From contig NZ_FZNX01000004.1 in NCBI RefSeq assembly GCF_900188355.1, positions 1 to 64,000 on the forward strand: DNA of 64,000 bases. The letters run 5' to 3'. Positions 1-64,000 of the stretch are shown here, one piece after another; within the stretch, counting starts at the first letter, position 1; each line of letters opens with the position of its first letter. A program made the position numbers and the translations under genes. The DNA comes from Lutibacter flavus. GTDB taxonomy: Bacteria; Bacteroidota; Bacteroidia; Flavobacteriales; Flavobacteriaceae. The notes under the pieces were generated by a model, which searched no databases, was not told the origin of the DNA, and saw nothing but the letters and a program-made list of their open reading frames with translations.

Positions 1-2765
1 TTACAGTAAAAGATGCAAATAACTGTGAAACGACAGTTGATGTAACAATAGGACAACCAGCCGCATTAGAAAGACCAATAGCGAGTTTAGTATCTCAACC
101 AACTTGTATTAGTGTAACAGGAAGTTTTTCTATCACAAATTATGATGCAAATTATACCTATACAATTAGCCCATCAACAGGTGTAAGTGAATTAGCAGGT
201 ATAGTTACAGCACCAGTAGGAACATATACAATTACAGCAAGTAATGTTGATGGATGTGTATCAGATACTTCTCTAAGTGTTGTGATGAACCCACAACCAA
301 ATTGCCCACCAGTAGCCGATAGTAATGCCATCACCGTATCAGAAGATAGTACAGATACTTCATTAGGCTTAACAGCCCCAACGGATGAGGAGGATACAGC
401 TGCAGACTTAGGAGTTACAGTAACTGGAATACCAACATTAGGAGAGGTAACCTTAGCAGATGGAACCGCAGTAACAGCTGGAATGACGTTAACACCGGCA
501 CAATTAGTTGGATTGGTTTACGATGCACCAACGGATTACAACGGAACAGATGCTGTAGGAACATTTACTTATACGGTAACAGATAGCGGATTATTAACAG
601 ATGAAACAGGGGTTGTAACGATTGCAATCAATGCTGTAAATGAACCACCAGTAGCCGATAGTAATGCCATCACCGTATCAGAAGATAGTACAGATACTTC
701 ATTAGGCTTAACAGCCCCAACGGATGAGGAGGATACAGCTGCAGACTTAGGAGTTACAGTAACTGGAATACCAACATTAGGAGAGGTAACCTTAGCAGAT
801 GGAACCGCAGTAACAGCTGGAATGACGTTAACACCGGCACAATTAGTTGGATTGGTTTACGATGCACCAACGGATTACAACGGAACAGATGCTGTAGGAA
901 CATTTACTTATACGGTAACAGATAGCGGATTATTAACAGATGAAACAGGGGTTGTAACGATTGCAATCAAGACTGTAAATGAACCACCAGTAGCCGATGA
1001 CGATACTGCATCAACAGATGAAGACACACCAGTTATTATTAATGTATTGGATGGCGATATAGATTTAGACGGAACGATAGATTCAGAAAGTGTAACAGAG
1101 GTAACAGCACCAACAAATGGTTCAATAAGTATTGATCCTGATACAGGTTTAATTACGTACACTCCAAATGATGATTTCTTTGGAGAAGATACTTTTGTAT
1201 ACTCTGTATGTGATGATGATGGCGCTTGTGATACAGCAACTGTAGTTGTAACGGTAGTTCCAACATTAGATGTAACAAATGATGTTGCCACAACAGATGA
1301 AGATGAGTCAGTAATAATTCCAGTATTTGACAATGATAATGATATTCCAAATGAAGGAACTATTACTGTAACTGATCCAGCCAATGGAACAGTTACAGTT
1401 GATGATAATGGAACACCTACAGATCCAAGTGATGATGAAGTAACATATACACCAGATTCAAACTTTAATGGAGAAGATGCATTTGACTATACTATATGTA
1501 ATGCAGCTGGAAATTGTGATACTGCAACTGTTGTTGTAACGGTAGTTCCAACATTAGATCTAACTAATGATGTTGTTACGACGGATGAAGATGTTCCTGT
1601 AATAATTCCGATATTTGATAATGATAATGATATTCCAACGGAGAGTACATTAACAGTAACTGATCCTGCAAATGGAACAGTAATAGTTGATGATAATGGA
1701 ACGCTAGCGGATCTAAGTGATGATATCGTTACTTATACACCAAATGACGGTTTCACAGGAGAAGATACCTTTGAATATACTGTATGTGATTCAGTAGGTA
1801 AATGTCAATCGGCAACAGTAGTTATAACTATTGATACATCTATTGATACAATAGATGATGCTGCCACAACAGATGAAGATGTATCTATAATAATTCCGGT
1901 ATTTGATAATGATAATGATATTCCAACGGAAGGAACTATTACAGTAACTAATCCAGCAAACGGAACAGTAACAGTAGAAGATAATGGAACACCGACAGAT
2001 CCAAGTGATGATATAGTTACATACACACCAGCGGAAGATTTTAGTGGAGACGATACATTTGAATATACAGTTTGTGATGCAGCTGGAAACTGCGATACAG
2101 CAACTGTTAAGTTAACGGTTACAACTGCAGAATTTCCGGATGTTGTAGATGATATTATAGAAGTTGTGGAATCAATGGAATTAGATATTTTTGGTAATGA
2201 TGTTACTATTCCAATTATTGGAACAATAACTGTGACTCAGCCAGAAGATGGTACTATTACAGTAGATGATAATGATACTCCTAACAACCCAAGTGATGAT
2301 ATTTTAGTTTTCACTCCTAATGAAGGTTTTGTTGGAGAAACATCTTTTGAATATACTATATGCAATTCAGGTGGTGATTGTGATACAGCATCGGTAATTT
2401 TAGTTTATGTTGGAGTGCTGTCAGAATGTGAATTGTCATTTCCAGGGCAAAAGGATAGTAATTTTAATGGATATGGTTTCTCTCCAAACGGAGATGGTTT
2501 TAATGATTATTTTATAATAGATAATTTAGTATTTTGTTATCCAGATTTTGATATCCAAATTTTTAATAGATGGGGTAATGTTATATTTGAATATACTCAT
2601 AATGGAAATGCTGAAAGTGAACCAATTTGGTGGGATGGGAAGTCTACTGGAAGAATGACAATTAATAAAGAAGAAGTTCTTCCGGCCGGGACTTATTTTT
2701 ATATAATTAATTTAAATAGAGATAGCCATAAGCCGGTATCCGGATATATATATTTAACTAAATAA
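1..2765 (+). CDS. Giant T9SS type B adhesin, 3' part (gliding motility-associated C-terminal domain)
   Basis: The reading frame is open from base 3 to the stop, with no in-frame stop upstream of the first ATG at 282, so the gene begins outside the window. The visible protein starts in a PKD/SprB-like Ser/Thr-rich region, then has two nearly identical 113-residue repeats and four or five about 96-residue cadherin/Ig-like units (TTDED...FDNDND...NGTVTV...YTP...F.Y..C...G.CDTATV). The end carries the CHU_C/type B sorting signature (FSPNGDGFNDYF, IFNRWGN, WDGKS, PAGTYFYII). Such proteins cross the outer membrane by the type IX system and act as surface adhesins. The next gene encodes a PorP/SprF-type partner, the usual companion. 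Family call is firm; ligand and total size are unknown. Confidence 0.9.
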   Translation, partial: TVKDANNCETTVDVTIGQPAALERPIASLVSQPTCISVTGSFSITNYDANYTYTISPSTGVSELAGIVTAPVGTYTITASNVDGCVSDTSLSVVMNPQPNCPPVADSNAITVSEDSTDTSLGLTAPTDEEDTAADLGVTVTGIPTLGEVTLADGTAVTAGMTLTPAQLVGLVYDAPTDYNGTDAVGTFTYTVTDSGLLTDETGVVTIAINAVNEPPVADSNAITVSEDSTDTSLGLTAPTDEEDTAADLGVTVTGIPTLGEVTLADGTAVTAGMTLTPAQLVGLVYDAPTDYNGTDAVGTFTYTVTDSGLLTDETGVVTIAIKTVNEPPVADDDTASTDEDTPVIINVLDGDIDLDGTIDSESVTEVTAPTNGSISIDPDTGLITYTPNDDFFGEDTFVYSVCDDDGACDTATVVVTVVPTLDVTNDVATTDEDESVIIPVFDNDNDIPNEGTITVTDPANGTVTVDDNGTPTDPSDDEVTYTPDSNFNGEDAFDYTICNAAGNCDTATVVVTVVPTLDLTNDVVTTDEDVPVIIPIFDNDNDIPTESTLTVTDPANGTVIVDDNGTLADLSDDIVTYTPNDGFTGEDTFEYTVCDSVGKCQSATVVITIDTSIDTIDDAATTDEDVSIIIPVFDNDNDIPTEGTITVTNPANGTVTVEDNGTPTDPSDDIVTYTPAEDFSGDDTFEYTVCDAAGNCDTATVKLTVTTAEFPDVVDDIIEVVESMELDIFGNDVTIPIIGTITVTQPEDGTITVDDNDTPNNPSDDILVFTPNEGFVGETSFEYTICNSGGDCDTASVILVYVGVLSECELSFPGQKDSNFNGYGFSPNGDGFNDYFIIDNLVFCYPDFDIQIFNRWGNVIFEYTHNGNAESEPIWWDGKSTGRMTINKEEVLPAGTYFYIINLNRDSHKPVSGYIYLTK
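306..983 (+). repeat. Two tandem 339-bp repeats inside the adhesin
   Basis: Bases 306-644 and 645-983 are direct copies. I see a difference only near the 3' end (AATGCT versus AAGACT around 630 and 969). Each copy encodes 113 residues starting PPVADSNAITVSEDS and keeps the frame. Confidence 0.93.
1275..2430 (+). repeat. 288-bp-period cadherin/Ig-like repeats in the adhesin
   Basis: Equivalent codons of successive units lie at 1275, 1563, 1851 and 2145, a period of 288, 288 and 294 bp. Each unit has a TTDED-like start, FDNDNDIP, an NGTVTV strand, DDNGTPTDPSDD and a C...G.C pair. A more diverged unit begins near 1000. Copies are diverged at DNA level, unlike the 339-bp pair upstream. Confidence 0.85.
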
Positions 2766-2810
2766 AATTATTTGAGGTATTAATATTTATACTCTCAATA
2801 ATCAATTTTT

Positions 2811-3731
2811 ATGAAAAACAATAAAATTATAATATTCTTGATATTTGTTCTAACAATATCATCAATGTACAGCCAACAGGATGCCCAATACACCCAGTAT
2901 ATGTACAACATGAATATTCTAAATCCAGCTTATGCTGGTTCACAAGGAACGTTAAGCATAGGTTTGTTAGGAAGAACTCAATGGGTTGGGCTAACTGGTG
3001 CTCCAAAAACAATGACTGCTGCTATTCATGCTCCGGTAGGGAGAAATGTTGGTTTGGGATTTTCAGCGATTGCAGATGAAATAGGTCCGGTTAAAGAACA
3101 AAATGTATTTGTAGATTTCTCTTATACATTGGAAACTTCAGATGAAGGTAGGCTGGCTTTTGGTATAAAAGGAGGTTTAACAATGCAAAATATAGACTAT
3201 TTTAAATTGTCTATAAGTCAAGAAGAAGACCCGTTATTTTCAAATAATTTAAATGAAACATTTCCAAATTTTGGAGCTGGAGCTTTTTATTATACAGATG
3301 ATTTTTATGTTGGGCTATCTATGCCTAATATGTTAGAGACCAGGTATTTTGAAAAAAGAAATGGAATTATTTCCAACGCATCAGAAAACATGCATTATTT
3401 TTTAACCAGTGGTTATGTATTTGATATTTCCAATAATTTAAAATTGAAACCATCACTTATGTTAAAGGCAGTAAAAGGCGCCCCATTATCAGTTGATTTA
3501 TCTGCAAATGCACTTGTTTCAAATGCTTTTGAATTAGGATTGTCATGGAGGGTTGATGACTCTGTAAGTGGAATGCTAAATTTTTTAGTATCACCAGCAT
3601 TAAGAATTGGATATGCTTATGATTATACCTATACAAATGTTGGAGATTTTAACTCAGGATCTCATGAAGTTTTTTTATTGTATGATCTAGATTTATCTAG
3701 AGGAGACTTAAAATCACCAAGATTCTTTTAA
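2811..3731 (+). CDS. PorP/SprF family type IX secretion membrane protein
   Basis: This 306-residue protein has a signal peptide (about residues 1-21) and the family's N-terminal signature QDAQYTQYMYNMNILNPAYAG, followed by glycine- and aromatic-rich beta-strands ending in LSWRVDDSVSG and YDLDLSR. PorP/SprF proteins are outer-membrane barrels that accompany type B T9SS adhesins and are needed for their secretion or surface attachment, as SprF is for SprB. It starts 45 bp after the adhesin stop with no terminator between, so the two are probably co-transcribed and this copy probably serves the upstream adhesin. Several paralogs per genome are usual, so I give no gene symbol. Confidence 0.92.
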   Translation: MKNNKIIIFLIFVLTISSMYSQQDAQYTQYMYNMNILNPAYAGSQGTLSIGLLGRTQWVGLTGAPKTMTAAIHAPVGRNVGLGFSAIADEIGPVKEQNVFVDFSYTLETSDEGRLAFGIKGGLTMQNIDYFKLSISQEEDPLFSNNLNETFPNFGAGAFYYTDDFYVGLSMPNMLETRYFEKRNGIISNASENMHYFLTSGYVFDISNNLKLKPSLMLKAVKGAPLSVDLSANALVSNAFELGLSWRVDDSVSGMLNFLVSPALRIGYAYDYTYTNVGDFNSGSHEVFLLYDLDLSRGDLKSPRFF

Positions 3732-3747
3732 TTAAAACAAATCAAAA

Positions 3748-5835
3748 ATGATTAAAAATATTACCATATTATTTGTCCTTTTTTTTACCATAGTTATACA
3801 TGGTCAAGAGGAAAAATATTCTATACAAAACCTGAGTATAAATAACCATTACTCTAATTTTGGAACTACTTTTTTTGGAGAGGATAAAGTTGTATATGCT
3901 TCACCAACAAAAAAAACCTTTATAATTAGAAATGTTTGGAAAGGTAATAACCAACCATTTTTAGATTTGTATGTTGGAGATATAGCTAAAGATGGCCAGT
4001 TAATTAACGAAAAAAAATTCTCAAATAAATTAAATACACGCTATCATGAAGCAGATGTTGCTTTTACAAAAGATAAAAAAACTGTCTATTTCTCTAGAAA
4101 TAATTACTTAAATAATAAGCTAACAAAAGATTCAACAAATACTGGTTTAATTCAATTATATAGAGCTAAGATTGATTTAAAAGGAGAATGGATAAATGTA
4201 GAGGCAATGCATTTTAATAACGATGAATATCAAACTGGCCACCCTACTTTAAGTGCAGATGAAAAAACATTATATTTTATTTCAGATATGCCTGGTGGAT
4301 TTGGAAAAACAGATGTTTATAAAGCAAAAATTAATGATGATGGAAGTATTGGAAATCCTATAAATTTAGGGGCCATAATAAATACGCCGGAAAAAGAAAT
4401 GTTTGTTTCAATTAGTGGAAATAACGAGTTGTATTTTTCATCAGATGGAAGAGAAGATAGTTTAGGGGAATTAGATATATATGTTTCAAAAATTACTGAA
4501 AATAATATTACAGAACCGCAAAATTTAGGAGCTCCAATAAATAGTATAAAAGATGATTTTTCGTTTATTATAAATTACGAAACACGTAGAGGCTATTTTT
4601 CGTCAAATAGATTAGGTGGAAAAGGAGATGATGATATTTATACGTTCGTTCAAAATATACCAATTGAATTTGAATGTAATCAAATTGTAAAAGGAGATGT
4701 AACAGATAAAAACTCAGGTGAATTGTTGCCAGGGGCTTTAGTTGTTTTGTATAATGATTTAAATAATGAATTAAATAGGGCAATAGTTGGTGATGATGCA
4801 CGTTTTAATTTTGAAGTAGATTGCAATAAGTCTTATAAAATAGTTTGTAGTAAAGATAAATACTCAACAGATATTGAAGAATTCTATTCAACTGAGGAAG
4901 TAGCATTAGAGCTTCCGCTATCAATTAGTTTAGAAGAATTTGTTTTAGAAGGAGGAAAATGTATTATTAAAATAAACCCAATTTATTTTGATTTTGATAA
5001 ATCATTTATTAGACCTGATGCTGAAATAGAGTTGAATAAGGTTGTTGAAGTAATGAATAAATTTCCAGAGCTAATAATTGAAGGGGGCTCCCATACCGAC
5101 AGTAGAGGAACATATAAGTACAATGAGAGTTTGTCAACTAGAAGAGCTAAATCAACAGTAAAATATATTATTGAAAAAGGAATAAACCCTAATAGAATAA
5201 ATGCAAAAGGTTATGGTGAATCTCAACTTGTAAATGGATGTGGAGATGGTGTAAAATGTACGGATGAAGCTCATCAAATGAACAGGAGAACGGAGTTTGT
5301 TATTGTAAATTATAATGAAATTAAAGAGAAATATCCACAAATTTGCCCAAGCCCTAAACCAATTTCTGAAATAGAAAAAGTTGAAAAACAAAAAATATTA
5401 GATATTGTTGAGCACAGAAACGGTTTGTCATTTGAAAGTGAGTTTGATGCAAAAGATGATAAACTAAGAATAAAATTAAATCCAATTTATTTTGATTTAA
5501 ATTCATCTTATTTTGGTAAAAATGCTGAAGTTGAATTGAAAAGAGTTGTTGAAATAATGGTTAAATATCCTGATGCATTGGTTCAATGTGGTTCTCATAC
5601 AGATTCTCGTGCAAGTGATAAATACAATATGTGGCTGTCTGAGCGAAGAGCAAAAAGAATAGTAGATTATATCTCATCTAAAGGGATTTCTTCAAATAGA
5701 ATTATTGATGCTGGCTTTGGAGAAACTCAGTTGATTAACAAATGTGCTAACGGTATTAGATGTACTGATGTTGAGCATCAGCAAAATAGAAGAACTGAAT
5801 TTATAATTCTTAACCCGGAGGTTATTAAAAATTAA
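3748..5835 (+). CDS. OmpA-family protein with propeller, CnaB-like domain and two OmpA domains
   Basis: The 695-residue protein has a signal peptide (about 1-19) and three PD40-type propeller strands (YFISD..GG.GKTDVY near 180, YFSSDGREDSLGELDIYVS near 230, YFSSNRLGGKGDDDIY near 282). A carboxypeptidase-regulatory/CnaB-like domain covers about 310-395. Two complete OmpA C-terminal peptidoglycan-binding domains follow, about 410-525 and 577-690, each with SHTDSR, LS.RRA and NRRTEF. Most homologs have a single OmpA domain, so the second looks like an internal duplication. It starts 16 bp after the PorP-like gene and forms the third gene of the adhesin/PorP/OmpA operon. It probably anchors the surface machinery to peptidoglycan. 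Confidence 0.9.
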   Translation: MIKNITILFVLFFTIVIHGQEEKYSIQNLSINNHYSNFGTTFFGEDKVVYASPTKKTFIIRNVWKGNNQPFLDLYVGDIAKDGQLINEKKFSNKLNTRYHEADVAFTKDKKTVYFSRNNYLNNKLTKDSTNTGLIQLYRAKIDLKGEWINVEAMHFNNDEYQTGHPTLSADEKTLYFISDMPGGFGKTDVYKAKINDDGSIGNPINLGAIINTPEKEMFVSISGNNELYFSSDGREDSLGELDIYVSKITENNITEPQNLGAPINSIKDDFSFIINYETRRGYFSSNRLGGKGDDDIYTFVQNIPIEFECNQIVKGDVTDKNSGELLPGALVVLYNDLNNELNRAIVGDDARFNFEVDCNKSYKIVCSKDKYSTDIEEFYSTEEVALELPLSISLEEFVLEGGKCIIKINPIYFDFDKSFIRPDAEIELNKVVEVMNKFPELIIEGGSHTDSRGTYKYNESLSTRRAKSTVKYIIEKGINPNRINAKGYGESQLVNGCGDGVKCTDEAHQMNRRTEFVIVNYNEIKEKYPQICPSPKPISEIEKVEKQKILDIVEHRNGLSFESEFDAKDDKLRIKLNPIYFDLNSSYFGKNAEVELKRVVEIMVKYPDALVQCGSHTDSRASDKYNMWLSERRAKRIVDYISSKGISSNRIIDAGFGETQLINKCANGIRCTDVEHQQNRRTEFIILNPEVIKN

Positions 5836-5845
5836 AAAAGATATT

Positions 5846-5932
5846 AAGAGTTGTGCAAAATGGAGTTATTAATTACTTCAATTGTAGCTATTTTGTGGGG
5901 AAATACTACACCATATACTCCACACAACTCTT
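5846..5932. repeat. Compound long hairpin between OmpA genes
   Basis: AAGAGTTGTG (5846-5855) pairs with CACAACTCTT (5923-5932). After a 5-base bulge TGGAGT (5861-5866) pairs with ACTCCA (5917-5922). An inner hairpin pairs TGTAG-C-TATTT (5883-5893) with AAATACTACA (5901-5910). The 3' arm runs into a T-rich stretch, so it may serve as a terminator, but it is much longer than the other terminators here. Confidence 0.7.
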
Positions 5933-5953
5933 TATTATTTATTTTCTAAAAAG

Positions 5954-6001
5954 CGAAGAATTGAATTAGTTATTGTTTATCCAAAAGAAGTAAAAAATTA
6001 A
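5954..6001 (+). pseudogene. Fossil 3' end of a third OmpA-domain gene
   Basis: Read in the frame of 5954, these 48 bases give RRIELVIVYPKEVKN and a stop. This closely matches the ends of the flanking OmpA genes (RRTEFIILNPEVIKN and RRTEFVILNPEVIK). No matching sequence precedes it apart from the hairpin, so only the last 15 codons of an ancestral paralog survive. Short length limits certainty. Confidence 0.65.
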
Positions 6002-6123
6002 ATATATATTTTATTTATAAATTTGTTTAGTTAAAATGTCAAATTAGAGATTTGGTTTTTATTAAGATATTTAATTAAAATTAAAATTTGATAATTAATA
6101 AGTTTAAAATAATTATATAGCAA

Positions 6124-7230
6124 ATGCATTCTAAGAAAATTTTAAAAATAATGCTTAATTTTTTTTTGATTTTATTGATTTGCCCTTTTAATTTTATAAA
6201 TTTATCAGCACAAAATCATCAATTAATTAAAGTTATTGCGGTTGTTTCAGGAAATGAAACTAATAATGCTTTATTTCTAGTAGAATCTGATATTCCAACT
6301 TTACATTTTATAAGAGCACAACGAATTGATGGCCCTCAAAATGGTATTTTCACTCAAAATAGCGATAATATTAGATATACAGCTATTTCTTCAGTTTCTG
6401 GAATCCCTGGCAATCTTAGTAAAATAAGATTTACTTTTTTACAAAAGGATAAAAGAACACCGGTTGAACCGAATACTTTTAGATTTATTATTAATGACAT
6501 TGATGGGCCAAATAATGAAGCCTTGGCAACTAATTGTAATGCCAATTTAAGTTTTTTAGGTACTGCAAACCCTTCAAATCTATTAGTAATTAATTTGCCT
6601 CCAACAATCCTATCAATTGGACAAGTTGAAGAAAATGATGGGCCTACAAGTAGAGTAATGTTTGAGTTTAATAATGTTTCTGTAATTGAAATGGATAACT
6701 TTGCAAATGATGGTTACTTGAAGGATTTTGATATGAATGATGACTATCCAATTTCAAAACCAATATTTGTAAAATGTAAATCCTATACAAGTAGTATTTA
6801 TACAGAAAATGATTCTATAGTTGTTAATAAGTCAAATGAGTTTAAAAAAGAAAATGAGTTGTTAAAAATTAAAACAAACCCTATCTTTTTTGATCTTAAC
6901 AAAGCAGAAATAAGAAAAGATGCAGTTGTTGAATTAGAAAAGGTATTTGAAATAATGGAGAAATTTCCAAAATTAATTATTGAGCTTGGTTCTCATACAG
7001 ATTCTCGAGATAATGATAATTATAATTTAAAATTATCGGAAAGTAGAGCCAAAGCAACTGTTAATTGGTTTGTTAGTAAAGGTATTGGTGCTACAAGAAT
7101 TAGTGGAAAAGGCTTTGGAGAAACTCAGTTGGTAAATAAATGTGCTAACGGAGTTAAATGTAGCGAGGATCAACATCAGGTAAATAGAAGGACGGAATTT
7201 GTGATATTAAATCCAGAAGTAATTAAATAA
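6124..7230 (+). CDS. OmpA-family outer-membrane protein with unrecognised N-terminal domain
   Basis: This 368-residue protein starts with a hydrophobic signal peptide (about 1-29, ending NLSAQ). Residues 30-190 form a beta-rich domain I do not recognise (motifs IDGPQNG, INDIDGPNNEA, VEENDGPTSRVMFEF). Residues about 251-365 are an OmpA-like peptidoglycan-binding domain with GSHTDSRDN, LSESRAKATV and NRRTEF. The OmpA domain is closest to the second OmpA domain of the gene upstream (both have ETQL.NKCANG), which suggests local duplication and domain shuffling. The long AT-rich gap upstream may hold its own promoter, but I see no clear TAnnTTTG. A strong terminator follows. Confidence 0.88.
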   Translation: MHSKKILKIMLNFFLILLICPFNFINLSAQNHQLIKVIAVVSGNETNNALFLVESDIPTLHFIRAQRIDGPQNGIFTQNSDNIRYTAISSVSGIPGNLSKIRFTFLQKDKRTPVEPNTFRFIINDIDGPNNEALATNCNANLSFLGTANPSNLLVINLPPTILSIGQVEENDGPTSRVMFEFNNVSVIEMDNFANDGYLKDFDMNDDYPISKPIFVKCKSYTSSIYTENDSIVVNKSNEFKKENELLKIKTNPIFFDLNKAEIRKDAVVELEKVFEIMEKFPKLIIELGSHTDSRDNDNYNLKLSESRAKATVNWFVSKGIGATRISGKGFGETQLVNKCANGVKCSEDQHQVNRRTEFVILNPEVIK

Positions 7231-7256
7231 AAAAACCGCTGAAAAGCGGTTTTTTT
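7229..7256. terminator. Bidirectional rho-independent terminator
   Basis: AAAAACCGCT-GAAA-AGCGGTTTTTTT forms a strong GC stem with A- and T-runs on both sides. It lies between the convergent OmpA and sufD genes and can serve both. Confidence 0.92.
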
Positions 7257-7272
7257 ATAAATATATATTGGA

Positions 7273-8595
7273 TTATAAATCAAAGCCTAATTCAACTCCT
7301 AAATTTTTGGCTATTAATTTTGTAATCCTAGATTTTAACTGTGGAATTTTAATTTTTTCAACAACATCATTTCCAAATGCAAAAAGCAATAATGCTTTTG
7401 CTTCTTTTTTTGGAATTCCTCGAGATTGCATATAGAATAACGCACTTTCATCCAATTGTCCAATTGTACAACCGTGAGAACATTTAACATCATCTGCAAA
7501 AATTTCTAACTGAGGTTTTGCGTTAATTGTTGCGCCATCATCAATTAAAATATTGTTATTTTGTTGAAAAGCATTAGTTTTTTGAGCGGCCTGTTGCACT
7601 ATTACTTTACCATTAAAAACACCAGTTGACTTATCAGCGTAAATACCTTTATAAAGCTCATGGCTTTCACAGTTAGGAAATTTATGATTTACCAATGTAT
7701 GATTGTCAACATGCTGTTTATCATTTAAAATAGAGATTCCATTCAAATGAGATGTAATATGCTCACCTTCATGATAAAACTCTAAATTATTTCTTATTAT
7801 TTTTCCACCAAATGAGTACGTATGAACTGATGCCACACTTTGTTGTTTTTGAGAAACAAAAGTACTATCAATTAAAGATGAATCATCTGTATCATTTTGA
7901 ATTTTATAATAATCTACAATTGCTCTTTTATGAACAAAAATCTCAGTTACAGCATTTGTTAATGTAGTGTTTTTTGATAGATTTTGGTGACGTTCAATTA
8001 TTTGAACATGTGAATTTTCCCCTACAACCACTAAATTTCTAGGTTGAAGCATCACTTCTTTTTCACTTCCAGTTGAAAAATTAAGAATTTGTATAGGTTT
8101 CGCTAAAATTGTATTTTTTGGAATGTTTACAAAAGCTCCTTCTTTAGCGAAAGCAGTATTTAACTCACTTAAACTATTATTGTTTTTAGCAATTGTGTTA
8201 AAATAATTATCAACAACCATTTTATATTTTGGTCTTGTTAATGCTGAAGATAGCACACAAACATCACATTCATCATGAGTAGTGTCCGATAAAAATGAAC
8301 TAAAAACCCCATCAATAAATATCAATTTATAGGATTCAATATCATTTATTAAATAGTCTTCAATATTTTTAAAACCTATTGATTTTTCGGTTTCAGGAAA
8401 TAAGCTAAAATCATTTTTTAATAATGGTTTTAAGCTTGTGTATTTCCATTCCTCATCTTTTTTAGTTGGAAATCCATCCTTTTCAAAGTTTTGAATTGCC
8501 TTTGATCGAATAGAATGGGTGTTTGAATCCAAATCGATACCACCTTTGTTTTCAAAAGCTAAAAATGAAGAAACTAATTTTTCTTTTAAATCCAT
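7273..8595 (-). CDS. sufD: Fe-S cluster assembly scaffold subunit SufD
   Basis: The 440-residue product matches SufD in length, operon position and C-terminal core: beta-helix repeats and the end motif KCSHGCTIGQLDESALFYMQ, RGI.K.EA..LL..AF. The N-terminal part has the family's KDEEWKYTSL motif. SufD joins SufB and the ATPase SufC in the SufBC2D scaffold that builds Fe-S clusters in the cytoplasm. It is the last gene of the operon and ends beside the shared terminator. sufS and sufE are not seen adjacent and must lie elsewhere. Confidence 0.95.
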   Translation of the reverse strand: MDLKEKLVSSFLAFENKGGIDLDSNTHSIRSKAIQNFEKDGFPTKKDEEWKYTSLKPLLKNDFSLFPETEKSIGFKNIEDYLINDIESYKLIFIDGVFSSFLSDTTHDECDVCVLSSALTRPKYKMVVDNYFNTIAKNNNSLSELNTAFAKEGAFVNIPKNTILAKPIQILNFSTGSEKEVMLQPRNLVVVGENSHVQIIERHQNLSKNTTLTNAVTEIFVHKRAIVDYYKIQNDTDDSSLIDSTFVSQKQQSVASVHTYSFGGKIIRNNLEFYHEGEHITSHLNGISILNDKQHVDNHTLVNHKFPNCESHELYKGIYADKSTGVFNGKVIVQQAAQKTNAFQQNNNILIDDGATINAKPQLEIFADDVKCSHGCTIGQLDESALFYMQSRGIPKKEAKALLLFAFGNDVVEKIKIPQLKSRITKLIAKNLGVELGFDL

Positions 8596-8602
8596 AATGC
8601 TT

Positions 8603-9340
8603 TTATTTCAACCAGTCGTAACCTTTTTCTTCTAATTCTAATGCTAATTCTTTTCCGCCAGATTTCACTATTTTCCCATTATGTAAAACGTGAACAAAAT
8701 CAGGAACTATATAATCTAGTAATCTTTGGTAATGTGTTATTACCAAAACAGCGTTGTCTTTACTTTTAAGTTTATTTACACCATTTGCAACAACTTTTAA
8801 CGCGTCAATATCTAAACCAGAATCAGTTTCGTCTAAAATTGCCAATTTAGGCTCTAACATTGCCATTTGAAAAATTTCATTACGTTTTTTCTCACCACCA
8901 GAAAATCCTTCATTTAATGAACGCGATAAAAATTTACGATCTATTTCTAATAAATCTGCTTTTTCACGAATTAATTTCAACATTTCTTTAGCAGGAAGAT
9001 CTTCTAATCCTTTAGCTTTTCTTGTTGAATTAATAGCAGTTTTAATAAAGTTGGTAACAGTTACTCCAGGAATTTCAATAGGATATTGAAATGATAAAAA
9101 GATTCCTTTGTGCGCTCTTTCTTCGGGAGCAAAATCCTCTAAATCTTCATTGTTTAATAAAACCGAACCCTCAGTAACTTCATACTCTTCTTTTCCTGCA
9201 ATTACAGCTGAAAGTGTGCTTTTCCCAGACCCATTAGGTCCCATAATAGCATGAACTTCACCTGCTTTTATTTCGAGATTAATACCTTTTAAAATCTCTT
9301 TATCGTTGATACTTGCGTGTAAATTTTTTACTTGTAACAT
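8603..9340 (-). CDS. sufC: Fe-S assembly ATPase SufC
   Basis: The 245-residue ABC ATPase shows Walker A GPNGSGKST near residues 35-43, the SufC-type signature SGGEKKRNEI, Walker B LAILDETDSGLDIDAL and the H-loop VITHYQRLL. These features, in particular the signature followed by NEIFQMA, are specific to SufC. It energises the SufBCD scaffold. The start lies 93 bp after the sufB stop, a longer gap than elsewhere in the operon, and only 7 bp separate it from sufD. Confidence 0.97.
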   Translation of the reverse strand: MLQVKNLHASINDKEILKGINLEIKAGEVHAIMGPNGSGKSTLSAVIAGKEEYEVTEGSVLLNNEDLEDFAPEERAHKGIFLSFQYPIEIPGVTVTNFIKTAINSTRKAKGLEDLPAKEMLKLIREKADLLEIDRKFLSRSLNEGFSGGEKKRNEIFQMAMLEPKLAILDETDSGLDIDALKVVANGVNKLKSKDNAVLVITHYQRLLDYIVPDFVHVLHNGKIVKSGGKELALELEEKGYDWLK

Positions 9341-9433
9341 TATTATTTTGTTGATTTGTGTATTTGTTTAACTGTGAAATTGATTTTAAACAATTAAACC
9401 TATAAACTATTAAACAGGTTAAAATTATAAATT

Positions 9434-10882
9434 TTATCCTACCGATCCTTCTAAACTAATTTCTAATAATTTTTGAGCTTCAACAGCAAATTCCATTGGT
9501 AATTTATTTAGTACTTCTTTACTAAAACCATTAACAATTAATGCAATTGCTTTTTCAGTATCTATACCACGTTGATTGCAATAAAATAATTGATCTTCAC
9601 CAATTTTACTTGTTGTTGCTTCGTGCTCTATTTGTGCTGATTTATTTTTCACTTCTATATATGGGAAAGTATGCGCTCCACATTGATCTCCCATTAATAA
9701 AGAATCACATTGTGAAAAATTACGAGCATTATGCGCTCTTGGTCCAATTTGTACCAATCCTCTATATGAGTTTTGCGATTTCCCAGCAGAAACACCTTTT
9801 GAAATAATAGTGCTTTTTGTGTTTTTACCTAAATGAATCATTTTGGTACCAGTATCTGCCTGTTGAAAGTTATTGGTTACTGCAATAGAATAGAATTCAC
9901 CAACAGAGTTATCACCTTTTAAAACACAGCTTGGGTATTTCCAAGTTACTGCACTTCCAGTTTCAACTTGCGTCCAGGAGATTTTTGCGTTTTTCTCACA
10001 CAATCCTCTTTTTGTTACAAAATTGAAAACGCCACCTTTACCTTCTTTATCACCAGGAAACCAGTTTTGAACTGTAGAATATTTTATTTCAGCATTATCT
10101 AAAGCAATTAGTTCTACAACAGCTGCGTGTAATTGATTTTCATCACGTGCTGGTGCAGTGCATCCTTCTAAATAACTAACAAAACTTCCTTCATCAGCAA
10201 TTACTAAAGTTCGTTCAAATTGTCCTGTTCCACCTTCGTTAATTCTAAAATAGGTAGAAAGTTCCATTGGGCAAGTAACACCTTTTGGAATGTAACAAAA
10301 CGAACCATCTGAAAATACAGCAGAATTTAATGCTGCATAAAAATTATCTGTTGTTGGAACAATAGTTCCCAAATGTTTTCTCACCAATTCTGGATGTTCT
10401 TGAATTGCTTCTGAAATAGGGCAAAATATAATTCCTTTTTCGTTTAAGGTTTTTTTGAATGTTGTTGCTACCGAAACAGAGTCTATAACAATATCTACAG
10501 CAACATTTGATAAACGTTTTTGTTCATCAATTGAAATACCCAGCTTTTCAAAAGTTTTTAATAATTCAGGATCAACTTGGTCCAAACTATCTAATTTTGG
10601 CTTTTGAATTGGAGCAGAATAATAACTAATTTCTTGAAATTTTGGTTTTTCATAGCGAACATTTGCCCACTCTGGCTCTTTCATTTCTTTCCAAACTTTA
10701 AAAGCTTCCAATCGCCATTCAGTCATCCATTCAGGCTCATTTTTCTTTCTAGAAATTGCAATTACAACATCTTCATTTAAACCAATTGGAAATTTATCAG
10801 CTTCAATATCAGTATAAAAACCGTATTCGTACTCTTTTGTTTCGAGTTCTTTTTTTAAATCGTCTTCAGTAAATTTATTCAT
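9434..10882 (-). CDS. sufB: Fe-S cluster assembly scaffold subunit SufB
   Basis: The 482-residue protein has SufB hallmarks: [13 protein letters not shown] near the N-terminus, [58 protein letters not shown] and the C-terminal [18 protein letters not shown]. SufB carries the nascent cluster in the SufBCD complex. It follows the A-type carrier gene by 9 bp and precedes sufC, the usual Bacteroidota order A-B-C-D. The length is typical for the family and no key motif is missing. Confidence 0.97.
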
Positions 10883-10891
10883 TACAAATTT

Positions 10892-11221
10892 TTAAAGTGA
10901 AAAACTTTCACCACATCCACATGTGCGTTGAGCGTTAGGATTGTTAAATACAAATCCGGTTCCGTTTAATCCACCAGAATATTCTAAAGTTGTACCAACT
11001 AAATATAAGAAACTTTTTTTGTCAACAATAATTTTTATGTCATTGTCTTCAAAAACTTTATCACCTTCTTTATTTTCTTTATCAAATGTTAATTCATAGG
11101 AAAGCCCAGAACAACCGCCACTTTTCACCCCAACTCTAACAAAGTCAATTTCTGGATTAAAGCCGTCATCATTCATAAGCTCAATAACTTTCTTTTTTGC
11201 TATGTCTGAAACTTTTATCAT
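10892..11221 (-). CDS. sufA: A-type iron-sulfur carrier (SufA/IscA/ErpA family)
   Basis: This 109-residue protein has the family's three cysteines: SGGCSGLSY near residue 37 and CGCGESF at the C-terminus, with the usual GGLNGTGFVFNNPNA segment. A-type carriers accept clusters from the scaffold and pass them to target proteins. As first gene of the suf operon it is most likely SufA-like, though sequence alone does not separate SufA from ErpA or IscA. The operon promoter appears to be the minus-strand TATATTTG about 33 bp upstream of its start. Confidence 0.9.
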   Translation of the reverse strand: MIKVSDIAKKKVIELMNDDGFNPEIDFVRVGVKSGGCSGLSYELTFDKENKEGDKVFEDNDIKIIVDKKSFLYLVGTTLEYSGGLNGTGFVFNNPNAQRTCGCGESFSL

Positions 11222-11253
11222 TTTCTCTTATATAGATTAATTCTAAATTAGTG

Positions 11254-11261
11254 CAAATATA
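11254..11261 (-). promoter_or_regulatory. suf operon promoter -7 element (TATATTTG)
   Basis: The plus strand reads CAAATATA, so the minus strand gives TATATTTG, an exact TAnnTTTG match. It lies 32 bp upstream of the sufA-like start. The -33 element is not clear. Confidence 0.7.
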
Positions 11262-11343
11262 GGTACAAAAAATGAGTTATTATACTATTTATAATGTTAA
11301 AATTGATAGTGTAATTGATGTTATCTATTCAAAATTTATGATT

Positions 11344-11351
11344 TATCTTTG
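11344..11351 (+). promoter_or_regulatory. thiL: thiL promoter -7 element (TATCTTTG)
   Basis: Exact TAnnTTTG match ending 4 bases before the ATG at 11356. If used, transcription would begin at or next to the start codon. Confidence 0.65.
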
Positions 11352-11355
11352 CAAA

Positions 11356-12399
11356 ATGATAGAAGATAAAAACCAATCAAGAACAAGTATTTCTGAATTA
11401 GGGGAGTTTGGCTTGATAAATCATTTGACTAAAAATTTTAAAATTCAAAATAAAACAACAATTAAAGGTGTTGGTGACGATGCTGCTGTTTTAGAAATAA
11501 AAAACAAGCAAGTATTAGTTACAACGGACTTATTAATTGAAGGTGTGCATTTTGATTTGAGTTATATGCCGTTAAAACATTTAGGGTATAAAGCGGTGAT
11601 GGTTAATTTATCGGATGTTTATGCAATGAACGGTGAGGCTTCTCAAATAACTGTTTCTATTGCGGTTTCAAACCGTTTTCCATTAGAAGCGCTTGAAGAA
11701 TTATATAAAGGAATTCATTTAGCTTGTGAAAATTATAAAGTTGATTTAGTTGGAGGAGATACAACGTCGTCTACAACAGGTTTGTTAATAAATATTACAG
11801 CGATTGGACAAGTAAATAAGGAGGATGTAGTTTATAGAAATACTGCAAAACCAAATGACTTATTAGTTGTTACAGGTGACTTAGGGGCGGCATATTTAGG
11901 ATTGCAAGTTTTGGAACGTGAAAAACAGGTTTTTGAAGTAAATCCCAATTCACAACCAGATTTAAGTGGCTATTCTTATTTGATTGAAAGACAATTAAAA
12001 CCAGAATCTAGAAAAGATATTGTAAAATTATTGAAAGATTTGGAGGTGAAACCAACATCAATGATAGATATTTCAGACGGGCTTTCTTCTGAAATTTTAC
12101 ACATTTGCACCCAGTCTAAAGTAGGATGTGATTTATATGAAGAAAAACTGCCTTTAGATCCTCAGGTTATTTCAACTTGTGAAGAATTTGATTTAAATAG
12201 CACCACAATTGCATTAAGTGGAGGTGAAGATTACGAATTATTATTTACCATTTCACAAGAAGATTTTCCTAAAATAAAAGGAAATCCACATTTAACAGTT
12301 ATTGGCCATATAACCGATGAATCTTTAGGAGCAAATTTAGTAACTAGAGCAGGCCAGAAAATAAAATTGACTGCCCAAGGGTGGAATGCTTTAAGTTAG
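11356..12399 (+). CDS. thiL: Thiamine-monophosphate kinase
   Basis: ThiL phosphorylates thiamine monophosphate to thiamine diphosphate with ATP. Family motifs are plain: ISELGEFGLI, KGVGDDAAVL, TTDLLIEGVHFDL, LGYKAVMVNLSDVYAMNGE, LVGGDTTSS, SMIDISDGLSSEI and LSGGEDYELLF. The frame is open back to an ATG at 11272, but I place the start at 11356 (MIEDKNQSRTS) because ThiL proteins begin just before the GEFGLI motif, the extra 28 residues look random, and a perfect -7 element lies inside that extension. The product is 347 residues, normal for the family. It is divergent from the suf operon. Confidence 0.93.
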   Translation: MIEDKNQSRTSISELGEFGLINHLTKNFKIQNKTTIKGVGDDAAVLEIKNKQVLVTTDLLIEGVHFDLSYMPLKHLGYKAVMVNLSDVYAMNGEASQITVSIAVSNRFPLEALEELYKGIHLACENYKVDLVGGDTTSSTTGLLINITAIGQVNKEDVVYRNTAKPNDLLVVTGDLGAAYLGLQVLEREKQVFEVNPNSQPDLSGYSYLIERQLKPESRKDIVKLLKDLEVKPTSMIDISDGLSSEILHICTQSKVGCDLYEEKLPLDPQVISTCEEFDLNSTTIALSGGEDYELLFTISQEDFPKIKGNPHLTVIGHITDESLGANLVTRAGQKIKLTAQGWNALS

Positions 12400-12534
12400 T
12401 TAAGCATTATATATACCAGTTACTACTTAACCAATTGACAAAAGAAAAACATACGTTTAGCTGGAAGTATTTATTGTTAATCCGTATATTTATAACGGAT
12501 ATAACCCGTTGTTTGCAATTTGTGATACACTTTC

Positions 12535-12569
12535 TTGATAAAAATCAGTTCCATGACTGATGAGGATCA
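12535..12569. promoter_or_regulatory. Two FNR/CRP-like palindromes upstream of the cytochrome gene
   Basis: TTGAT-AAAA-ATCAG (12535-12548) matches the FNR/FixK consensus TTGAT-N4-ATCAA at nine of ten positions. CTGAT-GAGG-ATCAT (core 12558-12569) has a perfect TGAT/ATCA core. The centres (12541.5 and 12563.5) are 22 bp apart, about two helical turns. Relative to a start near 12606 they sit at about -64.5 and -42.5, the usual places for activating class I and class II Crp/FNR sites. Confidence 0.72.
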
Positions 12570-12592
12570 TTTCCTTTCTTTATCTTAATCTC

Positions 12593-12600
12593 TAACTTTG
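12593..12600 (+). promoter_or_regulatory. Cytochrome gene promoter -7 element (TAACTTTG)
   Basis: Exact TAnnTTTG match 52 bp before the start codon, giving a predicted transcription start near 12606 and a leader of about 47 bases. Confidence 0.7.
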
Positions 12601-12652
12601 ACTTAATAAATGTACTATGGTGCATTAAATCATTAATTTAAAACACCCGGTT

Positions 12653-13120
12653 ATGACTGTTAGAAATAAATTTTTGATCAACCTTCTGAATTATTTAATG
12701 GTGTTTGTCTTGTTATGTGGGAGCTTACTAATAAGTAGCTGCAATAGGCAAGCGCGTGAATTTGCATTACCTGAAGGCGACATTGAAAAGGGGAAAGTCA
12801 CCTATAAGAGATTGGCATGTAATGAATGTCATAGTATTCCAAATATTGAATGGAAGGGCGGAAAAGATAATCTAAAAATACACCTTGGAGGTGAAGTAAC
12901 ATCCCTAAAAACCTATGGAGGTCTGGTTACTTCAGTAATTAACCCTTCCCATAAAGTTGCATCATTCTACAATCAAAAAACCTCTACCGAAGGAGACCTT
13001 TCAATGATGAAGAATTACAATGAAGTTATGACAGTTCAGGAACTTATTGATCTTGTTACTTTTCTTCAATCAAAATATCAAGTAGTATCACCACCAACCG
13101 AATACTATCCTTATTATTGA
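12653..13120 (+). CDS. Lipoprotein c-type cytochrome (single CxxCH)
   Basis: This 155-residue protein has a lipoprotein signal peptide (SLLISSC, lipidated Cys about residue 30), then one haem c motif CNECH at 56-60. Met118, Met119 or Met126 are possible distal haem ligands. The fold looks like a class I monohaem cytochrome with a C-terminal helix (TVQELIDLVTFLQSKY). It would sit on the periplasmic face of a membrane and carry electrons; the partner enzyme cannot be told from the sequence. It is monocistronic here. The two FNR-like boxes upstream imply control by oxygen, nitric oxide or redox state. Its base use is slightly richer in GC than its neighbours. Confidence 0.88.
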   Translation: MTVRNKFLINLLNYLMVFVLLCGSLLISSCNRQAREFALPEGDIEKGKVTYKRLACNECHSIPNIEWKGGKDNLKIHLGGEVTSLKTYGGLVTSVINPSHKVASFYNQKTSTEGDLSMMKNYNEVMTVQELIDLVTFLQSKYQVVSPPTEYYPYY

Positions 13121-13865
13121 GCAGTTAAGGAACGCCTAAAAAACGGAGGAGAATCTATATTAAAAACAAAATCAAAAAGGTTTTATTAATGCTGGAGGTT
13201 ATTGAAGAGTCATATTTGAATAACTATTCTTTCAGAGCATACGTTAGCAAAGAAAAATCACGAATTTCATTATTAATGAAGTTGCTCCCAAACATCATAT
13301 TTTCATATATGTGACTTTGTGTGGTATTATGCAAAACAATAACCAATGATAAAATTATTTAGAGGGCGGCATGATAAGAAAATGTCTAGGAGATATTTTT
13401 AGCGAACTTGCTAGGATGCAACGCAGAGATTAAATTTATAAACTATGATTAAATTTTTTTAGAAGAATAAATTAACATCTCACCAAATTACTGAAATTAA
13501 ATATAGTGATGAAGGAGATTTATCTTTTTTAGCAATAACTTAACTCACATTTTTCAAATAAAACTGCTTACAACAACTCATAAAATTTATGCTTAAATTT
13601 GAACTAAATAGTGAACCGATAGGCATTTAACAAACGATTTGCTACAGCCGTAAAATCTCTGGTTTTCTAGTCGTATAAATCTTATAAAAGCCCGAAGTAA
13701 TTAACGGCGAATTTCACTCTAAAATCCGCAATAATATTTTTATTCAATTCAACAAATAGTCAAACTATTGAGTTATTAGATTTTAAGGAAATAATTTTTA
13801 AAGAAACAATAGACATGAATAAACGCACGTAACATTGCAAACCACTGCTGACGCTCCAGCTATTC
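13121..13865. other. Gene-poor stretch with debris, no convincing gene
   Basis: About 745 bp without a clear gene. There is a 41-codon ATG reading frame at 13189-13314 (MLEVIEESYLNN...) with no recognisable motif, and a 27-codon open stretch without start near 13465-13545 (LTSHQITEIKYSDEGDLSF), perhaps a gene remnant. One copy of a diverged 53-bp repeat lies at 13637-13689. A GCTGACGCTCCAGC palindrome-like motif lies near 13847-13860, just past the 3' end of the minus-strand gene. Confidence 0.6.
13637..13689 (+). repeat. Diverged direct repeat, copy A
   Basis: ATTTGCTACAGCCGTAAAAT and the following 33 bases align with 14342-14394 at roughly 75% identity, with one gap. Shared blocks are ATTTGCTACA, CCG, AAAAT, TCG and AAATCTT-TAAAA. 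The two copies bracket the orphan minus-strand gene. Confidence 0.65.
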
Positions 13866-14252
13866 TTAATCGTTCTTAGCTTGCGTAACATTATGAAATG
13901 TTGGCGCATTTTCGGTAATTCTTCCAGCACCCTTTTTATTAATTTTGAAAGTTACATCCTTTGTTGTAGTAAATAAAAGAACCGTTGAAAATGACGTTTT
14001 AAGATATGATTTCAAAAATACAAAAGCCTCTTCTAATGTAAGCTCGTTTTCCTCATCCTCGGTTTCTTTAGATTGGTAGCGCAATTTCACTAAGACCATA
14101 AAGTCATTATCAGAATAGACGGGTCTTACAAATATATTTTTCAAGTTAGGCTTACCAATGGTCTTTGCCATAGTTAATTTGGCAAAACGGCCTTCTTGGC
14201 AACTTTCTTTTACTTGTTCCCAGAAAAGAGCAAACATATCTTGGTACGGCAT
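13866..14252 (-). CDS. Hypothetical protein between direct repeats
   Basis: The 128-residue product is not recognised. It starts MPYQDMFALFWEQVKESC, is soluble, and has an acidic middle (SKETEDEENELTLEEA) followed by hydrophobic strands (TVLLFTTTKDVTFKIN). No signal peptide, membrane helix or catalytic motif is visible. An exact minus-strand -7 element lies 36 bp upstream of its start, so it is probably expressed. It stands alone, flanked by diverged 53-bp direct repeats, which suggests a gene cassette or the residue of a mobile insertion. Its codon use is like that of a normal gene. Function unknown. Confidence 0.7.
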   Translation of the reverse strand: MPYQDMFALFWEQVKESCQEGRFAKLTMAKTIGKPNLKNIFVRPVYSDNDFMVLVKLRYQSKETEDEENELTLEEAFVFLKSYLKTSFSTVLLFTTTKDVTFKINKKGAGRITENAPTFHNVTQAKND

Positions 14253-14287
14253 AATTTAAAGATTAATGATAAAATATTATGGTGTTG

Positions 14288-14295
14288 CAAATTTA
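14288..14295 (-). promoter_or_regulatory. Promoter -7 element of the orphan gene (TAAATTTG)
   Basis: The plus strand reads CAAATTTA. On the minus strand this is an exact TAnnTTTG match 35 bp before the start at 14252. Confidence 0.6.
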
Positions 14296-14341
14296 ATATT
14301 AATAATTCAATTTATAAATCCGAACCTATTTTTATCACTCA

Positions 14342-14394
14342 ATTTGCTACAACCGAAAAATTTCCGATTTGCAATCGAACAAATCTTGTAAAAA
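14342..14394 (+). repeat. Diverged direct repeat, copy B
   Basis: Partner of 13637-13689, in the same orientation: ATTTGCTACAACCGAAAAAT and the bases that follow. It lies between the orphan gene and the ImmA/IrrE gene. Confidence 0.65.
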
Positions 14395-14442
14395 TTCTTT
14401 GGCACAAGTATGACTCAAATGAAAATCAGTAAAAAAAAAATG

Positions 14443-14450
14443 TACATTTG
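14443..14450 (+). promoter_or_regulatory. Promoter -7 element of the ImmA/IrrE-DUF4411 pair (TACATTTG)
   Basis: Exact TAnnTTTG match 27 bp upstream of the TTG start at 14478; predicted transcription start near 14456. Confidence 0.65.
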
Positions 14451-14477
14451 CAATAAGTAAAAATATTCGAAAGATTC

Positions 14478-15635
14478 TTGACAATTGAACATAACATATC
14501 ACGAATAAATTATCTTTTAAAGTTATATAGAATAACTTTGAATGAGTTGTTGGACAAAATCAGCGAAGGTCTTAAAAATCCAATAACTAAAAATGATTTA
14601 TACTCTAGTGAGATTAAAATTAGTCATTTAAAAAAAATTGATAAGATATTTAATAAAGGTCTTGAGTATTATATAAACCCTAAACCTTTAAAGGAAAATA
14701 AAGATGCAAGCATCTTTTTCAGAAAAGATAAATTCAATTCGGATTTAAATATTGGAGCAAAAAAAATTGTAAATCAATTTGAGGATTTAAAAAACTCTCT
14801 AACTGCAATATCTAAACTTTCTGACGTTCATTTTGAAAGAAAAATTCCAATTTATTCGATAAAGGATAACCCTAGAAAAATTGCAGAAAAAGTTAGGGAA
14901 TTGTTATATCCTAATGAATTTTCTCCAATTTTAAGAGACTTTTTAAAAGAACTCATATCAAAATTTGCAGAAAACAATATAATGGTATTTGAGTTTATTG
15001 AAACTTGGAACAAAAAAGATAGAGCAAACATTAATGGTTTTTACATAAAACCCAATGTAATTGTTTTAAAAAGACAACAAAAGTCATTCAGACGAGAAAT
15101 TTTCACTTTAATCCACGAGTTAGCTCATTACTTACTTAATGAAGAAGAAATTGAAGAAGTTGATGTTAAATCTATTTCTCAAAAAGATTTAAGTAAAATT
15201 GAAAATTGGTGTAATGAGTTTTCTTATTTCTTTTTAGTTGGTAATAACGCTAATATTATTGAGAATTTGAAAAAAGCAGATTCTTCCAATGATTATCACT
15301 TTGATTTAATCCAAAGAATCTCAAGAGAAACTAATTTAAGTACATTAGCTCTATATACAAGATTATTATATTCTAGAAAGATTTCATATAAAGGTTATAA
15401 CAATGTAAAAAAAGAGCTTGATGAACGTTATAGAAAAAAAATAGAGGAAGAAAACAGGAAAAAAGAACTTGATAAACTTTCTGGTATTAAAAGAGGAGGA
15501 TCTGTTCCAAAACCTATCAATTCTCCATTATTTGTTAACACATTGCAAACAGCATTATACGGAGGAGTAATTAACGAATATGACTTTTGTAAAAAACTGA
15601 ATATTAAACCTGAAAAAATCGAGCAATATATCTGA
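14478..15635 (+). CDS. ImmA/IrrE family metallopeptidase
   Basis: The 385-residue protein carries the zinc-peptidase motif HELAH at residues 213-217 within FTLIHELAHYLLNEEE, followed by an E-rich segment and NEFSYFFLV, as in ImmA/IrrE proteases. Residues 1-70 may hold a divergent helix-turn-helix (NELLDKISEGL...) but this is weak. ImmA-type proteases cleave repressors or antitoxins. The start is a TTG: the frame closes upstream at 14454-14456 and no ATG occurs near the N-terminus. The stop overlaps the ATG of the next gene by one base, so the two are translationally coupled. This pairing with DUF4411 suggests a toxin-antitoxin-like or defence unit. Confidence 0.85.
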   Translation: MTIEHNISRINYLLKLYRITLNELLDKISEGLKNPITKNDLYSSEIKISHLKKIDKIFNKGLEYYINPKPLKENKDASIFFRKDKFNSDLNIGAKKIVNQFEDLKNSLTAISKLSDVHFERKIPIYSIKDNPRKIAEKVRELLYPNEFSPILRDFLKELISKFAENNIMVFEFIETWNKKDRANINGFYIKPNVIVLKRQQKSFRREIFTLIHELAHYLLNEEEIEEVDVKSISQKDLSKIENWCNEFSYFFLVGNNANIIENLKKADSSNDYHFDLIQRISRETNLSTLALYTRLLYSRKISYKGYNNVKKELDERYRKKIEEENRKKELDKLSGIKRGGSVPKPINSPLFVNTLQTALYGGVINEYDFCKKLNIKPEKIEQYI

Positions 15636-16198
15636 TGAGATTTATAATTGACACGAGTACTTGGGTTTCTTTAGTTAAATATTACAAACCATTTGATAAT
15701 AGTTCTGTTATATATGATTTTTTCAAGAAAAAAATCAAAGATGGAGAATTTATTTTATTATCAGAAGTTTCAACAGAATGCTCATACGTATCAAAAAGAA
15801 TTGTTACAAAAGAATTAGATTTCATAACAAATAAAAAACTTATTACAAAAACAGCAGAATTACTTCCAACTAAAAAATTCTATAATTTATTAGATAATCA
15901 ATTTTGTAATCAGAATCAAAAAAGATTATTATCTGAAGTTGATATTGAGTCTTTAACTAATGATTTTCTAAAATCAGCTGACTCAAAAATAATTCTAAAA
16001 GCTATCGAAATAACGAAAACCTTGGATAATCAGATTACCGTAGTTACTGAAGAAACGAGTTCAAATAATGATAATAAATTATATAAAAAGATTCCTGCCG
16101 TCTGTAAAGAATTAAACGTTAATTGTATTGGGTTACCAAAGCTAATTGAAGGATTCAATAAGGAAATTACGGTTAAAATAAAAAATACCAGTGCCTAA
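15635..16198 (+). CDS. DUF4411 family protein (PIN-like nuclease, putative toxin)
   Basis: This 187-residue protein begins MRFIIDTSTWVSLVKYY, the PIN-type first strand with an acidic residue, and has further acidic positions (SEVSTECSYV, KSADSKIILKA) and a C-terminal VVTEETSSN....KIPAVCKELNV. That layout is typical of DUF4411, a PIN-superfamily group often encoded next to an ImmA/IrrE or XRE partner. PIN domains are Mg-dependent RNases. It is coupled to the upstream gene by the overlapping stop/start. It may be the toxin of the pair, with the upstream protein as regulator; this is inferred from context. A CTAACAATGG motif common after cassette-like genes follows the stop. Confidence 0.8.
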   Translation: MRFIIDTSTWVSLVKYYKPFDNSSVIYDFFKKKIKDGEFILLSEVSTECSYVSKRIVTKELDFITNKKLITKTAELLPTKKFYNLLDNQFCNQNQKRLLSEVDIESLTNDFLKSADSKIILKAIEITKTLDNQITVVTEETSSNNDNKLYKKIPAVCKELNVNCIGLPKLIEGFNKEITVKIKNTSA

Positions 16199-16315
16199 CA
16201 ATGGGTGTAAAATATTCCTACATCAATTAAATAGAGTGATTCTTAAAACCAATAATCATAGAAAAATTACGGTTTCAAAATAGCGACTTTCCAAACTCTT
16301 ATCTGTTAAGAGCAA

Positions 16316-17098
16316 TTAACCACAATTTTTAACAAAAGAAAATAAGGAAGTAATTAGCGCATCTTTGTTTTCAATATGGCTCATATGTCCGTCAGGAAAT
16401 TCTACAACTTTAACAGTGGTATTTTTGGTTTGATTTATTAAAGTAGAGTATTCTAATGCAGGATCTTGTTTTCCAATTATTAGTTGAATTGGAAATCTTG
16501 CCTCTTTATAGATTTTCGTAAGATCCTCTCTAATTTTCATTCCTTCAAGCGCGGCAATAATTCCTTGGGGAGAAATTTTTAAAGCTTCATTTGTTATTTC
16601 CTTAATTTCTGCTGGAAAAAGAGCTCTGTTTTTTTCTGAAAACAGCATTGGGATAGCAATTCTAACAAAGGTTTTGTGATTTTGTTTTACTGCTTCAATA
16701 GCTCTGTCTCTGTTAATTTTCTTTTCTGCGGAATCAGCAATAGCAGTTGAGTTCATTAAACATAAACCTTTTACATTGTTTGGATATAATTTGGAAAAGG
16801 ATAACGCAACATAACCACCCATACTGTGTCCAATTAGAACATATCTTCTCAGTTTTAAATGATTTAAAACAGCTTTCACCATTTTGGACTGATCTTCCAT
16901 AGAATGCACATAACCGTGACTTTCAGTTTTTCCATGACCTAATAAATCAATGCAAATAACTCTATATTTTTTTGAAAGCTCTTGTGATACGGAATTCCAC
17001 ATGGAGCTATTTTCTAAAAAGCCATGTAATAATACAACAGCTTTTCCTTTACCTGTTGAAGTAAAATTAACGATTGTATTTTTATGAAATATCTCCAT
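16316..17098 (-). CDS. Alpha/beta-fold hydrolase
   Basis: The 260-residue protein has the alpha/beta hydrolase core: VVLLHGFLENSSMW (oxyanion-hole HG), IDLLGHGKTE, the nucleophile elbow GHSMGG with Ser92, an acid strand IIGKQDPALEY and a C-terminal His in FPDGHMSHIEN. No signal peptide is seen, so it is cytoplasmic. Substrate cannot be told; it resembles small esterases, haloperoxidase-like and MenH-like enzymes. It follows the ACT-type gene by 30 bp on the same strand, so the two probably form one transcript. Confidence 0.9.
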   Translation of the reverse strand: MEIFHKNTIVNFTSTGKGKAVVLLHGFLENSSMWNSVSQELSKKYRVICIDLLGHGKTESHGYVHSMEDQSKMVKAVLNHLKLRRYVLIGHSMGGYVALSFSKLYPNNVKGLCLMNSTAIADSAEKKINRDRAIEAVKQNHKTFVRIAIPMLFSEKNRALFPAEIKEITNEALKISPQGIIAALEGMKIREDLTKIYKEARFPIQLIIGKQDPALEYSTLINQTKNTTVKVVEFPDGHMSHIENKDALITSLFSFVKNCG

Positions 17099-17128
17099 AC
17101 TTCAAAATTAGAATTATAAGTTAAGTTA

Positions 17129-17785
17129 TTAATTTTTCAATCCTTTAATGGCTGAAAAAGCTTTATCAACAACTTCATCTTCAACTAAAATAGTGAATTC
17201 GTTTGTAGTTGAAACAACCTCATATAAAGCAATACCTTCCCATGCTAAACGCTTAAAAAATTGATAGTATAACCCGGCAATTTTAGTGTTTTCTTTAGGC
17301 AAACCAATAGTTATTGCAGATAAATGATCTTGTACTGTTGTGCAATCTTCATTTTTATAACTTTCTTCAATTTTATCTTTTAATGCTGTTGTAATAAGCA
17401 CATTACTTTCGTGAACTCCACGTGTAAATGTGTAAAAAATATGTGGATCTTCTTTAATAACTTCCAACATTTTTAAATGACTATGAATTAAAGTACTTGA
17501 GTTTTTAAATGTATAATCTGAAAGATCTGAACGAACAGTTATATCCCCTAAATTTTGTAAAACCTTATTCAGCTTTATTTTATTAGCCATTTCTTTTGGC
17601 GGACTATATCTGCGTAAAGCCATCATAATAGCACCGGACTTCACTGGTTTACGTAACATTTTAGAAATAGGATCTCTAAGTTCTTCAGCCAAGGCGCTGT
17701 AGTTTAATATATTTCTAGTTAATGCGTCTTCTAAAAAAGGTTGTGAAACTAAAATTTCTTCCACACAAGTTGCGATTGTTCTCAT
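17129..17785 (-). CDS. ACT-domain-like regulatory protein beside aspartokinase
   Basis: This 218-residue protein is typical of a conserved Bacteroidota family found next to aspartokinase genes and often labelled aspartate kinase-like, although it has no kinase domain. The N-terminal part is helical (TCVEEILVSQPFLEDAL, ILNYSALAEELRDPISKML). The rest has two ACT-like beta-alpha-beta stretches (LSAITIGLPKENTKIAGLYYQ and ALYEVVSTTNEFTILVEDE). It may bind an amino acid and act on transcription or enzyme activity, but no function is established from the sequence. It is divergent from lysC, each with its own -7 element. Confidence 0.75.
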   Translation of the reverse strand: MRTIATCVEEILVSQPFLEDALTRNILNYSALAEELRDPISKMLRKPVKSGAIMMALRRYSPPKEMANKIKLNKVLQNLGDITVRSDLSDYTFKNSSTLIHSHLKMLEVIKEDPHIFYTFTRGVHESNVLITTALKDKIEESYKNEDCTTVQDHLSAITIGLPKENTKIAGLYYQFFKRLAWEGIALYEVVSTTNEFTILVEDEVVDKAFSAIKGLKN

Positions 17786-17810
17786 CTTGTTAAATAGTTA
17801 ACAGTTTGTG

Positions 17811-17818
17811 CAAAATTA
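17811..17818 (-). promoter_or_regulatory. Promoter -7 element (TAATTTTG), minus strand
   Basis: The plus strand reads CAAAATTA: an exact minus-strand TAnnTTTG match 26 bp upstream of the ACT-type gene. Confidence 0.65.
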
Positions 17819-17860
17819 GTGTATAATTTTTAAATAAACACAATTTGTTGAAAATGATTT

Positions 17861-17868
17861 TAAATTTG
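17861..17868 (+). promoter_or_regulatory. lysC: lysC promoter -7 element (TAAATTTG)
   Basis: Exact TAnnTTTG match 20 bp upstream of the lysC start codon. Confidence 0.65.
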
Positions 17869-17888
17869 TACACTTAAATACAGAGAAA

Positions 17889-19211
17889 ATGAAAGTTTTA
17901 AAATTTGGAGGAACCTCGGTTGGTTCAATAGAAAACATAAAACGTGTTAAAGAAATAATCACGGACGGAGATAAAAAAATAGTGGTACTTTCTGCAATGT
18001 CTGGTACAACAAATGCTTTAGTAGAGGTATCTGAATTGATAAAAAGTTGTGCTATTGAAGAAGCTGTTGAGAAATTAGAAAATTTAGCTTCAAAATATAA
18101 TGATGTTATTGATGAATTGTTTGAAACTTCAAAATTAAAACAAGAAGTAAGCAATTATATAGATCAGGTTTTTGAATTATTAAAATCATTCACGTCAAAT
18201 AAACATACAGAGTTACTTTATAATAGAATTGTTTCTCAGGGAGAATTGATGTCTACTTATATGTTTACAAAATATTTAAATCAAGAAGGAGTTAATGCAA
18301 GATTATTACCTGCATTAAGTTTTATGCGAGTTGATAAAGCAAATGACCCGGATGATTTTTATATTAAACAAAATTTACAACGTATTATTGATGAGGCATT
18401 GCCTGCAGAAATATATATAACCCAAGGGTTTATTTGTTTGGATGCCTATGGAAATATTGCAAACTTGCAACGTGGAGGTAGCGATTATACTGCAACAATT
18501 ATAGGAGCTGTTGTTGAAGCGGATGAGGTTCAAATTTGGACAGATATTGACGGAATGCATAATAACGATCCAAGATTTGTTGAGAATACACATGCCATTT
18601 CAAATTTATCTTTTGATGAAGCTGCAGAGTTAGCATATTTTGGAGCTAAAATTTTGCACCCGCAAACAGTAATGCCTGCGAGTGAAGCAAATATTCCTGT
18701 AAGACTAAAAAACACGATGGATCCAGGTTCTTATGGAACATTAATTTCACAAGAATATGAAGGTGAGGGCATAAAAGCAATTGCAGCAAAGGATGGAATA
18801 ACAGCCATAAAAATTAAATCTGCTCGAATGCTTCAGGCGCACGGATTTTTGAAAAAAGTATTTGAAATTTTTGAAAAATATGAAACATCAATTGATATGA
18901 TTACCACATCGGAAATTGCGGTTTCATTAACAATAGATGATGATAGCAATTTAGATTCAATAGTTGAAGAATTAGAAAAATTTTCTAGAGTTGAGGTAGA
19001 TAATAATCAAAGTATTATTTGTCTGGTAGGTCATTCAGTAGTTAGACATCAAGAAACACATCGATTATTTCAGGTATTACAAGATATTTCAGTAAGAATG
19101 ATTTCTTATGGAGGAAGCAATAATAATATTTCTTTATTGGTAAATACGAATGATAAAATTACAGCATTGAAGCGTTTAAATAGTTACATTTTTGAATTTG
19201 CTACCTCATAA
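17889..19211 (+). CDS. lysC: Aspartokinase (monofunctional)
   Basis: Aspartate kinase catalyses the first step of lysine, threonine, methionine and diaminopimelate synthesis. The 440-residue protein shows MKVLKFGGTSVGS at the N-terminus, VLSAMSGTTNALVE, the LQRGGSDYTATIIGA motif, VQIWTDIDGMHNNDPR and LAYFGAKILHPQTV in the kinase domain (about 1-285). Two ACT domains follow (about 295-440, with GFLKKVFEIFEKYETSIDMI and ISVRMISYGGSNNNISLLV), the usual site of feedback control. It is not fused to homoserine dehydrogenase. A strong terminator follows. Confidence 0.96.
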   Translation: MKVLKFGGTSVGSIENIKRVKEIITDGDKKIVVLSAMSGTTNALVEVSELIKSCAIEEAVEKLENLASKYNDVIDELFETSKLKQEVSNYIDQVFELLKSFTSNKHTELLYNRIVSQGELMSTYMFTKYLNQEGVNARLLPALSFMRVDKANDPDDFYIKQNLQRIIDEALPAEIYITQGFICLDAYGNIANLQRGGSDYTATIIGAVVEADEVQIWTDIDGMHNNDPRFVENTHAISNLSFDEAAELAYFGAKILHPQTVMPASEANIPVRLKNTMDPGSYGTLISQEYEGEGIKAIAAKDGITAIKIKSARMLQAHGFLKKVFEIFEKYETSIDMITTSEIAVSLTIDDDSNLDSIVEELEKFSRVEVDNNQSIICLVGHSVVRHQETHRLFQVLQDISVRMISYGGSNNNISLLVNTNDKITALKRLNSYIFEFATS

Positions 19212-19236
19212 ATTTCTACGATTAAATTTATTGGTT

Positions 19237-19270
19237 AACAAAAAACTCGAATCATTTGATTCGAGTTTTT
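19237..19270. terminator. Terminator, copy 1 of an identical 34-bp hairpin
   Basis: AAAAACTCGAATC-ATTT-GATTCGAGTTTTT, preceded by AACA. The same 34 bases recur at 27165-27198. Confidence 0.92.
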
Positions 19271-19400
19271 TACTTTTTAAGAGGCGCTAAAGTGGTTAAT
19301 TTTCAGAGCCTTAAAACGGGGTTTGAAAAAACTCATTTAATTTAATATAAAACTAATAAAGTTATGCCCTATTTTATTTATATTTAATCTTAATTTAAAT

Positions 19401-19408
19401 TAATTTTG
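19401..19408 (+). promoter_or_regulatory. Promoter -7 element of the outer-membrane block (TAATTTTG)
   Basis: Exact TAnnTTTG match ending 8 bp before the ATG at 19417, so the predicted leader is only a few bases long. Confidence 0.6.
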
Positions 19409-19416
19409 AATTCTCT

Positions 19417-20178
19417 ATGAAAAAAAAAGTTACTTTACAATATGTGTTAATTCTTTTCTTTTTAATTCAATCTACTACAATTTATAGTCAAATTCATAAG
19501 CCGGAACACGAAAACTATTATAAATGGTTTGATGCTATAATTGGTGTTGGTAATACAGGAATTTATAATGGTATTGAGTATGAGAAAAAATATAGAACTT
19601 TAGGAGAAAGCCATGAATTTTATATTACTTCACAATTTTTAAATGGAGATATTGTATACGATTCTCAACCTTATTTTAATATTGAGATGAAGTATGATGT
19701 TTTTGAAGATGAATTAATAGTTAAACTGCCAAGTCAATATGGTGGAAGTATTATAATTAAGTTGATAAAGGAAAAAATCGATAGTTTTAATATAAACAAC
19801 AATCGATTTGTTAGAATTTATATAGGAGATAAGGAACAAATATCTGAAATAAACAGGAGTTTTTATCAGGTACTATACCAAAGTAATTATATAAAACTAT
19901 ATAAAAAACATAGAAAAACTAAGTTAGCGCGTTCGGATAAGGATTTTATTTATAATGTTTTTAAAGAGCAAATTGAAAGTTATATTTATTATGACAAAAA
20001 ATACCACCAAGTGAAATCTAAAGGTGATTTTTTGAGATTATTTCCTGAGCAGAAAAAAAGAATTAATGCTTTTTATAAAAGTAACAAAGTCCTTCGAAAA
20101 TCAGATAACGATAAATTCCTTATTGAATTATCAAAATATATAGAAAGTTTAATAACATTTAATGACGTACCGAGCTAA
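19417..20178 (+). CDS. Secreted hypothetical protein preceding a TonB receptor
   Basis: The 253-residue product has a signal peptide (about 1-25, LFFLIQSTTIYSQ) and no motif I recognise. The mature part is rich in Tyr and Lys with a beta-rich first half (EFYITSQFLNGDIVYDSQPYF, ELIVKLPSQYGGSIIIKLI) and a helical basic second half (RLFPEQKKRINAFYKSN). Its stop overlaps the TonB receptor start by one base, so the two are translationally coupled and probably work together at the outer membrane. It is the first gene of a five-gene unit. Function unknown. Confidence 0.78.
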   Translation: MKKKVTLQYVLILFFLIQSTTIYSQIHKPEHENYYKWFDAIIGVGNTGIYNGIEYEKKYRTLGESHEFYITSQFLNGDIVYDSQPYFNIEMKYDVFEDELIVKLPSQYGGSIIIKLIKEKIDSFNINNNRFVRIYIGDKEQISEINRSFYQVLYQSNYIKLYKKHRKTKLARSDKDFIYNVFKEQIESYIYYDKKYHQVKSKGDFLRLFPEQKKRINAFYKSNKVLRKSDNDKFLIELSKYIESLITFNDVPS

Positions 20179-22934
20179 TGAGAAAAGTAATACTTTTAGT
20201 AATTCTTTGTAATTTCCAGTCTTTATTTGCTCAGAATGATATAGAAAAAAAAATATCTCTTCATTTTGAAAATTCAACTAAGCTTGAAGTAATTAAACGC
20301 ATAGAGGAACTTTCAAATTATAAATTTTATTTTATTGAAGATTGGTTAGATGATAAAACTATTTCTGGTAATTATAATAATGTCAACTTACCAATATTGC
20401 TTGATAAAATATTTAATAACACTCTAGTAAATTATTACATAACAGCAGATAATAAAGTAATTCTTACTCTTAACAATTTAATTCATGATTCTTTGCCCGA
20501 TGGATTTTTTGGCGATTTAAAAGAAAATATTGCTGAGTACGAGGAAACTTCACCTGTTTTTTACAATCAAGAATCTTCTTTAGAAAAATCAGTTGTTGAG
20601 ACAGTAAGAATTGGTAAAGAGACAAAAGAATCGTTACAAAAAAATTATAAACTTACAGGTTACGTTAAAAATTTAAATACAAATGAGCCAATACCAAATT
20701 TAGCTATAGTTGTTCAAAATAAAAATATAAATGCACTTACCAATAACAAGGGTTATTATTCAATACAATTACCGCCTGGAGTAAATTATATTGAGACAAA
20801 AGCATTAGGGATTAAAAGTTTAATTAAAAAGGTTATAATTTATAACAATGGAACTTTAAATTTTAATTTAAGAGAGGATTCCGAAATTTTAGATGAAGTA
20901 ATAATTGAGGCAAACCAAGAGAGAAATGTAAAAGAAGCATTAACAGGTGTAACTCAATTAAAAGTTGAAGAAATAAAAAGTATTCCATTGGTATTAGGAG
21001 AACGCGATATATTAAAAGTAGCAACCACAATGCCAGGAATTAAAACGGCTGGTGAAGGATCTTCGGGATATAATGTTAGAGGAGGTAAAGAGGACCAAAA
21101 TTTAATTCTTTTAGATAATGCGGTTCTTTATAATCCAGCACATTTCTTCGGAATTTTCTCGGCTTTAAATCCATTCACTTCTGGAGATGTAAATATTTAT
21201 AAAGGTAATATGCCGGCAGAATATGGCGGTAGGTTATCTTCAGTTTTTGAAATAAACACAAAGAACGGAAATAATCAAAACTTTTCTGGAGAGGCATCTC
21301 TAGGGCCAGTTACCAGTAATCTTACTTTGGAATTACCAGTAGTAAAAGATAAAGCATCATTAATTGTTGGTGCAAGAGGAACATATTCTGATTGGATTCT
21401 AAAATCAATAGACGAAGAGTCAATAAAAAATAGCGAAGCTTCATTTTTTGATATTGTTGCAAAATACAATCATGAAATAAATGATAAGAATAATATAGAA
21501 GCAACAGGCTATTACAGCAAAGATGCATTTAGCATTACTTCAGATTCATTATATAGTTATAACAATAGATTATTTTCTTTGAAATGGAATCACAGTTTTA
21601 ATGATAAAAATTCAGGGAGTTTAATTATTGCCAATAGTGAGTATAGATTTAATATTGATTATGATGGAGAAATAGACAGTGATTTTAATTTAGGATATAA
21701 AATAAATGAAACTGAATTAAAATTTAAAATGAAATATATACATAGTGAAAAACATAAATTTGATTATGGAATATCCAGTAAATTATTCTTAGTTAACCCA
21801 GGAACCATTGAGCCAAAAGGTACAGAATCTATTGTTGAACAATTCAATATTCCAAAAGAAAAAGCTATTGAGTCAGCAGTATTTATTTCTGATAATTTTA
21901 AAGTAAATGAAAAACTATTATTTAATATAGGAATTAGATATTCATTGTATTCATCACTTGGTGAAGCTTCTCAAAGAGTTTATGCCAAAGGATTACCAAG
22001 AAATGAAGGTACTGTTAGAGATACTTTGAATTTTGCTAAAAATGAAGTTGCTAAAACTTATGGAGGCCCGGAATTTAGAACATCTGCAAGATACTTTTTG
22101 ACACCAAGTTTTTCTATTAAAGGAAGTTTTAATAGTACATTTCAATACATACATACGTTATCAAACAACACCACGGTTTCACCAACTGACACGTGGAAAC
22201 TTTCAGATTTAAATATTAAACCGCAACAGGCAAAGCAGTATTCTTTAGGGTTTTATAAAAATTTAAACGGTAATTTATATGAACTGAGTTTAGAAGGATA
22301 CTTTAAAAAATCTAAAAATATATTAGATTACAAAGTTGGAGCAGAGCTATTACTTAATGAAAATATTGAAACTGAAGTTTTACAAGGTGAAGGAAAAGCA
22401 TATGGAGTTGAATTTTTAATTAAGAAAACAAAAGGGAAGTTAAATGGCTGGTTAGGATATAGTTATTCGCGTTCTTTTGTAAAATTGGACAGTGAGTTTG
22501 GTGAAGAACGAGTTAATAGTGGTGAATATTTCCCTTCAAATTTTGATAAGCCACATGATTTGAGTTTAATTACCAACTATAAGATAACTAAACGTTATAG
22601 TTTTTCTGCGAATTTCACCTACCAAACAGGTAGACCAATTACATATCCTATTGGAAAGTATATTTATAATGGCGAAGAGCGGGTATTATATAGCGATCGG
22701 AATAAATTTAGAATTCCTGATTACTATAGATTTGATATTGGGTTTAATGTTGAAGGGAATCATAAAATTAAAAAATTTGCTCATAGTTTTTGGAATATTT
22801 CAATTTATAATGTGTTAGGAAGAAACAACCCTTATTCTGTATTTTTTGTAACTGAAAAAGGTAAAATCAAGGCTTATCAAAGTTCAATATTTTCTATACC
22901 AATTCCAACAATAACATATAATTTTAAATTTTAA
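20178..22934 (+). CDS. TonB-dependent receptor with STN-like and carboxypeptidase-regulatory domains
   Basis: The 918-residue outer-membrane receptor has a signal peptide (1-18), an STN-like short N-terminal domain (about 22-95, SLHFENSTKLEVIKRIEELS), a CarboxypepD_reg-like Ig domain (about 155-235) and a plug domain (about 250-370; VRGGKEDQNLILLDN, GVNIYKGNMPAEYGG-like). A C-terminal beta-barrel follows, ending in an aromatic (TYNFKF). STN domains often link transport to an anti-sigma factor. The receptor is followed by two DUF4249 lipoproteins, a recurring arrangement in Bacteroidota. No SusD is present, so it is not a classical SusCD pair. The substrate is unknown. Confidence 0.9.
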   Translation: MRKVILLVILCNFQSLFAQNDIEKKISLHFENSTKLEVIKRIEELSNYKFYFIEDWLDDKTISGNYNNVNLPILLDKIFNNTLVNYYITADNKVILTLNNLIHDSLPDGFFGDLKENIAEYEETSPVFYNQESSLEKSVVETVRIGKETKESLQKNYKLTGYVKNLNTNEPIPNLAIVVQNKNINALTNNKGYYSIQLPPGVNYIETKALGIKSLIKKVIIYNNGTLNFNLREDSEILDEVIIEANQERNVKEALTGVTQLKVEEIKSIPLVLGERDILKVATTMPGIKTAGEGSSGYNVRGGKEDQNLILLDNAVLYNPAHFFGIFSALNPFTSGDVNIYKGNMPAEYGGRLSSVFEINTKNGNNQNFSGEASLGPVTSNLTLELPVVKDKASLIVGARGTYSDWILKSIDEESIKNSEASFFDIVAKYNHEINDKNNIEATGYYSKDAFSITSDSLYSYNNRLFSLKWNHSFNDKNSGSLIIANSEYRFNIDYDGEIDSDFNLGYKINETELKFKMKYIHSEKHKFDYGISSKLFLVNPGTIEPKGTESIVEQFNIPKEKAIESAVFISDNFKVNEKLLFNIGIRYSLYSSLGEASQRVYAKGLPRNEGTVRDTLNFAKNEVAKTYGGPEFRTSARYFLTPSFSIKGSFNSTFQYIHTLSNNTTVSPTDTWKLSDLNIKPQQAKQYSLGFYKNLNGNLYELSLEGYFKKSKNILDYKVGAELLLNENIETEVLQGEGKAYGVEFLIKKTKGKLNGWLGYSYSRSFVKLDSEFGEERVNSGEYFPSNFDKPHDLSLITNYKITKRYSFSANFTYQTGRPITYPIGKYIYNGEERVLYSDRNKFRIPDYYRFDIGFNVEGNHKIKKFAHSFWNISIYNVLGRNNPYSVFFVTEKGKIKAYQSSIFSIPIPTITYNFKF

Positions 22935-22950
22935 TAAAGGAGTATAATTT

Positions 22951-24153
22951 ATGAATTATAGAAAATTACATCTTATATTAATTTTAATTATTGGGATTTA
23001 TACTAATAGTTGTGTAACGCCATTTGATATTAAAACCATCACTTTTGAGAGTGCTTTGGTAGTAGAAGCGACAATTTCAAATGAAATAAAACAACAAGAA
23101 ATAAATTTATCCAGAACATTTGATCTTGAAGAAAAAGGTCCTTATACTGAAAGTAATGCAGACGTTATAATTATTGATGACCTTCAAAATATATACAATT
23201 TTAATGAAACTACTCCTGGTAAATATATTTCTAATGAGGAATTTGGCGCTGTAGCGAATAGAAATTATCAATTAAAAATAGTAACAAATGAAGGGAAATC
23301 ATACGCATCTCAACAAACTCAATTAACTAACACTGCTCAAATAGATAAAGTTTATGCTGAAAAATCTGAAGATGGAAAAGGTATAAATATATTTGTAGAT
23401 AGTTACAACCCCAATGGGAATTCTAGATATTATAGATACGTTTATGAAGAAACTTTTAAAATTATAGCCTCAAAATGGTCATATAGGGATTTGGTTTTAG
23501 TATCAAAATATCCGACAATATTTGATTTTGTACCTAGAGATGAAAATAAAAGAAACTGTTATAAAACTATTTATTCCAAAGGTATTATACAAACTGAAAC
23601 AAATAATTTAATTGATGATAAAGTCACAAAGTTTCATGTTAGACATATCAATAATGATAATTATATTATTTCTCATAGATATAGCATGTTATTAAAACAA
23701 TATGTACAATCACAAGAAGCATATACATTTTACAAAACACTCGAGGACTTATCTGGTTCTGAAAGTTTACTTTCGCAAAATCAACCAGGATTTGTTAGTG
23801 GAAATGTTTTCTCAGAAGATAATTCCAATGAAAAAGTGATTGGTTTTTTTGAGGTTTCATCTGTATCAACAAAGAGAATATTTTTTAGTCCAAAAGATCT
23901 TGATTTAATTGTTCCATATCCAAGACCTTATCCTGTACCTTGTCATTTAACAGCTCCTCAACTAAACCCAAGATATGAACTATCATTATTTGAGTATCTC
24001 GAATCTGGAAGATTTCTATTTTATGCGAGAAACGGCCCTGGTGCCCCTCCAGTAGATCCGCCTAACGGAGGACCATATATAATGACAGAAATAGCTTGTG
24101 GAGATTGCACAGAGATAGGCACAAATATAACACCTGATTTTTGGGTTGAATAA
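22951..24153 (+). CDS. DUF4249 family lipoprotein, copy 1
   Basis: The 400-residue protein has a lipobox (IYTNSC, Cys about residue 21) and the DUF4249 layout: an N-terminal beta-sandwich starting PFDIKTITFESALVVEATISNE, then a central region with NSRYYRYVYEETFKI and a late QAYTFYKTLEDLSGSESL-type segment ending with a Cys-rich tail (ACGDCTEIGTNITPDFWVE). DUF4249 lipoproteins accompany TonB receptors and are presumed surface or periplasmic partners. It starts 16 bp after the receptor. The next gene is a close paralog, so this is a tandem duplication. Confidence 0.88.
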   Translation: MNYRKLHLILILIIGIYTNSCVTPFDIKTITFESALVVEATISNEIKQQEINLSRTFDLEEKGPYTESNADVIIIDDLQNIYNFNETTPGKYISNEEFGAVANRNYQLKIVTNEGKSYASQQTQLTNTAQIDKVYAEKSEDGKGINIFVDSYNPNGNSRYYRYVYEETFKIIASKWSYRDLVLVSKYPTIFDFVPRDENKRNCYKTIYSKGIIQTETNNLIDDKVTKFHVRHINNDNYIISHRYSMLLKQYVQSQEAYTFYKTLEDLSGSESLLSQNQPGFVSGNVFSEDNSNEKVIGFFEVSSVSTKRIFFSPKDLDLIVPYPRPYPVPCHLTAPQLNPRYELSLFEYLESGRFLFYARNGPGAPPVDPPNGGPYIMTEIACGDCTEIGTNITPDFWVE

Positions 24154-24162
24154 GTAAAAAAA

Positions 24163-25362
24163 ATGAAGGGTAAGAAATATTATATTATATCAATTTTAAT
24201 TATTGGAATTTTTTTCAATAGCTGCACAGAGCCGTTCGATATTAAATCGATCACTTTTGAGAGTGCTTTAGTAGTTGAAGCAACAATTTCAAATGAATTT
24301 AAACATCAAGAAATAAATTTATCCAGAACATTCAATCTAGAAGAAAAAGGGCCTTCTATTGAAAGTAATGCAGTTGTTAAAATTATAGATGACCTTCAAA
24401 ATATATATAGTTTTCATGAAACTACTCTTGGTAAATATGTTTCTAATGAGGAATTTAGTGCTGTAGATAATAGAAGTTATCAATTGAAAATTATAACAAA
24501 TGAAGGGAAATCATACGCATCACAACTAACTCAATTAACTAACAGTTCTCAAATAGACAAAGTTTCTGTTGAAAAATCTGAAGATGGAAATGGTGTAAAT
24601 ATATTTGTTGACAGTTACAATCCTGATGGGAATTCGAGATATTATAGATTTGAATATGAAGAAACTTATAAAATTGTTGCTCCTAAATGGTCTATGTGGG
24701 ATTTAGTTGTTATTTCTGATGTAAAACCTTATGAATTTGATTTCGTTCTAAGAGATGAACAAAAGAGAATTTGTTATAATACAATAGATTCCAAAGGAAT
24801 TATTTTAACTGAAACAAATAATTTAGTTGATGATAAAATTACAAAGTTTCCAGTTAGATATATCTCTAGAGATAATTACCTAATTTCTCATAGATATAGC
24901 ATGTTATTAAAGCAATATGTACAGTCACAAGAAGCATTTACATTTTACAAAACACTTAATGATTTATCTGGTTCTGAAAATTTATTTTCTCAAAATCAGC
25001 CAGGATTTGTTAGTGGTAATGTTTTCTCAGAAGATAATTCAAATGAAAAAGTGATTGGTTTTTTTGAGGTTTCATCTGTATCAACTAAAAGAATATTTTT
25101 TAATCCAAGAGATCTTGATCTTTCTATTCCATTACCAACACCATACCCAACGGATTGTACTCTTATAGCGCCTGAATTAGACCCGAGATATGGTAAATCA
25201 TTATTCGAATATCTTGATTCAGAAAGTCTGAAATATTTTTACGACAATGATGGTACAGCTGGGCCGGTAATACCAGGAGGTCCATATGTCATGGTCCCAG
25301 TAGAATGTGGAGATTGTACAAAGGTGGGAACAAATATTGCACCTGAATTTTGGGTAGAATAA
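24163..25362 (+). CDS. DUF4249 family lipoprotein, copy 2
   Basis: This 399-residue paralog of the gene upstream shares its lipobox (IFFNSC), ESALVVEATISNE start and GDCT.VGTNIAPEFWVE end. Similarity is high along the whole length and nearly identical around SQNQPGFVSGNVFSEDNSNE. The most variable parts are the middle (KWSMWDLVVISD...) and the proline-rich stretch before the end (PLPTPYPTDCTLIAPELDP), which may be where the copies differ in binding. It begins 9 bp after copy 1 and is part of the same transcript. Confidence 0.88.
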   Translation: MKGKKYYIISILIIGIFFNSCTEPFDIKSITFESALVVEATISNEFKHQEINLSRTFNLEEKGPSIESNAVVKIIDDLQNIYSFHETTLGKYVSNEEFSAVDNRSYQLKIITNEGKSYASQLTQLTNSSQIDKVSVEKSEDGNGVNIFVDSYNPDGNSRYYRFEYEETYKIVAPKWSMWDLVVISDVKPYEFDFVLRDEQKRICYNTIDSKGIILTETNNLVDDKITKFPVRYISRDNYLISHRYSMLLKQYVQSQEAFTFYKTLNDLSGSENLFSQNQPGFVSGNVFSEDNSNEKVIGFFEVSSVSTKRIFFNPRDLDLSIPLPTPYPTDCTLIAPELDPRYGKSLFEYLDSESLKYFYDNDGTAGPVIPGGPYVMVPVECGDCTKVGTNIAPEFWVE

Positions 25363-25374
25363 TTAAAACAAAAT

Positions 25375-27150
25375 ATGATGAAAAAATTTATTTTAATAGC
25401 TTTTATTTTACTTCTTGGTGAAAATCATTTGTCATATGGGCAAGTAAAAGTAGAAAATGAGAACTCCTCTATGTATAATGAGATACCTCAGGAAAAATTA
25501 TTTGCTCACATTAATTCTTCATTTTTACTCACGGGTGAGCATTTACTATATAAAATCTACTGTTTAAATGCAAAAACTGGTAAGCAAAGTGATATAAGTA
25601 AAATTGCCTATGTAGAATTAATAAACAGTAATAGAGACTTAATTTTTAAACACAAAGTTAGATTAGATTCGGGGCTTGGTCAGGGAGATTTTTTCATTCC
25701 AACATCTGTTTTATCGGGAAATTATAAAATAATTGCATATACACAATGGATGAGAAATGGAGATGAAATTAATTTTTTTATGAATGATATAAGTATAATA
25801 AATCCATTTAATGAAAATCAAAATGAAATTATTTATAAGAATGAATTAAATGACATTATTAAAAACAACAAATTAAGTGAATCAAAGAATAAACTTATAA
25901 ATGAAATTAGTTATAACAGCAGTGATTTAATTAAGTTAAAACTCGAAAAAAGTGACTTTAAGAACAGAGAAAAAGTTATTGTGAAAATAAATACTTTAAA
26001 CGAAGAAGAACCTTTTGGAAACTATTCAATTTCAGTTCGAAAAAAAGGTCAGATAAAAAATTCTAATTTACTTACAAGTATCACATATACTTCTTCGTTT
26101 TCAAAAAATGAAATTTCAAATAGTAAAGATCCTATTTATTTACCAGAAGTAAGGGGAGAGTTGCTTTCAGGAAAAGTTGGTTACATTGACTCAAAGAAAT
26201 TGGCTTCAAATATAAAAGTAGCGCTTTCAATTCCTGGAAAAGATTATATTTTTAAAATTTCAAACACAAATAATCAGGGAGTTTTCTATTTTAATCTCGA
26301 TGAGGAATATGAAGGTTCTGATGCAATTATTCAGGTTATAACCAATGAAGGGAAAGACTTAGAAATAATACTTGATAAGCAAAAATCTATAAATTATGGA
26401 GATATTAAATTTAATAAATTTCGGATTTCAAAAGAGGAGCATGAGCTAATTTTAAAGCATAGTATATATAATCAAATAGAAAACGCATATTTAGGGGTTA
26501 AAAAAGATGTTATTGATGAAATTGAGTCAGATCCTCCATTTTATGGCTCCAGTTTTAAAGAATACTTATTAGATGATTATACAAGGTTTCCAACAATAAA
26601 AGAAACAATTATTGAAATTGTTGATTTTATTTATATAAAGCATAAAAAAGGAAAAAATACTTTAGGTGTCATTGGGACTAAAGAAAATTATGATTCGGGT
26701 TTATTACCTTTGGTTTTATTAGATGGGCAATTAATTCAAGATCATGAAAAACTTCTGGATTTTAATGCCAAGAAAGTAAAAAAAATAAATGTAGTAAATG
26801 AAAAATATAGTTATGGATCACAATTATTTGAGGGTGTTATTTCCATTGAAACCATTGAGGGAAATTTTGAAAATAGTTATTCGGTAAGCAATTTAAAAAT
26901 GATTAAATTATTTAAGCCATTGCAAACAAAAAGCTATTTTAAGCAAGTTTATGATAATACTGATAAATTTGCACGCATACCTGATTATAGAAATCAATTA
27001 CTCTGGCAACCTAATTTTTATTTGAATAAAAAAGAAGAATCTATCACCTTTTTCACATCTGATAATAAAGGAGATTATGAAATTTGTTTGGAGGGTTTTA
27101 CAAAGGAAGGTATGCCTGTTTCATTAAGAGAAACATTTAGTGTAAAATAA
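25375..27150 (+). CDS. Secreted MG2-like protein of the TonB block
   Basis: The 591-residue product has a signal peptide (about 1-23, LSYGQ) and an N-terminal macroglobulin MG2-like domain (about 35-145; LFAHINSSFLLTGEHLLYKIYCL, and LSGNYKIIAYTQWMRNGDE). Further Ig-like stretches follow, including a regulatory-type domain (LSGKVGYIDSKKLASNIKVALS...). This architecture recurs in Bacteroidota next to TonB receptors and DUF4249 genes. Similar proteins are longer and end in a plug-like domain; here the end (LLPLVLLDGQLIQDHEKLLDFNAKKV) may be a plug relic. It starts 12 bp after DUF4249 copy 2 and ends the block. Role unknown. Confidence 0.75.
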   Translation: MMKKFILIAFILLLGENHLSYGQVKVENENSSMYNEIPQEKLFAHINSSFLLTGEHLLYKIYCLNAKTGKQSDISKIAYVELINSNRDLIFKHKVRLDSGLGQGDFFIPTSVLSGNYKIIAYTQWMRNGDEINFFMNDISIINPFNENQNEIIYKNELNDIIKNNKLSESKNKLINEISYNSSDLIKLKLEKSDFKNREKVIVKINTLNEEEPFGNYSISVRKKGQIKNSNLLTSITYTSSFSKNEISNSKDPIYLPEVRGELLSGKVGYIDSKKLASNIKVALSIPGKDYIFKISNTNNQGVFYFNLDEEYEGSDAIIQVITNEGKDLEIILDKQKSINYGDIKFNKFRISKEEHELILKHSIYNQIENAYLGVKKDVIDEIESDPPFYGSSFKEYLLDDYTRFPTIKETIIEIVDFIYIKHKKGKNTLGVIGTKENYDSGLLPLVLLDGQLIQDHEKLLDFNAKKVKKINVVNEKYSYGSQLFEGVISIETIEGNFENSYSVSNLKMIKLFKPLQTKSYFKQVYDNTDKFARIPDYRNQLLWQPNFYLNKKEESITFFTSDNKGDYEICLEGFTKEGMPVSLRETFSVK

Positions 27151-27164
27151 TAAAAATTAGAAAT

Positions 27165-27198
27165 AACAAAAAACTCGAATCATTTGATTCGAGTTTTT
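27165..27198. terminator. Terminator, copy 2 of the identical 34-bp hairpin
   Basis: Same 34 bases as 19237-19270. It lies between the convergent MG2-like gene and the aminopeptidase gene and can terminate both. Confidence 0.92.
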
Positions 27199-27213
27199 AA
27201 TTTTTTATAGGAT

Positions 27214-28506
27214 CTAAGAATTCATCAATTCTTCAATTTCTTCAATTTCAACAGGAATATTTTTCATTAAATTAATTGGTTCTCCTGTTTTTTGGATTAC
27301 AACATCATCTTCAATTCTAATTCCCATTTTTTCTTCAGGAATGTATATTCCAGGCTCAACAGTGAATACCATATTTGCTTCCATTGGCATTTTTAATGCG
27401 CCATAATCATGAGTATCTAAACCTAAATGATGTGATGTTCCGTGCATAAAATATTTTTTATATGCCGGCCAATTTGGGTCTTCATTTTGCACATCGGCTT
27501 TAGAAATTAACCCCAAACCTAACAATTCAGAAGTCATTATTTTACCAACTTCTTTGTGATATCCAGCCCAATAATTTCCTGGAACTAACATTTTTGTTGC
27601 TTCATTCTTAACTCTTAAAACAGCCTCATAAATTTCTTTTTGTCTGTCAGTGAATCTACCATTTACTGGAATTGTTCTGGTCATATCACTTGAGTAATTT
27701 GCGTACTCAGCTCCAACATCCAATAAAAGCATATCTCCATCTCTACATTCTTTATTGTTTTCAATATAATGTAAAACACAAGCGCTATAACCTGATGCAA
27801 TAATTGGAGTGTAAGCAAAACCTTTTGATCGATTTCTTAAGAATTCGTGCATAAATTCAGCTTCTATTTCAAATTCCATAATTCCAGGTTTTACAAATGG
27901 TAAAATTCGTCTAAAACCTTTGTTAGTAATTTTACAAGCAGTTTGAATTTGGTCGATTTCTTCAGGTTCTTTTACGCCTCTAATTTGTTGTAAAATCTGT
28001 CCGCTTTTTTCCCATTTGTGCGCAGGAAAATCGTTTTTGCATTTCTTAATAAAACGATCTTCTCTTGTTTCAATTTCAACTGATTGTCTGTAATGTTCAT
28101 TAGTATTAAAATAAACAGTTTCAGCCTCAGTCATTAAATCATAAAATATTTTTTTAAATTCTGACAACCAATAAACAGTTTTTATTCCGGAAACCTCAAT
28201 GGCTTCATCTTTAGAATATTTTGCTCCATACCAAATAGCAATATGTTCATTTGTTTCAGTTAAAAATAAAATTTCTCTATGATTTGGATCAATAGCATCT
28301 GGGAAAAGTAATAAAATACTTTCTTCTTGATCAGCACCACTTAAATAAAATAAATCACGACTTTGTTCAAATGGCATAGTACTATCAGCACCAGTTGTAA
28401 AAGTATCATTTGAATTAAAAACAGCAATTGATTTAGATTTCATTTGAGCAGTAAATTTTGCTCTATTTTTAATATAAAGTTGATTGTTAATTGGAAAGTA
28501 TTTCAT
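27214..28506 (-). CDS. Xaa-Pro aminopeptidase (aminopeptidase P, M24B)
   Basis: The 430-residue protein has an N-terminal creatinase-like domain (about 1-165; SRDLFYLSGADQEESILLL) and a C-terminal pita-bread domain with the five M24 metal ligands visible: Asp in LLDVGAEYANYSSD and SSDMTR, His in HGTSHHLGLDTHD, Glu in TVEPGIYIP and Glu in GIRIEDDV. It removes N-terminal residues before proline in the cytoplasm, using Mn or a similar metal. It is monocistronic, divergent from the ChaN-like gene, and its -7 element abuts that of the neighbour. Confidence 0.94.
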   Translation of the reverse strand: MKYFPINNQLYIKNRAKFTAQMKSKSIAVFNSNDTFTTGADSTMPFEQSRDLFYLSGADQEESILLLFPDAIDPNHREILFLTETNEHIAIWYGAKYSKDEAIEVSGIKTVYWLSEFKKIFYDLMTEAETVYFNTNEHYRQSVEIETREDRFIKKCKNDFPAHKWEKSGQILQQIRGVKEPEEIDQIQTACKITNKGFRRILPFVKPGIMEFEIEAEFMHEFLRNRSKGFAYTPIIASGYSACVLHYIENNKECRDGDMLLLDVGAEYANYSSDMTRTIPVNGRFTDRQKEIYEAVLRVKNEATKMLVPGNYWAGYHKEVGKIMTSELLGLGLISKADVQNEDPNWPAYKKYFMHGTSHHLGLDTHDYGALKMPMEANMVFTVEPGIYIPEEKMGIRIEDDVVIQKTGEPINLMKNIPVEIEEIEELMNS

Positions 28507-28535
28507 AATTTAAAATTTATTGTCATATTTAGTAA

Positions 28536-28551
28536 CAAAGTTATAAATTTG
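28536..28551. promoter_or_regulatory. Abutting divergent -7 elements
   Basis: Bases 28536-28543 (CAAAGTTA) give TAACTTTG on the minus strand for the aminopeptidase. Bases 28544-28551 (TAAATTTG) are the plus-strand element for the ChaN-like gene. Both are exact TAnnTTTG matches with no base between them, so polymerase can probably occupy only one at a time. Confidence 0.65.
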
Positions 28552-28585
28552 CTTATAACCAAACCGTATTTAATCAATATTTTTT

Positions 28586-29440
28586 ATGCAAAAACTAATA
28601 GTATTTCTGCTTGTTATTTTGTTTTCAACTGTAATTTATTCACAGAAAAAAGAAGCTTATAGATTGTACAATGCAAAAGGGAGTAAGGTTTCTTATAATA
28701 AAATGATCGATAAAATGAATAAAGCTGACATTGTTTTATTTGGAGAACATCATAACAATCCAATTGTTCACTGGTTGCAATACGAAACTACAAAAGATTT
28801 AAGCAAAAAAAGAAGTTTAACAATGGGTGCAGAAATGTTTGAGGCAGACAACCAGTCTCAATTAAATGCATATCTAGTTGGTGAGATAGATCAAAAAGCA
28901 TTTGATACTGTTGCCAGACTATGGAATAATTATTCAACAGATTATAAGCCGTTAGTCGATTTTGCCAAAACAAAAAACATAAAATTTGTTGCTACAAATG
29001 TACCTAGAAGATTTGCCAGTTTAGTTTTTAAAGGTGGTTTTGAGGTTCTAGAAGAACTTTCTGATGAAGAAAAATCTTGGATGGCTCCTTTGCCAATAAG
29101 TTATGATGCAACTTTACCGGGATATGTAAAAATGAAAGAAATGATGGGTGGTCATGGTGGTGATAATTTGCCAAAGGCTCAGGCAATTAAAGATGCAACA
29201 ATGGGCTACTTTATTTTAAAAAACAGAGAAAATAATAAATTGTTTATTCATTATAATGGTTCATACCATTCTGATGATTATGAAGGTATAAATTGGTACC
29301 TTAACCGAGGGGATAGCAATTTAAAAATTGTTTCTGTAAGTGTAGTTGAACAGGAAAATGTTAAAAAATTTAATAAAGAGAATAAATTAAAAGCAGATTT
29401 TATTATTGTTGTTCCAACTTCTATGACAAAGACTTATTAA
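28586..29440 (+). CDS. ChaN-like haem-binding uptake protein
   Basis: The 284-residue protein has a signal peptide (about 1-20, VIYSQ) and the ChaN/DUF399 core: IVLFGEHHNNPIVHWLQ near residue 50, MGAEMFEADNQSQLNAYL, FVATNVPRRFASLV, and KAQAIKDATMGYF with HYNGSYHSD near the end. ChaN of Campylobacter binds haem and is linked to iron uptake; many members are uncharacterised and resemble the EreA/TIKI fold. No lipobox Cys is seen, so it is probably periplasmic. It is monocistronic and not next to a haem receptor here, so the haem role is inferred only from the family. Confidence 0.85.
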   Translation: MQKLIVFLLVILFSTVIYSQKKEAYRLYNAKGSKVSYNKMIDKMNKADIVLFGEHHNNPIVHWLQYETTKDLSKKRSLTMGAEMFEADNQSQLNAYLVGEIDQKAFDTVARLWNNYSTDYKPLVDFAKTKNIKFVATNVPRRFASLVFKGGFEVLEELSDEEKSWMAPLPISYDATLPGYVKMKEMMGGHGGDNLPKAQAIKDATMGYFILKNRENNKLFIHYNGSYHSDDYEGINWYLNRGDSNLKIVSVSVVEQENVKKFNKENKLKADFIIVVPTSMTKTY

Positions 29441-29559
29441 GGTTTTTAAAGACTATTAACAATTTAATCTGCTGAATTGTTTTAATTTTTCATTTAAAAA
29501 ATTGAAATTCATAAAAATTTAGTATTTTCGAAATTACTATAAACTAAAAAAATATTCCT

Positions 29560-30789
29560 TTGCCTAATTTATTTCATGAAAACGAATTTGTTTTTAATGT
29601 CCTATTTGAAGCAGTTTCTGAAGGTGTTGTTGTTGTTGATGGAAATCAAACAATTGTAGCAACAAATAAAGCTGCTGAAAAAATGTTTGGATATGCTAAA
29701 GATGAATTAAGAACTCAGCAATTACAAATATTGATTCCTCCTAATTATCATCCAACTCATGGTGGTCATTTTAAAAAATATTATAAGGACCCCACAACCA
29801 GGCAAATGGGTCATAAAAGGGAATTATATGGTGCAAAAAAAAATGGAGACAAATTTCCGGTAGAGGTGGGGTTAAATCCGTTTGAAATAAACAATAAAAA
29901 ATATGTAATGTCTATTGTTATTGATATTACTGTACGAAAAGGGGCTGAAGATAAAATTATTGAGTTAAATAAGTTGTTAGAAGGAAAAATATCTGAAAGA
30001 ACTAGTGAGCTGAATAAAACAGTATCAAACCTTCAAAATGAAATTAACAAGAGGGTAAAAGCTGAATCTAAGCTAATAAGTGCCTTAAAAAAAGAAAAGG
30101 AGCTTAATGAATTAAAAACTAAATTTTTATCATTAGTGTCCCATGAATTTAAAACCCCTTTGAGTGGAGTTTTAAATGCAGCAATTTTAGTTGGAAAATA
30201 CAAACTGACTGAAATGCAAGATAAAAGAGAGAAACATTTACTTACAATTAAAAATAAAGTACACTATTTAGATGGAATTTTAAATGATTTTTTATCTATA
30301 GAAAGGTTAGAATCCGGAAAAGTTAACTATAAATTTAGCAGTTTTAAACTGAGTAAAGTGGTAAATGAAGTTATTTACAATGCTAACTTAATGTTAAAAA
30401 ATGGACAATATATTATATATCCAAAAAACATAGATAATCTTGATCTATATCAAGATGAAAAAATTTTGGAATTGGTACTTTCAAATATATTAAATAACGC
30501 AATTAAATATTCGCCTGAAAATACTCAAATCGATTTTAAAATTACTCCAGGCCCAAAAATTATAGTATTTGAGATAAAAGATCAAGGAATTGGAATTCCA
30601 CCAAAAGATCAAAAACATATTTTTAATCGATATTTTAGAGCAGAAAATGCTTTAACAAACCAAGGGACTGGAATAGGTTTAAATATTGTGAAAACACATT
30701 TAGAAAGTTTGGGCGGCTCAGTAATGTTTAAAAGCATACATAATGAAGGAACAACTTTTACTGTAAAATTACCCTTAAATAATAAATAA
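29560..30789 (+). CDS. PAS-domain sensor histidine kinase, FixL-like PAS
   Basis: The 409-residue cytoplasmic kinase has an N-terminal PAS domain (about 10-130), a coiled coil (130-185), HisKA with the phospho-acceptor His195 in LVSHEFKTPLSG, and HATPase_c motifs NILNNAIKYSPEN, DQGIGIPPKD and GTGIGLNIV. No membrane helix is seen. The PAS segment aligns without gaps to FixL such that His67 and Arg87, 20 residues apart, match the haem ligand and distal Arg of FixL. Many non-haem PAS kinases share this pattern, so haem binding is only possible. The start is TTG; the stop overlaps the response regulator ATG by one base. Confidence 0.9.
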   Translation: MPNLFHENEFVFNVLFEAVSEGVVVVDGNQTIVATNKAAEKMFGYAKDELRTQQLQILIPPNYHPTHGGHFKKYYKDPTTRQMGHKRELYGAKKNGDKFPVEVGLNPFEINNKKYVMSIVIDITVRKGAEDKIIELNKLLEGKISERTSELNKTVSNLQNEINKRVKAESKLISALKKEKELNELKTKFLSLVSHEFKTPLSGVLNAAILVGKYKLTEMQDKREKHLLTIKNKVHYLDGILNDFLSIERLESGKVNYKFSSFKLSKVVNEVIYNANLMLKNGQYIIYPKNIDNLDLYQDEKILELVLSNILNNAIKYSPENTQIDFKITPGPKIIVFEIKDQGIGIPPKDQKHIFNRYFRAENALTNQGTGIGLNIVKTHLESLGGSVMFKSIHNEGTTFTVKLPLNNK

Positions 30790-31847
30790 TGAAAAAAATA
30801 TTACTAATAGAAGACGATATTATATTAAGAGAAACAACTGCAGAAATTTTAGAATTAGAAAATTATAAAGTTGTGACTGCGGCTAATGGTAAAAGAGGTG
30901 CGGAACAGGCTAGAATAATGCTTCCTGACTTGATTATTTGTGATATTATGATGCCGGAAATGGATGGATATGATGTATTTAAATTATTATCCGAAGATGA
31001 GAAAACTAAGAGAATTCCATTTATTTTTATGTCGGCTAAAACAGAAATAAAAGACATAAGAAGGGGAATGGACCTAGGTGCAGATGATTATTTAACCAAA
31101 CCAGTTGAAGAGGAACAATTGTTAAGTGCAATTGAAAGTAGATTGGCCAAATCGGAACTTTTAAATGAAGAATTGATTGTTGAAGAAACTTTTGAAGAAA
31201 ATGAGAATTCTTTTGAAAATATTAAAAGCATAGAAGATCTTAAAAATTATTTTTGTGACTTTGGCGAGACCAAAGTTTATAAAAAGGGAGCATTTATTTA
31301 TAAGGAAAATGAAAATTCAAATTTTGTTTATCTAGTTTATAAAGGAAAAGTTAAAGGAGTTAAAATTGACGAATTTGGAAAAGAATTAATAATGACCATT
31401 CATAAAGATGATGATTTATTTGGGTTTTCAGCAATTTTTGATCATTCAAGAAATTATGAGTCGGCAATTACAATGGAAAAAGCTGAGGTAATGGTCGTTC
31501 CAAAAAAGATTGTACAAGAAATATTGCAAAATAATTTCAACCTTTCTTTAAATATTCTTCATTTAATTAATGAACATTTGTATGAAGTAAAAGATCAATT
31601 ATTACAAATGGCCTTTGGCTCTATGCGAAGAAAAACAGCTAAAACCATTTTAAAATTTGCAAATAAGATGCGACATAAACCTTCAACAAGTATTAATATT
31701 TCTCGTCGTGATCTCGCAAGCGTTGCAGGAATTGCAACTGAAAGTTTGATACGGACTTTAACCGATTTAAAAAAAGAAGGAGTAATTGAAATTGAAGGAA
31801 GAAATATTAGAATTGTTGATATTGAAAGGTTAGAGTCTATTTATTAA
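30789..31847 (+). CDS. Response regulator with Crp/FNR-type output (REC-cNMP_bd-HTH_Crp)
   Basis: The 352-residue regulator has a receiver domain (1-125; acidic pocket IEDD, phospho-acceptor Asp52 in ICDIMMPEMDG, Lys in YLTKPV), a linker, a cNMP-binding-like beta-roll (about 155-270; YKKGAFIYKENENSNFVYLVYKGKVKG) and a Crp-type winged helix (about 285-345). The recognition helix GIATESLIRTL keeps Glu318 and Arg322, the two residues that read the TGA core in CRP and FNR, while the FNR Ser position is Ile. No Fe-S cysteine cluster is seen. Translationally coupled to the kinase, it probably binds TGA-N6-TCA sites such as those at 31898 and 12535-12569. Confidence 0.9.
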   Translation: MKKILLIEDDIILRETTAEILELENYKVVTAANGKRGAEQARIMLPDLIICDIMMPEMDGYDVFKLLSEDEKTKRIPFIFMSAKTEIKDIRRGMDLGADDYLTKPVEEEQLLSAIESRLAKSELLNEELIVEETFEENENSFENIKSIEDLKNYFCDFGETKVYKKGAFIYKENENSNFVYLVYKGKVKGVKIDEFGKELIMTIHKDDDLFGFSAIFDHSRNYESAITMEKAEVMVVPKKIVQEILQNNFNLSLNILHLINEHLYEVKDQLLQMAFGSMRRKTAKTILKFANKMRHKPSTSINISRRDLASVAGIATESLIRTLTDLKKEGVIEIEGRNIRIVDIERLESIY

Positions 31848-31897
31848 CTTTTTTATAAAGAATTATTCAAAGTAACTTGGTGAATACAACATTTCAC

Positions 31898-31909
31898 TGA
31901 TTTATGTCA
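31898..31909. promoter_or_regulatory. Crp/FNR-like palindrome upstream of the universal stress gene
   Basis: CTGAT-TTAT-GTCAT has the TGA-N6-TCA core at 31898-31909. Its centre is 36.5 bp upstream of the end of the -7 element at 31933-31940, the same spacing as the proximal site of the cytochrome promoter. It lies between the regulator gene and the USP gene. Confidence 0.62.
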
Positions 31910-31932
31910 TTTATTATTAATACTACATTATA

Positions 31933-31940
31933 TATTTTTG
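31933..31940 (+). promoter_or_regulatory. Universal stress gene promoter -7 element (TATTTTTG)
   Basis: Exact TAnnTTTG match 17 bp before the chosen ATG at 31958. Its presence inside the longer open frame supports the shorter start. Confidence 0.65.
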
Positions 31941-31957
31941 TACTATTAATAAATAGG

Positions 31958-32803
31958 ATGAAAAACATATTAATTTTAACGGATTTTTCTGAGAAATCTT
32001 GGAATTCAATTTTATACGCACTTGGTTTATTTCAAAAAGAGCGTTGTAATTTTTTTGTTCTCAATGCAGGCATTAGAGATGAAAATGAAATTCAGGAAAC
32101 TGGTTATAATCAATTAGAATTGGTTCATGTTAGAAATAAACGAGATGTAAAAAGAGAGTTTGATAAATTAATTAAAAGAATTGATTCCTTAACTCTAAAA
32201 AATGGACATCATTTTTATCCAGTTATTGAAGATGATAATATTATTGAAGCAACTAGAAAACAAGTTAAAGATAAGGATATAGATTTAATTGTAATTGGAG
32301 CTGATGATATGTCATTAAAAGGAAAATTAAATAAAAACTCCATATCTGAGGATGTAATTACTAAAGTAAAATGTTCTGTTTTAGTTGTTCCAAAAAAAGC
32401 GAAGTTTAATGGTTTAGAAGAGATTGGTTTTCCAACGGACTACACCAATTTTTATGAAGCTAAATTATTTGAGGAATTGATAAGCAAAGTTAGTTGTTGT
32501 GATTCTGCTCTTAAATTTTTGCATTTATGTAAAAAGAAAGAAGTACTTAATAAAGAGCAAAAGTGGAATAAAGAAACATTACATGATTATTTTATTGATG
32601 AGGAACATAGTTTTCATTCTGAGACAAATAAAAATCTTGAAGAATCATTAGAGTATTTCATAGATTCTATGGGGATTAACCTTATCGTATTGGCTGCAAA
32701 AAATCTTAATTTGTTGGAGCAGATTTTATTTAGACCAAAAATAGAAGACTTAAATTATTATTCTAGCACACCATTTCTTGCGCTTCACCAATCAAATAAA
32801 TAA
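31958..32803 (+). CDS. Universal stress protein, two-domain (UspA family)
   Basis: The 281-residue protein begins MKNILILTDFSEKSWNSILYAL, the standard USP first strand and helix. The first domain ends with LIVIGADDMSLKGKLNKNSISEDVITKVKCSVLVVP, which resembles the ATP-binding G-x2-G-x9-G(S/T) loop but lacks the full motif. The second half (about 145-281) is a degenerate USP domain. The frame also opens at 31904, but those 18 residues are hydrophobic and untypical and overlap the promoter. It follows the PAS kinase and REC-Crp regulator and carries a matching palindrome, so it is probably a target of that pair. USPs of this kind respond to redox or energy stress. Confidence 0.85.
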   Translation: MKNILILTDFSEKSWNSILYALGLFQKERCNFFVLNAGIRDENEIQETGYNQLELVHVRNKRDVKREFDKLIKRIDSLTLKNGHHFYPVIEDDNIIEATRKQVKDKDIDLIVIGADDMSLKGKLNKNSISEDVITKVKCSVLVVPKKAKFNGLEEIGFPTDYTNFYEAKLFEELISKVSCCDSALKFLHLCKKKEVLNKEQKWNKETLHDYFIDEEHSFHSETNKNLEESLEYFIDSMGINLIVLAAKNLNLLEQILFRPKIEDLNYYSSTPFLALHQSNK

Positions 32804-32927
32804 TTGGGGCTCCTTAAGTTTCTTAAAATTCAAAGTGTTTAGTTTTTCCCTTTAATTTTTATTATTAAATTTGAGATAATCTTATTTTAATTTTATTAAT
32901 TTTTTTCACTTAACACAATCATTTGAA

Positions 32928-35696
32928 ATGAAAAACCTAGCACTTTTATTAAGTTTTCTGTTTTTATCTTTAAATATAAATGCACAAAATTCTTTAGTTA
33001 AAAACATACCTTTTACAAATATTGGCCCATCAATTATGAGTGGTAGAATTGTTGATGTGGCGGTAAACCCAAATAATTCAAATGAGTTTTATGTAGCATA
33101 TGCTTCTGGTGGCTTATGGTACACAACAAATAACGGAACTTCATTTATACCAGTGTTAGATAATTCACCAACTTTAAATATAGGCGATATTGATGTTCAT
33201 TGGGAAACCGAGACTATTTGGGTTGGAACAGGAGAGAGCAATTCTTCTCGTTCATCGTATGCGGGTATTGGAATTTTGAAAAGCACCAATAAAGGTAAAA
33301 ATTGGACAAATGTTGGGTTGACAGATTCTCAGCATGTCGGTAGAATTATAATTAATAAAAATAATCCAAACGAAGTTGTTGTCGGAGTTATAGGGCATTT
33401 ATATACGCCAAATGAGGAACGCGGAATTTTTAAAACCGTTGATGGAGGTAAAACTTGGAGTAATACTTTATTTATTAATGAAAACACAGGTATTATTGAT
33501 GTTAGTGTTTCACCAACAAATTCAAAAATAATGTATGCTGCTTCGTGGGAAAGAAATAGAAAAGCTTGGAATTTTACTGGAAATGGAGAAGGTTCAGCCA
33601 TTTATAAAAGTATAGATGTGGGTTCAACATGGGAGAAAATTACAACTGAAAAAAGTGGATTTCCAACAGGAAATGGTATTGGTAGAATTGGGTTAGCAAC
33701 TTTTAATGATAACACAATTTATGCTTTGTTAGACAATCAGTTTATGCGGCCGGAAAAAGAAAAAAAGAAAGAAGAAGGTCTAAGTAAAGATGATTTCAGA
33801 AAAATGAATAAAGATGATTTTTTGAAATTAGATGATCAAATGCTTAACGACTATTTAAAAAATAATGGATTCGATAAAAAACATTCAGCAAAATCGGTAA
33901 AAACCTCAATTATAAAAAACAAGATAATTCCAAGTGATTTGGCAACTTATTTAGAAGATGCAAATTTTGTGCTATTAAATTCTGAAGTGATTGGTGCTGA
34001 GGTGTATAAATCTGTTGATGGTGGAAAAAGTTGGAGCAAAACCCACGAAGATTATTTAGATGGAGTTTATAGTTCTTATGGGTATTATTTTGGAATTATT
34101 GCAGTAAATACTTCAAATGAAAATAAAATATATATTGGAGGAGTTCCTCTTTTAAAATCGGATGATGGCGGAAAAACATTTACGTCAATGGGAAAAGAAA
34201 ATGTGCATTCAGATCATCAGGCGCTTTGGGTAAATTCCAAATTAGAAGGTCATGTGATTAACGGAAACGACGGTGGTTTAAATATTACTTTTGATGATGG
34301 TGAAAATTGGACCAAAAATAATTCTCCTGCTGTTGGTCAATTTTACAATATAAATGTAGACAATCAAAAACCATATAATGTTTATGGGGGTTTGCAAGAT
34401 AATGGAGTTTGGTATGGCCCAAGTAATTACGTTGCTTCAAAACGTTGGGAAAGCAGCGGAGAATATCCATATAAAAGTATTGGTGGAGGTGATGGAATGC
34501 AGGTTCAAATTGATAGCAGAGACAATAATATAGTGTATTCGGGTTCTCAATTTGGATATTATTATCGTGTTAATTTAAAAACAGATGATTATTTAAGGAT
34601 TCATCCAAAACACGAATTAGGTGATTCACCATACCGTTATAATTGGCAAACACCAATATTGTTATCTTCTCATAATCAAGATATTTTATATATGGGCGCC
34701 AATAAATTATTGCGTTCAATGGATAAAGGAGTAACTTTTGACGTTATTTCAAATGATTTAACAACAGGAGGTAAAAAAGGAAATGTACCCTATGGAACCT
34801 TAACAACAATTTCTGAAAGTCCTTTTCAATTTGGTTTTATTTATGTTGGAAGTGATGATGGATATATAAATATTACCGAAAATAGTGGTGCTACTTGGAA
34901 TAGAATTTCAAATGATTTACCTCAAGGGCTTTGGGTTTCTAGAATAATTGCTTCTCAGCATGAAAAAGACAGAGTTTATGTTACTTTAAACGGTTATAGA
35001 GATGATAATTTTAAGCCTTATGTTTTTTTAAGTGAAGACAAAGGTGCCAATTGGAAAAGCATTGGAAATCAGCTACCTAATTATGCTGTAAACGTAATTA
35101 AAGAAGATCCTGCAGATGAGAATGTTTTATATTTAGGAACAGATAACGAGTTATATGTTTCTTTTGATAAAGGTGAAAACTGGCAGTTATTTTCAAATGG
35201 AATTCCAAAAGTTGCTGTTCACGATTTAGTTATTCAATCGGAAGCGAAAGATTTGGTTGTCGGTACTCATGGCCGTTCTATATATAAGGCAAACATTGCT
35301 CCATTACAGGAATTTAATAAAGTTAAAAATGATGCTGTTGCAATTTTTGAAATCCCTTCAATCAGATTTTCACCAAGATGGGGAAGTGGCTGGAGCAAAT
35401 GGTCTAAACCAAATGAGCCAAGCCAAACAATTTCTTATTATGTTTCAAATCCAGGTAATTATAAAGTTGATGTTTTAGCAGAAGACAATTCTAAACTTAA
35501 TAGTTTTTCGGTTGAAGCAACTAAGGGGTTTAATGAGTTTAAAAACGATATAACTGTAACCAAAAAAAGTTTAAAAAGTTATTTTGATAAGAAAAATATT
35601 GAGATTAAAGAAGCTCAAAACGGTGTTTTTTACTTGCCTAAAGGAAGCTATTTTATAAAAATTGGGGATGTTAAAAAACCATTTGAAGTGAAATAG
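32928..35696 (+). CDS. Secreted BNR/sortilin-like beta-propeller protein
   Basis: This 922-residue secreted protein (signal peptide about 1-20, INAQ) contains many BNR/Asp-box strands (GIFKTVDGGKTWSN, SVDGGKSWSKTH, KSDDGGKTFTSM, SFDKGENWQLFS), forming two or more propellers as in VPS10/sortilin-like and sialidase-like proteins. No sialidase Arg triad is evident. A charged insertion at about residues 270-345 (EKEKKKEEGLSKDDFRKMNK...) is absent from the convergent paralog at 36439-39690. Such proteins are often called glycosyl hydrolases without proof. It starts a two-gene unit with the small secreted protein 4 bp downstream. Confidence 0.82.
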   Translation: MKNLALLLSFLFLSLNINAQNSLVKNIPFTNIGPSIMSGRIVDVAVNPNNSNEFYVAYASGGLWYTTNNGTSFIPVLDNSPTLNIGDIDVHWETETIWVGTGESNSSRSSYAGIGILKSTNKGKNWTNVGLTDSQHVGRIIINKNNPNEVVVGVIGHLYTPNEERGIFKTVDGGKTWSNTLFINENTGIIDVSVSPTNSKIMYAASWERNRKAWNFTGNGEGSAIYKSIDVGSTWEKITTEKSGFPTGNGIGRIGLATFNDNTIYALLDNQFMRPEKEKKKEEGLSKDDFRKMNKDDFLKLDDQMLNDYLKNNGFDKKHSAKSVKTSIIKNKIIPSDLATYLEDANFVLLNSEVIGAEVYKSVDGGKSWSKTHEDYLDGVYSSYGYYFGIIAVNTSNENKIYIGGVPLLKSDDGGKTFTSMGKENVHSDHQALWVNSKLEGHVINGNDGGLNITFDDGENWTKNNSPAVGQFYNINVDNQKPYNVYGGLQDNGVWYGPSNYVASKRWESSGEYPYKSIGGGDGMQVQIDSRDNNIVYSGSQFGYYYRVNLKTDDYLRIHPKHELGDSPYRYNWQTPILLSSHNQDILYMGANKLLRSMDKGVTFDVISNDLTTGGKKGNVPYGTLTTISESPFQFGFIYVGSDDGYINITENSGATWNRISNDLPQGLWVSRIIASQHEKDRVYVTLNGYRDDNFKPYVFLSEDKGANWKSIGNQLPNYAVNVIKEDPADENVLYLGTDNELYVSFDKGENWQLFSNGIPKVAVHDLVIQSEAKDLVVGTHGRSIYKANIAPLQEFNKVKNDAVAIFEIPSIRFSPRWGSGWSKWSKPNEPSQTISYYVSNPGNYKVDVLAEDNSKLNSFSVEATKGFNEFKNDITVTKKSLKSYFDKKNIEIKEAQNGVFYLPKGSYFIKIGDVKKPFEVK

Positions 35697-35700
35697 AAAA

Positions 35701-36336
35701 ATGAAAAAGCATCTAATAATTCTTTTACTCTTAATTTTTTATAATCAATTATTCGCACAAACAAATTGGGAACGATTTAGGAAAGAGTCTTGTCCAATAA
35801 AAACATGGGTTTTATTACATCCGTTTAAAGCTAAAAAAGCATTGTTAATTTCAAAAGAAGCAATAAAAATAACTGATTCAATTGCTGAAACCAATTTGTT
35901 AGATAAAGATGGTTCTGGAGGACAAGTAGATGCTTTTAGACACGCATATTGGATGGCTAAATTACATCAGGAAATTGGTAGAAACGCTGCCCGTAATTTG
36001 GGTAAAGCTCATGAAAGAGATAATTATAAATCATTTAAGAAAGGGCATTTTGAAGATGGGACTTATCCAGACTATGCATCAAAAAAAATGGATTTATATA
36101 ATAATAAAATTGGTTTAACTTTTTCAGTAAAAAACGATACTAGATCTAATGTTGGACTTATTTATAAAATAATAAATGCCATTAAAAAAGGGGATTTAAA
36201 AGTTATAAAAAAAGATACAAAGGGAAATTATTTAACTTGTAATAATGAACAAATCTCTATTCAAGAGTTAAATAAATGGAAAAATAAAAAATGTTTGGTT
36301 TATTCAAATTACAAGCATTATTTACTCCAAAATTAA
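35701..36336 (+). CDS. Small secreted protein with DAFRHAYW motif (DUF6973-like)
   Basis: The 211-residue protein has a signal peptide (about 1-20, LFAQ). The core shows GQVDAFRHAYWMAKLHQEIGRNAARNLGKAHE followed by DYASKKMDLYNNKIGL, with conserved His, Asp and Glu that look like metal-binding or catalytic residues. It resembles the DUF6973 family, found in secreted proteins and at the C-terminus of wall-associated or toxin-like proteins; I am moderately sure. It begins 4 bp after the propeller gene, so the two are co-expressed. Function unknown. Confidence 0.7.
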   Translation: MKKHLIILLLLIFYNQLFAQTNWERFRKESCPIKTWVLLHPFKAKKALLISKEAIKITDSIAETNLLDKDGSGGQVDAFRHAYWMAKLHQEIGRNAARNLGKAHERDNYKSFKKGHFEDGTYPDYASKKMDLYNNKIGLTFSVKNDTRSNVGLIYKIINAIKKGDLKVIKKDTKGNYLTCNNEQISIQELNKWKNKKCLVYSNYKHYLLQN

Positions 36337-36352
36337 ATTGTAAACATTTTTG

Positions 36353-36415
36353 TCATATTCAGCTTGTCGAAATATCATTATTAAAAGAAAATAAACTTCG
36401 ACAAGCTGAATATGA
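36353..36415. repeat. REP-like hairpin with AGCTTGTCGAA motif
   Basis: TCATATTCAGCTTGTCGAA (36353-36371) pairs perfectly over 19 bp with 36397-36415, with a 25-base loop. The AGCTTGTCGAA core recurs in the hairpin at 47000-47050 and is common in Bacteroidota intergenic repeats. It lies between convergent genes and may act as a terminator. Confidence 0.75.
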
Positions 36416-36438
36416 TTTAAATATATGAAACCAACTTT

Positions 36439-39400
36439 TTAATATTTCAATTCTTCTAATTCTTCAAAAGGAGAAAGTGATAATTTTTCAACTGATGTTT
36501 TATAATTTACCCAATCTGTTTTATAGAATTCGTTAATTTTTGAAATTACAGCACCTACTTTTTCATCTGCATTTTTCATTAAGGTTGTTTCAGTTGTGCC
36601 AGGATTTTGTAATAAAGATCTAATATATCTGCTTGCTGAATATAAATAAGAAACATTACTAGGGAATTCTGTTGCAGTAATTCCTTGGCGTTTATCTTCT
36701 TTGCCAAGCATTTCGTCAAGTAAACCATCTATTCTCTTTAAAACTTCTGTATGAGATTTAAGTATGTCCTTGTATTTTTCTTTATTCTTTTGAGCTTTAA
36801 TCCTTTTTTGGTAGTCTGAAACAATTTCTTTTGAAGCTAATAACCTTTGGGTTGCTTTTCCTGCAACATCCATTTTATCTTCAAGTTGTTTTAGCATATC
36901 ATATTGATTTTTTAAAACTTCAAAAGGCATTTCAACTCTTGGATCGTAAGCAACTTCTATTTTTTCTTCCGCTGTTTGATTTCCGTAATGAAGTTTAATT
37001 TTATATGAACCAGGTAAAACTGTAACCCCTCTTCTTTCTTGAGCATTTTCACGTGCTTTTCTTCTAGATGGTCTTTGTTTTCCTTTTTCACCTAAATACC
37101 AATACATTCTGTGAACGCCATTTTCTTCAGGAGCTTTTCTTTTTATTGTACGAATTAATTCATTTTTATCATTAAAGACTTGAAAAATAATTGAATCATA
37201 TTTTACAGCAGGTTTTTCTGATTTTGCTTCAACAGTTTTTGCTGCTTTTTTCGATTTTTTTTCTTTTTTTGAAGCAGTTTTAGTTTCTTTTTTATGTTCA
37301 GGATTGTTAATGCTATACGTTATCATTGCACCTTGAGCTCTATTTTCACCATTATAAATGGCATTAGCTCCAAACCTGGTTCCTGATGGTTGTTGTGTTT
37401 GAGTTAGAAATGCAGCAGGAGGAGTAAATAAATACAAAGTTTTGTCCAATACTTCTTTTCCTTCTTTTGCGAGTGCTCTAAGTGGTCTAATATCATCCAA
37501 AATATAAACTGCTCTACCAAAAGTACCAATTATTAAATCGTGCTCACGAGGATGAATTGCTAAATCCATTGTAGAAACATTTGGAAAACTATTATTCCAT
37601 TTTGTCCAGGTTTTACCTTCATCAATACTAATATGCAATCCGTATTCGGTACCTAAAAACAACAAATTAGTTTCTTCTAGATCTTGAATTACGGAAAGGG
37701 CGTATCCAAAAGTTTCATCTTTCCCTTCTAATAAATTTACCCAGGTTTTACCAAAATCACGTGTTCTGTATAAATAAGGATTAAAATCGAATTGACGGTA
37801 ATTATTAACAACTACATAAGCTTCTCCTTTGTTAAATTTTGAAGCTCTAATTTGCGCAACCCAACTTCCTTCTGGCATTCCTTTAATGTTTTTTGAAACA
37901 TTTTCCCAAGTTTTTCCGCCATCTTGAGTTAATTGAATATTTCCATCATCTGTACCAGCCCAAATTAAGTTTTCATCAAATGTACTTGGTTCAATGGCTA
38001 AAATTGTACAATGATTTTCTGCACCTGTAGCATCCATAGTAATTCCGCCACTTTCATGTTGTTTCTGCTTATCCGGGTTATTTGTTGTTAAATCCGGTGA
38101 GATAATTTCCCAGATATGTCCTTTGTCTATTGACTTGTGTACAAACTGACTTCCAAAATAAATAGTCTCATTATCAATAGGATTCATTGAAATAGCAGAA
38201 TTCCAATTGAATCTTAGTTTTACATCAGCATCTGGATGTGTAGGTCTAATTCCTTTTGCATTTCCAGTAACTCTATCATATCTTCCAACATTACCTTGTT
38301 GAGACATTGCATAACCAAATCTTGCATCTTTTGGATCTGGAACTACATCAAAACCATCCCCAAACATTAATTCTTGCCAATAGGAATTACGTATTCCTTG
38401 ATCTTTTAATACGTATGCTGGTCCAACCCAAGAGCCGTTATCTTGTAATCCGCCATAAACATTATATGGAAATTCATTATCAACACTAATATGGTAAAAT
38501 TGAGCGACAGGGATATTTTCAGCAAAACGCCAAGTTTTACCTTTATCACGTGTAATATTTAAACCACCATCGTTTCCGTCAATCATATAATTTGGATCTT
38601 CAGGATGAATCCACCAGGCGTGATGATCTGGGTGGACCCCAACAGATGTTCCATAAGCAGGCATTAATTGAGTAAAGGATTTTCCGCCATCGTCACTTAC
38701 ATTTATATAGGTAAATACTGAATAAATTCGGTTTTCGTTTTTTGAATCTACATGAATGTCTGAATAATAAAAAGGTCTGTTTCCAATTCCTCCAGAGCCT
38801 CTTCCACTTGATTTGTCATTTATCATTTTCCATTTAATCCCGCCATCTTCAGATTTATAAAGTGCATTTTTTTTAGCTTCTACTAATGCATAAATAAATT
38901 TTGGATTACTTGGTGCAATTGCTAGTCCGATTCTACCTAAATTTCCTTTTGGCAAACCATCTTTATCACTTAATTTTTTCCAATTATCACCACCATCATA
39001 AGTAATGTAAATCCCAGAGCCTTCTCCACCAGAGTTAAAAGTCCAAGGTTTGCGTCTATGTTCCCACATAGAAGCAATTAGTTTATTTGGGTTAGTTGGG
39101 TCAACTACTAAATCTGCACAACCAGTTTTGTTATTTACAAATAAAGAGTTGCTCCAGGTTTTACCGCCATCAGTTGTTTTAAAAACACCACGCTCCGGAT
39201 GTTCGCCCCAAGGAGATCCAATTGCGCCAACATAAACTGTATTTGGATTGTCTTTATCAATAATTATTCTATGAATATTTCTGGTTTTTTCTAATCCTAC
39301 GGACTTCCAGGTCTTACCAGCATCCAAGCTTTTATAAAGTCCATAACCTCCTGTTAAACTATTTCGAGGATTTCCTTCGCCAGTTCCCGCCCAAACAACA

Positions 39401-39690
39401 TCGGAATTACTCTGTTGAATTGCAACGGCACCAATTGAGAGATTATTTTGTTTATCAAAAATAGGAGTCCAATCAACACCACCACTTTCAGATTTCCACA
39501 AGCCTCCGGAAGCTGTTCCGGCATAAATTATTTCGGGACTTTTATTAACTACATCAATAGCAGTAACCCTTCCGCTCATTCCAGCTGGACCAATAGATCT
39601 GGTTTTTATATTTTTTAATTTTTCGAAATCAATTTGTTGAGATGAAAGTGAAATTGAAAACACTAAAAATAATAGTGATAATTTTTTCAT
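36439..39690 (-). CDS. Secreted BNR/sortilin-like beta-propeller protein, long paralog
   Basis: The 1083-residue protein (signal peptide about 1-18, LSSQ) is a paralog of the convergent 922-residue gene. They share the N-terminal IGP..MSGRV.A.DV pattern, WAGTGEGNPRNS, GVFKTTDGGKTWSNSLF, DGNDGGLNITRDKGKTW and YNVYGGLQDNGSW. The propellers fill about residues 25-735. The C-terminal third is different: a Lys/Ala-rich linker (KKETKTASKKEKKSKKAAK), a beta-domain with PGSYKIKLHYG and a coiled helical tail. It may process or bind extracellular polymer, but no catalytic residues are evident. Not in an operon. Confidence 0.85.
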   Translation of the reverse strand: MKKLSLLFLVFSISLSSQQIDFEKLKNIKTRSIGPAGMSGRVTAIDVVNKSPEIIYAGTASGGLWKSESGGVDWTPIFDKQNNLSIGAVAIQQSNSDVVWAGTGEGNPRNSLTGGYGLYKSLDAGKTWKSVGLEKTRNIHRIIIDKDNPNTVYVGAIGSPWGEHPERGVFKTTDGGKTWSNSLFVNNKTGCADLVVDPTNPNKLIASMWEHRRKPWTFNSGGEGSGIYITYDGGDNWKKLSDKDGLPKGNLGRIGLAIAPSNPKFIYALVEAKKNALYKSEDGGIKWKMINDKSSGRGSGGIGNRPFYYSDIHVDSKNENRIYSVFTYINVSDDGGKSFTQLMPAYGTSVGVHPDHHAWWIHPEDPNYMIDGNDGGLNITRDKGKTWRFAENIPVAQFYHISVDNEFPYNVYGGLQDNGSWVGPAYVLKDQGIRNSYWQELMFGDGFDVVPDPKDARFGYAMSQQGNVGRYDRVTGNAKGIRPTHPDADVKLRFNWNSAISMNPIDNETIYFGSQFVHKSIDKGHIWEIISPDLTTNNPDKQKQHESGGITMDATGAENHCTILAIEPSTFDENLIWAGTDDGNIQLTQDGGKTWENVSKNIKGMPEGSWVAQIRASKFNKGEAYVVVNNYRQFDFNPYLYRTRDFGKTWVNLLEGKDETFGYALSVIQDLEETNLLFLGTEYGLHISIDEGKTWTKWNNSFPNVSTMDLAIHPREHDLIIGTFGRAVYILDDIRPLRALAKEGKEVLDKTLYLFTPPAAFLTQTQQPSGTRFGANAIYNGENRAQGAMITYSINNPEHKKETKTASKKEKKSKKAAKTVEAKSEKPAVKYDSIIFQVFNDKNELIRTIKRKAPEENGVHRMYWYLGEKGKQRPSRRKARENAQERRGVTVLPGSYKIKLHYGNQTAEEKIEVAYDPRVEMPFEVLKNQYDMLKQLEDKMDVAGKATQRLLASKEIVSDYQKRIKAQKNKEKYKDILKSHTEVLKRIDGLLDEMLGKEDKRQGITATEFPSNVSYLYSASRYIRSLLQNPGTTETTLMKNADEKVGAVISKINEFYKTDWVNYKTSVEKLSLSPFEELEELKY

Positions 39691-39824
39691 GATTGATTGT
39701 TTGAGAATTTTAGAATCTACTAATTTATAATTTTTTAGAATAGCTTATCAAAGAATTTCTTTTTATAATCATTCTAAATAAACAATAAGGTCAATTTATC
39801 TTTTAATACAAAAAATGAAAATGT

Positions 39825-39832
39825 TATATTTG
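39825..39832 (+). promoter_or_regulatory. sdh operon promoter -7 element (TATATTTG)
   Basis: Exact TAnnTTTG match 23 bp before the sdhC start, giving a short leader. Confidence 0.7.
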
Positions 39833-39855
39833 CTTCTTTAAAAAAAGAATAAAAA

Positions 39856-40530
39856 ATGAGCGTTTTATCATCATCAATTGCAAGGAAAGTAGCTATGGCT
39901 TTGTCAGCACTTTTCCTTATCATTTTCTTAGTTATTCATTTAGCGGTTAATTTAACTTCATTATTTAGTGAGGACGTTTTTAATGAAATGTCACATTTTA
40001 TGGGTACAAATCCTTTAATTCAGTTTGCTATGCAACCTGTATTAATATTTGGAGTTGTATTTCATTTTGTAATGGGATTTGTTTTGGAACTAAGGAATAA
40101 AAGAGCAAGAAATGTAAAATATGCGAAATTTAATGGTGCTGCAAGTGCTTCTTGGATATCAAGAAACATGGTTTACAGCGGTGCTGCTATTTTAGCATTT
40201 ATTGTATTGCACTTTATCGATTTTTGGATTCCAGAAATTAACACTAAATATATCTTAGGTGATATGAGTGGTGTTTTACCTGGAGAAGAAGGTTATCGTT
40301 ATTTCGAAGAACTACAACACAAATTTGTAAATCCGTTAAGAGTTGGTGCATATGTAGTAGCATTTATTTTCTTAGGCTTGCATTTGGCACATGGTTTTCA
40401 ATCAGCATTTCAATCAATGGGTTTTAACAATAAATACACAAAATGCGTGAAAAATTTAGGAACTATTTATTCAATAGTAATTCCTCTAGGATTTATCATT
40501 ATTGCATTGTGTCACCATTTTAACCATTAA
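39856..40530 (+). CDS. sdhC: Succinate dehydrogenase cytochrome b subunit
   Basis: The 224-residue integral membrane protein has five predicted membrane helices with well-placed His residues (FLVIHLAVN, FHFVMGF, VLHFIDFW, LGLHLAHGFQS), as expected for the dihaem cytochrome b of type B succinate:quinone oxidoreductases. It anchors the flavoprotein and Fe-S subunits to the inner membrane and reacts with menaquinone. It is first in the sdhCAB operon, 12 bp ahead of sdhA. A single membrane subunit and no sdhD is normal for this type. Confidence 0.94.
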   Translation: MSVLSSSIARKVAMALSALFLIIFLVIHLAVNLTSLFSEDVFNEMSHFMGTNPLIQFAMQPVLIFGVVFHFVMGFVLELRNKRARNVKYAKFNGAASASWISRNMVYSGAAILAFIVLHFIDFWIPEINTKYILGDMSGVLPGEEGYRYFEELQHKFVNPLRVGAYVVAFIFLGLHLAHGFQSAFQSMGFNNKYTKCVKNLGTIYSIVIPLGFIIIALCHHFNH

Positions 40531-40542
40531 TCTTAGAAGAAT

Positions 40543-42546
40543 ATGACTACTTTAAATTCAAAAGTACCTCAAGGTCCAATTAAAGATAAATGGACAGTTT
40601 ATAAAGAAAACGTAGATCTTGTAAATCCAGCGAACAAACGTAATATTGATATTATTGTTGTAGGAACTGGTTTAGCAGGAGGTTCTGCAGCGGCATCGTT
40701 AGCAGAATTAGGATATAACGTAAAAGCATTTGCTTATCAAGATTCTCCACGTAGAGCGCATTCAATTGCAGCACAAGGAGGGATTAACGCATCAAAAAAT
40801 TATCAAAACGATGGTGATTCTAACTATCGTTTATTTTACGATACAGTAAAAGGTGGAGATTACCGTTCACGTGAAGCAAACGTATTCCGTTTAGCTGAGG
40901 TGTCTGGAGCTATTATTGATCAATGTGTGGCGCAAGGGGTTCCTTTTGCACGTGATTATGGTGGATTATTGGATAACCGTTCGTTTGGCGGTGTTTTAGT
41001 ATCTCGTACTTTTTACGCGAAAGGACAAACAGGACAACAATTATTATTAGGATGTTATTCTGCAATGAACCGTCAAATTGCTCGTGGAAAGATTGAAATG
41101 TTCAATCGTCACGAAATGTTAGACGTTGTAAAAATTGATGGTAAAGCAAGAGGTATTATTGCACGTGATTTAATTACTGGTGAAATTGAGCGCCATTCAG
41201 CGCATGCAGTAGTTATTGCAACTGGTGGTTACGGAAATGTATATTTCTTATCTACAAACGCAATGGGATCTAATGCAACTGCAGCCTGGAAAATTCATAA
41301 AAAAGGAGCATTCTTTGCTAATCCTTGTATGACACAAATTCACCCAACGTGTATTCCACGTTCAGGAGATTACCAATCTAAATTAACGTTAATGTCTGAA
41401 TCATTACGTAATGATGGTAGAATTTGGGTACCTGCAAAAATGGAAGATGCTAAGGCAATTCAAGAAGGTAAATTAAAGCCAACTGAAATTGCTGAAGAAA
41501 ATAGAGATTACTATTTAGAAAGAAGATACCCTGCTTATGGTAACTTAGTACCACGTGATGTTGCATCAAGAGCTGCAAAAGAACGTTGTGATGCTGGTTT
41601 TGGTGTAAACGCAACAGGTGAAGCTGTATATTTAGATTTTGCTTCTGCAATAAACCGTTATGGTTCAGAGCAAGCAAAAATTAAAGGAATTGATAATGCT
41701 TCTAAAGAAGTTATTACTGAATTAGGTGAAGCTGTTATTGAAGCTAAATACGGAAACTTATTCCAAATGTATGAGAAAATCATCGCTGAGAATCCATACA
41801 AAACACCTATGATGATTTATCCTGCAACGCACTACACAATGGGTGGTGTTTGGGTTGATTATAACTTAATGACAACTGTTGATGGTTTATATTGTATTGG
41901 TGAAGCTAACTTCTCTGATCACGGTGCGAACCGTTTAGGAGCTTCTGCATTAATGCAAGGTTTGGCTGATGGTTATTTTGTATTGCCGTATACTATTGGA
42001 GCTTATTTATCTCATGATATTAGAACAGGTAAAATTCCAACAGACACTAAAGAGTTTGATGAAGCTGAAAAAGAAATTAAAGAAAAATTAGAATTCTTTA
42101 TCAATAATAAAGGAACACATTCTGTAGATTATTTCCATAAAAAGCTAGGTTTAGTTATGTGGAATAAAGTAGGAATGGCTCGTAATGAGAAGCACTTAAA
42201 AGAAGCTATCAAAGAAATTCAAGATATTCGTGAAGATTTCTGGAAAAACGTAAAAGTTCCTGGGGATTTAAATGAAATGAATGTTGAATTAGAAAAAGCT
42301 GGAAGAGTTGCTGATTTCTTAGAGTTAGGTGAATTGTTTGCAAAAGATGCTTTAAACAGAAACGAATCTTGTGGAGGTCATTTCCGTGAAGAGTATGTTA
42401 CTGAAGATGGAGAAGCATTGCGTGATGATAAAAATTACGCGTATGTAGCAGCTTGGGAATACACTGGTAAACCAAGTGAAGCAATTTTACATAAAGAAGA
42501 ATTAGAATTTAAAGATATCGAATTAAAAACTCGTTCATACAAATAA
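40543..42546 (+). CDS. sdhA: Succinate dehydrogenase flavoprotein subunit
   Basis: The 667-residue flavoprotein has the FAD dinucleotide-binding motif [19 protein letters not shown], the [20 protein letters not shown] region with the His that binds FAD covalently nearby, the substrate-site HPTCIPRSG and [12 protein letters not shown] segments, and [27 protein letters not shown] near the C-terminal third. It oxidises succinate to fumarate in the TCA cycle and respiratory chain. The length matches type B enzymes of Bacteroidota. It lies between sdhC and sdhB with gaps of 12 and 8 bp. Confidence 0.96.
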
Positions 42547-42554
42547 GAAAGATT

Positions 42555-43298
42555 ATGAATTTAACGTTAAAAATTTGGAGACAAAAAGGGCCACAAGATA
42601 AAGGTCAAATGGTCGAATATAAAGTAACTGATATTTCAGAGCACATGTCTTTCTTAGAAATGATGGACATATTAAACGAAAGTTTAGTTGCTAACAATGA
42701 AGTGCCAATTGCTTTTGATCACGATTGTAGAGAAGGTATTTGTGGTATGTGTTCATTACATATTAATGGTGAACCTCACGGACCAGATAGAGGTATTACT
42801 ACTTGTCAGTTGCATATGCGTACTTTTAAAGATGGTGATACTATTTATATTGAACCATGGAGAGCTAAAGCATTTCCTGTAATTAAGGATTTAATTGTGG
42901 ATAGAATGGCTTTTGAGCGTATTCAACAAGCAGGTGGTTACATTTCTGTAAACACTTCAGGTAATACACAAGATGCAAATGCAATTCCTATTTCAAAATT
43001 GAATGCAGATTTATCGATGGATGCTGCTGCTTGTATTGGTTGTGGAGCTTGTGTTGCTAGTTGTAAAAACTCTTCAGCAATGTTATTTGTTTCTGCAAAA
43101 GTATCTCAGTTTGCGTTATTACCACAAGGTAAGGTTGAAGCTGCAGACCGTGTTAGAAATATGGTGAAACAAATGGATGAAGAAGGTTTTGGTAACTGTA
43201 CAAATACTGGAGCTTGTGAAGTAGAATGTCCTAAAGGAATTTCATTAGAAAACATTGCACGTATGAATCGTGAATATTTAAAGGCTAGTATTATTTAG
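42555..43298 (+). CDS. sdhB: Succinate dehydrogenase iron-sulfur subunit
   Basis: The 247-residue subunit contains the [2Fe-2S] ligands in CREGICGMC with a later Cys (TTCQLH), and the ferredoxin-type [11 protein letters not shown] and [15 protein letters not shown] clusters for the other Fe-S centres. It passes electrons from the flavin to the cytochrome b subunit. It closes the sdhCAB operon and is followed by a strong terminator. Confidence 0.96.
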
Positions 43299-43315
43299 AC
43301 TTAATATAAATTCAA

Positions 43316-43353
43316 TAAAAAAGCCTATTTCAAATAAGAAATAGGCTTTTTTA
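43316..43353 (+). terminator. sdh operon terminator
   Basis: AAAAAGCCTATTT-loop-AAATAGGCTTTTTT forms a 13-bp stem with a T-run. Confidence 0.92.
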
Positions 43354-43394
43354 TTGGTATAGAATTGATAATTTTATAAAAAATTTAAAAAGCT

Positions 43395-44180
43395 ATGAAA
43401 AATTATTATTTAAGAATTCCTATTTTATTTATTGTTAGTATTTTATTCTCTTGTTCTGATAATGAAGGAACAGAAAGTACCGAAAACAAAAAGGAGTATT
43501 TAATTACTCAAGTATCATCTATAGATCATACCCAAATCGATTTTGATGGTGTTGACAATACTTGGGATTATGAATATGATGAAAATCAAAAACTTATAAG
43601 TGTAACTCAATATAATCCTCGAGATACTTATTATAAAATTGAAAACAGGTTAATTTATGATTCAAATGGAATGCTTGAAAGAATTAAAGTAGTTAAAAAT
43701 ACTGCACAGCATCAAGATGAGTATTTAATAACTCACGAAGAAGGAAAGGTTTCACTATATAATTTTGGCGCTGATATTAAAAACTATTATTATGATTTGG
43801 ATGGTTTCATCACTAAAACTGAAGATGTTTTTATAGGATTTAATACAAATTTCAGTAATTATTTACTTAATAATGAGGATCAATTGGCTAAAGTTGAAAG
43901 TGGTGTAGATGGAGAAGTAATGTATACTAGGCTATTTATGGATTTTGATAAGAGTAAGCCTTTTCAATTTCATTATGTATTTCCAACTGAAGATTTTATA
44001 ATAATGTACGCTTTTAATTTAAAATTTAATGGTCTTGGAAAACCATCAACTTGGGATTATGGTTATTTTGAATATGACGTTGATAACAATGGTAATGTTA
44101 GTGAATTGAAAACCTTCAGTGATGTTGACAATATTACAGAATATGATGGAGGTTATAGATTTAAATATGTAGAAAAATAA
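43395..44180 (+). CDS. Hypothetical lipoprotein with YD-like beta-repeats
   Basis: The 261-residue lipoprotein (lipobox ILFSC, Cys about residue 20) consists of short beta-hairpin repeats such as WDYEYDENQKLISVTQYN, LIYDSNGMLERIKVV and YYYDLDGFITKTEDV, a pattern similar to RHS/YD-type or DUF4595-like repeats of Bacteroidota lipoproteins. It is probably anchored in the outer membrane. No function can be given. The next gene is a frameshifted paralog 8 bp downstream, so a duplication took place here. Confidence 0.82.
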   Translation: MKNYYLRIPILFIVSILFSCSDNEGTESTENKKEYLITQVSSIDHTQIDFDGVDNTWDYEYDENQKLISVTQYNPRDTYYKIENRLIYDSNGMLERIKVVKNTAQHQDEYLITHEEGKVSLYNFGADIKNYYYDLDGFITKTEDVFIGFNTNFSNYLLNNEDQLAKVESGVDGEVMYTRLFMDFDKSKPFQFHYVFPTEDFIIMYAFNLKFNGLGKPSTWDYGYFEYDVDNNGNVSELKTFSDVDNITEYDGGYRFKYVEK

Positions 44181-44188
44181 TATAGACT

Positions 44189-44952
44189 ATGAAAAGATTA
44201 AAATTTTGTTTTAGTTTATTCTTAATATTGCTATTTTTTTCATGCTCAAAAAATAATGAGGATTTAATACAAACTAAATATTTAATTGCTGAAATTAATC
44301 ATCACGACGGAGTTACAGATGATATCACTTATGTTAGTGAAATTGAATATGATTCAGAGGATAGATTGTTTTTAATTAAAAGTTTACAAAATATAATGTA
44401 AGTGATATTAGTAGGACATTATTTAAATATAATGATTTAAATGAGCTAACTTCAATTAGAAATGAAGGGGCGGATGGTTCATTTCATGAGTTAGAAGTTA
44501 CTAAAGAAAACGGAAAGATAACAGTAAAAGGATGGGACCAACCTTATCAAATTGTTTTTTACTATAATAACGATAATATGATAACTTTAAAAGAAGTTTG
44601 GTATAGTATTTCAAATCCAAATACTTTTAATTTCACCTACAATAATGAAAATCAGTTGGTTGAAATCTATGAGAAGATTGGTAGTATCACCCCAAAGACC
44701 ATTACATTTAATAAGTATACTATATCTAATCATTTTCCTTTTCCAGTTTATGTAAATACTTTTGGGGATCTTGATCTTATACTATCACACGCTTTTAATA
44801 TTAAATTTGGTAATAATGGCGTTCCAACAACTTCATTTGGTAATTCTGATTTTGAAAATTTTGAATATAATTTTGATAATAACAAAAATATAGTGAGAAT
44901 GAAATTAAATACTAATAATGTATTCTCTTTTAAATATAAAAGAGCTAATTAG
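44189..44952 (+). pseudogene. Frameshifted lipoprotein paralog
   Basis: The first part (44189-44401) encodes a lipoprotein signal (LLFFSCSKNNED) and the start of a protein like the gene upstream, then stops. The continuation lies in the -1 frame and runs to 44952 (KYNVSDISRTLFKYNDLNEL..., then NMITLKEVWYSISNPN...). Adding one A to the run at 44378-44381 would give a single frame of about 254 residues ending FSFKYKRAN, parallel to FRFKYVEK of the paralog. The total length of 764 bp fits a one-base loss. It could be a real pseudogene or a sequencing error in the A-run. Confidence 0.8.
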
Positions 44953-44970
44953 TATCAATATTATTATAAA

Positions 44971-45007
44971 CAAAAAACCTGTTTCAGAAATGAAACAGGT
45001 TTTTTTA
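44971..45007. terminator. Terminator after the lipoprotein pair
   Basis: AAAAAACCTGTTTCA-GAAA-TGAAACAGGTTTTTTT: a perfect stem of about 15 bp with a T-run. Confidence 0.92.
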
Positions 45008-45057
45008 TTTTATGAAGTTAAGTTTTAGTAAATTTAAAACCTAATTTCAAAATAGAG

Positions 45058-46215
45058 ATGCCTACATATCGGTCTAAAATCCAATCAAAATTACCAGCAG
45101 TTCCAACTTCCATATTTTCTATTATGAGTACTTTAGCGAACGAGCAAAAAGCGATTAACTTATCACAAGGTTTTCCTGATTTTGATAGTGATAAAAAGCT
45201 AATTCAATTAGTGAATAAAGCAATGTTAACTGGAAAAAATCAATATGCACCAATGCCTGGAATTTTTAGTTTGCGAAGAGAGATTTCAAAAAAAATGGAA
45301 AATTTATATGGTGTTTCTTATAATCCGGAATCTGAAATTACTATTACTGCTGGTGCGACTCAGGCAATTTTTACTGCAATAGCTGCCACTATTAAAAAAG
45401 ATGATGAAGTTCTAATTTTTAAGCCAGCTTATGATTGTTATGAACCAACAATTGAACTTTTTGGAGGGAAAGCAATTGCAGTTCAATTAAATCCAGAAGA
45501 TTTTAATATTGATTGGGAGTTGGTTAGAAGCTTGATTTCTAGCAAGACTAGAATGATTATAATTAACACACCTCATAATCCTTCAGGGAAAATATTATCG
45601 GCAATAGATATGCTGCAATTAGAAAATATATTAAAGGACACCAATATTTTATTGTTAAGCGATGAGGTTTATGAACATATTATTTTTGATGGAGAAATAC
45701 ACCAAACTGCAGCTTTATTTCCTGCATTAGCAGAGAGAGCTTTTATTACGGCTTCATTTGGAAAAACATTTCATAATACAGGTTGGAAAGTAGGGTATTG
45801 TTTAGCACCCAAAAATTTAATGGCTGAATTTAGAAAAGTGCATCAATTTAATGTGTTTAGTGTAAATCATCCAACACAAGTTGCTTTGGCAGAATATTTA
45901 AAAACGCCAAATAATTATTTAGAATTGGGTGCATTTTATCAACAAAAAAGAGATTTGTTTTTAAGTTTAATAAAAGATTCACGTTTTGAATTTACTCCTT
46001 CTAAAGGAACTTATTTTCAGTTGTTAAACTTTAAAAATATTACAGATGAAAATGACTTTGATTTTGCAATTAGATTAACAAAAGAGAACAAAATAGCTGC
46101 AATACCAATATCTGTGTTTAATGAAAATAAATTAGATACTAAAGTTTTGCGTTTTTGTTTTGCAAAAAAAGATGAAACCATTAACAAAGCAGCAGAAATA
46201 TTATGCAACATTTAA
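45058..46215 (+). CDS. Methionine-type aminotransferase (YbdL-like, PLP class I/II)
   Basis: The 385-residue enzyme is a fold-type I PLP aminotransferase: INLSQGFPDFDSD near the N-terminus, ITAGATQAIFTAIAA, NTPHNPSGKI, SDEVYEHIIFDG and the PLP-lysine motif ASFGKTFHNTGWKVGYC, with a late RFCFAKK Arg motif. The motif set matches YbdL/KAT-like enzymes, which transaminate methionine and glutamine. It overlaps the omega-amidase gene by 13 bp. That coupling is characteristic of methionine-type transamination, since the amidase clears the glutamine-derived keto acid. This supports a role in methionine salvage or keto-acid repair. Confidence 0.9.
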   Translation: MPTYRSKIQSKLPAVPTSIFSIMSTLANEQKAINLSQGFPDFDSDKKLIQLVNKAMLTGKNQYAPMPGIFSLRREISKKMENLYGVSYNPESEITITAGATQAIFTAIAATIKKDDEVLIFKPAYDCYEPTIELFGGKAIAVQLNPEDFNIDWELVRSLISSKTRMIIINTPHNPSGKILSAIDMLQLENILKDTNILLLSDEVYEHIIFDGEIHQTAALFPALAERAFITASFGKTFHNTGWKVGYCLAPKNLMAEFRKVHQFNVFSVNHPTQVALAEYLKTPNNYLELGAFYQQKRDLFLSLIKDSRFEFTPSKGTYFQLLNFKNITDENDFDFAIRLTKENKIAAIPISVFNENKLDTKVLRFCFAKKDETINKAAEILCNI

Positions 46216-46979
46216 AAATAGCTCTAATTCAAGCGGATTTAATTTGGCAAAATGCTGAACAAAATCGGATCAATTTTTCAAAAAAAATTAATGCAATATC
46301 TGAACCAGTTGATTTAATTGTTTTACCAGAAATGTTTACCACTGGATTTAGTATGCAGCCTCAAAAGATTGCTGAATATATGATTGGTGATACAGTTGAG
46401 TGGATGCAAAAAATAGCTTCAAAAAAAAATACTGCAATTGCTGGAAGTGTAATTATTTCAGAAAATAATAAGTATTACAATCGGTTTTTATTTATTCATC
46501 CGTGTGGAAAAATTGAATATTATAACAAGCGGCATTTATTTACGTTGGCAGGAGAACATACGGTATATACGCAAGGAGAAGTGAAAAAGATAATTGAATA
46601 TAAAGGATGGAAAATATGTCCGTTAGTTTGCTACGATTTACGTTTTCCTGTTTGGGCACGAAATGTTGAAGAGTACGATTTACTAATGTATGTTGCCAAT
46701 TGGCCAAAACCAAGAATCTCAGCTTGGGACACTTTATTAAAAGCACGTTCAATAGAAAATATGTGCTATACAATTGGTGTGAATAGAGTAGGGAAAGATG
46801 AAAATAATTTAGAATATCCTGGGCATTGTGCTATTTATAATTGTTTAGGTGAAGAAGTAGTAAAAGCTATACCAAATAAGGAAGAGACTATAATTGCTAT
46901 TTTAGAAAAGAATCATATTTCTGAAACAAGAAATAAATTAAACTTTTTAAGCGATAAAGATACTTTTAAAATAAAATGA
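46203..46979 (+). CDS. Omega-amidase (nitrilase superfamily, YafV/Nit2-like)
   Basis: The 258-residue nitrilase-family protein shows the Glu-Lys-Cys triad: Glu43 in VLPEMFTTGF, Lys in YYNKRHLFTLAGEH and Cys in LVCYDLRFPVWARN. The FTTGFSM and VGVNRVG-like (IGVNRVG) segments match YafV/Nit2 omega-amidases, which hydrolyse alpha-ketoglutaramate and alpha-ketosuccinamate. Its start lies inside the 3' end of the aminotransferase gene (13-bp overlap, ATG at 46203), so translation is coupled. The two enzymes form one metabolic unit. Confidence 0.92.
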   Translation: MQHLKIALIQADLIWQNAEQNRINFSKKINAISEPVDLIVLPEMFTTGFSMQPQKIAEYMIGDTVEWMQKIASKKNTAIAGSVIISENNKYYNRFLFIHPCGKIEYYNKRHLFTLAGEHTVYTQGEVKKIIEYKGWKICPLVCYDLRFPVWARNVEEYDLLMYVANWPKPRISAWDTLLKARSIENMCYTIGVNRVGKDENNLEYPGHCAIYNCLGEEVVKAIPNKEETIIAILEKNHISETRNKLNFLSDKDTFKIK

Positions 46980-46999
46980 CAATAAATTTATAATAGAAA

Positions 47000-47050
47000 G
47001 TCAAATTAAGCTTGTCGAAATATTTGAAACTTCCACAAGCTCAGTTTGAC
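47000..47050. repeat. REP-like hairpin with AGCTTGT motif
   Basis: GTCAAA-tta-AGCTTGT (47000-47015) pairs with ACAAGCT-ca-GTTTGAC (47035-47050) with a small internal loop. It shares AGCTTGTCGAAATAT with the hairpin at 36353-36415. It is placed between convergent genes and may terminate both. Confidence 0.72.
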
Positions 47051-47063
47051 AATCATTAAACTT

Positions 47064-48059
47064 TTAAGTTAATGGATTTAACCATTTAAAATTATATTTA
47101 GTATCAGGAATTACAATTCGCTCTGTAATACGATACATTCTTTCAGGTAATTTCATTAAATAATCTCTGGCTTTTTCTGCTTCAGCAGTTAAACCAGTAA
47201 TTTTATCAATTTCCCAGGCAGCATTTAATTTTTTAATTATATCAACATAGTCAAAACCAGTATAAACACCAGCACGTTGTGCAACTGCTGAAAACTGATC
47301 GAACAGTGTTCCTTTTTCTTCATGTGAATGTCTTAAATACAATGCAGGCATTACAATTTTGTGTTTCATCATATGTTGAAAAGCCAACATCATTTCACTT
47401 GGATCGTGTTGAAAAATTTGACGAACAAATTCGGTATATGCTAAATGGTGACGCATTTCATCACCAGCAATAATTTTAGACATTTTAGCTAATAATTTAT
47501 GTCCGTTTTTACGTGCAATTTTTGCAACATTATTATGGGAAACATAAGTAGCTAATTCTTGAAAACTGGTGTAAACAAAGTTTTTATAAGGATCACGAGC
47601 AGTACCAATATCAAACCCATCACTTATTAAATGTTGTGTTGTTATTTCAACTTCACGCATATTAACTCTGCCAGAAAGATACATGTATTTGTTTAACACA
47701 TCACCATGTCTATTTTCTTCTCCAGTCCAAGATCTAATCCATTTTGCCCAGCCATTGTCTCCACCGTCTTTGGAATGTTGTGAAATTCCTTCAACGTCTA
47801 ATAACCAGGATTCGTAAGTTGGTAGCGCTTCTTCAGTAATGGTATCTCCAACTAATACTGTCCAAAAATCATCATCTAATTCTTTAGATAATTCTCTAAT
47901 TTCTTTCACCTCTTCAATAAATGAATCACTTTGAGAATTTGGAAGAAAATCGGTAGGTTGCCAAATTTTTTCAGGAGTTATTAAGAATTTTTCTACAAAA
48001 GTATCAATATTCTTTTCTAAGGTTAGCATCACTTCTAACCGGATATTGTGTAACGACAT
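47064..48059 (-). CDS. Acyl-ACP desaturase (ferritin-like diiron)
   Basis: The 331-residue soluble protein has the two diiron EExxH/ExxH motifs of acyl-ACP desaturases: GEENRHGDVLNKY and GDEMRHHLAY, each with a preceding helix carrying a further Glu (ALPTYE, TSFQELATYVSH). It introduces a double bond into acyl-ACP with oxygen and ferredoxin-type electrons, here probably for membrane unsaturated fatty acids. It lies 24 bp after the acyltransferase gene on the same strand, so both may be transcribed together and serve membrane lipid synthesis. Confidence 0.93.
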   Translation of the reverse strand: MSLHNIRLEVMLTLEKNIDTFVEKFLITPEKIWQPTDFLPNSQSDSFIEEVKEIRELSKELDDDFWTVLVGDTITEEALPTYESWLLDVEGISQHSKDGGDNGWAKWIRSWTGEENRHGDVLNKYMYLSGRVNMREVEITTQHLISDGFDIGTARDPYKNFVYTSFQELATYVSHNNVAKIARKNGHKLLAKMSKIIAGDEMRHHLAYTEFVRQIFQHDPSEMMLAFQHMMKHKIVMPALYLRHSHEEKGTLFDQFSAVAQRAGVYTGFDYVDIIKKLNAAWEIDKITGLTAEAEKARDYLMKLPERMYRITERIVIPDTKYNFKWLNPLT

Positions 48060-48083
48060 TTAATTTTTTTTAGTAGTAAGTCG

Positions 48084-48815
48084 CTAAACTACGGCATTTT
48101 TTATGGTATTTTCAACTTTTTCAAAAAGTTTAACAAATTCCATGGAGTCTGCTTTAATAGGTTTGTGAAGTTTAAAAGTGACTTTTACACCTATTTCTAA
48201 AGGGAACATTCCAAATTTATTAAGTTTCCAACAATTATTTATTGTTACAGGAATTACATATGCAGATGGTGCAAATTTGGTAAGCATTTTTAATCCATTT
48301 TCAGAAAACCTTTTTGGATTCCCGTCTTTGCTTCTTGTTCCTTCAGGATAAATTACAGCAGCGTAGTTGTTTTTTTCTATGTATTTTCCAAAATCTCTAA
48401 TTGCAGCTAAAGATTGACGAGGATCTTTTCTGTCTATCAATACAGAACCACCATGTGTTAAATTGTAAGAAACAGCTGGAATTCCTTTTCCCAACTCAAT
48501 TTTAGATATAAATTTTGGATGCTGTTTCTTTAAATAACAAGCAATAGGACATATATCATGCATACTTTGATGATTAGAAACAATAATTAAGGGCACACCC
48601 TTTGGAATGGGATGTTCATTAATAAATTTTATGCTGGTTCCTAAAATATAAAGAAGATAAGTAAGCGTGCAATTCATTAAATCTACAGCTAATTTATGAC
48701 CTTTATATTTTCCAAGGTTAAAACCAAGCCATTGTAGTCCATGAAAAATGAGTAATAAAATTCCATAAAAAAGGTAGAAAATGGAAGACAATATATATGA
48801 TAATACTTTTTTCAT
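48084..48815 (-). CDS. 1-acyl-sn-glycerol-3-phosphate acyltransferase (PlsC family)
   Basis: The 243-residue membrane protein has an N-terminal hydrophobic anchor (YILSSIFYLFYGILLLIFHG) and the acyltransferase motifs NHQSMHD (HX4D), GSVLIDRKDPRQS, YPEGTRSKDG and VIPVTINNCW. It acylates lysophosphatidic acid on the inner membrane. It sits between the four-helix membrane protein and the desaturase, consistent with a phospholipid synthesis group. Other PlsC-like paralogs may exist elsewhere, so I give no symbol. Confidence 0.92.
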   Translation of the reverse strand: MKKVLSYILSSIFYLFYGILLLIFHGLQWLGFNLGKYKGHKLAVDLMNCTLTYLLYILGTSIKFINEHPIPKGVPLIIVSNHQSMHDICPIACYLKKQHPKFISKIELGKGIPAVSYNLTHGGSVLIDRKDPRQSLAAIRDFGKYIEKNNYAAVIYPEGTRSKDGNPKRFSENGLKMLTKFAPSAYVIPVTINNCWKLNKFGMFPLEIGVKVTFKLHKPIKADSMEFVKLFEKVENTIKNAVV

Positions 48816-48857
48816 AAAAAAATCCCAAGCGTTTTAACTTAGGATAGATTATTAAAA

Positions 48858-49292
48858 TTAATTAGAAAACCATAAATTCCAAGGAATCATGCCAAGGATT
48901 ATTATTAGCGCAATTGTATAAAAAATACTAATTGTTTTAAATTTCGCTAAATCTGTAGTTTTCTTTTTGTGTTTTGAGAATCCAATTGTTATTAATATAA
49001 TTGAAATGATCATCATTAATGGGTGTTCAACTAATAATTTTCTTAGTTCACTGTTTTTCATAACCTCACCCATTCCAATGCCACGCATAGTTTCATAAAA
49101 TGAAGACATGTAATAGGATATAAAACCTATAATTAATTGAATATGAGAAGCAATTAATGCAAATAAAGAAATTCGTACATCTTTTGCTTCAAATTTTTTC
49201 TTTGAAGTTAAACCTAAAATTGCGTTTACAACGGCAAGAATTAATACAATTAATACTAGGTAGGCCCAATAAGAATGAATCATTTTGATCAT
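48858..49292 (-). CDS. Four-helix membrane protein, possibly cytochrome b-like
   Basis: The 144-residue protein has four predicted membrane helices (YWAYLVLIVLILAVVNAILG, LFALIASHIQLIIGFISYY, LMMIISIILITIGF, FYTIALIIILGMIPW). Each of the first three has a His at or near it (HSYWAYL, ASHIQLI, EHPLMMI), a pattern compatible with haem b ligands. Homologs in Flavobacteriaceae are often mislabelled as ribosomal protein L27 or cytochrome B. The function is not established. A minus-strand -7 element lies 24 bp upstream, and the acyltransferase follows after 42 bp. Confidence 0.72.
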   Translation of the reverse strand: MIKMIHSYWAYLVLIVLILAVVNAILGLTSKKKFEAKDVRISLFALIASHIQLIIGFISYYMSSFYETMRGIGMGEVMKNSELRKLLVEHPLMMIISIILITIGFSKHKKKTTDLAKFKTISIFYTIALIIILGMIPWNLWFSN

Positions 49293-49315
49293 AATAGTTA
49301 GTTTTTAGTTGGCTG

Positions 49316-49323
49316 CAAAAATA
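49316..49323 (-). promoter_or_regulatory. Promoter -7 element (TATTTTTG), minus strand
   Basis: The plus strand reads CAAAAATA: an exact TAnnTTTG match 24 bp upstream of the four-helix protein start, and probably the promoter of the lipid group. Confidence 0.65.
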
Positions 49324-49393
49324 GGAAATTTAAAATTAGATTATAAATAGAATATTAAATTTATTGAAATTCTAATAAGTTAATGCCCGTAAT

Positions 49394-49443
49394 TTTTTAT
49401 TCTTATTAATAACCATTTAAACAGTTATTAATAAGAATAAAAA
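49394..49443. repeat. Perfect 20-bp inverted repeat in a divergent intergenic region
   Basis: TTTTTATTCTTATTAATAAC (49394-49413) is the exact reverse complement of 49424-49443, with a 10-base loop CATTTAAACA. It lies in the 441-bp region between the divergent four-helix gene and the TonB receptor gene, about 100 bp from the first and 290 bp from the second. Confidence 0.85.
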
Positions 49444-49630
49444 TTTAAAAAGCATTTTTAGCGTTAATATTTTATTAGAATACAATTTAATATTCTTGTT
49501 AAATTAATAATCTGACAATCAATAGTATGAGTAATTATTTGATTCTTTAAATCGAAATTTGGAGCTATTTAATGAAATAGTATTAGAATTATTATTTTTA
49601 ATGATAAATATCATATTCACAATTATTTAT

Positions 49631-49665
49631 GGCAATAAATTGATAATATGTTTTTTTTTATTGCC
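49631..49665. repeat. 9-bp inverted repeat upstream of the TonB receptor
   Basis: GGCAATAAA (49631-49639) pairs with TTTATTGCC (49657-49665) across 17 bases. It ends about 70 bp before the receptor start and could be an operator. Apart from this, the 20-bp hairpin and an imperfect -7 (TATTTTG near 49694), I see nothing else in 49324-49733. Confidence 0.5.
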
Positions 49666-49733
49666 TGTTTTACAAATAATTAGAAAAAAATTGTATTTTG
49701 CGACCATGTTAATCAATATTATATAAAGAAATT

Positions 49734-52619
49734 ATGAAGAAATTATTAAGTTTTTTTGTTGCTCTTTTTATTGGATCTGTGATGATTGCTCAAACATCAG
49801 TTTCAGGTACTGTAAAAGAGGCTAAAACTGGTCAACCTATTCCAGGCGCCAATATTAAAGTTGTAGGAAAATCTATTGGAACTACAACTGATTTTGATGG
49901 GAACTTTTCATTGAAAATTGCCCAAAACCCGCCTTTCTCAATTGAGGTTTCATTAATTGGTTATTCTTCAGCAGAAGTTGAAATTACACAAAATAATCAA
50001 GAATTAAATATTGCCTTAGATGAGTCTGCTACGGCGTTAGATGAAATTGTTGTTTCAGCATCTAGAACTCCTGAACGTATTTTGGAGTCGCCAGTTACTA
50101 TTGAAAGGATGGATATAAGAGCAATTAAAAACACCTCTTCGCCTACTTTTTATGACGGTTTAGAAAATTTAAAAGGGGTAGATGTTAATACAAATAGTTT
50201 AACCTTTAAATCTATCAATACAAGAGGTTTTGCGACGTTCGCAAATACTCGTTTTATGCAATTGGTTGATGGTATGGATAATTCTTCACCAGCTCTTAAT
50301 TTTAATTTAGGGAACCTTTTAGGAATGTCTGAATTAGATGTAAATACGGTAGAATTACTTCCAGGAGCGTCTTCTGCATTATATGGTGCAAATGCTTTTA
50401 ACGGAATTTTATTTATGACAAGTAGAAATCCTTTTGATTCTGAAGGGGTAAGTGTTTATGGTAAAACTGGAATAACTTCATCTGAAGATGCTGGAGATAA
50501 TAATTTTGTAGATGCCGGAATTAGACTTGCCCATAAATTTAGTGATAAGTTTGCAGCGAAAGCTTCTTTTTCTTTCTTAAAAGGAACTGAATGGTATGCA
50601 ACAGATTATAAAGATTATGATCATCTTAATAGTGCACCAGGAGAATCTACCACTATAATATCTGAAACAGGACAAACCGCATTTGATAGATTAAATGTAT
50701 ATGGGGATGAAGTTGCAATTCCATTAGATTTTAGGGGTATTGCTATTGCAAATGGAATACCAGCTCAAGTTGCAGATGCTCTAGGACTTAAAACTGAAAC
50801 GGTTTCTCGTACAGGTTATAAAGAAAGAGATTTAACTGACTATCAAGCCGAAAGCGCTAAAGTAGATATAGCTTTCCATTATAAGCCTTTTGAAGATGAT
50901 TTAGAAATTATTTACAATGCCAAATTTGGACAAGGAAATACTATTTACCAAGGAGCAAATAGATATAATATTAAAAACTTTTTTATGCAACAACACAAAA
51001 TTGAAGTTAGAAATGACGACTTTTTTGTTAGAGCTTATATGACAGACGAAGATGCTGGAGATTCTTATGATATGCGTTTTGCAGGTATTAATATGAATAA
51101 AGCATCTGCTACAGAATGGTTTGGCGTTTATGTTCCAACTTATTTAGGTGCGATTACTGGACAAATTCCTGGCGTTACAGGAGGAGATAGTTCGGTTGCA
51201 CATGCAGTTGCTAGACAAAATTCTGATGCAACTGTTACATTACAACCAGGTACTCCAGAATTTAAAGCAGCATTAAATGCTGTTGCTTCAGATCCGGATT
51301 TAGAAACAGGTGCTAAATTTCAGGATAATACAAGAATATATCATGCAGATGCTAATTATAACTTTCATAAGTTAGTTGATTTTGCAGATATTCAAGTAGG
51401 TGGTTCTTATAGAATATATTCTTTAAACTCTAGTGGAACCATTTTTACAGATTATGACGGTGCAATTGATTATAATGAATATGGTATGTATACACAAATT
51501 CAAAAGAAATATTTAGATGACAGATTAAAATTTACAGGTTCTATTCGTTATGACAAAGCTAAAAACTTTGATGGAAATGTATCACCTAGAATTTCATTAT
51601 CTTATTCATTGGGAGAAGGAAAAACTAGAAACTTAAGAGCGTCTTTCCAAACAGGATTTAGAAACCCAACAACACAAGACCAGTATATCGGTTTAGATGC
51701 CTCACAAGCTATTTTAGTCGGTTCTGCACCAGACAACTTGGATAGATATACTTCTAATCCAAAACCTAATAGCGGAACAGCACAACAATTAGGGTTTCCT
51801 GATACAGTACAATTAAGCGGTAGGTCTGCGTATGAAAATGCTTTTACATTAGCATCTCTTCGTGCATTTGGCGCAAGTGCTGAAGATGGTACTATAAACC
51901 CAGAATTATTAAAAGCTGGTAATTTTGATTATGTAAAACCTGAAAAAGTTACTGCTTATGAAATTGGATACAGAGCAGGATTTGGTAGACTTTCTTTAGA
52001 TGCAAGTGCTTACTATAACAAATACGAAGATTTTATTGGAAATAAAACAGTTGTGGTACCACATTATGGGAAAGTTGATTTTTCTGACATTGTTCCACTA
52101 CCGGCACAATTGGGAGGTCCAACTCCAGCAGCATTAATTGCAATTGGTAATGGTGATTGGCAACCATTTCAAGTGTATACAAATTCAACTGCTGATATTA
52201 CCTCTTATGGAGGTAGTATTGGGGTTTCAACCAAAGTTGCTGGAAATTATAGTTTAGGTTTAAGTTATACATATGCTAAATTTGATTTTGATCAGGCAAG
52301 TGATCCAGATTATGAAGCAGGGTTTAATACACCAGAAAATAAAGTGAAATTTTCTATTGGAAATACTGACCTAATAGAAAATTTAGGATTTAATGTGAAT
52401 GTTCGTTGGAGTGATGAATACTTCTGGCAATCTTCATTTGTAGATGCTGTAATAGATGCAAGAACTGTAGTTGATGCTCAAATTAATTATACGGTTCCTA
52501 AATGGAAGTCTACTTTTAAAATAGGTGGAGCCAACTTAGGAGGTCAAGAATATTTAAGTGCACCAGGTAATGGTAAAATAGGATCACAATATTTTGCTTC
52601 TTGGACAATTAATCCATAA
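49734..52619 (+). CDS. TonB-dependent receptor
   Basis: The 961-residue receptor has a signal peptide (about 1-19, VMIAQ), a CarboxypepD_reg-like domain (about 20-105; VSGTVKEAKTGQPIPGANIKVVG), a plug domain (about 115-235; ALDEIVVSASRTPERILESPVTIERMD, VELLPGASSALYGANAFNG) and a 700-residue barrel. The ending YFASWTINP is typical. No SusD partner, iron-box motif or substrate gene is adjacent, so the ligand is unknown. The long region upstream with two inverted repeats suggests regulated expression. A strong terminator isolates it from atpD. Confidence 0.9.
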   Translation: MKKLLSFFVALFIGSVMIAQTSVSGTVKEAKTGQPIPGANIKVVGKSIGTTTDFDGNFSLKIAQNPPFSIEVSLIGYSSAEVEITQNNQELNIALDESATALDEIVVSASRTPERILESPVTIERMDIRAIKNTSSPTFYDGLENLKGVDVNTNSLTFKSINTRGFATFANTRFMQLVDGMDNSSPALNFNLGNLLGMSELDVNTVELLPGASSALYGANAFNGILFMTSRNPFDSEGVSVYGKTGITSSEDAGDNNFVDAGIRLAHKFSDKFAAKASFSFLKGTEWYATDYKDYDHLNSAPGESTTIISETGQTAFDRLNVYGDEVAIPLDFRGIAIANGIPAQVADALGLKTETVSRTGYKERDLTDYQAESAKVDIAFHYKPFEDDLEIIYNAKFGQGNTIYQGANRYNIKNFFMQQHKIEVRNDDFFVRAYMTDEDAGDSYDMRFAGINMNKASATEWFGVYVPTYLGAITGQIPGVTGGDSSVAHAVARQNSDATVTLQPGTPEFKAALNAVASDPDLETGAKFQDNTRIYHADANYNFHKLVDFADIQVGGSYRIYSLNSSGTIFTDYDGAIDYNEYGMYTQIQKKYLDDRLKFTGSIRYDKAKNFDGNVSPRISLSYSLGEGKTRNLRASFQTGFRNPTTQDQYIGLDASQAILVGSAPDNLDRYTSNPKPNSGTAQQLGFPDTVQLSGRSAYENAFTLASLRAFGASAEDGTINPELLKAGNFDYVKPEKVTAYEIGYRAGFGRLSLDASAYYNKYEDFIGNKTVVVPHYGKVDFSDIVPLPAQLGGPTPAALIAIGNGDWQPFQVYTNSTADITSYGGSIGVSTKVAGNYSLGLSYTYAKFDFDQASDPDYEAGFNTPENKVKFSIGNTDLIENLGFNVNVRWSDEYFWQSSFVDAVIDARTVVDAQINYTVPKWKSTFKIGGANLGGQEYLSAPGNGKIGSQYFASWTINP

Positions 52620-52641
52620 TTTAAGTTAAAAATAGATTATA

Positions 52642-52680
52642 AAACAAACGCCCTAAATTTTTAGGGCGTTTGTTTTTTTT
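52642..52680 (+). terminator. Terminator after the TonB receptor
   Basis: AAACAAACGCCCTAAA-TT-TTTAGGGCGTTTGTTT with a long T-run. Confidence 0.93.
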
Positions 52681-52721
52681 AAAAAACTCTAATTATTTTT
52701 TTTAAAATAAAATCAAAGAAC

Positions 52722-52729
52722 TATCTTTG
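52722..52729 (+). promoter_or_regulatory. atpD: atpD promoter -7 element (TATCTTTG)
   Basis: Exact TAnnTTTG match; predicted leader of about 55 bases before atpD. Confidence 0.72.
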
Positions 52730-52787
52730 CACTTCGAAAAAAGAGGTTAAACTAAAAAGATTAAATATCTAAAATATAAATAGTTAA

Positions 52788-54299
<1,512 letters not shown>

Positions 54300-54303
54300 A
54301 AAA

Positions 54304-54382
54304 AGTTTTAAGTTTTTAGTGCTAAATTTTAAGTTGAATTCAACAAAAACTAATAACTAAAAACCAACAACTCAAAACTAAA
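54304..54382. repeat. Imperfect long hairpin between atpD and atpC
   Basis: The spacer is low-complexity (AGTTTTAAGTTTTTAG ... CTAAAAACCAACAACTCAAAACT) and folds back on itself around a perfect 12-bp palindrome GTTGAATTCAAC at 54333-54344. Similar degenerate spacers are frequent in flavobacterial genomes. It might attenuate transcription or protect the mRNA. Confidence 0.5.
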
Positions 54383-54386
54383 AAAA

Positions 54387-54665
54387 ATGATTTTAGAAAT
54401 AGTAACACCAGAAGCGACTTTATTACATACTGATGTTGATTTAATTTCAGTGCCAGGAGTAAATGGTGAGTTTCAAATGCTAAATAATCACGCTCCAATT
54501 GTTTCTTTACTTGTTGAAGGGAATGTTAGATTTAAAGGTGCTAATGTTAAAATTGAAGAGGAATTTGAAAATAAATTCACAAATGCCAAAGAAGAATATA
54601 GTTTAGCAATTAAAAGTGGAACAGTTGAAATGAAAGAAAATAAGGTTATTATTCTTGCAGACTAA
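54387..54665 (+). CDS. atpC: ATP synthase F1 subunit epsilon
   Basis: The 92-residue protein matches the N-terminal beta-sandwich of epsilon (MILEIVTPEATLLHTDVDLISVPGVNGEFQMLNNHAPIVSLL ordering: VTPE, DV.LISVPG..GEF..L..HAPI). It lacks the C-terminal helical hairpin of long epsilon subunits, which is usual in Bacteroidota. Epsilon forms the central stalk with gamma and modulates hydrolysis. It follows atpD and ends in a strong terminator. Confidence 0.93.
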   Translation: MILEIVTPEATLLHTDVDLISVPGVNGEFQMLNNHAPIVSLLVEGNVRFKGANVKIEEEFENKFTNAKEEYSLAIKSGTVEMKENKVIILAD

Positions 54666-54682
54666 TTTTCAAACACATATAT

Positions 54683-54717
54683 AAAAAACGCCAAGCATTT
54701 GCTTGGCGTTTTTTTTT
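54683..54717. terminator. Bidirectional terminator after atpC
   Basis: AAAAAACGCCAAGC-ATTT-GCTTGGCGTTTTTTT between convergent atpC and the outer-membrane protein gene. Confidence 0.93.
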
Positions 54718-54718
54718 G

Positions 54719-55306
54719 TTAAAATCTTTTTCCTATAAATATACCGCCTCTAAAAAAACCTTCAGGTGAAATATCACTCAAACCAAGGGTTCTTCCACCA
54801 CCAGCAAATATTTCTAATATAAAGCCATTATTATTCACCCATTTTTTACCTATAGATAAACCAAGTGCAGAATCGAAATACTCATTATTATTATTATTAT
54901 TATTATTTCTGTAAGAATCATAATATAGATCATTATCTGTTCCAAATGAAAATTTTGAGAATCCTTCTATAAATAGTCCTTTTGCACCATAATCTTGTCG
55001 GTTTAAAAAATACATTCTATAAAAAGGTGTGATTGAAAACTTTTCAAAATAAACATCATTTTCTCGAGGATTCAATAATACTGAAACACCATAGCCAGAT
55101 TGATCATTACCCACAAATTCATAACTAGCTTCAATAATACCTCCAATGGTTAATTTTGCTGCATCAATTTTAATTTCACTTAAGTGAGATGGCCCTCCAT
55201 ATCCTTTTGAGGAATTTCTATAACCTTGAGTAGAAGGTCCTCTATACCCTTGTGAAAAGGCTGATAAACTGAAAAGCAGGGCTATTGTAAATGTAATTTT
55301 TTTCAT
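54719..55306 (-). CDS. Predicted outer-membrane beta-barrel protein with poly-Asn tract
   Basis: The 195-residue protein has a signal peptide (about 1-18, SAFSQ), a short GYRGPSTQGYRNSSKGYGGPS repeat-like region, then alternating beta-strands ending in FFRGGIFIGKRF with a C-terminal Phe, as in small barrels of the DUF3575 or PorT type. A run of eight Asn (from an (ATT)8 tract on the plus strand) sits in a loop near residue 138. It is probably an outer-membrane protein of unknown function. No promoter element was clear. Confidence 0.75.
   Translation of the reverse strand: MKKITFTIALLFSLSAFSQGYRGPSTQGYRNSSKGYGGPSHLSEIKIDAAKLTIGGIIEASYEFVGNDQSGYGVSVLLNPRENDVYFEKFSITPFYRMYFLNRQDYGAKGLFIEGFSKFSFGTDNDLYYDSYRNNNNNNNNEYFDSALGLSIGKKWVNNNGFILEIFAGGGRTLGLSDISPEGFFRGGIFIGKRF
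54884..54907. repeat. (ATT)8 trinucleotide microsatellite
   Basis: Eight perfect ATT units encoding Asn8 in the minus-strand barrel protein. Length change by slippage would stay in frame. Confidence 0.9.
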
Positions 55307-55365
55307 ATTCTAAGATTTAATTAAAATGATAATTACAATAACCGAACCAAAATTTTTAAGGAATT

Positions 55366-58300
55366 TTAAAAAACTGCTTTTAATTGAATTGTACCTGTAT
55401 GAATTGTAGAAGATGTTTCACTTTTTCTTCCTAAGTAATTTAAGTTTAAATTTAAGTAGGAATTAATTTTTCGGTAAAATAATATACTCCAAGTATAGTT
55501 TCTTTCAGGTTGCAAACCTTCTAGCATTTGGTAAGCAATTGGGGAGTTTTTATTGCCTGAAAAATTATTATTGAATAGATTGAAATCGGCTTTTAATAAA
55601 TTTTTAGGATTGTTGGCATAGTTGATTTCAATTCCAAATTTTTGTGATTCTAAAGTTTCAAAATCACCAATCTGATTTTCTTTCTTTTTTAATTCATAAA
55701 ACAAAGATAAATAGGTGCTATTGTTGTAATAATAAGAGAATTTAGGCAGTAATGAATTGTTTTGTAACATATAGTTCCTATTGCTATAATTTAATGATGC
55801 AATATTGTTTTTCGAATTACTTAAATCGAAATTAAATTGCCAAAAAGTGCCTAATTTATGTTCAAATTGTATTCTATGCATTTTAATTTTATTTTCTAAA
55901 TCATCAATAGTTGTGGTGTTTTTATTTTGAGATTTTATAAAATTATAAGTTGTTGAAAAATGCTTTTTCCCTTTATTAAAAAAGAAACTGTTGTTTAAAT
56001 TGAAATTCAATCCTAATAAATTTATGTTGCTAATATCAAAAGGATTTAAGTTAAATGTGTTGTCAATTTTTTTTTGTTTATTATCAATTAAAATATTGGT
56101 TTGATTGTAAAAATGCGAAAATAATTTTTTAATTCCTGTTGCAGCATTCCATTGTTGAGGATTAATTGAAAGCGACTGTGTAAATTTATTTTGATGTGTT
56201 GCAATATAATTTACAGTTGGTAATATAATTCTTAAATAGGTGGCTTGGTCTGCAAATTGTGCTATTTCAAATTCATTTAATTCCTTAATTCCATTGTTAT
56301 TATAATCTATCCAAGTATAAAATCCTTGCCCAGGTTCAGTTTTAATATAGGTGAAATCTTGTTGAGGTAAATTTCCAGAAAGTGTTTGATAAACAGTATT
56401 AAACGATAAAAACTGATTGAATAATTGTTGTTTATAAACTATTTTAGAATTTAAAGATTCTTCGTTGTTAAAGTTTTTATTAGCAACAGTTCTATAATTG
56501 ATATAAGCTTTTAAGTTTGATGAATTTGTGTTTATTAAAGTTGATTTTAAATAATAGGTTTGTGATTTGTTAACTTGTTCAAAATTATTGCTTTGAATAC
56601 TATCTGTTGTTCTAAAGTTAACTCCAAATTGAGTATACACATTGGTTGAATCTCCAACACCAAAAAAGGCTTCATATTCATTAAATTTATGACTTGAATT
56701 AATAAGTGAATTTGTTGAAATTTCAGTTCTTTTATTGCTTTCACTATTTAAAATAAAGCCATACCAACTTTTTGAAAGATTGTATTTAGTTTGAATAAAA
56801 CTCCTTGAAAAAACTCCCTTTTCATATGAAGTTTCGTTATTTAATAAACTACTATTAAAATTTATTGAAATATTTTTATTGTTTAAACTCCCAATTAAAT
56901 AGTGTTTATTTCCTTTGAAAGAATTGCTAAATTCTAAGTTTTCAAATAAGTAGTTTATCGAACTGTTATTTTTATTTGAAAGTTCTAAAGCAGTACTTAT
57001 TAATTTTTGATTTCCAGATAAAGTTTCCAGATTCCAATCTCTATTAAATTCTATATTTTGAATACGTTCAACACTTTTAAACTTATCGTTAATAAAATCA
57101 AATTTTACAGCACTTTTTAATTGCCATTTTTTTTGAAAAATAATTTGATCCCAGCCTAATTTTGTAGCCAATCCATCATTTTCTGTATCATCAATTGTTG
57201 AAAATAAATTTTGATCATTTGTACCAAATGCAGTTTCCGCATTAATAGTAGTTTTTAACGTTGGACTATAAGAAGCTTTAAAAACAGCTATTTGTAGTTT
57301 GTTTGGTGCAATTAACTGAATTACAGGATTATAATTCCCTGAATTTTCGCCAACATATTCAAATATTTTACCAAGAGCAATTACATCTTTTAACACATAA
57401 CTACCTAAATTTCCTCCTATATATGTGAAGGCTACATTGTATAATTCATCAGTTTCATTGGTCGAATATTCAAAAATTTCATCAATCCCAATTAGCGTTT
57501 TTTTGTATAAAATTTTGTCTTCTGAATAGGTATCAAGATAGGCAGAAGGAGTAACCATTTTTTTTAGATTGTTTCCAGCATCAGCTAACAACTGTTTTTG
57601 TTCAGTAGATAAATCTTGCTCTAAAGGTTGATTTTTAAGATCGTTTTCATTGTAAAAATAGCCGCTAATAGAAAGTTTCTCGCTTTTATAATCAACATTA
57701 TTATAAGTTATAAAACGCGTATATACTCTGTCGGTATATTGGTATTCTGCAGAAACTCGCATATTCCCAGTAATTGGATATGTAGTTGTAAAGGTTATTT
57801 CTGCAGTATTATAATCAATAATATAATCGTTGTCTTCACCACGTTTTAATTGTTGTCCGTTCACATAAATTTGCTCAGTGCCTGATAAAATTAAAATGTA
57901 TGTATTATTAAGGTCGGATAAGTTGTAAGGACCTTGATTCCCTTCTTGTCCATTAAATTGTACTTTTTTGTATTTCCCTTGTACAATTGCTCCTGAGGTT
58001 TGCACATTTATTTCTGAATTTTCATTTTTAATTTTTGCTTTAACTGCTAAGCCAGATACTTTTTTATTAAAATTTAAAAAATAAGTTTCTCTATTATTTA
58101 AATAAATATCTCCGGCATTTATACTCCAGTTGTCGCTAAAAAGTTCAATGAAAACTCTGTCAAATTCATTTAATTTATACGTATTTCCATTTTCTTGAAC
58201 CGGTAAATTTGTATCAATAATAGATGCTTTTAGAGTTACTTTATCAGATAATTTACCAGCTATTTGCAAATCTAAAGTTGAATTAACAACGCCATTTTGA

Positions 58301-58755
58301 TTATTACCAACAGTTAGTCCTCTAGTGATATTTCCAACAGTATTTAACCCGTCAAATGGTTTATAAGGTAATTTTTGTATGTTGGTGGTTAAACTATAAA
58401 GTTGCGATAAATTTGAAGAATTTGGTACAATTAATTTTTCATCGAACTTAAAATATTTTTTAGTTAAAAAATCTGGGTATTTCGTATATTTAACAATAAC
58501 TTCATTAAATTTTGTATCATTTTTGCGATTGAAAATTAAAAGAGCTTTAGAAAAGTCAACTATATAATTTGAGGTGTCAATTTTAATTGAATCGTTAGTA
58601 AAAACTTTGAAATTGAAAGGGGCAATACTAACGGAATCTATTCTAATAGTATCATTTTTAACTAAAAAGGATTTTTTATGAATGTTTTTGGACTGAATTT
58701 GAGCATTGGAAATAACGCTAACCAAAAGAAACAATAAGAGTAATCCTTTTTTCAT
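55366..58755 (-). CDS. Large predicted outer-membrane beta-barrel protein
   Basis: The 1129-residue protein has a signal peptide (about 1-18, SNAQ) and long stretches of alternating beta-strands with a terminal aromatic (TIQLKAVF), typical of big outer-membrane barrels. Residues about 140-220 contain NITRGLTVGNNQNG, then LDLQIAGKLSDKVTLKASIID and NEFDRVFIELFSDNW. As I recall, similar RG-x-VGNNQ blocks occur in the giant T9SS translocon SprA, but this is much shorter than SprA. Residues 280-345 look like an Ig-like or plug domain (YNLSDLNNTYILILSG). Function unknown; it could belong to a surface export or anchoring system. Confidence 0.72.
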   Translation of the reverse strand: MKKGLLLLFLLVSVISNAQIQSKNIHKKSFLVKNDTIRIDSVSIAPFNFKVFTNDSIKIDTSNYIVDFSKALLIFNRKNDTKFNEVIVKYTKYPDFLTKKYFKFDEKLIVPNSSNLSQLYSLTTNIQKLPYKPFDGLNTVGNITRGLTVGNNQNGVVNSTLDLQIAGKLSDKVTLKASIIDTNLPVQENGNTYKLNEFDRVFIELFSDNWSINAGDIYLNNRETYFLNFNKKVSGLAVKAKIKNENSEINVQTSGAIVQGKYKKVQFNGQEGNQGPYNLSDLNNTYILILSGTEQIYVNGQQLKRGEDNDYIIDYNTAEITFTTTYPITGNMRVSAEYQYTDRVYTRFITYNNVDYKSEKLSISGYFYNENDLKNQPLEQDLSTEQKQLLADAGNNLKKMVTPSAYLDTYSEDKILYKKTLIGIDEIFEYSTNETDELYNVAFTYIGGNLGSYVLKDVIALGKIFEYVGENSGNYNPVIQLIAPNKLQIAVFKASYSPTLKTTINAETAFGTNDQNLFSTIDDTENDGLATKLGWDQIIFQKKWQLKSAVKFDFINDKFKSVERIQNIEFNRDWNLETLSGNQKLISTALELSNKNNSSINYLFENLEFSNSFKGNKHYLIGSLNNKNISINFNSSLLNNETSYEKGVFSRSFIQTKYNLSKSWYGFILNSESNKRTEISTNSLINSSHKFNEYEAFFGVGDSTNVYTQFGVNFRTTDSIQSNNFEQVNKSQTYYLKSTLINTNSSNLKAYINYRTVANKNFNNEESLNSKIVYKQQLFNQFLSFNTVYQTLSGNLPQQDFTYIKTEPGQGFYTWIDYNNNGIKELNEFEIAQFADQATYLRIILPTVNYIATHQNKFTQSLSINPQQWNAATGIKKLFSHFYNQTNILIDNKQKKIDNTFNLNPFDISNINLLGLNFNLNNSFFFNKGKKHFSTTYNFIKSQNKNTTTIDDLENKIKMHRIQFEHKLGTFWQFNFDLSNSKNNIASLNYSNRNYMLQNNSLLPKFSYYYNNSTYLSLFYELKKKENQIGDFETLESQKFGIEINYANNPKNLLKADFNLFNNNFSGNKNSPIAYQMLEGLQPERNYTWSILFYRKINSYLNLNLNYLGRKSETSSTIHTGTIQLKAVF

Positions 58756-58778
58756 TTTTTAAACTAACGATATTTTAA

Positions 58779-58786
58779 CAAAAATA
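58779..58786 (-). promoter_or_regulatory. Promoter -7 element (TATTTTTG) of the large barrel gene
   Basis: The plus strand reads CAAAAATA: an exact minus-strand TAnnTTTG match 24 bp upstream of the start, located between this gene and ogt. Confidence 0.62.
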
Positions 58787-58788
58787 GT

Positions 58789-59286
58789 TTAAAATAATGA
58801 TTGTTGTGTGGATGGATTTTCGTGCTCTAACAGCCATTTTTTTCGCCATATTCCACCAGCATAACCGGTTAAAGAACCATCACTTCCAATAATTCGATGA
58901 CAAGGAATGATAATCCAAATTGGATTTTTTCCATTAGCAAAAGCAACTGCTCTAATCGCTTTTACATCGCCTAATTTTTTGCTTTGCTCTAAATAAGATC
59001 GGGTTTTTCCATAGGGAACTTTTAATAATTCATTCCAAACTTTATTTTGAAATTCGGTTCCTTTTGGGTTTAATTTTAAATTAAAATCAGTTCGTTTCTT
59101 ATTGAAATATTCCTCTAATTGCAACACACAATCTTTCAAACATTCAGGAATTTCTTGTGAGTTATCAATTTTTTCATCAATAACAGAAACTGAACTAATT
59201 CCGTTCTCATTTCCAATAATTTTTGCGGTTCCAATTGGTGTTTTGTAATATGTTATTTGGATTTGTTCCAGCTCGCTAAAGTTCAT
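58789..59286 (-). CDS. ogt: Methylated-DNA-protein cysteine methyltransferase
   Basis: The 165-residue protein has the O6-alkylguanine-DNA alkyltransferase core: FQNKVWNELLKVPYGKTRSYLEQSK, AVRA...ANGKNPI (here AIRAVAFANGKNPIWIIIPCHRI) with the acceptor Cys in PCHR, and GYAGGIWRKKWLLEHE. It transfers the alkyl group from O6-alkylguanine to itself. The length fits Ogt-type stand-alone enzymes without the Ada regulatory domain. It lies 33 bp upstream of the large barrel gene, which has its own -7 element. Confidence 0.93.
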   Translation of the reverse strand: MNFSELEQIQITYYKTPIGTAKIIGNENGISSVSVIDEKIDNSQEIPECLKDCVLQLEEYFNKKRTDFNLKLNPKGTEFQNKVWNELLKVPYGKTRSYLEQSKKLGDVKAIRAVAFANGKNPIWIIIPCHRIIGSDGSLTGYAGGIWRKKWLLEHENPSTQQSLF

Positions 59287-59430
59287 TTATTAAATTTAAA
59301 TATACATTTATTTAAAAGAACTTACCAATTGTTAAGAAAAAATGTATTTTTTTATGCAAAAAGATTTATAAAATTTAATTAAACTAACTTTACAGTGTTA
59401 ATTTAATATTTGATTTTAAATTGCGTAGCT

Positions 59431-59793
59431 ATGAAAAATTTGAAGTTTGGTATTATTATATTTTTTGTTTCAACAATATTTTCTTGTAAAAGTGATGATG
59501 AAATTAGCTTATCGCATAAGTTGGTTGGGGAATGGTTGCGAACTGATTTTAGTGATGAGATAGAGTTTAAACTAATTTTTAACGCTGATAATGTTGGGTA
59601 TAGAACCTTTAAAACGGCCACTAGTGAAACTGAAATAACTTCTTCTGCTATTCATTTTAATTGGAGTACAGATGAGAATATTTTAACCTTTAGTGAATTG
59701 GATGAAGCAATTACAACTTCCTTTTCCTTTAATTCAGAAGGAGAACTTATATTAAAGGATTATTCGGATTTACCGTTTATAAGAATAGAATAG
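59431..59793 (+). CDS. Small lipoprotein, lipocalin-like
   Basis: The 120-residue protein has a lipobox (STIFSC, Cys about 19) and a beta-rich mature part (KLVGEWLRTDF, EIEFKLIFNADNVGYRTF, IHFNWSTDENILTFSEL) that looks like the lipocalin-like or META-like lipoproteins common in Flavobacteriia. I choose the ATG at 59431 because MKNLKFGIII starts a proper lipoprotein signal; the open frame extends seven codons to a TTG at 59410. A near-consensus -7 (TAACTTTA, about 59386-59393) lies upstream. Its stop is 2 bp from the end of convergent tatD. Confidence 0.8.
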   Translation: MKNLKFGIIIFFVSTIFSCKSDDEISLSHKLVGEWLRTDFSDEIEFKLIFNADNVGYRTFKTATSETEITSSAIHFNWSTDENILTFSELDEAITTSFSFNSEGELILKDYSDLPFIRIE

Positions 59794-59795
59794 TA

Positions 59796-60563
59796 TTAGA
59801 TTCCAAAAACGTCTTTTGAGTTTTGTGTAGTTATCTCCGCAATTTCTTGTGGACTTAATTTATATATTTCTACTAATTTATCTAAAACTTTGGTAATATA
59901 ACTACTTTCGTTTCTTTTTCCTCTAAAAGGTGTTGGAGCTAAATAAGGAGCATCTGTTTCTAGTACAATATGTTCCAAAGGAATTTCATTTAAAAACTGA
60001 TCAATTTTTCCATTTTTAAAAGTAACTACACCACCAATTCCTAATTTCATATTGTAGGAAATAGCCTTTTTGGCTTGTTCTAAAGTTCCCGTAAAGCAAT
60101 GAAATATTCCAAATAGTTTATCATCTTTTTCTTCTTCTAAAATTTCAAAAATTTCATCAAAAGCATCTCTGCAATGAATTACAATTGGCAGGTTTTTTTC
60201 TTTAGCCCAACTTATTTGGGTTTTAAAAGCATATTGCTGTTGTTTTAAAAATGTTTTATCCCAATACAAATCGATTCCAATTTCTCCAACTGCATAAAAA
60301 CTTCTTTTATCTAACTTTTTTTTCACAAAAGCAAGCTCTTCAGCTACATTTTCTTTTACATGTGTTGGGTGCAAACCCATCATTAAAAATATATTGTTTG
60401 GAAAGGAATTTTCCAAATCTAACATAGCATCTAAATAAGTAGAATCAATTGCAGGAATAAAAAAACGTGAAACCCCCGCATCAATTGCACGTTGAATCAT
60501 TTCATCTCTGTCTTCGCTAAATTGTTCGCTATATAAATGGGTGTGCGTATCTGTAATTATCAT
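59796..60563 (-). CDS. TatD family metal-dependent hydrolase
   Basis: The 255-residue TIM-barrel hydrolase has metal-ligand motifs IITDTHTHLY, GLHPTHVKEN, GEIGIDLYWD, IHCRDAFDEIFEIL, FHCFTGTLEQA and ETDAPYLAPTPFRGKRNES, with the last Asp typical of TatD DNases. TatD proteins are Mg/Mn-dependent nucleases thought to act in DNA repair or quality control. The open frame reaches 60614, but the leading 17 residues (MTLFFFLDQLVF...) are not part of the family, and the ATG at 60563 gives the normal start. Confidence 0.93.
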   Translation of the reverse strand: MIITDTHTHLYSEQFSEDRDEMIQRAIDAGVSRFFIPAIDSTYLDAMLDLENSFPNNIFLMMGLHPTHVKENVAEELAFVKKKLDKRSFYAVGEIGIDLYWDKTFLKQQQYAFKTQISWAKEKNLPIVIHCRDAFDEIFEILEEEKDDKLFGIFHCFTGTLEQAKKAISYNMKLGIGGVVTFKNGKIDQFLNEIPLEHIVLETDAPYLAPTPFRGKRNESSYITKVLDKLVEIYKLSPQEIAEITTQNSKDVFGI

Positions 60564-60612
60564 TGGGCAAAAATAACTAAAAACAAGTTGGTCTAAAAAG
60601 AAAAAAAGCGTC

Positions 60613-60632
60613 ATTCTGAACTGTTTCAGAAT
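60613..60632. repeat. Short hairpin of the TCATTCTGAA repeat type
   Basis: ATTCTGAA-CTGT-TTCAGAAT inside GTCATTCTGAACTGTTTCAG, an intergenic motif I recall as common in Flavobacteriaceae. It lies between tatD and the anti-sigma-like gene. Confidence 0.6.
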
Positions 60633-60699
60633 CTCACCTTACTTTTTATCAATTATTATGTGAACCTGAAATAAATTTAGGCTGAAAATAGTGTAGTTT

Positions 60700-61467
60700 T
60701 TACAATTTCTTCAATAACTTTTTCGCTTGCTCAAATTCCTCAGTACTTTCAGGGATGGTTTTTAATACTTCTTTACAAGCTTCAAAATTTTCTTGTTTTA
60801 GTAAGTTCAATGCTTTGTACCAAGTTGCTTTGTATTTAAAAGCAGAGTCCCCTTCAGAAATTGAATTAAAAATAGTTTCAGCTTGGCTAAATTGATCCAT
60901 CTCGGTTAAACAAATCCCTTTGTATAATTGTATTTCAACATCGTTCGGTAATTGTTCTTCTAAAATAGTTAATTGTGCAAAAGCAGTTTTATAATTTTTG
61001 TTGTTAAAAGCTTCTTCAGCTTTATTAATGGTTTCATTATTATCGCCTCTTACAACTAATTCTAAACTATTATGTTTTGAAAAATCACTATAAACAGGTT
61101 TCCCATTTTTAAATATGAAAAAACCAATTAATAAGGCAATACTTGCTGCAATCATTAAATTACGATAACGTTTTAACGAAATTACCTTTGTTTCAGAAGT
61201 CTTGGTCTTCGTTATGGTCTTAGTCTCGGTCTGAATTTTATCCTTAATATAAGTTGAACCTAATTCTGTTAATGTATTTCTTAGTTCTTTTTCAGCTTCT
61301 TCATTTTCAAATTTTGATGAAAGGGAAGTTTCAAGAGCTTTGTAAATTTCAAATTCTTGTTTAAAATCAGCATCAGAATTCAATCTTTCTTCAAAAGATA
61401 TTTTTTCTGTTTCGGTGAGTTCATTGTTTAAAAACTTATCAAACTCTAAATATTTTAATTCTTCCAT
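60700..61467 (-). CDS. Probable membrane anti-sigma factor with TPR domain
   Basis: The 255-residue protein has a cytoplasmic N-terminal segment (FDKFLNNELTETEKISFEERLNSDADFKQEFE) like the zinc-less anti-sigma region of Bacteroidota. A single membrane helix follows (about 107-122, LMIAASIALLIGFFIF), then an extracytoplasmic TPR region (about 145-255; AEEAFNNKNYKTAFAQL, AETIFNSISEGDSAFKYKATWYKALNLL). It starts 1 bp after the ECF sigma gene, so it is translationally linked. It most likely holds the sigma factor inactive until a signal at the TPR part releases it. Confidence 0.8.
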   Translation of the reverse strand: MEELKYLEFDKFLNNELTETEKISFEERLNSDADFKQEFEIYKALETSLSSKFENEEAEKELRNTLTELGSTYIKDKIQTETKTITKTKTSETKVISLKRYRNLMIAASIALLIGFFIFKNGKPVYSDFSKHNSLELVVRGDNNETINKAEEAFNNKNYKTAFAQLTILEEQLPNDVEIQLYKGICLTEMDQFSQAETIFNSISEGDSAFKYKATWYKALNLLKQENFEACKEVLKTIPESTEEFEQAKKLLKKL

Positions 61468-61468
61468 T

Positions 61469-62050
61469 TTAGTACCCTTTTAGTTGTTGAAATTCATTTG
61501 AATTTTTCACAAGCTGGGTTAATTTACCCATACATTGCGATTTCTTCTTACGAGCATAACCATAAGTTACGCCTAAAAACTCAGCAACTTCTTCCATCGA
61601 CTTTATTTTGAATGTAGCTTTTAATAATTCCTGGCATTTTACACCTAATTCTTTAAACTTTGATTCAAAAAGCTGACTTTGTTGTTCAAAAATTTCAGTT
61701 TCTTCAACTTGTTGTTCGTGCTCGTCTTTAATAGATGCTTCATCTTCTAAAATTGTTACCCTATTATTTCCTCTTTTTTTAAGTTCATTTAACCACCTTC
61801 TTTTACATAATAAATAAAAGTAGGCATCGAACGGACACGTAAGTATAAATTTTTTCTCTTTTGCTTGGTTGTAAATAGTTACCAATGTTTCTTGAATAAT
61901 GTCCTGTGCATCGTCTGCATTTCCATTATTTTTTCTAACATAGGCCACTATTTTATGCGAAAACTTCTCATATAGTTTAGAAAGCACCCTGCTGTCATTC
62001 TTAAGTAGTGCCTCTATATATATATGATCTGCGTGTGGTTTCTTATTCAT
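61469..62050 (-). CDS. ECF-type RNA polymerase sigma factor
   Basis: The 193-residue protein has sigma region 2 (LSKLYEKFSHKIVAYVRKNNG, NADDAQDIIQETLVTIYNQ, CPFDAYFYLLCKRRWLNELKKRG) and region 4 (VKCQELLKATFKIKSMEEVAEFLGVTYGYARKKKSQCMGKL), and no regions 1 or 3, so it is an ECF sigma. It is in an operon with a membrane TPR protein likely to be its anti-sigma factor and is divergent from a lipoprotein gene. Two promoters with a shared non-housekeeping motif (62096 and 63323) are candidates for its regulon. Confidence 0.9.
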   Translation of the reverse strand: MNKKPHADHIYIEALLKNDSRVLSKLYEKFSHKIVAYVRKNNGNADDAQDIIQETLVTIYNQAKEKKFILTCPFDAYFYLLCKRRWLNELKKRGNNRVTILEDEASIKDEHEQQVEETEIFEQQSQLFESKFKELGVKCQELLKATFKIKSMEEVAEFLGVTYGYARKKKSQCMGKLTQLVKNSNEFQQLKGY

Positions 62051-62095
62051 TTACAATTGTTAATTGTAGCTAATTTAAAATTTTTTTCACAATAA

Positions 62096-62138
62096 GGGGT
62101 AACAAATTTAAAAGAGGTTTGATATGTAAGTGTAATAC
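62096..62138 (+). promoter_or_regulatory. Putative ECF-sigma promoter, copy 1
   Basis: GGGGTAACAAA (from 62096) and, 18 bases after the GTAAC, ATATGTAAGTGTAATAC (62122-62138). The ungapped alignment with 63323-63365 matches at the first 11 bases and at 14 of the 17 bases of the -10-like block, while the spacer between is unlike. No TAnnTTTG element is present. Confidence 0.68.
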
Positions 62139-62179
62139 AAATTTAAAAACAAAAATATAAACAATAAAATCAGAAACAA

Positions 62180-63238
62180 ATGAAAACACAAACACAAAAT
62201 TTCACAAACTTAAAAAATAGTAAAGTAGTGAGTAGGATTTTAAAAAATGTATTAGGATTATCAATAGTAGCAATTTTTGCTAGTTGTGTTCCAGATGGAG
62301 GAAACGATTTGGAAATTTTAGAACCACAACCAGATGGGATTGCATTAAACAACAGATTTCAAGAAAATAGAATTGATGCAGTACAAGAGTTTACAATTGA
62401 TGCTGTAACTGGAGGAATGATTACCGGAGCTCAAGGAACAAATGTAACTTTTCAAGCAAATTCTTTTGGAATAAATGGAAGTTTGATTACTGGAAATGTA
62501 ACTATAGAATTAATTGAAATTTACGATAAAGCTTCAATGTTATTAAAAAACAAATCTACTTTAGGAATGAGAGTTAACGGAGATAAAGAAGCATTAAAAT
62601 CGGCGGGAGAGTTTTTTATCAATGCAAAACAAGGAGCTAATGAATTAGATTTATTAGAAATGGCCGCTGTTGAAAGTAGACCAGTAGATTTTGCAGATTT
62701 AGATGGTGGAATGCAAATTTTTAGAGGTGGTGAAGATAATGATTGTGATGGAATTGATGACGATTGTGATTGGGTAGCAGCTGATGAAGATGGGAATGGA
62801 GAACAAGATGATGCGCAAATTAGAGATGCTCAAGGTGCAGATGGTGCATTTGCAACTTATAATTATAATATTGGAACGTTTGGATGGACAAACCTTGATA
62901 GATGGTATAATTATGCAGGCGCAACAACTGAAATTTTTATTGATGTTCCAGATGGTTATAATGCAGATAATTGTGCGGTTTACTTATCGTATGATGGAGA
63001 GCCAACAGCATTGGCAAGAATGGATGTTTACAATACAAGTTTAGAGATGTTTACAGAACATTATGGATTAATTCCTGTTGGAATTGGAGTTCACATTATA
63101 ATGGTAACTGAAATTGAAGGGCAATTACATTATGCAATTCAGGGAACAACAATTGTTGATGATCACGTTGAAATAATTTCAAGCTTAAGTCCAATATCTC
63201 AACCTGCTTTAGAAAGTTTAATAAATGGATTGCCATAA
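62180..63238 (+). CDS. Lipoprotein of the ECF-sigma locus, copy 1
   Basis: The 352-residue protein has a lipoprotein signal (about 1-35, VAIFASC then VPDGGND) preceded by an unusually long basic stretch (TQNFTNLKNSKVVSRILKN). The mature part begins DAVQEFTIDAVTGGMITGAQGT.V.F.ANSFG, with a ZU5- or carboxypeptidase-regulatory-like look (VTIELIEIYDKASMLLKNKSTLG), then an acidic Asp-rich segment (DNDCDGIDDDCDW...DEDGNGEQDD) that resembles a Ca-binding motif. It is followed by a close paralog. It probably sits in the outer membrane and is controlled by the divergent ECF sigma factor. Confidence 0.8.
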   Translation: MKTQTQNFTNLKNSKVVSRILKNVLGLSIVAIFASCVPDGGNDLEILEPQPDGIALNNRFQENRIDAVQEFTIDAVTGGMITGAQGTNVTFQANSFGINGSLITGNVTIELIEIYDKASMLLKNKSTLGMRVNGDKEALKSAGEFFINAKQGANELDLLEMAAVESRPVDFADLDGGMQIFRGGEDNDCDGIDDDCDWVAADEDGNGEQDDAQIRDAQGADGAFATYNYNIGTFGWTNLDRWYNYAGATTEIFIDVPDGYNADNCAVYLSYDGEPTALARMDVYNTSLEMFTEHYGLIPVGIGVHIIMVTEIEGQLHYAIQGTTIVDDHVEIISSLSPISQPALESLINGLP

Positions 63239-63285
63239 ATAATATTACAGTTAGTGAACAGTTAGAAAATAGGTTAATAACTGGG

Positions 63286-63317
63286 AAAGACTATCAATTT
63301 TGGTAGTCTTTTTTTTT
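63286..63317 (+). terminator. Terminator between the tandem lipoprotein genes
   Basis: AAGACTATCA-ATTT-TGGTAGTCTT (one G-T pair) followed by a T-run. It separates the two paralogs into independent transcripts. Confidence 0.85.
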
Positions 63318-63322
63318 AAAAG

Positions 63323-63365
63323 GGGGTAACAAAATAGTGTGCCTGTTTATATATAAATGTAAAAC
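63323..63365 (+). promoter_or_regulatory. Putative ECF-sigma promoter, copy 2
   Basis: GGGGTAACAAA (from 63323) and ATATATAAATGTAAAAC (63349-63365) with the same 18-base spacing as copy 1. The start codon is at 63396. Confidence 0.68.
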
Positions 63366-63395
63366 TAATTGAAAAACAATAAAATTTAAAATATT

Positions 63396-64000
63396 ATGAA
63401 GGCACAAACACAAAAATTCACAAACTTAAAAAACAGTAAAGTTGTGAACAGAATTTTAAAGAATGTATTAGGATTGTCAATAATAGCAATTTTTTCAAGT
63501 TGTGTTCCCGATGGTGGAGATATAGAAATTTATGAGCCTCAGCCAAATGGAACTGCTTTAAATAACAGATTTGAAAACAATAGAGCCGATGCGATAGAAG
63601 AATTTACTTTAGATGCTGCAACAGGAGGAATAATTACAGGAACTCAAGGAACAAAAGTTGAATTTGCGGCAAATTCGTTTGGGATTAGTGGTTCGCCAGT
63701 AACTGGAAACGTAACAGTTCAATTAATTGAAATTTATGATAAGGCTTCCATAGTTTTTAATAATAAATCTACACTTGGAGAAAGAATAAATGGTGATAAA
63801 GAAGCTTTAAAATCTGCCGGAGAATTTTTTATAAATGCGAAACAAGGAGCTAATGAACTTGATTTATTAACTGCTGCAAAAGTAACAAGTAGAAATATAG
63901 ATTTAGCGGATGCAGATTTTGGAATGGGACTTTTTACAGCCGGCGAAGATTTAAATGATACTGAGGATTGGGTTGAAGCTGAAGAAGAAGTAAAAATAAA
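63396..64000 (+). CDS. Lipoprotein of the ECF-sigma locus, copy 2 (3' end outside the window)
   Basis: From the ATG at 63396 the frame stays open to the window end (201 codons visible). It encodes MKAQTQKFTNLKNSKVVNRI, a lipobox (AIFSSC, VPDGGD), then AIEEFTLDAATGGIITGTQGT and NKSTLGERINGDKEALKSAG. It is a close paralog of the gene upstream, with the long basic pre-signal kept. The Asp-rich region is different (AGEDLNDTEDWVEAEEEV). It has its own copy of the GGGGTAAC promoter and follows a terminator. It was cut by the window and is probably about 350 residues long. Confidence 0.85.
   Translation, partial: MKAQTQKFTNLKNSKVVNRILKNVLGLSIIAIFSSCVPDGGDIEIYEPQPNGTALNNRFENNRADAIEEFTLDAATGGIITGTQGTKVEFAANSFGISGSPVTGNVTVQLIEIYDKASIVFNNKSTLGERINGDKEALKSAGEFFINAKQGANELDLLTAAKVTSRNIDLADADFGMGLFTAGEDLNDTEDWVEAEEEVKI

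Follow-up and report, generated by a model that had tools for sequence, protein, structure and literature searches.

A predicted two-component anaerobox switch of a PAS kinase, a REC-Crp regulator and a universal stress protein gene in Lutibacter flavus

The FixL-FixJ-FixK system of rhizobia resembles the module described here in its PAS kinase, its final regulator of Crp/FNR type, the TGAT-N4-ATCA core of its binding site and the cbb3/HemN-type genes that lie near some relatives of the module. It differs in that the module has a single protein in place of FixJ and FixK and has no transcriptional relay; moreover, the receiver of this protein most resembles OmpR/PleD types, TGAT is preceded by C in place of T, and haem in the PAS domain is only putative. 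FNR, Anr and FixK2 have the fold, the E...R recognition pattern and the box core in common with the regulator, which instead lacks an N-terminal Fe-S cysteine cluster and would be controlled by its attached receiver. Anr-type regulators control universal stress protein (USP) genes. Two-component input to anaerobox genes is also found in hFixL-FxkR-FixK of Rhizobium leguminosarum, although FxkR, as outlined in an excerpt of the source (PMC7888657), is a separate regulator that works via fixK expression, unlike the fused protein here. Similarly, an excerpt on NmpRSTU of Myxococcus xanthus (PMC11841059) describes a two-component system in charge of a USP gene together with a cbb3-type oxidase and HemN, but with an NtrC-like regulator, a protoglobin haem sensor and a phosphorelay. 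Among the matches listed in an open-access literature search, titles and abstract openings name neither a REC-Crp regulator of this kind nor 22-bp tandem anaeroboxes in Bacteroidota.

The window (the whole stretch of 64,000 nucleotides that was analysed) carries at 29560-32803 the genes for a PAS histidine kinase, a REC-cNMP_binding-HTH_Crp regulator and a USP. The features of this locus are as follows.

29560..30789, + strand: PAS histidine kinase, TTG start, 409 aa; PAS_9, HisKA and HATPase_c (Pfam); phospho-acceptor H195
30789..31847, + strand: response regulator REC-cNMP_binding-HTH_Crp (Pfam), 352 aa; phospho-acceptor D52; recognition helix E318/R322
31898..31909, + strand: window-type anaerobox TGATTTATGTCA, one mismatch to TGAT-N4-ATCA; predicted centre about -41.5
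31933..31940, + strand: -7 promoter element TATTTTTG, separated from the window box by 23 nt, the spacing of 141 aligned related sites
31958..32803, + strand: universal stress protein, the likely main target, 281 aa; PF00582

We regard these three genes as a real two-component anaerobox switch with an inferred function: the sequence shows its architecture, its conservation, the box, the promoter geometry and the clade-specific box variant, while phosphotransfer, the direction of regulation, the signal and binding by the regulator rather than by an FNR-like protein of the genome are inferences. Our main reading, to which we assign a probability of about 0.62, is a dedicated switch running from kinase to REC-Crp regulator to USP promoter, with the window copy being a narrowed paralogue. 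The kinase would autophosphorylate at H195 on a signal (oxygen or redox state most likely) and hand the phosphate on to D52 in the receiver, where phosphorylation would do the work of the ligand that controls ordinary Crp/FNR proteins. The phosphorylated dimer would then bind the box at 31898-31909 as a class-II activator and switch on the USP promoter. As a clade-specific paralogue, the window regulator may have been narrowed to essentially this one promoter, while the genome's two other REC-Crp regulators and the FNR-like protein would read related single or tandem boxes before anaerobic and stress genes.

The preliminary description of this DNA had stated that the three genes are contiguous, with the first two coupled by a one-base overlap, and that the receiver is fused directly to a Crp/FNR-type domain. 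Both statements hold: the open reading frames show the kinase stop and regulator start sharing one base (TAATG), and the gene order is conserved in relatives. In related Flavobacteriia loci the kinase lies directly upstream of the regulator in 79/80 cases, overlapping it in 36 of those 79, and a USP gene lies directly downstream in 77/80 and within 10 kb in 78/80. REC-Crp relatives occur in several Bacteroidota families, where the kinase is a neighbour in 16/19 resolved loci. A survey of such neighbours, which had been proposed as a check, thus upholds the kinase and USP associations, but redox genes adjoin only part of the relatives (11-14/80 per gene family); cbb3, HemN, HSP20 and HPF genes are found beside some of them. 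Around the window copy, the neighbours scanned beyond the USP include an upstream ChaN-like protein (a haem-uptake family by Pfam name) and a downstream Vps10/sortilin-like protein. No respiratory genes are among these scanned neighbours, a minority of the surrounding genes.

Pfam assigns Response_reg (residues 4-116, 1.8e-28), cNMP_binding (162-249) and HTH_Crp_2 (284-350) to the one 352-aa regulator. Its REC domain has the residues of a response regulator, namely the acceptor Asp (D52), the acidic pair (D9/D10), a Ser/Thr (S82) and a Lys (K104); D52 and K104 are present in 137/137 REC-Crp rows, as is Ser or Thr at position 82. The cNMP_binding-type beta-roll and HTH_Crp place the output half in the Crp/FNR superfamily, and the recognition helix does keep, as had been noted, Glu318 and Arg322 at what we take to be the TGA-reading positions. 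Other residues stand, at the GlxR-aligned positions and in the family alignment, where cAMP-responsive CRP presumably has its cAMP-contact Glu and Arg, and the N-terminal Cys cluster that holds 4Fe-4S in FNR is absent, the only cysteines being C51 and C156.

The proposal that two tiers of the Fix cascade have been collapsed into one protein, which implies FixJ plus FixK descent, did not gain support. FixJ joins REC to a LuxR/NarL-type output whereas the output here is Crp-type, and FixK is a stand-alone Crp/FNR protein for TTGAT-N4-ATCAA whereas here REC is fused and the outer T is not kept. The best NCBIfam matches of the receiver are CseB, PleD and PhoB, with NarL (1e-17) and TtrR (3.7e-16) far weaker, and the Crp part is about equally close to FixK (1.8e-18), CRP (1.6e-17) and FtrB (2.2e-17). 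Descent from FixL-FixJ is thus not supported, as the receiver is unlike that of FixJ and the haem case is no more than possible. Of the Fix-like description, the fused architecture and the FNR/FixK-like site core are supported; FixJ descent is not, and FixL-type haem is only hinted at. Structure prediction, suggested earlier as a check, gave a sensible domain order of REC, helix 108-144, beta-roll, helix 250-293 and winged HTH (mean pLDDT 79.6), and the 50 Foldseek matches listed are all Crp/FNR-family chains by description. However, we do not rely on the predicted domain arrangement because pTM is 0.40 and Foldseek rmsd is 6.1-14.2.

The window holds 83 box matches with at most one mismatch where 58 are expected, so the 31898 box alone proves little; it is the comparative box evidence that counts. 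TGAT-N4-ATCA is the top palindromic dyad near related loci (107/337 versus 100/577 comparison regions), and occurs in 239/1009 upstream regions at these loci versus 5.85 expected from shuffles. From related boxes a spacer of 23 nt leads to a TAnnTTT -7 element, which places the box centre near -41.5; an excerpt of PMC9723704 gives this element as TAnnTTTG at -12 to -5. Among the 137 rows (130 different) of the REC-Crp regulator set, 109 have TGA-N6-TCA plus the spaced -7 element at most 250 nt downstream of the regulator, compared with 0.35 expected from dinucleotide shuffles. Because the top dyad has this fixed spacing and the 31898 box shares the geometry, the site core can be called FNR/FixK-like. 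Transcription from the window promoter is predicted to start (+1) at 31945. The full FixK site TTGAT-N4-ATCAA, as first invoked, was not recovered: the core is kept in relatives but the outer T is not, and the base before TGAT in 141 sites is mostly C (C 54%, A 30%, T 11%).

The USP gene probably begins at ATG 31958, in agreement with orthologues that open with M-K-N-I/V-L. The earlier start at 31904 was rejected because it falls within the box and because the orthologues begin at the equivalent of 31958. The USP gene is the one most likely switched on by the kinase and regulator.

The genome holds three REC-Crp regulators, and the window type forms a separate clade (21 rows; SH-aLRT 100 in a quick tree). 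A box with a GTCA right half plus the spaced -7 element is present in 21/21 window-clade rows (18 different). The canonical box variant is TTGATATATATCA. A rule that the window paralogue has GTCA boxes and the others ATCA was dropped, since GTCA occurs in 28/88 boxes of other rows. The exact window variant, CTGAYTWATGTCATT, was found at 20 sites when 38 genomes of the genus were scanned; with regulator types assigned by identity, it is present in 18/19 genomes that have the window-type regulator and in 1/19 without it. Seventeen of the 20 sites lie in the USP promoter beside the regulator, and the other three precede NuoA-, HemA- and DUF302-like genes (named by eye). CTGAYTWATGTCATT marks essentially one promoter, that of the window clade's own USP gene.

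A second group of boxes in the window had also been proposed as a target of the regulator.

12536..12569, + strand: two anaeroboxes in tandem at a 22-bp pitch, with centres predicted at about -63.5 and -41.5
12593..12599, + strand: -7 element TAACTTT, with 23 nt between it and the proximal tandem box
12653..13120, + strand: downstream ORF for a lipoprotein-like protein of 155 aa with a CNECH c-type haem motif (by eye)

Both boxes match TGAT-N4-ATCA exactly (TGATAAAAATCA at 12536-12547 and TGATGAGGATCA at 12558-12569), and the 155-aa protein has no Pfam match at E 0.001. The predicted +1 of this promoter is 12605. The pair is real and belongs to a class of sites with 22-bp pitch whose occurrence goes with other REC-Crp types. 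In Lutibacter, however, five genomes whose only intact regulator is of the window type have 0 or 1 tandem site, versus a mean of 5.7 in 25 genomes with another type. Because tandem sites are nearly absent where the window-type regulator stands alone, the pair was rejected as the window copy's target in our main reading, and is probably read by the remaining REC-Crp regulators or by the FNR-like protein. Of the targets originally suggested, therefore, the box before the USP gene is retained and the tandem pair is not.

The same FNR-like protein (L001) could in principle read the USP box too, like perhaps other genomic boxes, leaving the window regulator to act elsewhere or only to modulate. L001 has an N-terminal CxxC and may bind the same box, because its recognition helix (TATESAIRLL) is close to that of the regulator (IATESLIRTL) and has the same pattern; the helices of the other non-REC Crp proteins compared (L004-L007 and L009) are unlike it. 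Boxed promoters precede NorC-like, pyruvate:ferredoxin oxidoreductase and NuoA-type genes, and also occur in genomes without REC-Crp, at 1.0 per Mb versus 2.4 per Mb with it (uncorrected for kinship, and with REC-Crp called present or absent on no more than 20 first-look candidates per genome). We nevertheless consider this explanation improbable, given how closely the exact window variant tracks the window-type regulator and its adjacent promoter.

The nature of the signal invites two further explanations. The kinase has H195, the N box and the G box intact, and no transmembrane helix is evident because its highest 19-residue Kyte-Doolittle mean is only 1.46. A FixL-like haem oxygen sensor is suggested by its PAS domain, which matched 18 PDB sequences, with FixL and DosP best (1d06, E 1e-13) and making up 13 of the best 14, the remaining one (10jx) being a multi-sensor kinase; the last four are blue-light or sensory-box proteins. 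H67 and R87 align with what are presumably the proximal haem His and distal Arg. The H67 column is His in 95/101 aligned kinase rows (99 different) and in 21/21 of the window clade, but R87 is Arg in 71/101 rows and just 10/21 of the window clade, otherwise S, T, K or Q. Next to H67, four window-clade rows carry an insertion; the genome's own canonical kinase copy has Tyr at this position, and its third copy lacks the segment. The strong haem-sensing reading drawn from the PDB matches was downgraded on this column check, so that haem sensing by the PAS domain appears only possible and a FixL-like sensor driving the module is a tentative proposal. We rate slightly lower, as doubtful, an ordinary two-component pair that answers a cue unrelated to redox (energy or stationary-phase stress, for example) and whose FNR-like box merely follows from its Crp/FNR-type output domain. 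The neighbouring USP, HPF and HSP20 genes are general stress or dormancy genes and the window copy's scanned neighbours are not respiratory, yet cbb3/Fix/HemN-type genes adjoin 6/19 resolved loci of other families as well as the Flavobacteriia fraction given above. Oxygen or redox state is still, in our main reading, the most likely signal.

More broadly, Bacteroidota may have an anaerobox code of their own, read by phosphorylation-controlled REC-Crp proteins. The widespread types would act on 22-bp-pitch TGA-N6-TCA arrays (possibly as side-by-side cooperating dimers) before low-oxygen and dormancy genes, and one Lutibacter-clade paralogue would have split off, changed its box and come to switch one USP gene alone. 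We hold this view with less than even confidence. In a family sample, at least two tandem sites occur in 5/16 genomes with REC-Crp versus 0/11 without, with a median of 0 in both; the idea that tandem boxes follow any REC-Crp is weakened by this result, and the arrays as a REC-Crp code were graded lower because of it. If true, many environmental bacteria would control low-oxygen and dormancy genes by a one-step two-component system with Crp/FNR output. Much of the DNA code would be readable, including the box, the distance from box to promoter and the 22-bp tandem class, so that regulons could be predicted directly across many Bacteroidota genomes. The window copy would then be a natural example of how a regulator and its box change together after duplication.

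The histidine kinase-regulator-USP (universal stress protein) module and the DNA site that the preliminary description reported in the window are both real. The relevant features are as follows.

29560-30789, same strand as the regulator and USP genes: kinase with PAS, HisKA and HATPase_c domains
30789-31847, same strand as the kinase and USP genes: regulator, a complete receiver joined to a Crp/FNR output (REC-Crp)
31898: box TGATTTATGTCA in the USP promoter
31933: -7 element TATTTTTG, spaced from the box as in 141 aligned sites
31958-32803, same strand as the kinase and regulator genes: USP

The one-base overlap claimed for the kinase and regulator genes is borne out (TAATG), and the USP start once placed at 31904 is wrong, as that position lies inside the box. 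The kinase has no evident membrane helix. A gene for a ChaN-like protein (Pfam haem-binding uptake family; 28586-29440) adjoins the kinase on its upstream side and is present upstream of the kinase also in three Lutibacter contigs (L050-L052). These contigs are syntenic with the window locus, and genomes in the same genus group encode regulators identical to theirs. Elsewhere in the window, 14478-16198 holds a gene pair for an ImmA/IrrE-type metallopeptidase-like and a PIN-like protein, which we take to be a possible toxin-antitoxin pair, and 22951-25362 holds two neighbouring genes for closely similar lipoprotein-like proteins of about 400 amino acids, apparently a tandem duplication.

REC-Crp relatives (E <= 1e-40) were found in at least 42 of 100 sampled Flavobacteriaceae genomes and in at least 38 of 247 genomes of a phylum sample, several other families of the class included; absences are soft because no more than 20 (family) or 8 (phylum) first-look candidates were scored per genome. 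Of the loci of the closest 80 among at least 582 relatives, 79 have a kinase gene directly upstream, which overlaps the regulator in 36 of these, and 77 have a USP gene directly downstream. Outside the family, 22 genomes had a match; 20 of them contributed one locus each, and the regulator was resolved in 19. Sixteen of these 19 have a same-strand kinase directly upstream, six have cbb3/Fix/HemN-type genes nearby and ten have USP or HSP20 genes nearby, with gene names assigned by similarity to clusters from the 80 loci. Within 10 kb of those 80 loci, the neighbour clusters include ATP-cone/Mrr type (30 loci), thioredoxin-like (29), metallo-beta-lactamase/beta-CASP/RMMBL type (27), HPF (21), HSP20, COX1/CcoN type and metal ATPase (14 each), FixG type and FixP type (13 each), FixH-like (12) and HemN-like (11). 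The thioredoxin-like and FixH-like clusters were named by reading the sequences, as was HemN within radical SAM; a Pfam check of ten clusters, by a single representative each, gave no match for one.

We counted palindromic dyads, with arms of 4 or 5 bases and spacers of 0-10, in 337 regions upstream of recurring neighbours and in 577 further regions from those loci. The top-ranked dyad was TGAT-N4-ATCA, the anaerobox core (107/337 versus 100/577 regions, a factor of 1.8). It occurs in 239 of 1009 upstream regions against 5.85 expected by shuffling, related loci not being independent. Among the 141 aligned sites, which lie 55-80 nt ahead of a start codon, TGAT is preceded by C in 54% and by T in 11%, and, counted from where the box begins, the TA of a TAnnTTT element falls at +35 (T 91%, A 94%). 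Since TAnnTTTG sits at -12 to -5 in a flavobacterial start-site map (PMC9723704), this spacing would place the box centre at -41.5.

The genome encodes two further full-length relatives of the window regulator, at contig C8:406138 (53% identity) and C8:848636 (42%). A quick tree, which omits six short loci including the C8:848636 copy, places the window protein in a fully supported clade of 21 rows (18 different) from Lutibacter and one Flavobacteriaceae MAG, with the C8:406138 copy in a clade apart. The kinase PAS domain aligns best with the haem-binding PAS domains in FixL and DosP, and has His and Arg at their haem positions (proximal His and distal Arg). Of 101 kinase rows, 95 retain the His and 71 the Arg (21/21 and 10/21, respectively, in the window clade). 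The domain may be a haem sensor. The regulator, for which the structure model is a rough guide only, differs from GlxR at residues aligned with its cAMP contacts and lacks the FNR cysteine cluster. Its C156 (31254-31256) is possibly a redox site; this position is Cys in all 21 rows of the window clade and Asp in 82 of the other 116 rows. The comparison with the Fix system drawn in the preliminary description is apt for how the module might work, and not as a statement of descent.

Box-plus-promoter sites are not confined to genomes with REC-Crp. Among family members at least 90% complete and at least 2.5 Mb, the median number of strict sites is 7 with REC-Crp (39 genomes) and 3 without (33 genomes; p about 6e-6, kinship ignored). 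The ATES-IR helix pattern of the window regulator recurs in the genome's FNR-like protein L001 and is missing from its Crp-type proteins L004-L007 and L009. The sites in genomes without REC-Crp, together with this pattern in L001, suggest that the three REC-Crp proteins and L001 may have a box code in common. In this genome, the strict pattern has 29 matches (2 in the reversed control) and the relaxed pattern 84 (23 in the control), of which 53 are followed by a gene and fall outside long ORFs, 15 are inside ORFs and 16 lack a downstream ORF in the stretch examined. Some of the 84, here taken together and not divided among regulators, are expected to be chance matches. Pfam, run on 20 of the downstream proteins, identified among these predicted targets a NorC-like cytochrome, a ResB type protein, pyruvate:ferredoxin oxidoreductases, ferredoxins, a molybdopterin oxidoreductase, NADH dehydrogenase chain 3, a multihaem cytochrome, USPs and a CBS protein; others, such as a restriction-endonuclease-like and a hydrolase-family protein, have no evident link. 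The island C8:396001-416000, around the canonical REC-Crp gene, has genes for HPF, USP, membrane and ABC-like proteins and bears three promoter-spaced TGAGGAATATCATT boxes.

Boxes also occur in tandem. When spacers of 0 to 25 were compared, two TGA-N6-TCA motifs separated by 10 bases were found 16 times in the 20 extra-family loci and four times in the 80 family loci, against 0-2 for each other spacer in either set. The genome has ten such sites (none in the reversed control), three of them no more than about 2 kb from the other two REC-Crp genes. Four have the following positions.

Window 12536-12569: tandem boxes, exact 22-bp pitch
C8:404148: tandem boxes, exact 22-bp pitch
C8:404749: tandem boxes, exact 22-bp pitch
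C8:848586: tandem boxes, exact 22-bp pitch

Three other genomes show arrays of three or four boxes with this pitch (G103, C151:7014-7091 and C94:6766-6821; G142, C2:2518584-2518639; G284, C5:324937-324992). Four or more tandem sites are present in 14 of 38 genomes with REC-Crp versus 1 of 209 without in the phylum sample, and two or more in 21/22 versus 3/12 in the rest of the class. The link is weak in the family (two or more in 5/16 versus 0/11, both medians 0). In Lutibacter, tandem sites average 5.7 in 25 genomes with another REC-Crp type (assigned by identity, 39-56%) and 1.5 in six without REC-Crp, where two genomes reach 3 and 5, the one with 5 being 62% complete. Five genomes whose only REC-Crp is an intact window type have 1, 1, 0, 1 and 1, and two carrying only fragments of that type have 3 each. 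The tandem class therefore does not track the window type. Of the two targets originally proposed for the window copy, the 12536-12569 pair probably belongs to the sister regulators.

A GTCA box with a spaced -7 element is present in 21/21 rows of the window clade; outside the clade, 88 of 116 rows have a box plus -7 element within 250 nt, and 28 of those 88 boxes have a GTCA right half. Among 38 genomes of the genus, CTGAYTWATGTCATT in its exact form occurs at 20 sites. Of the 19 genomes with a window-type regulator (identity 68-100%, fragments in G110 and G116 included), 18 have it, versus 1 of the 19 without. In G100 the box has diverged from CTGAYTWATGTCATT; in G110, where the regulator fragment is at a contig start, the sole exact match precedes a HemA-like gene, and the last two sites lie ahead of a NuoA-like gene (G115) and a DUF302-like gene (G118). 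With 17 of the 20 sites in the USP promoter adjoining the regulator, the window copy resembles an almost private switch, as judged by this strict pattern.
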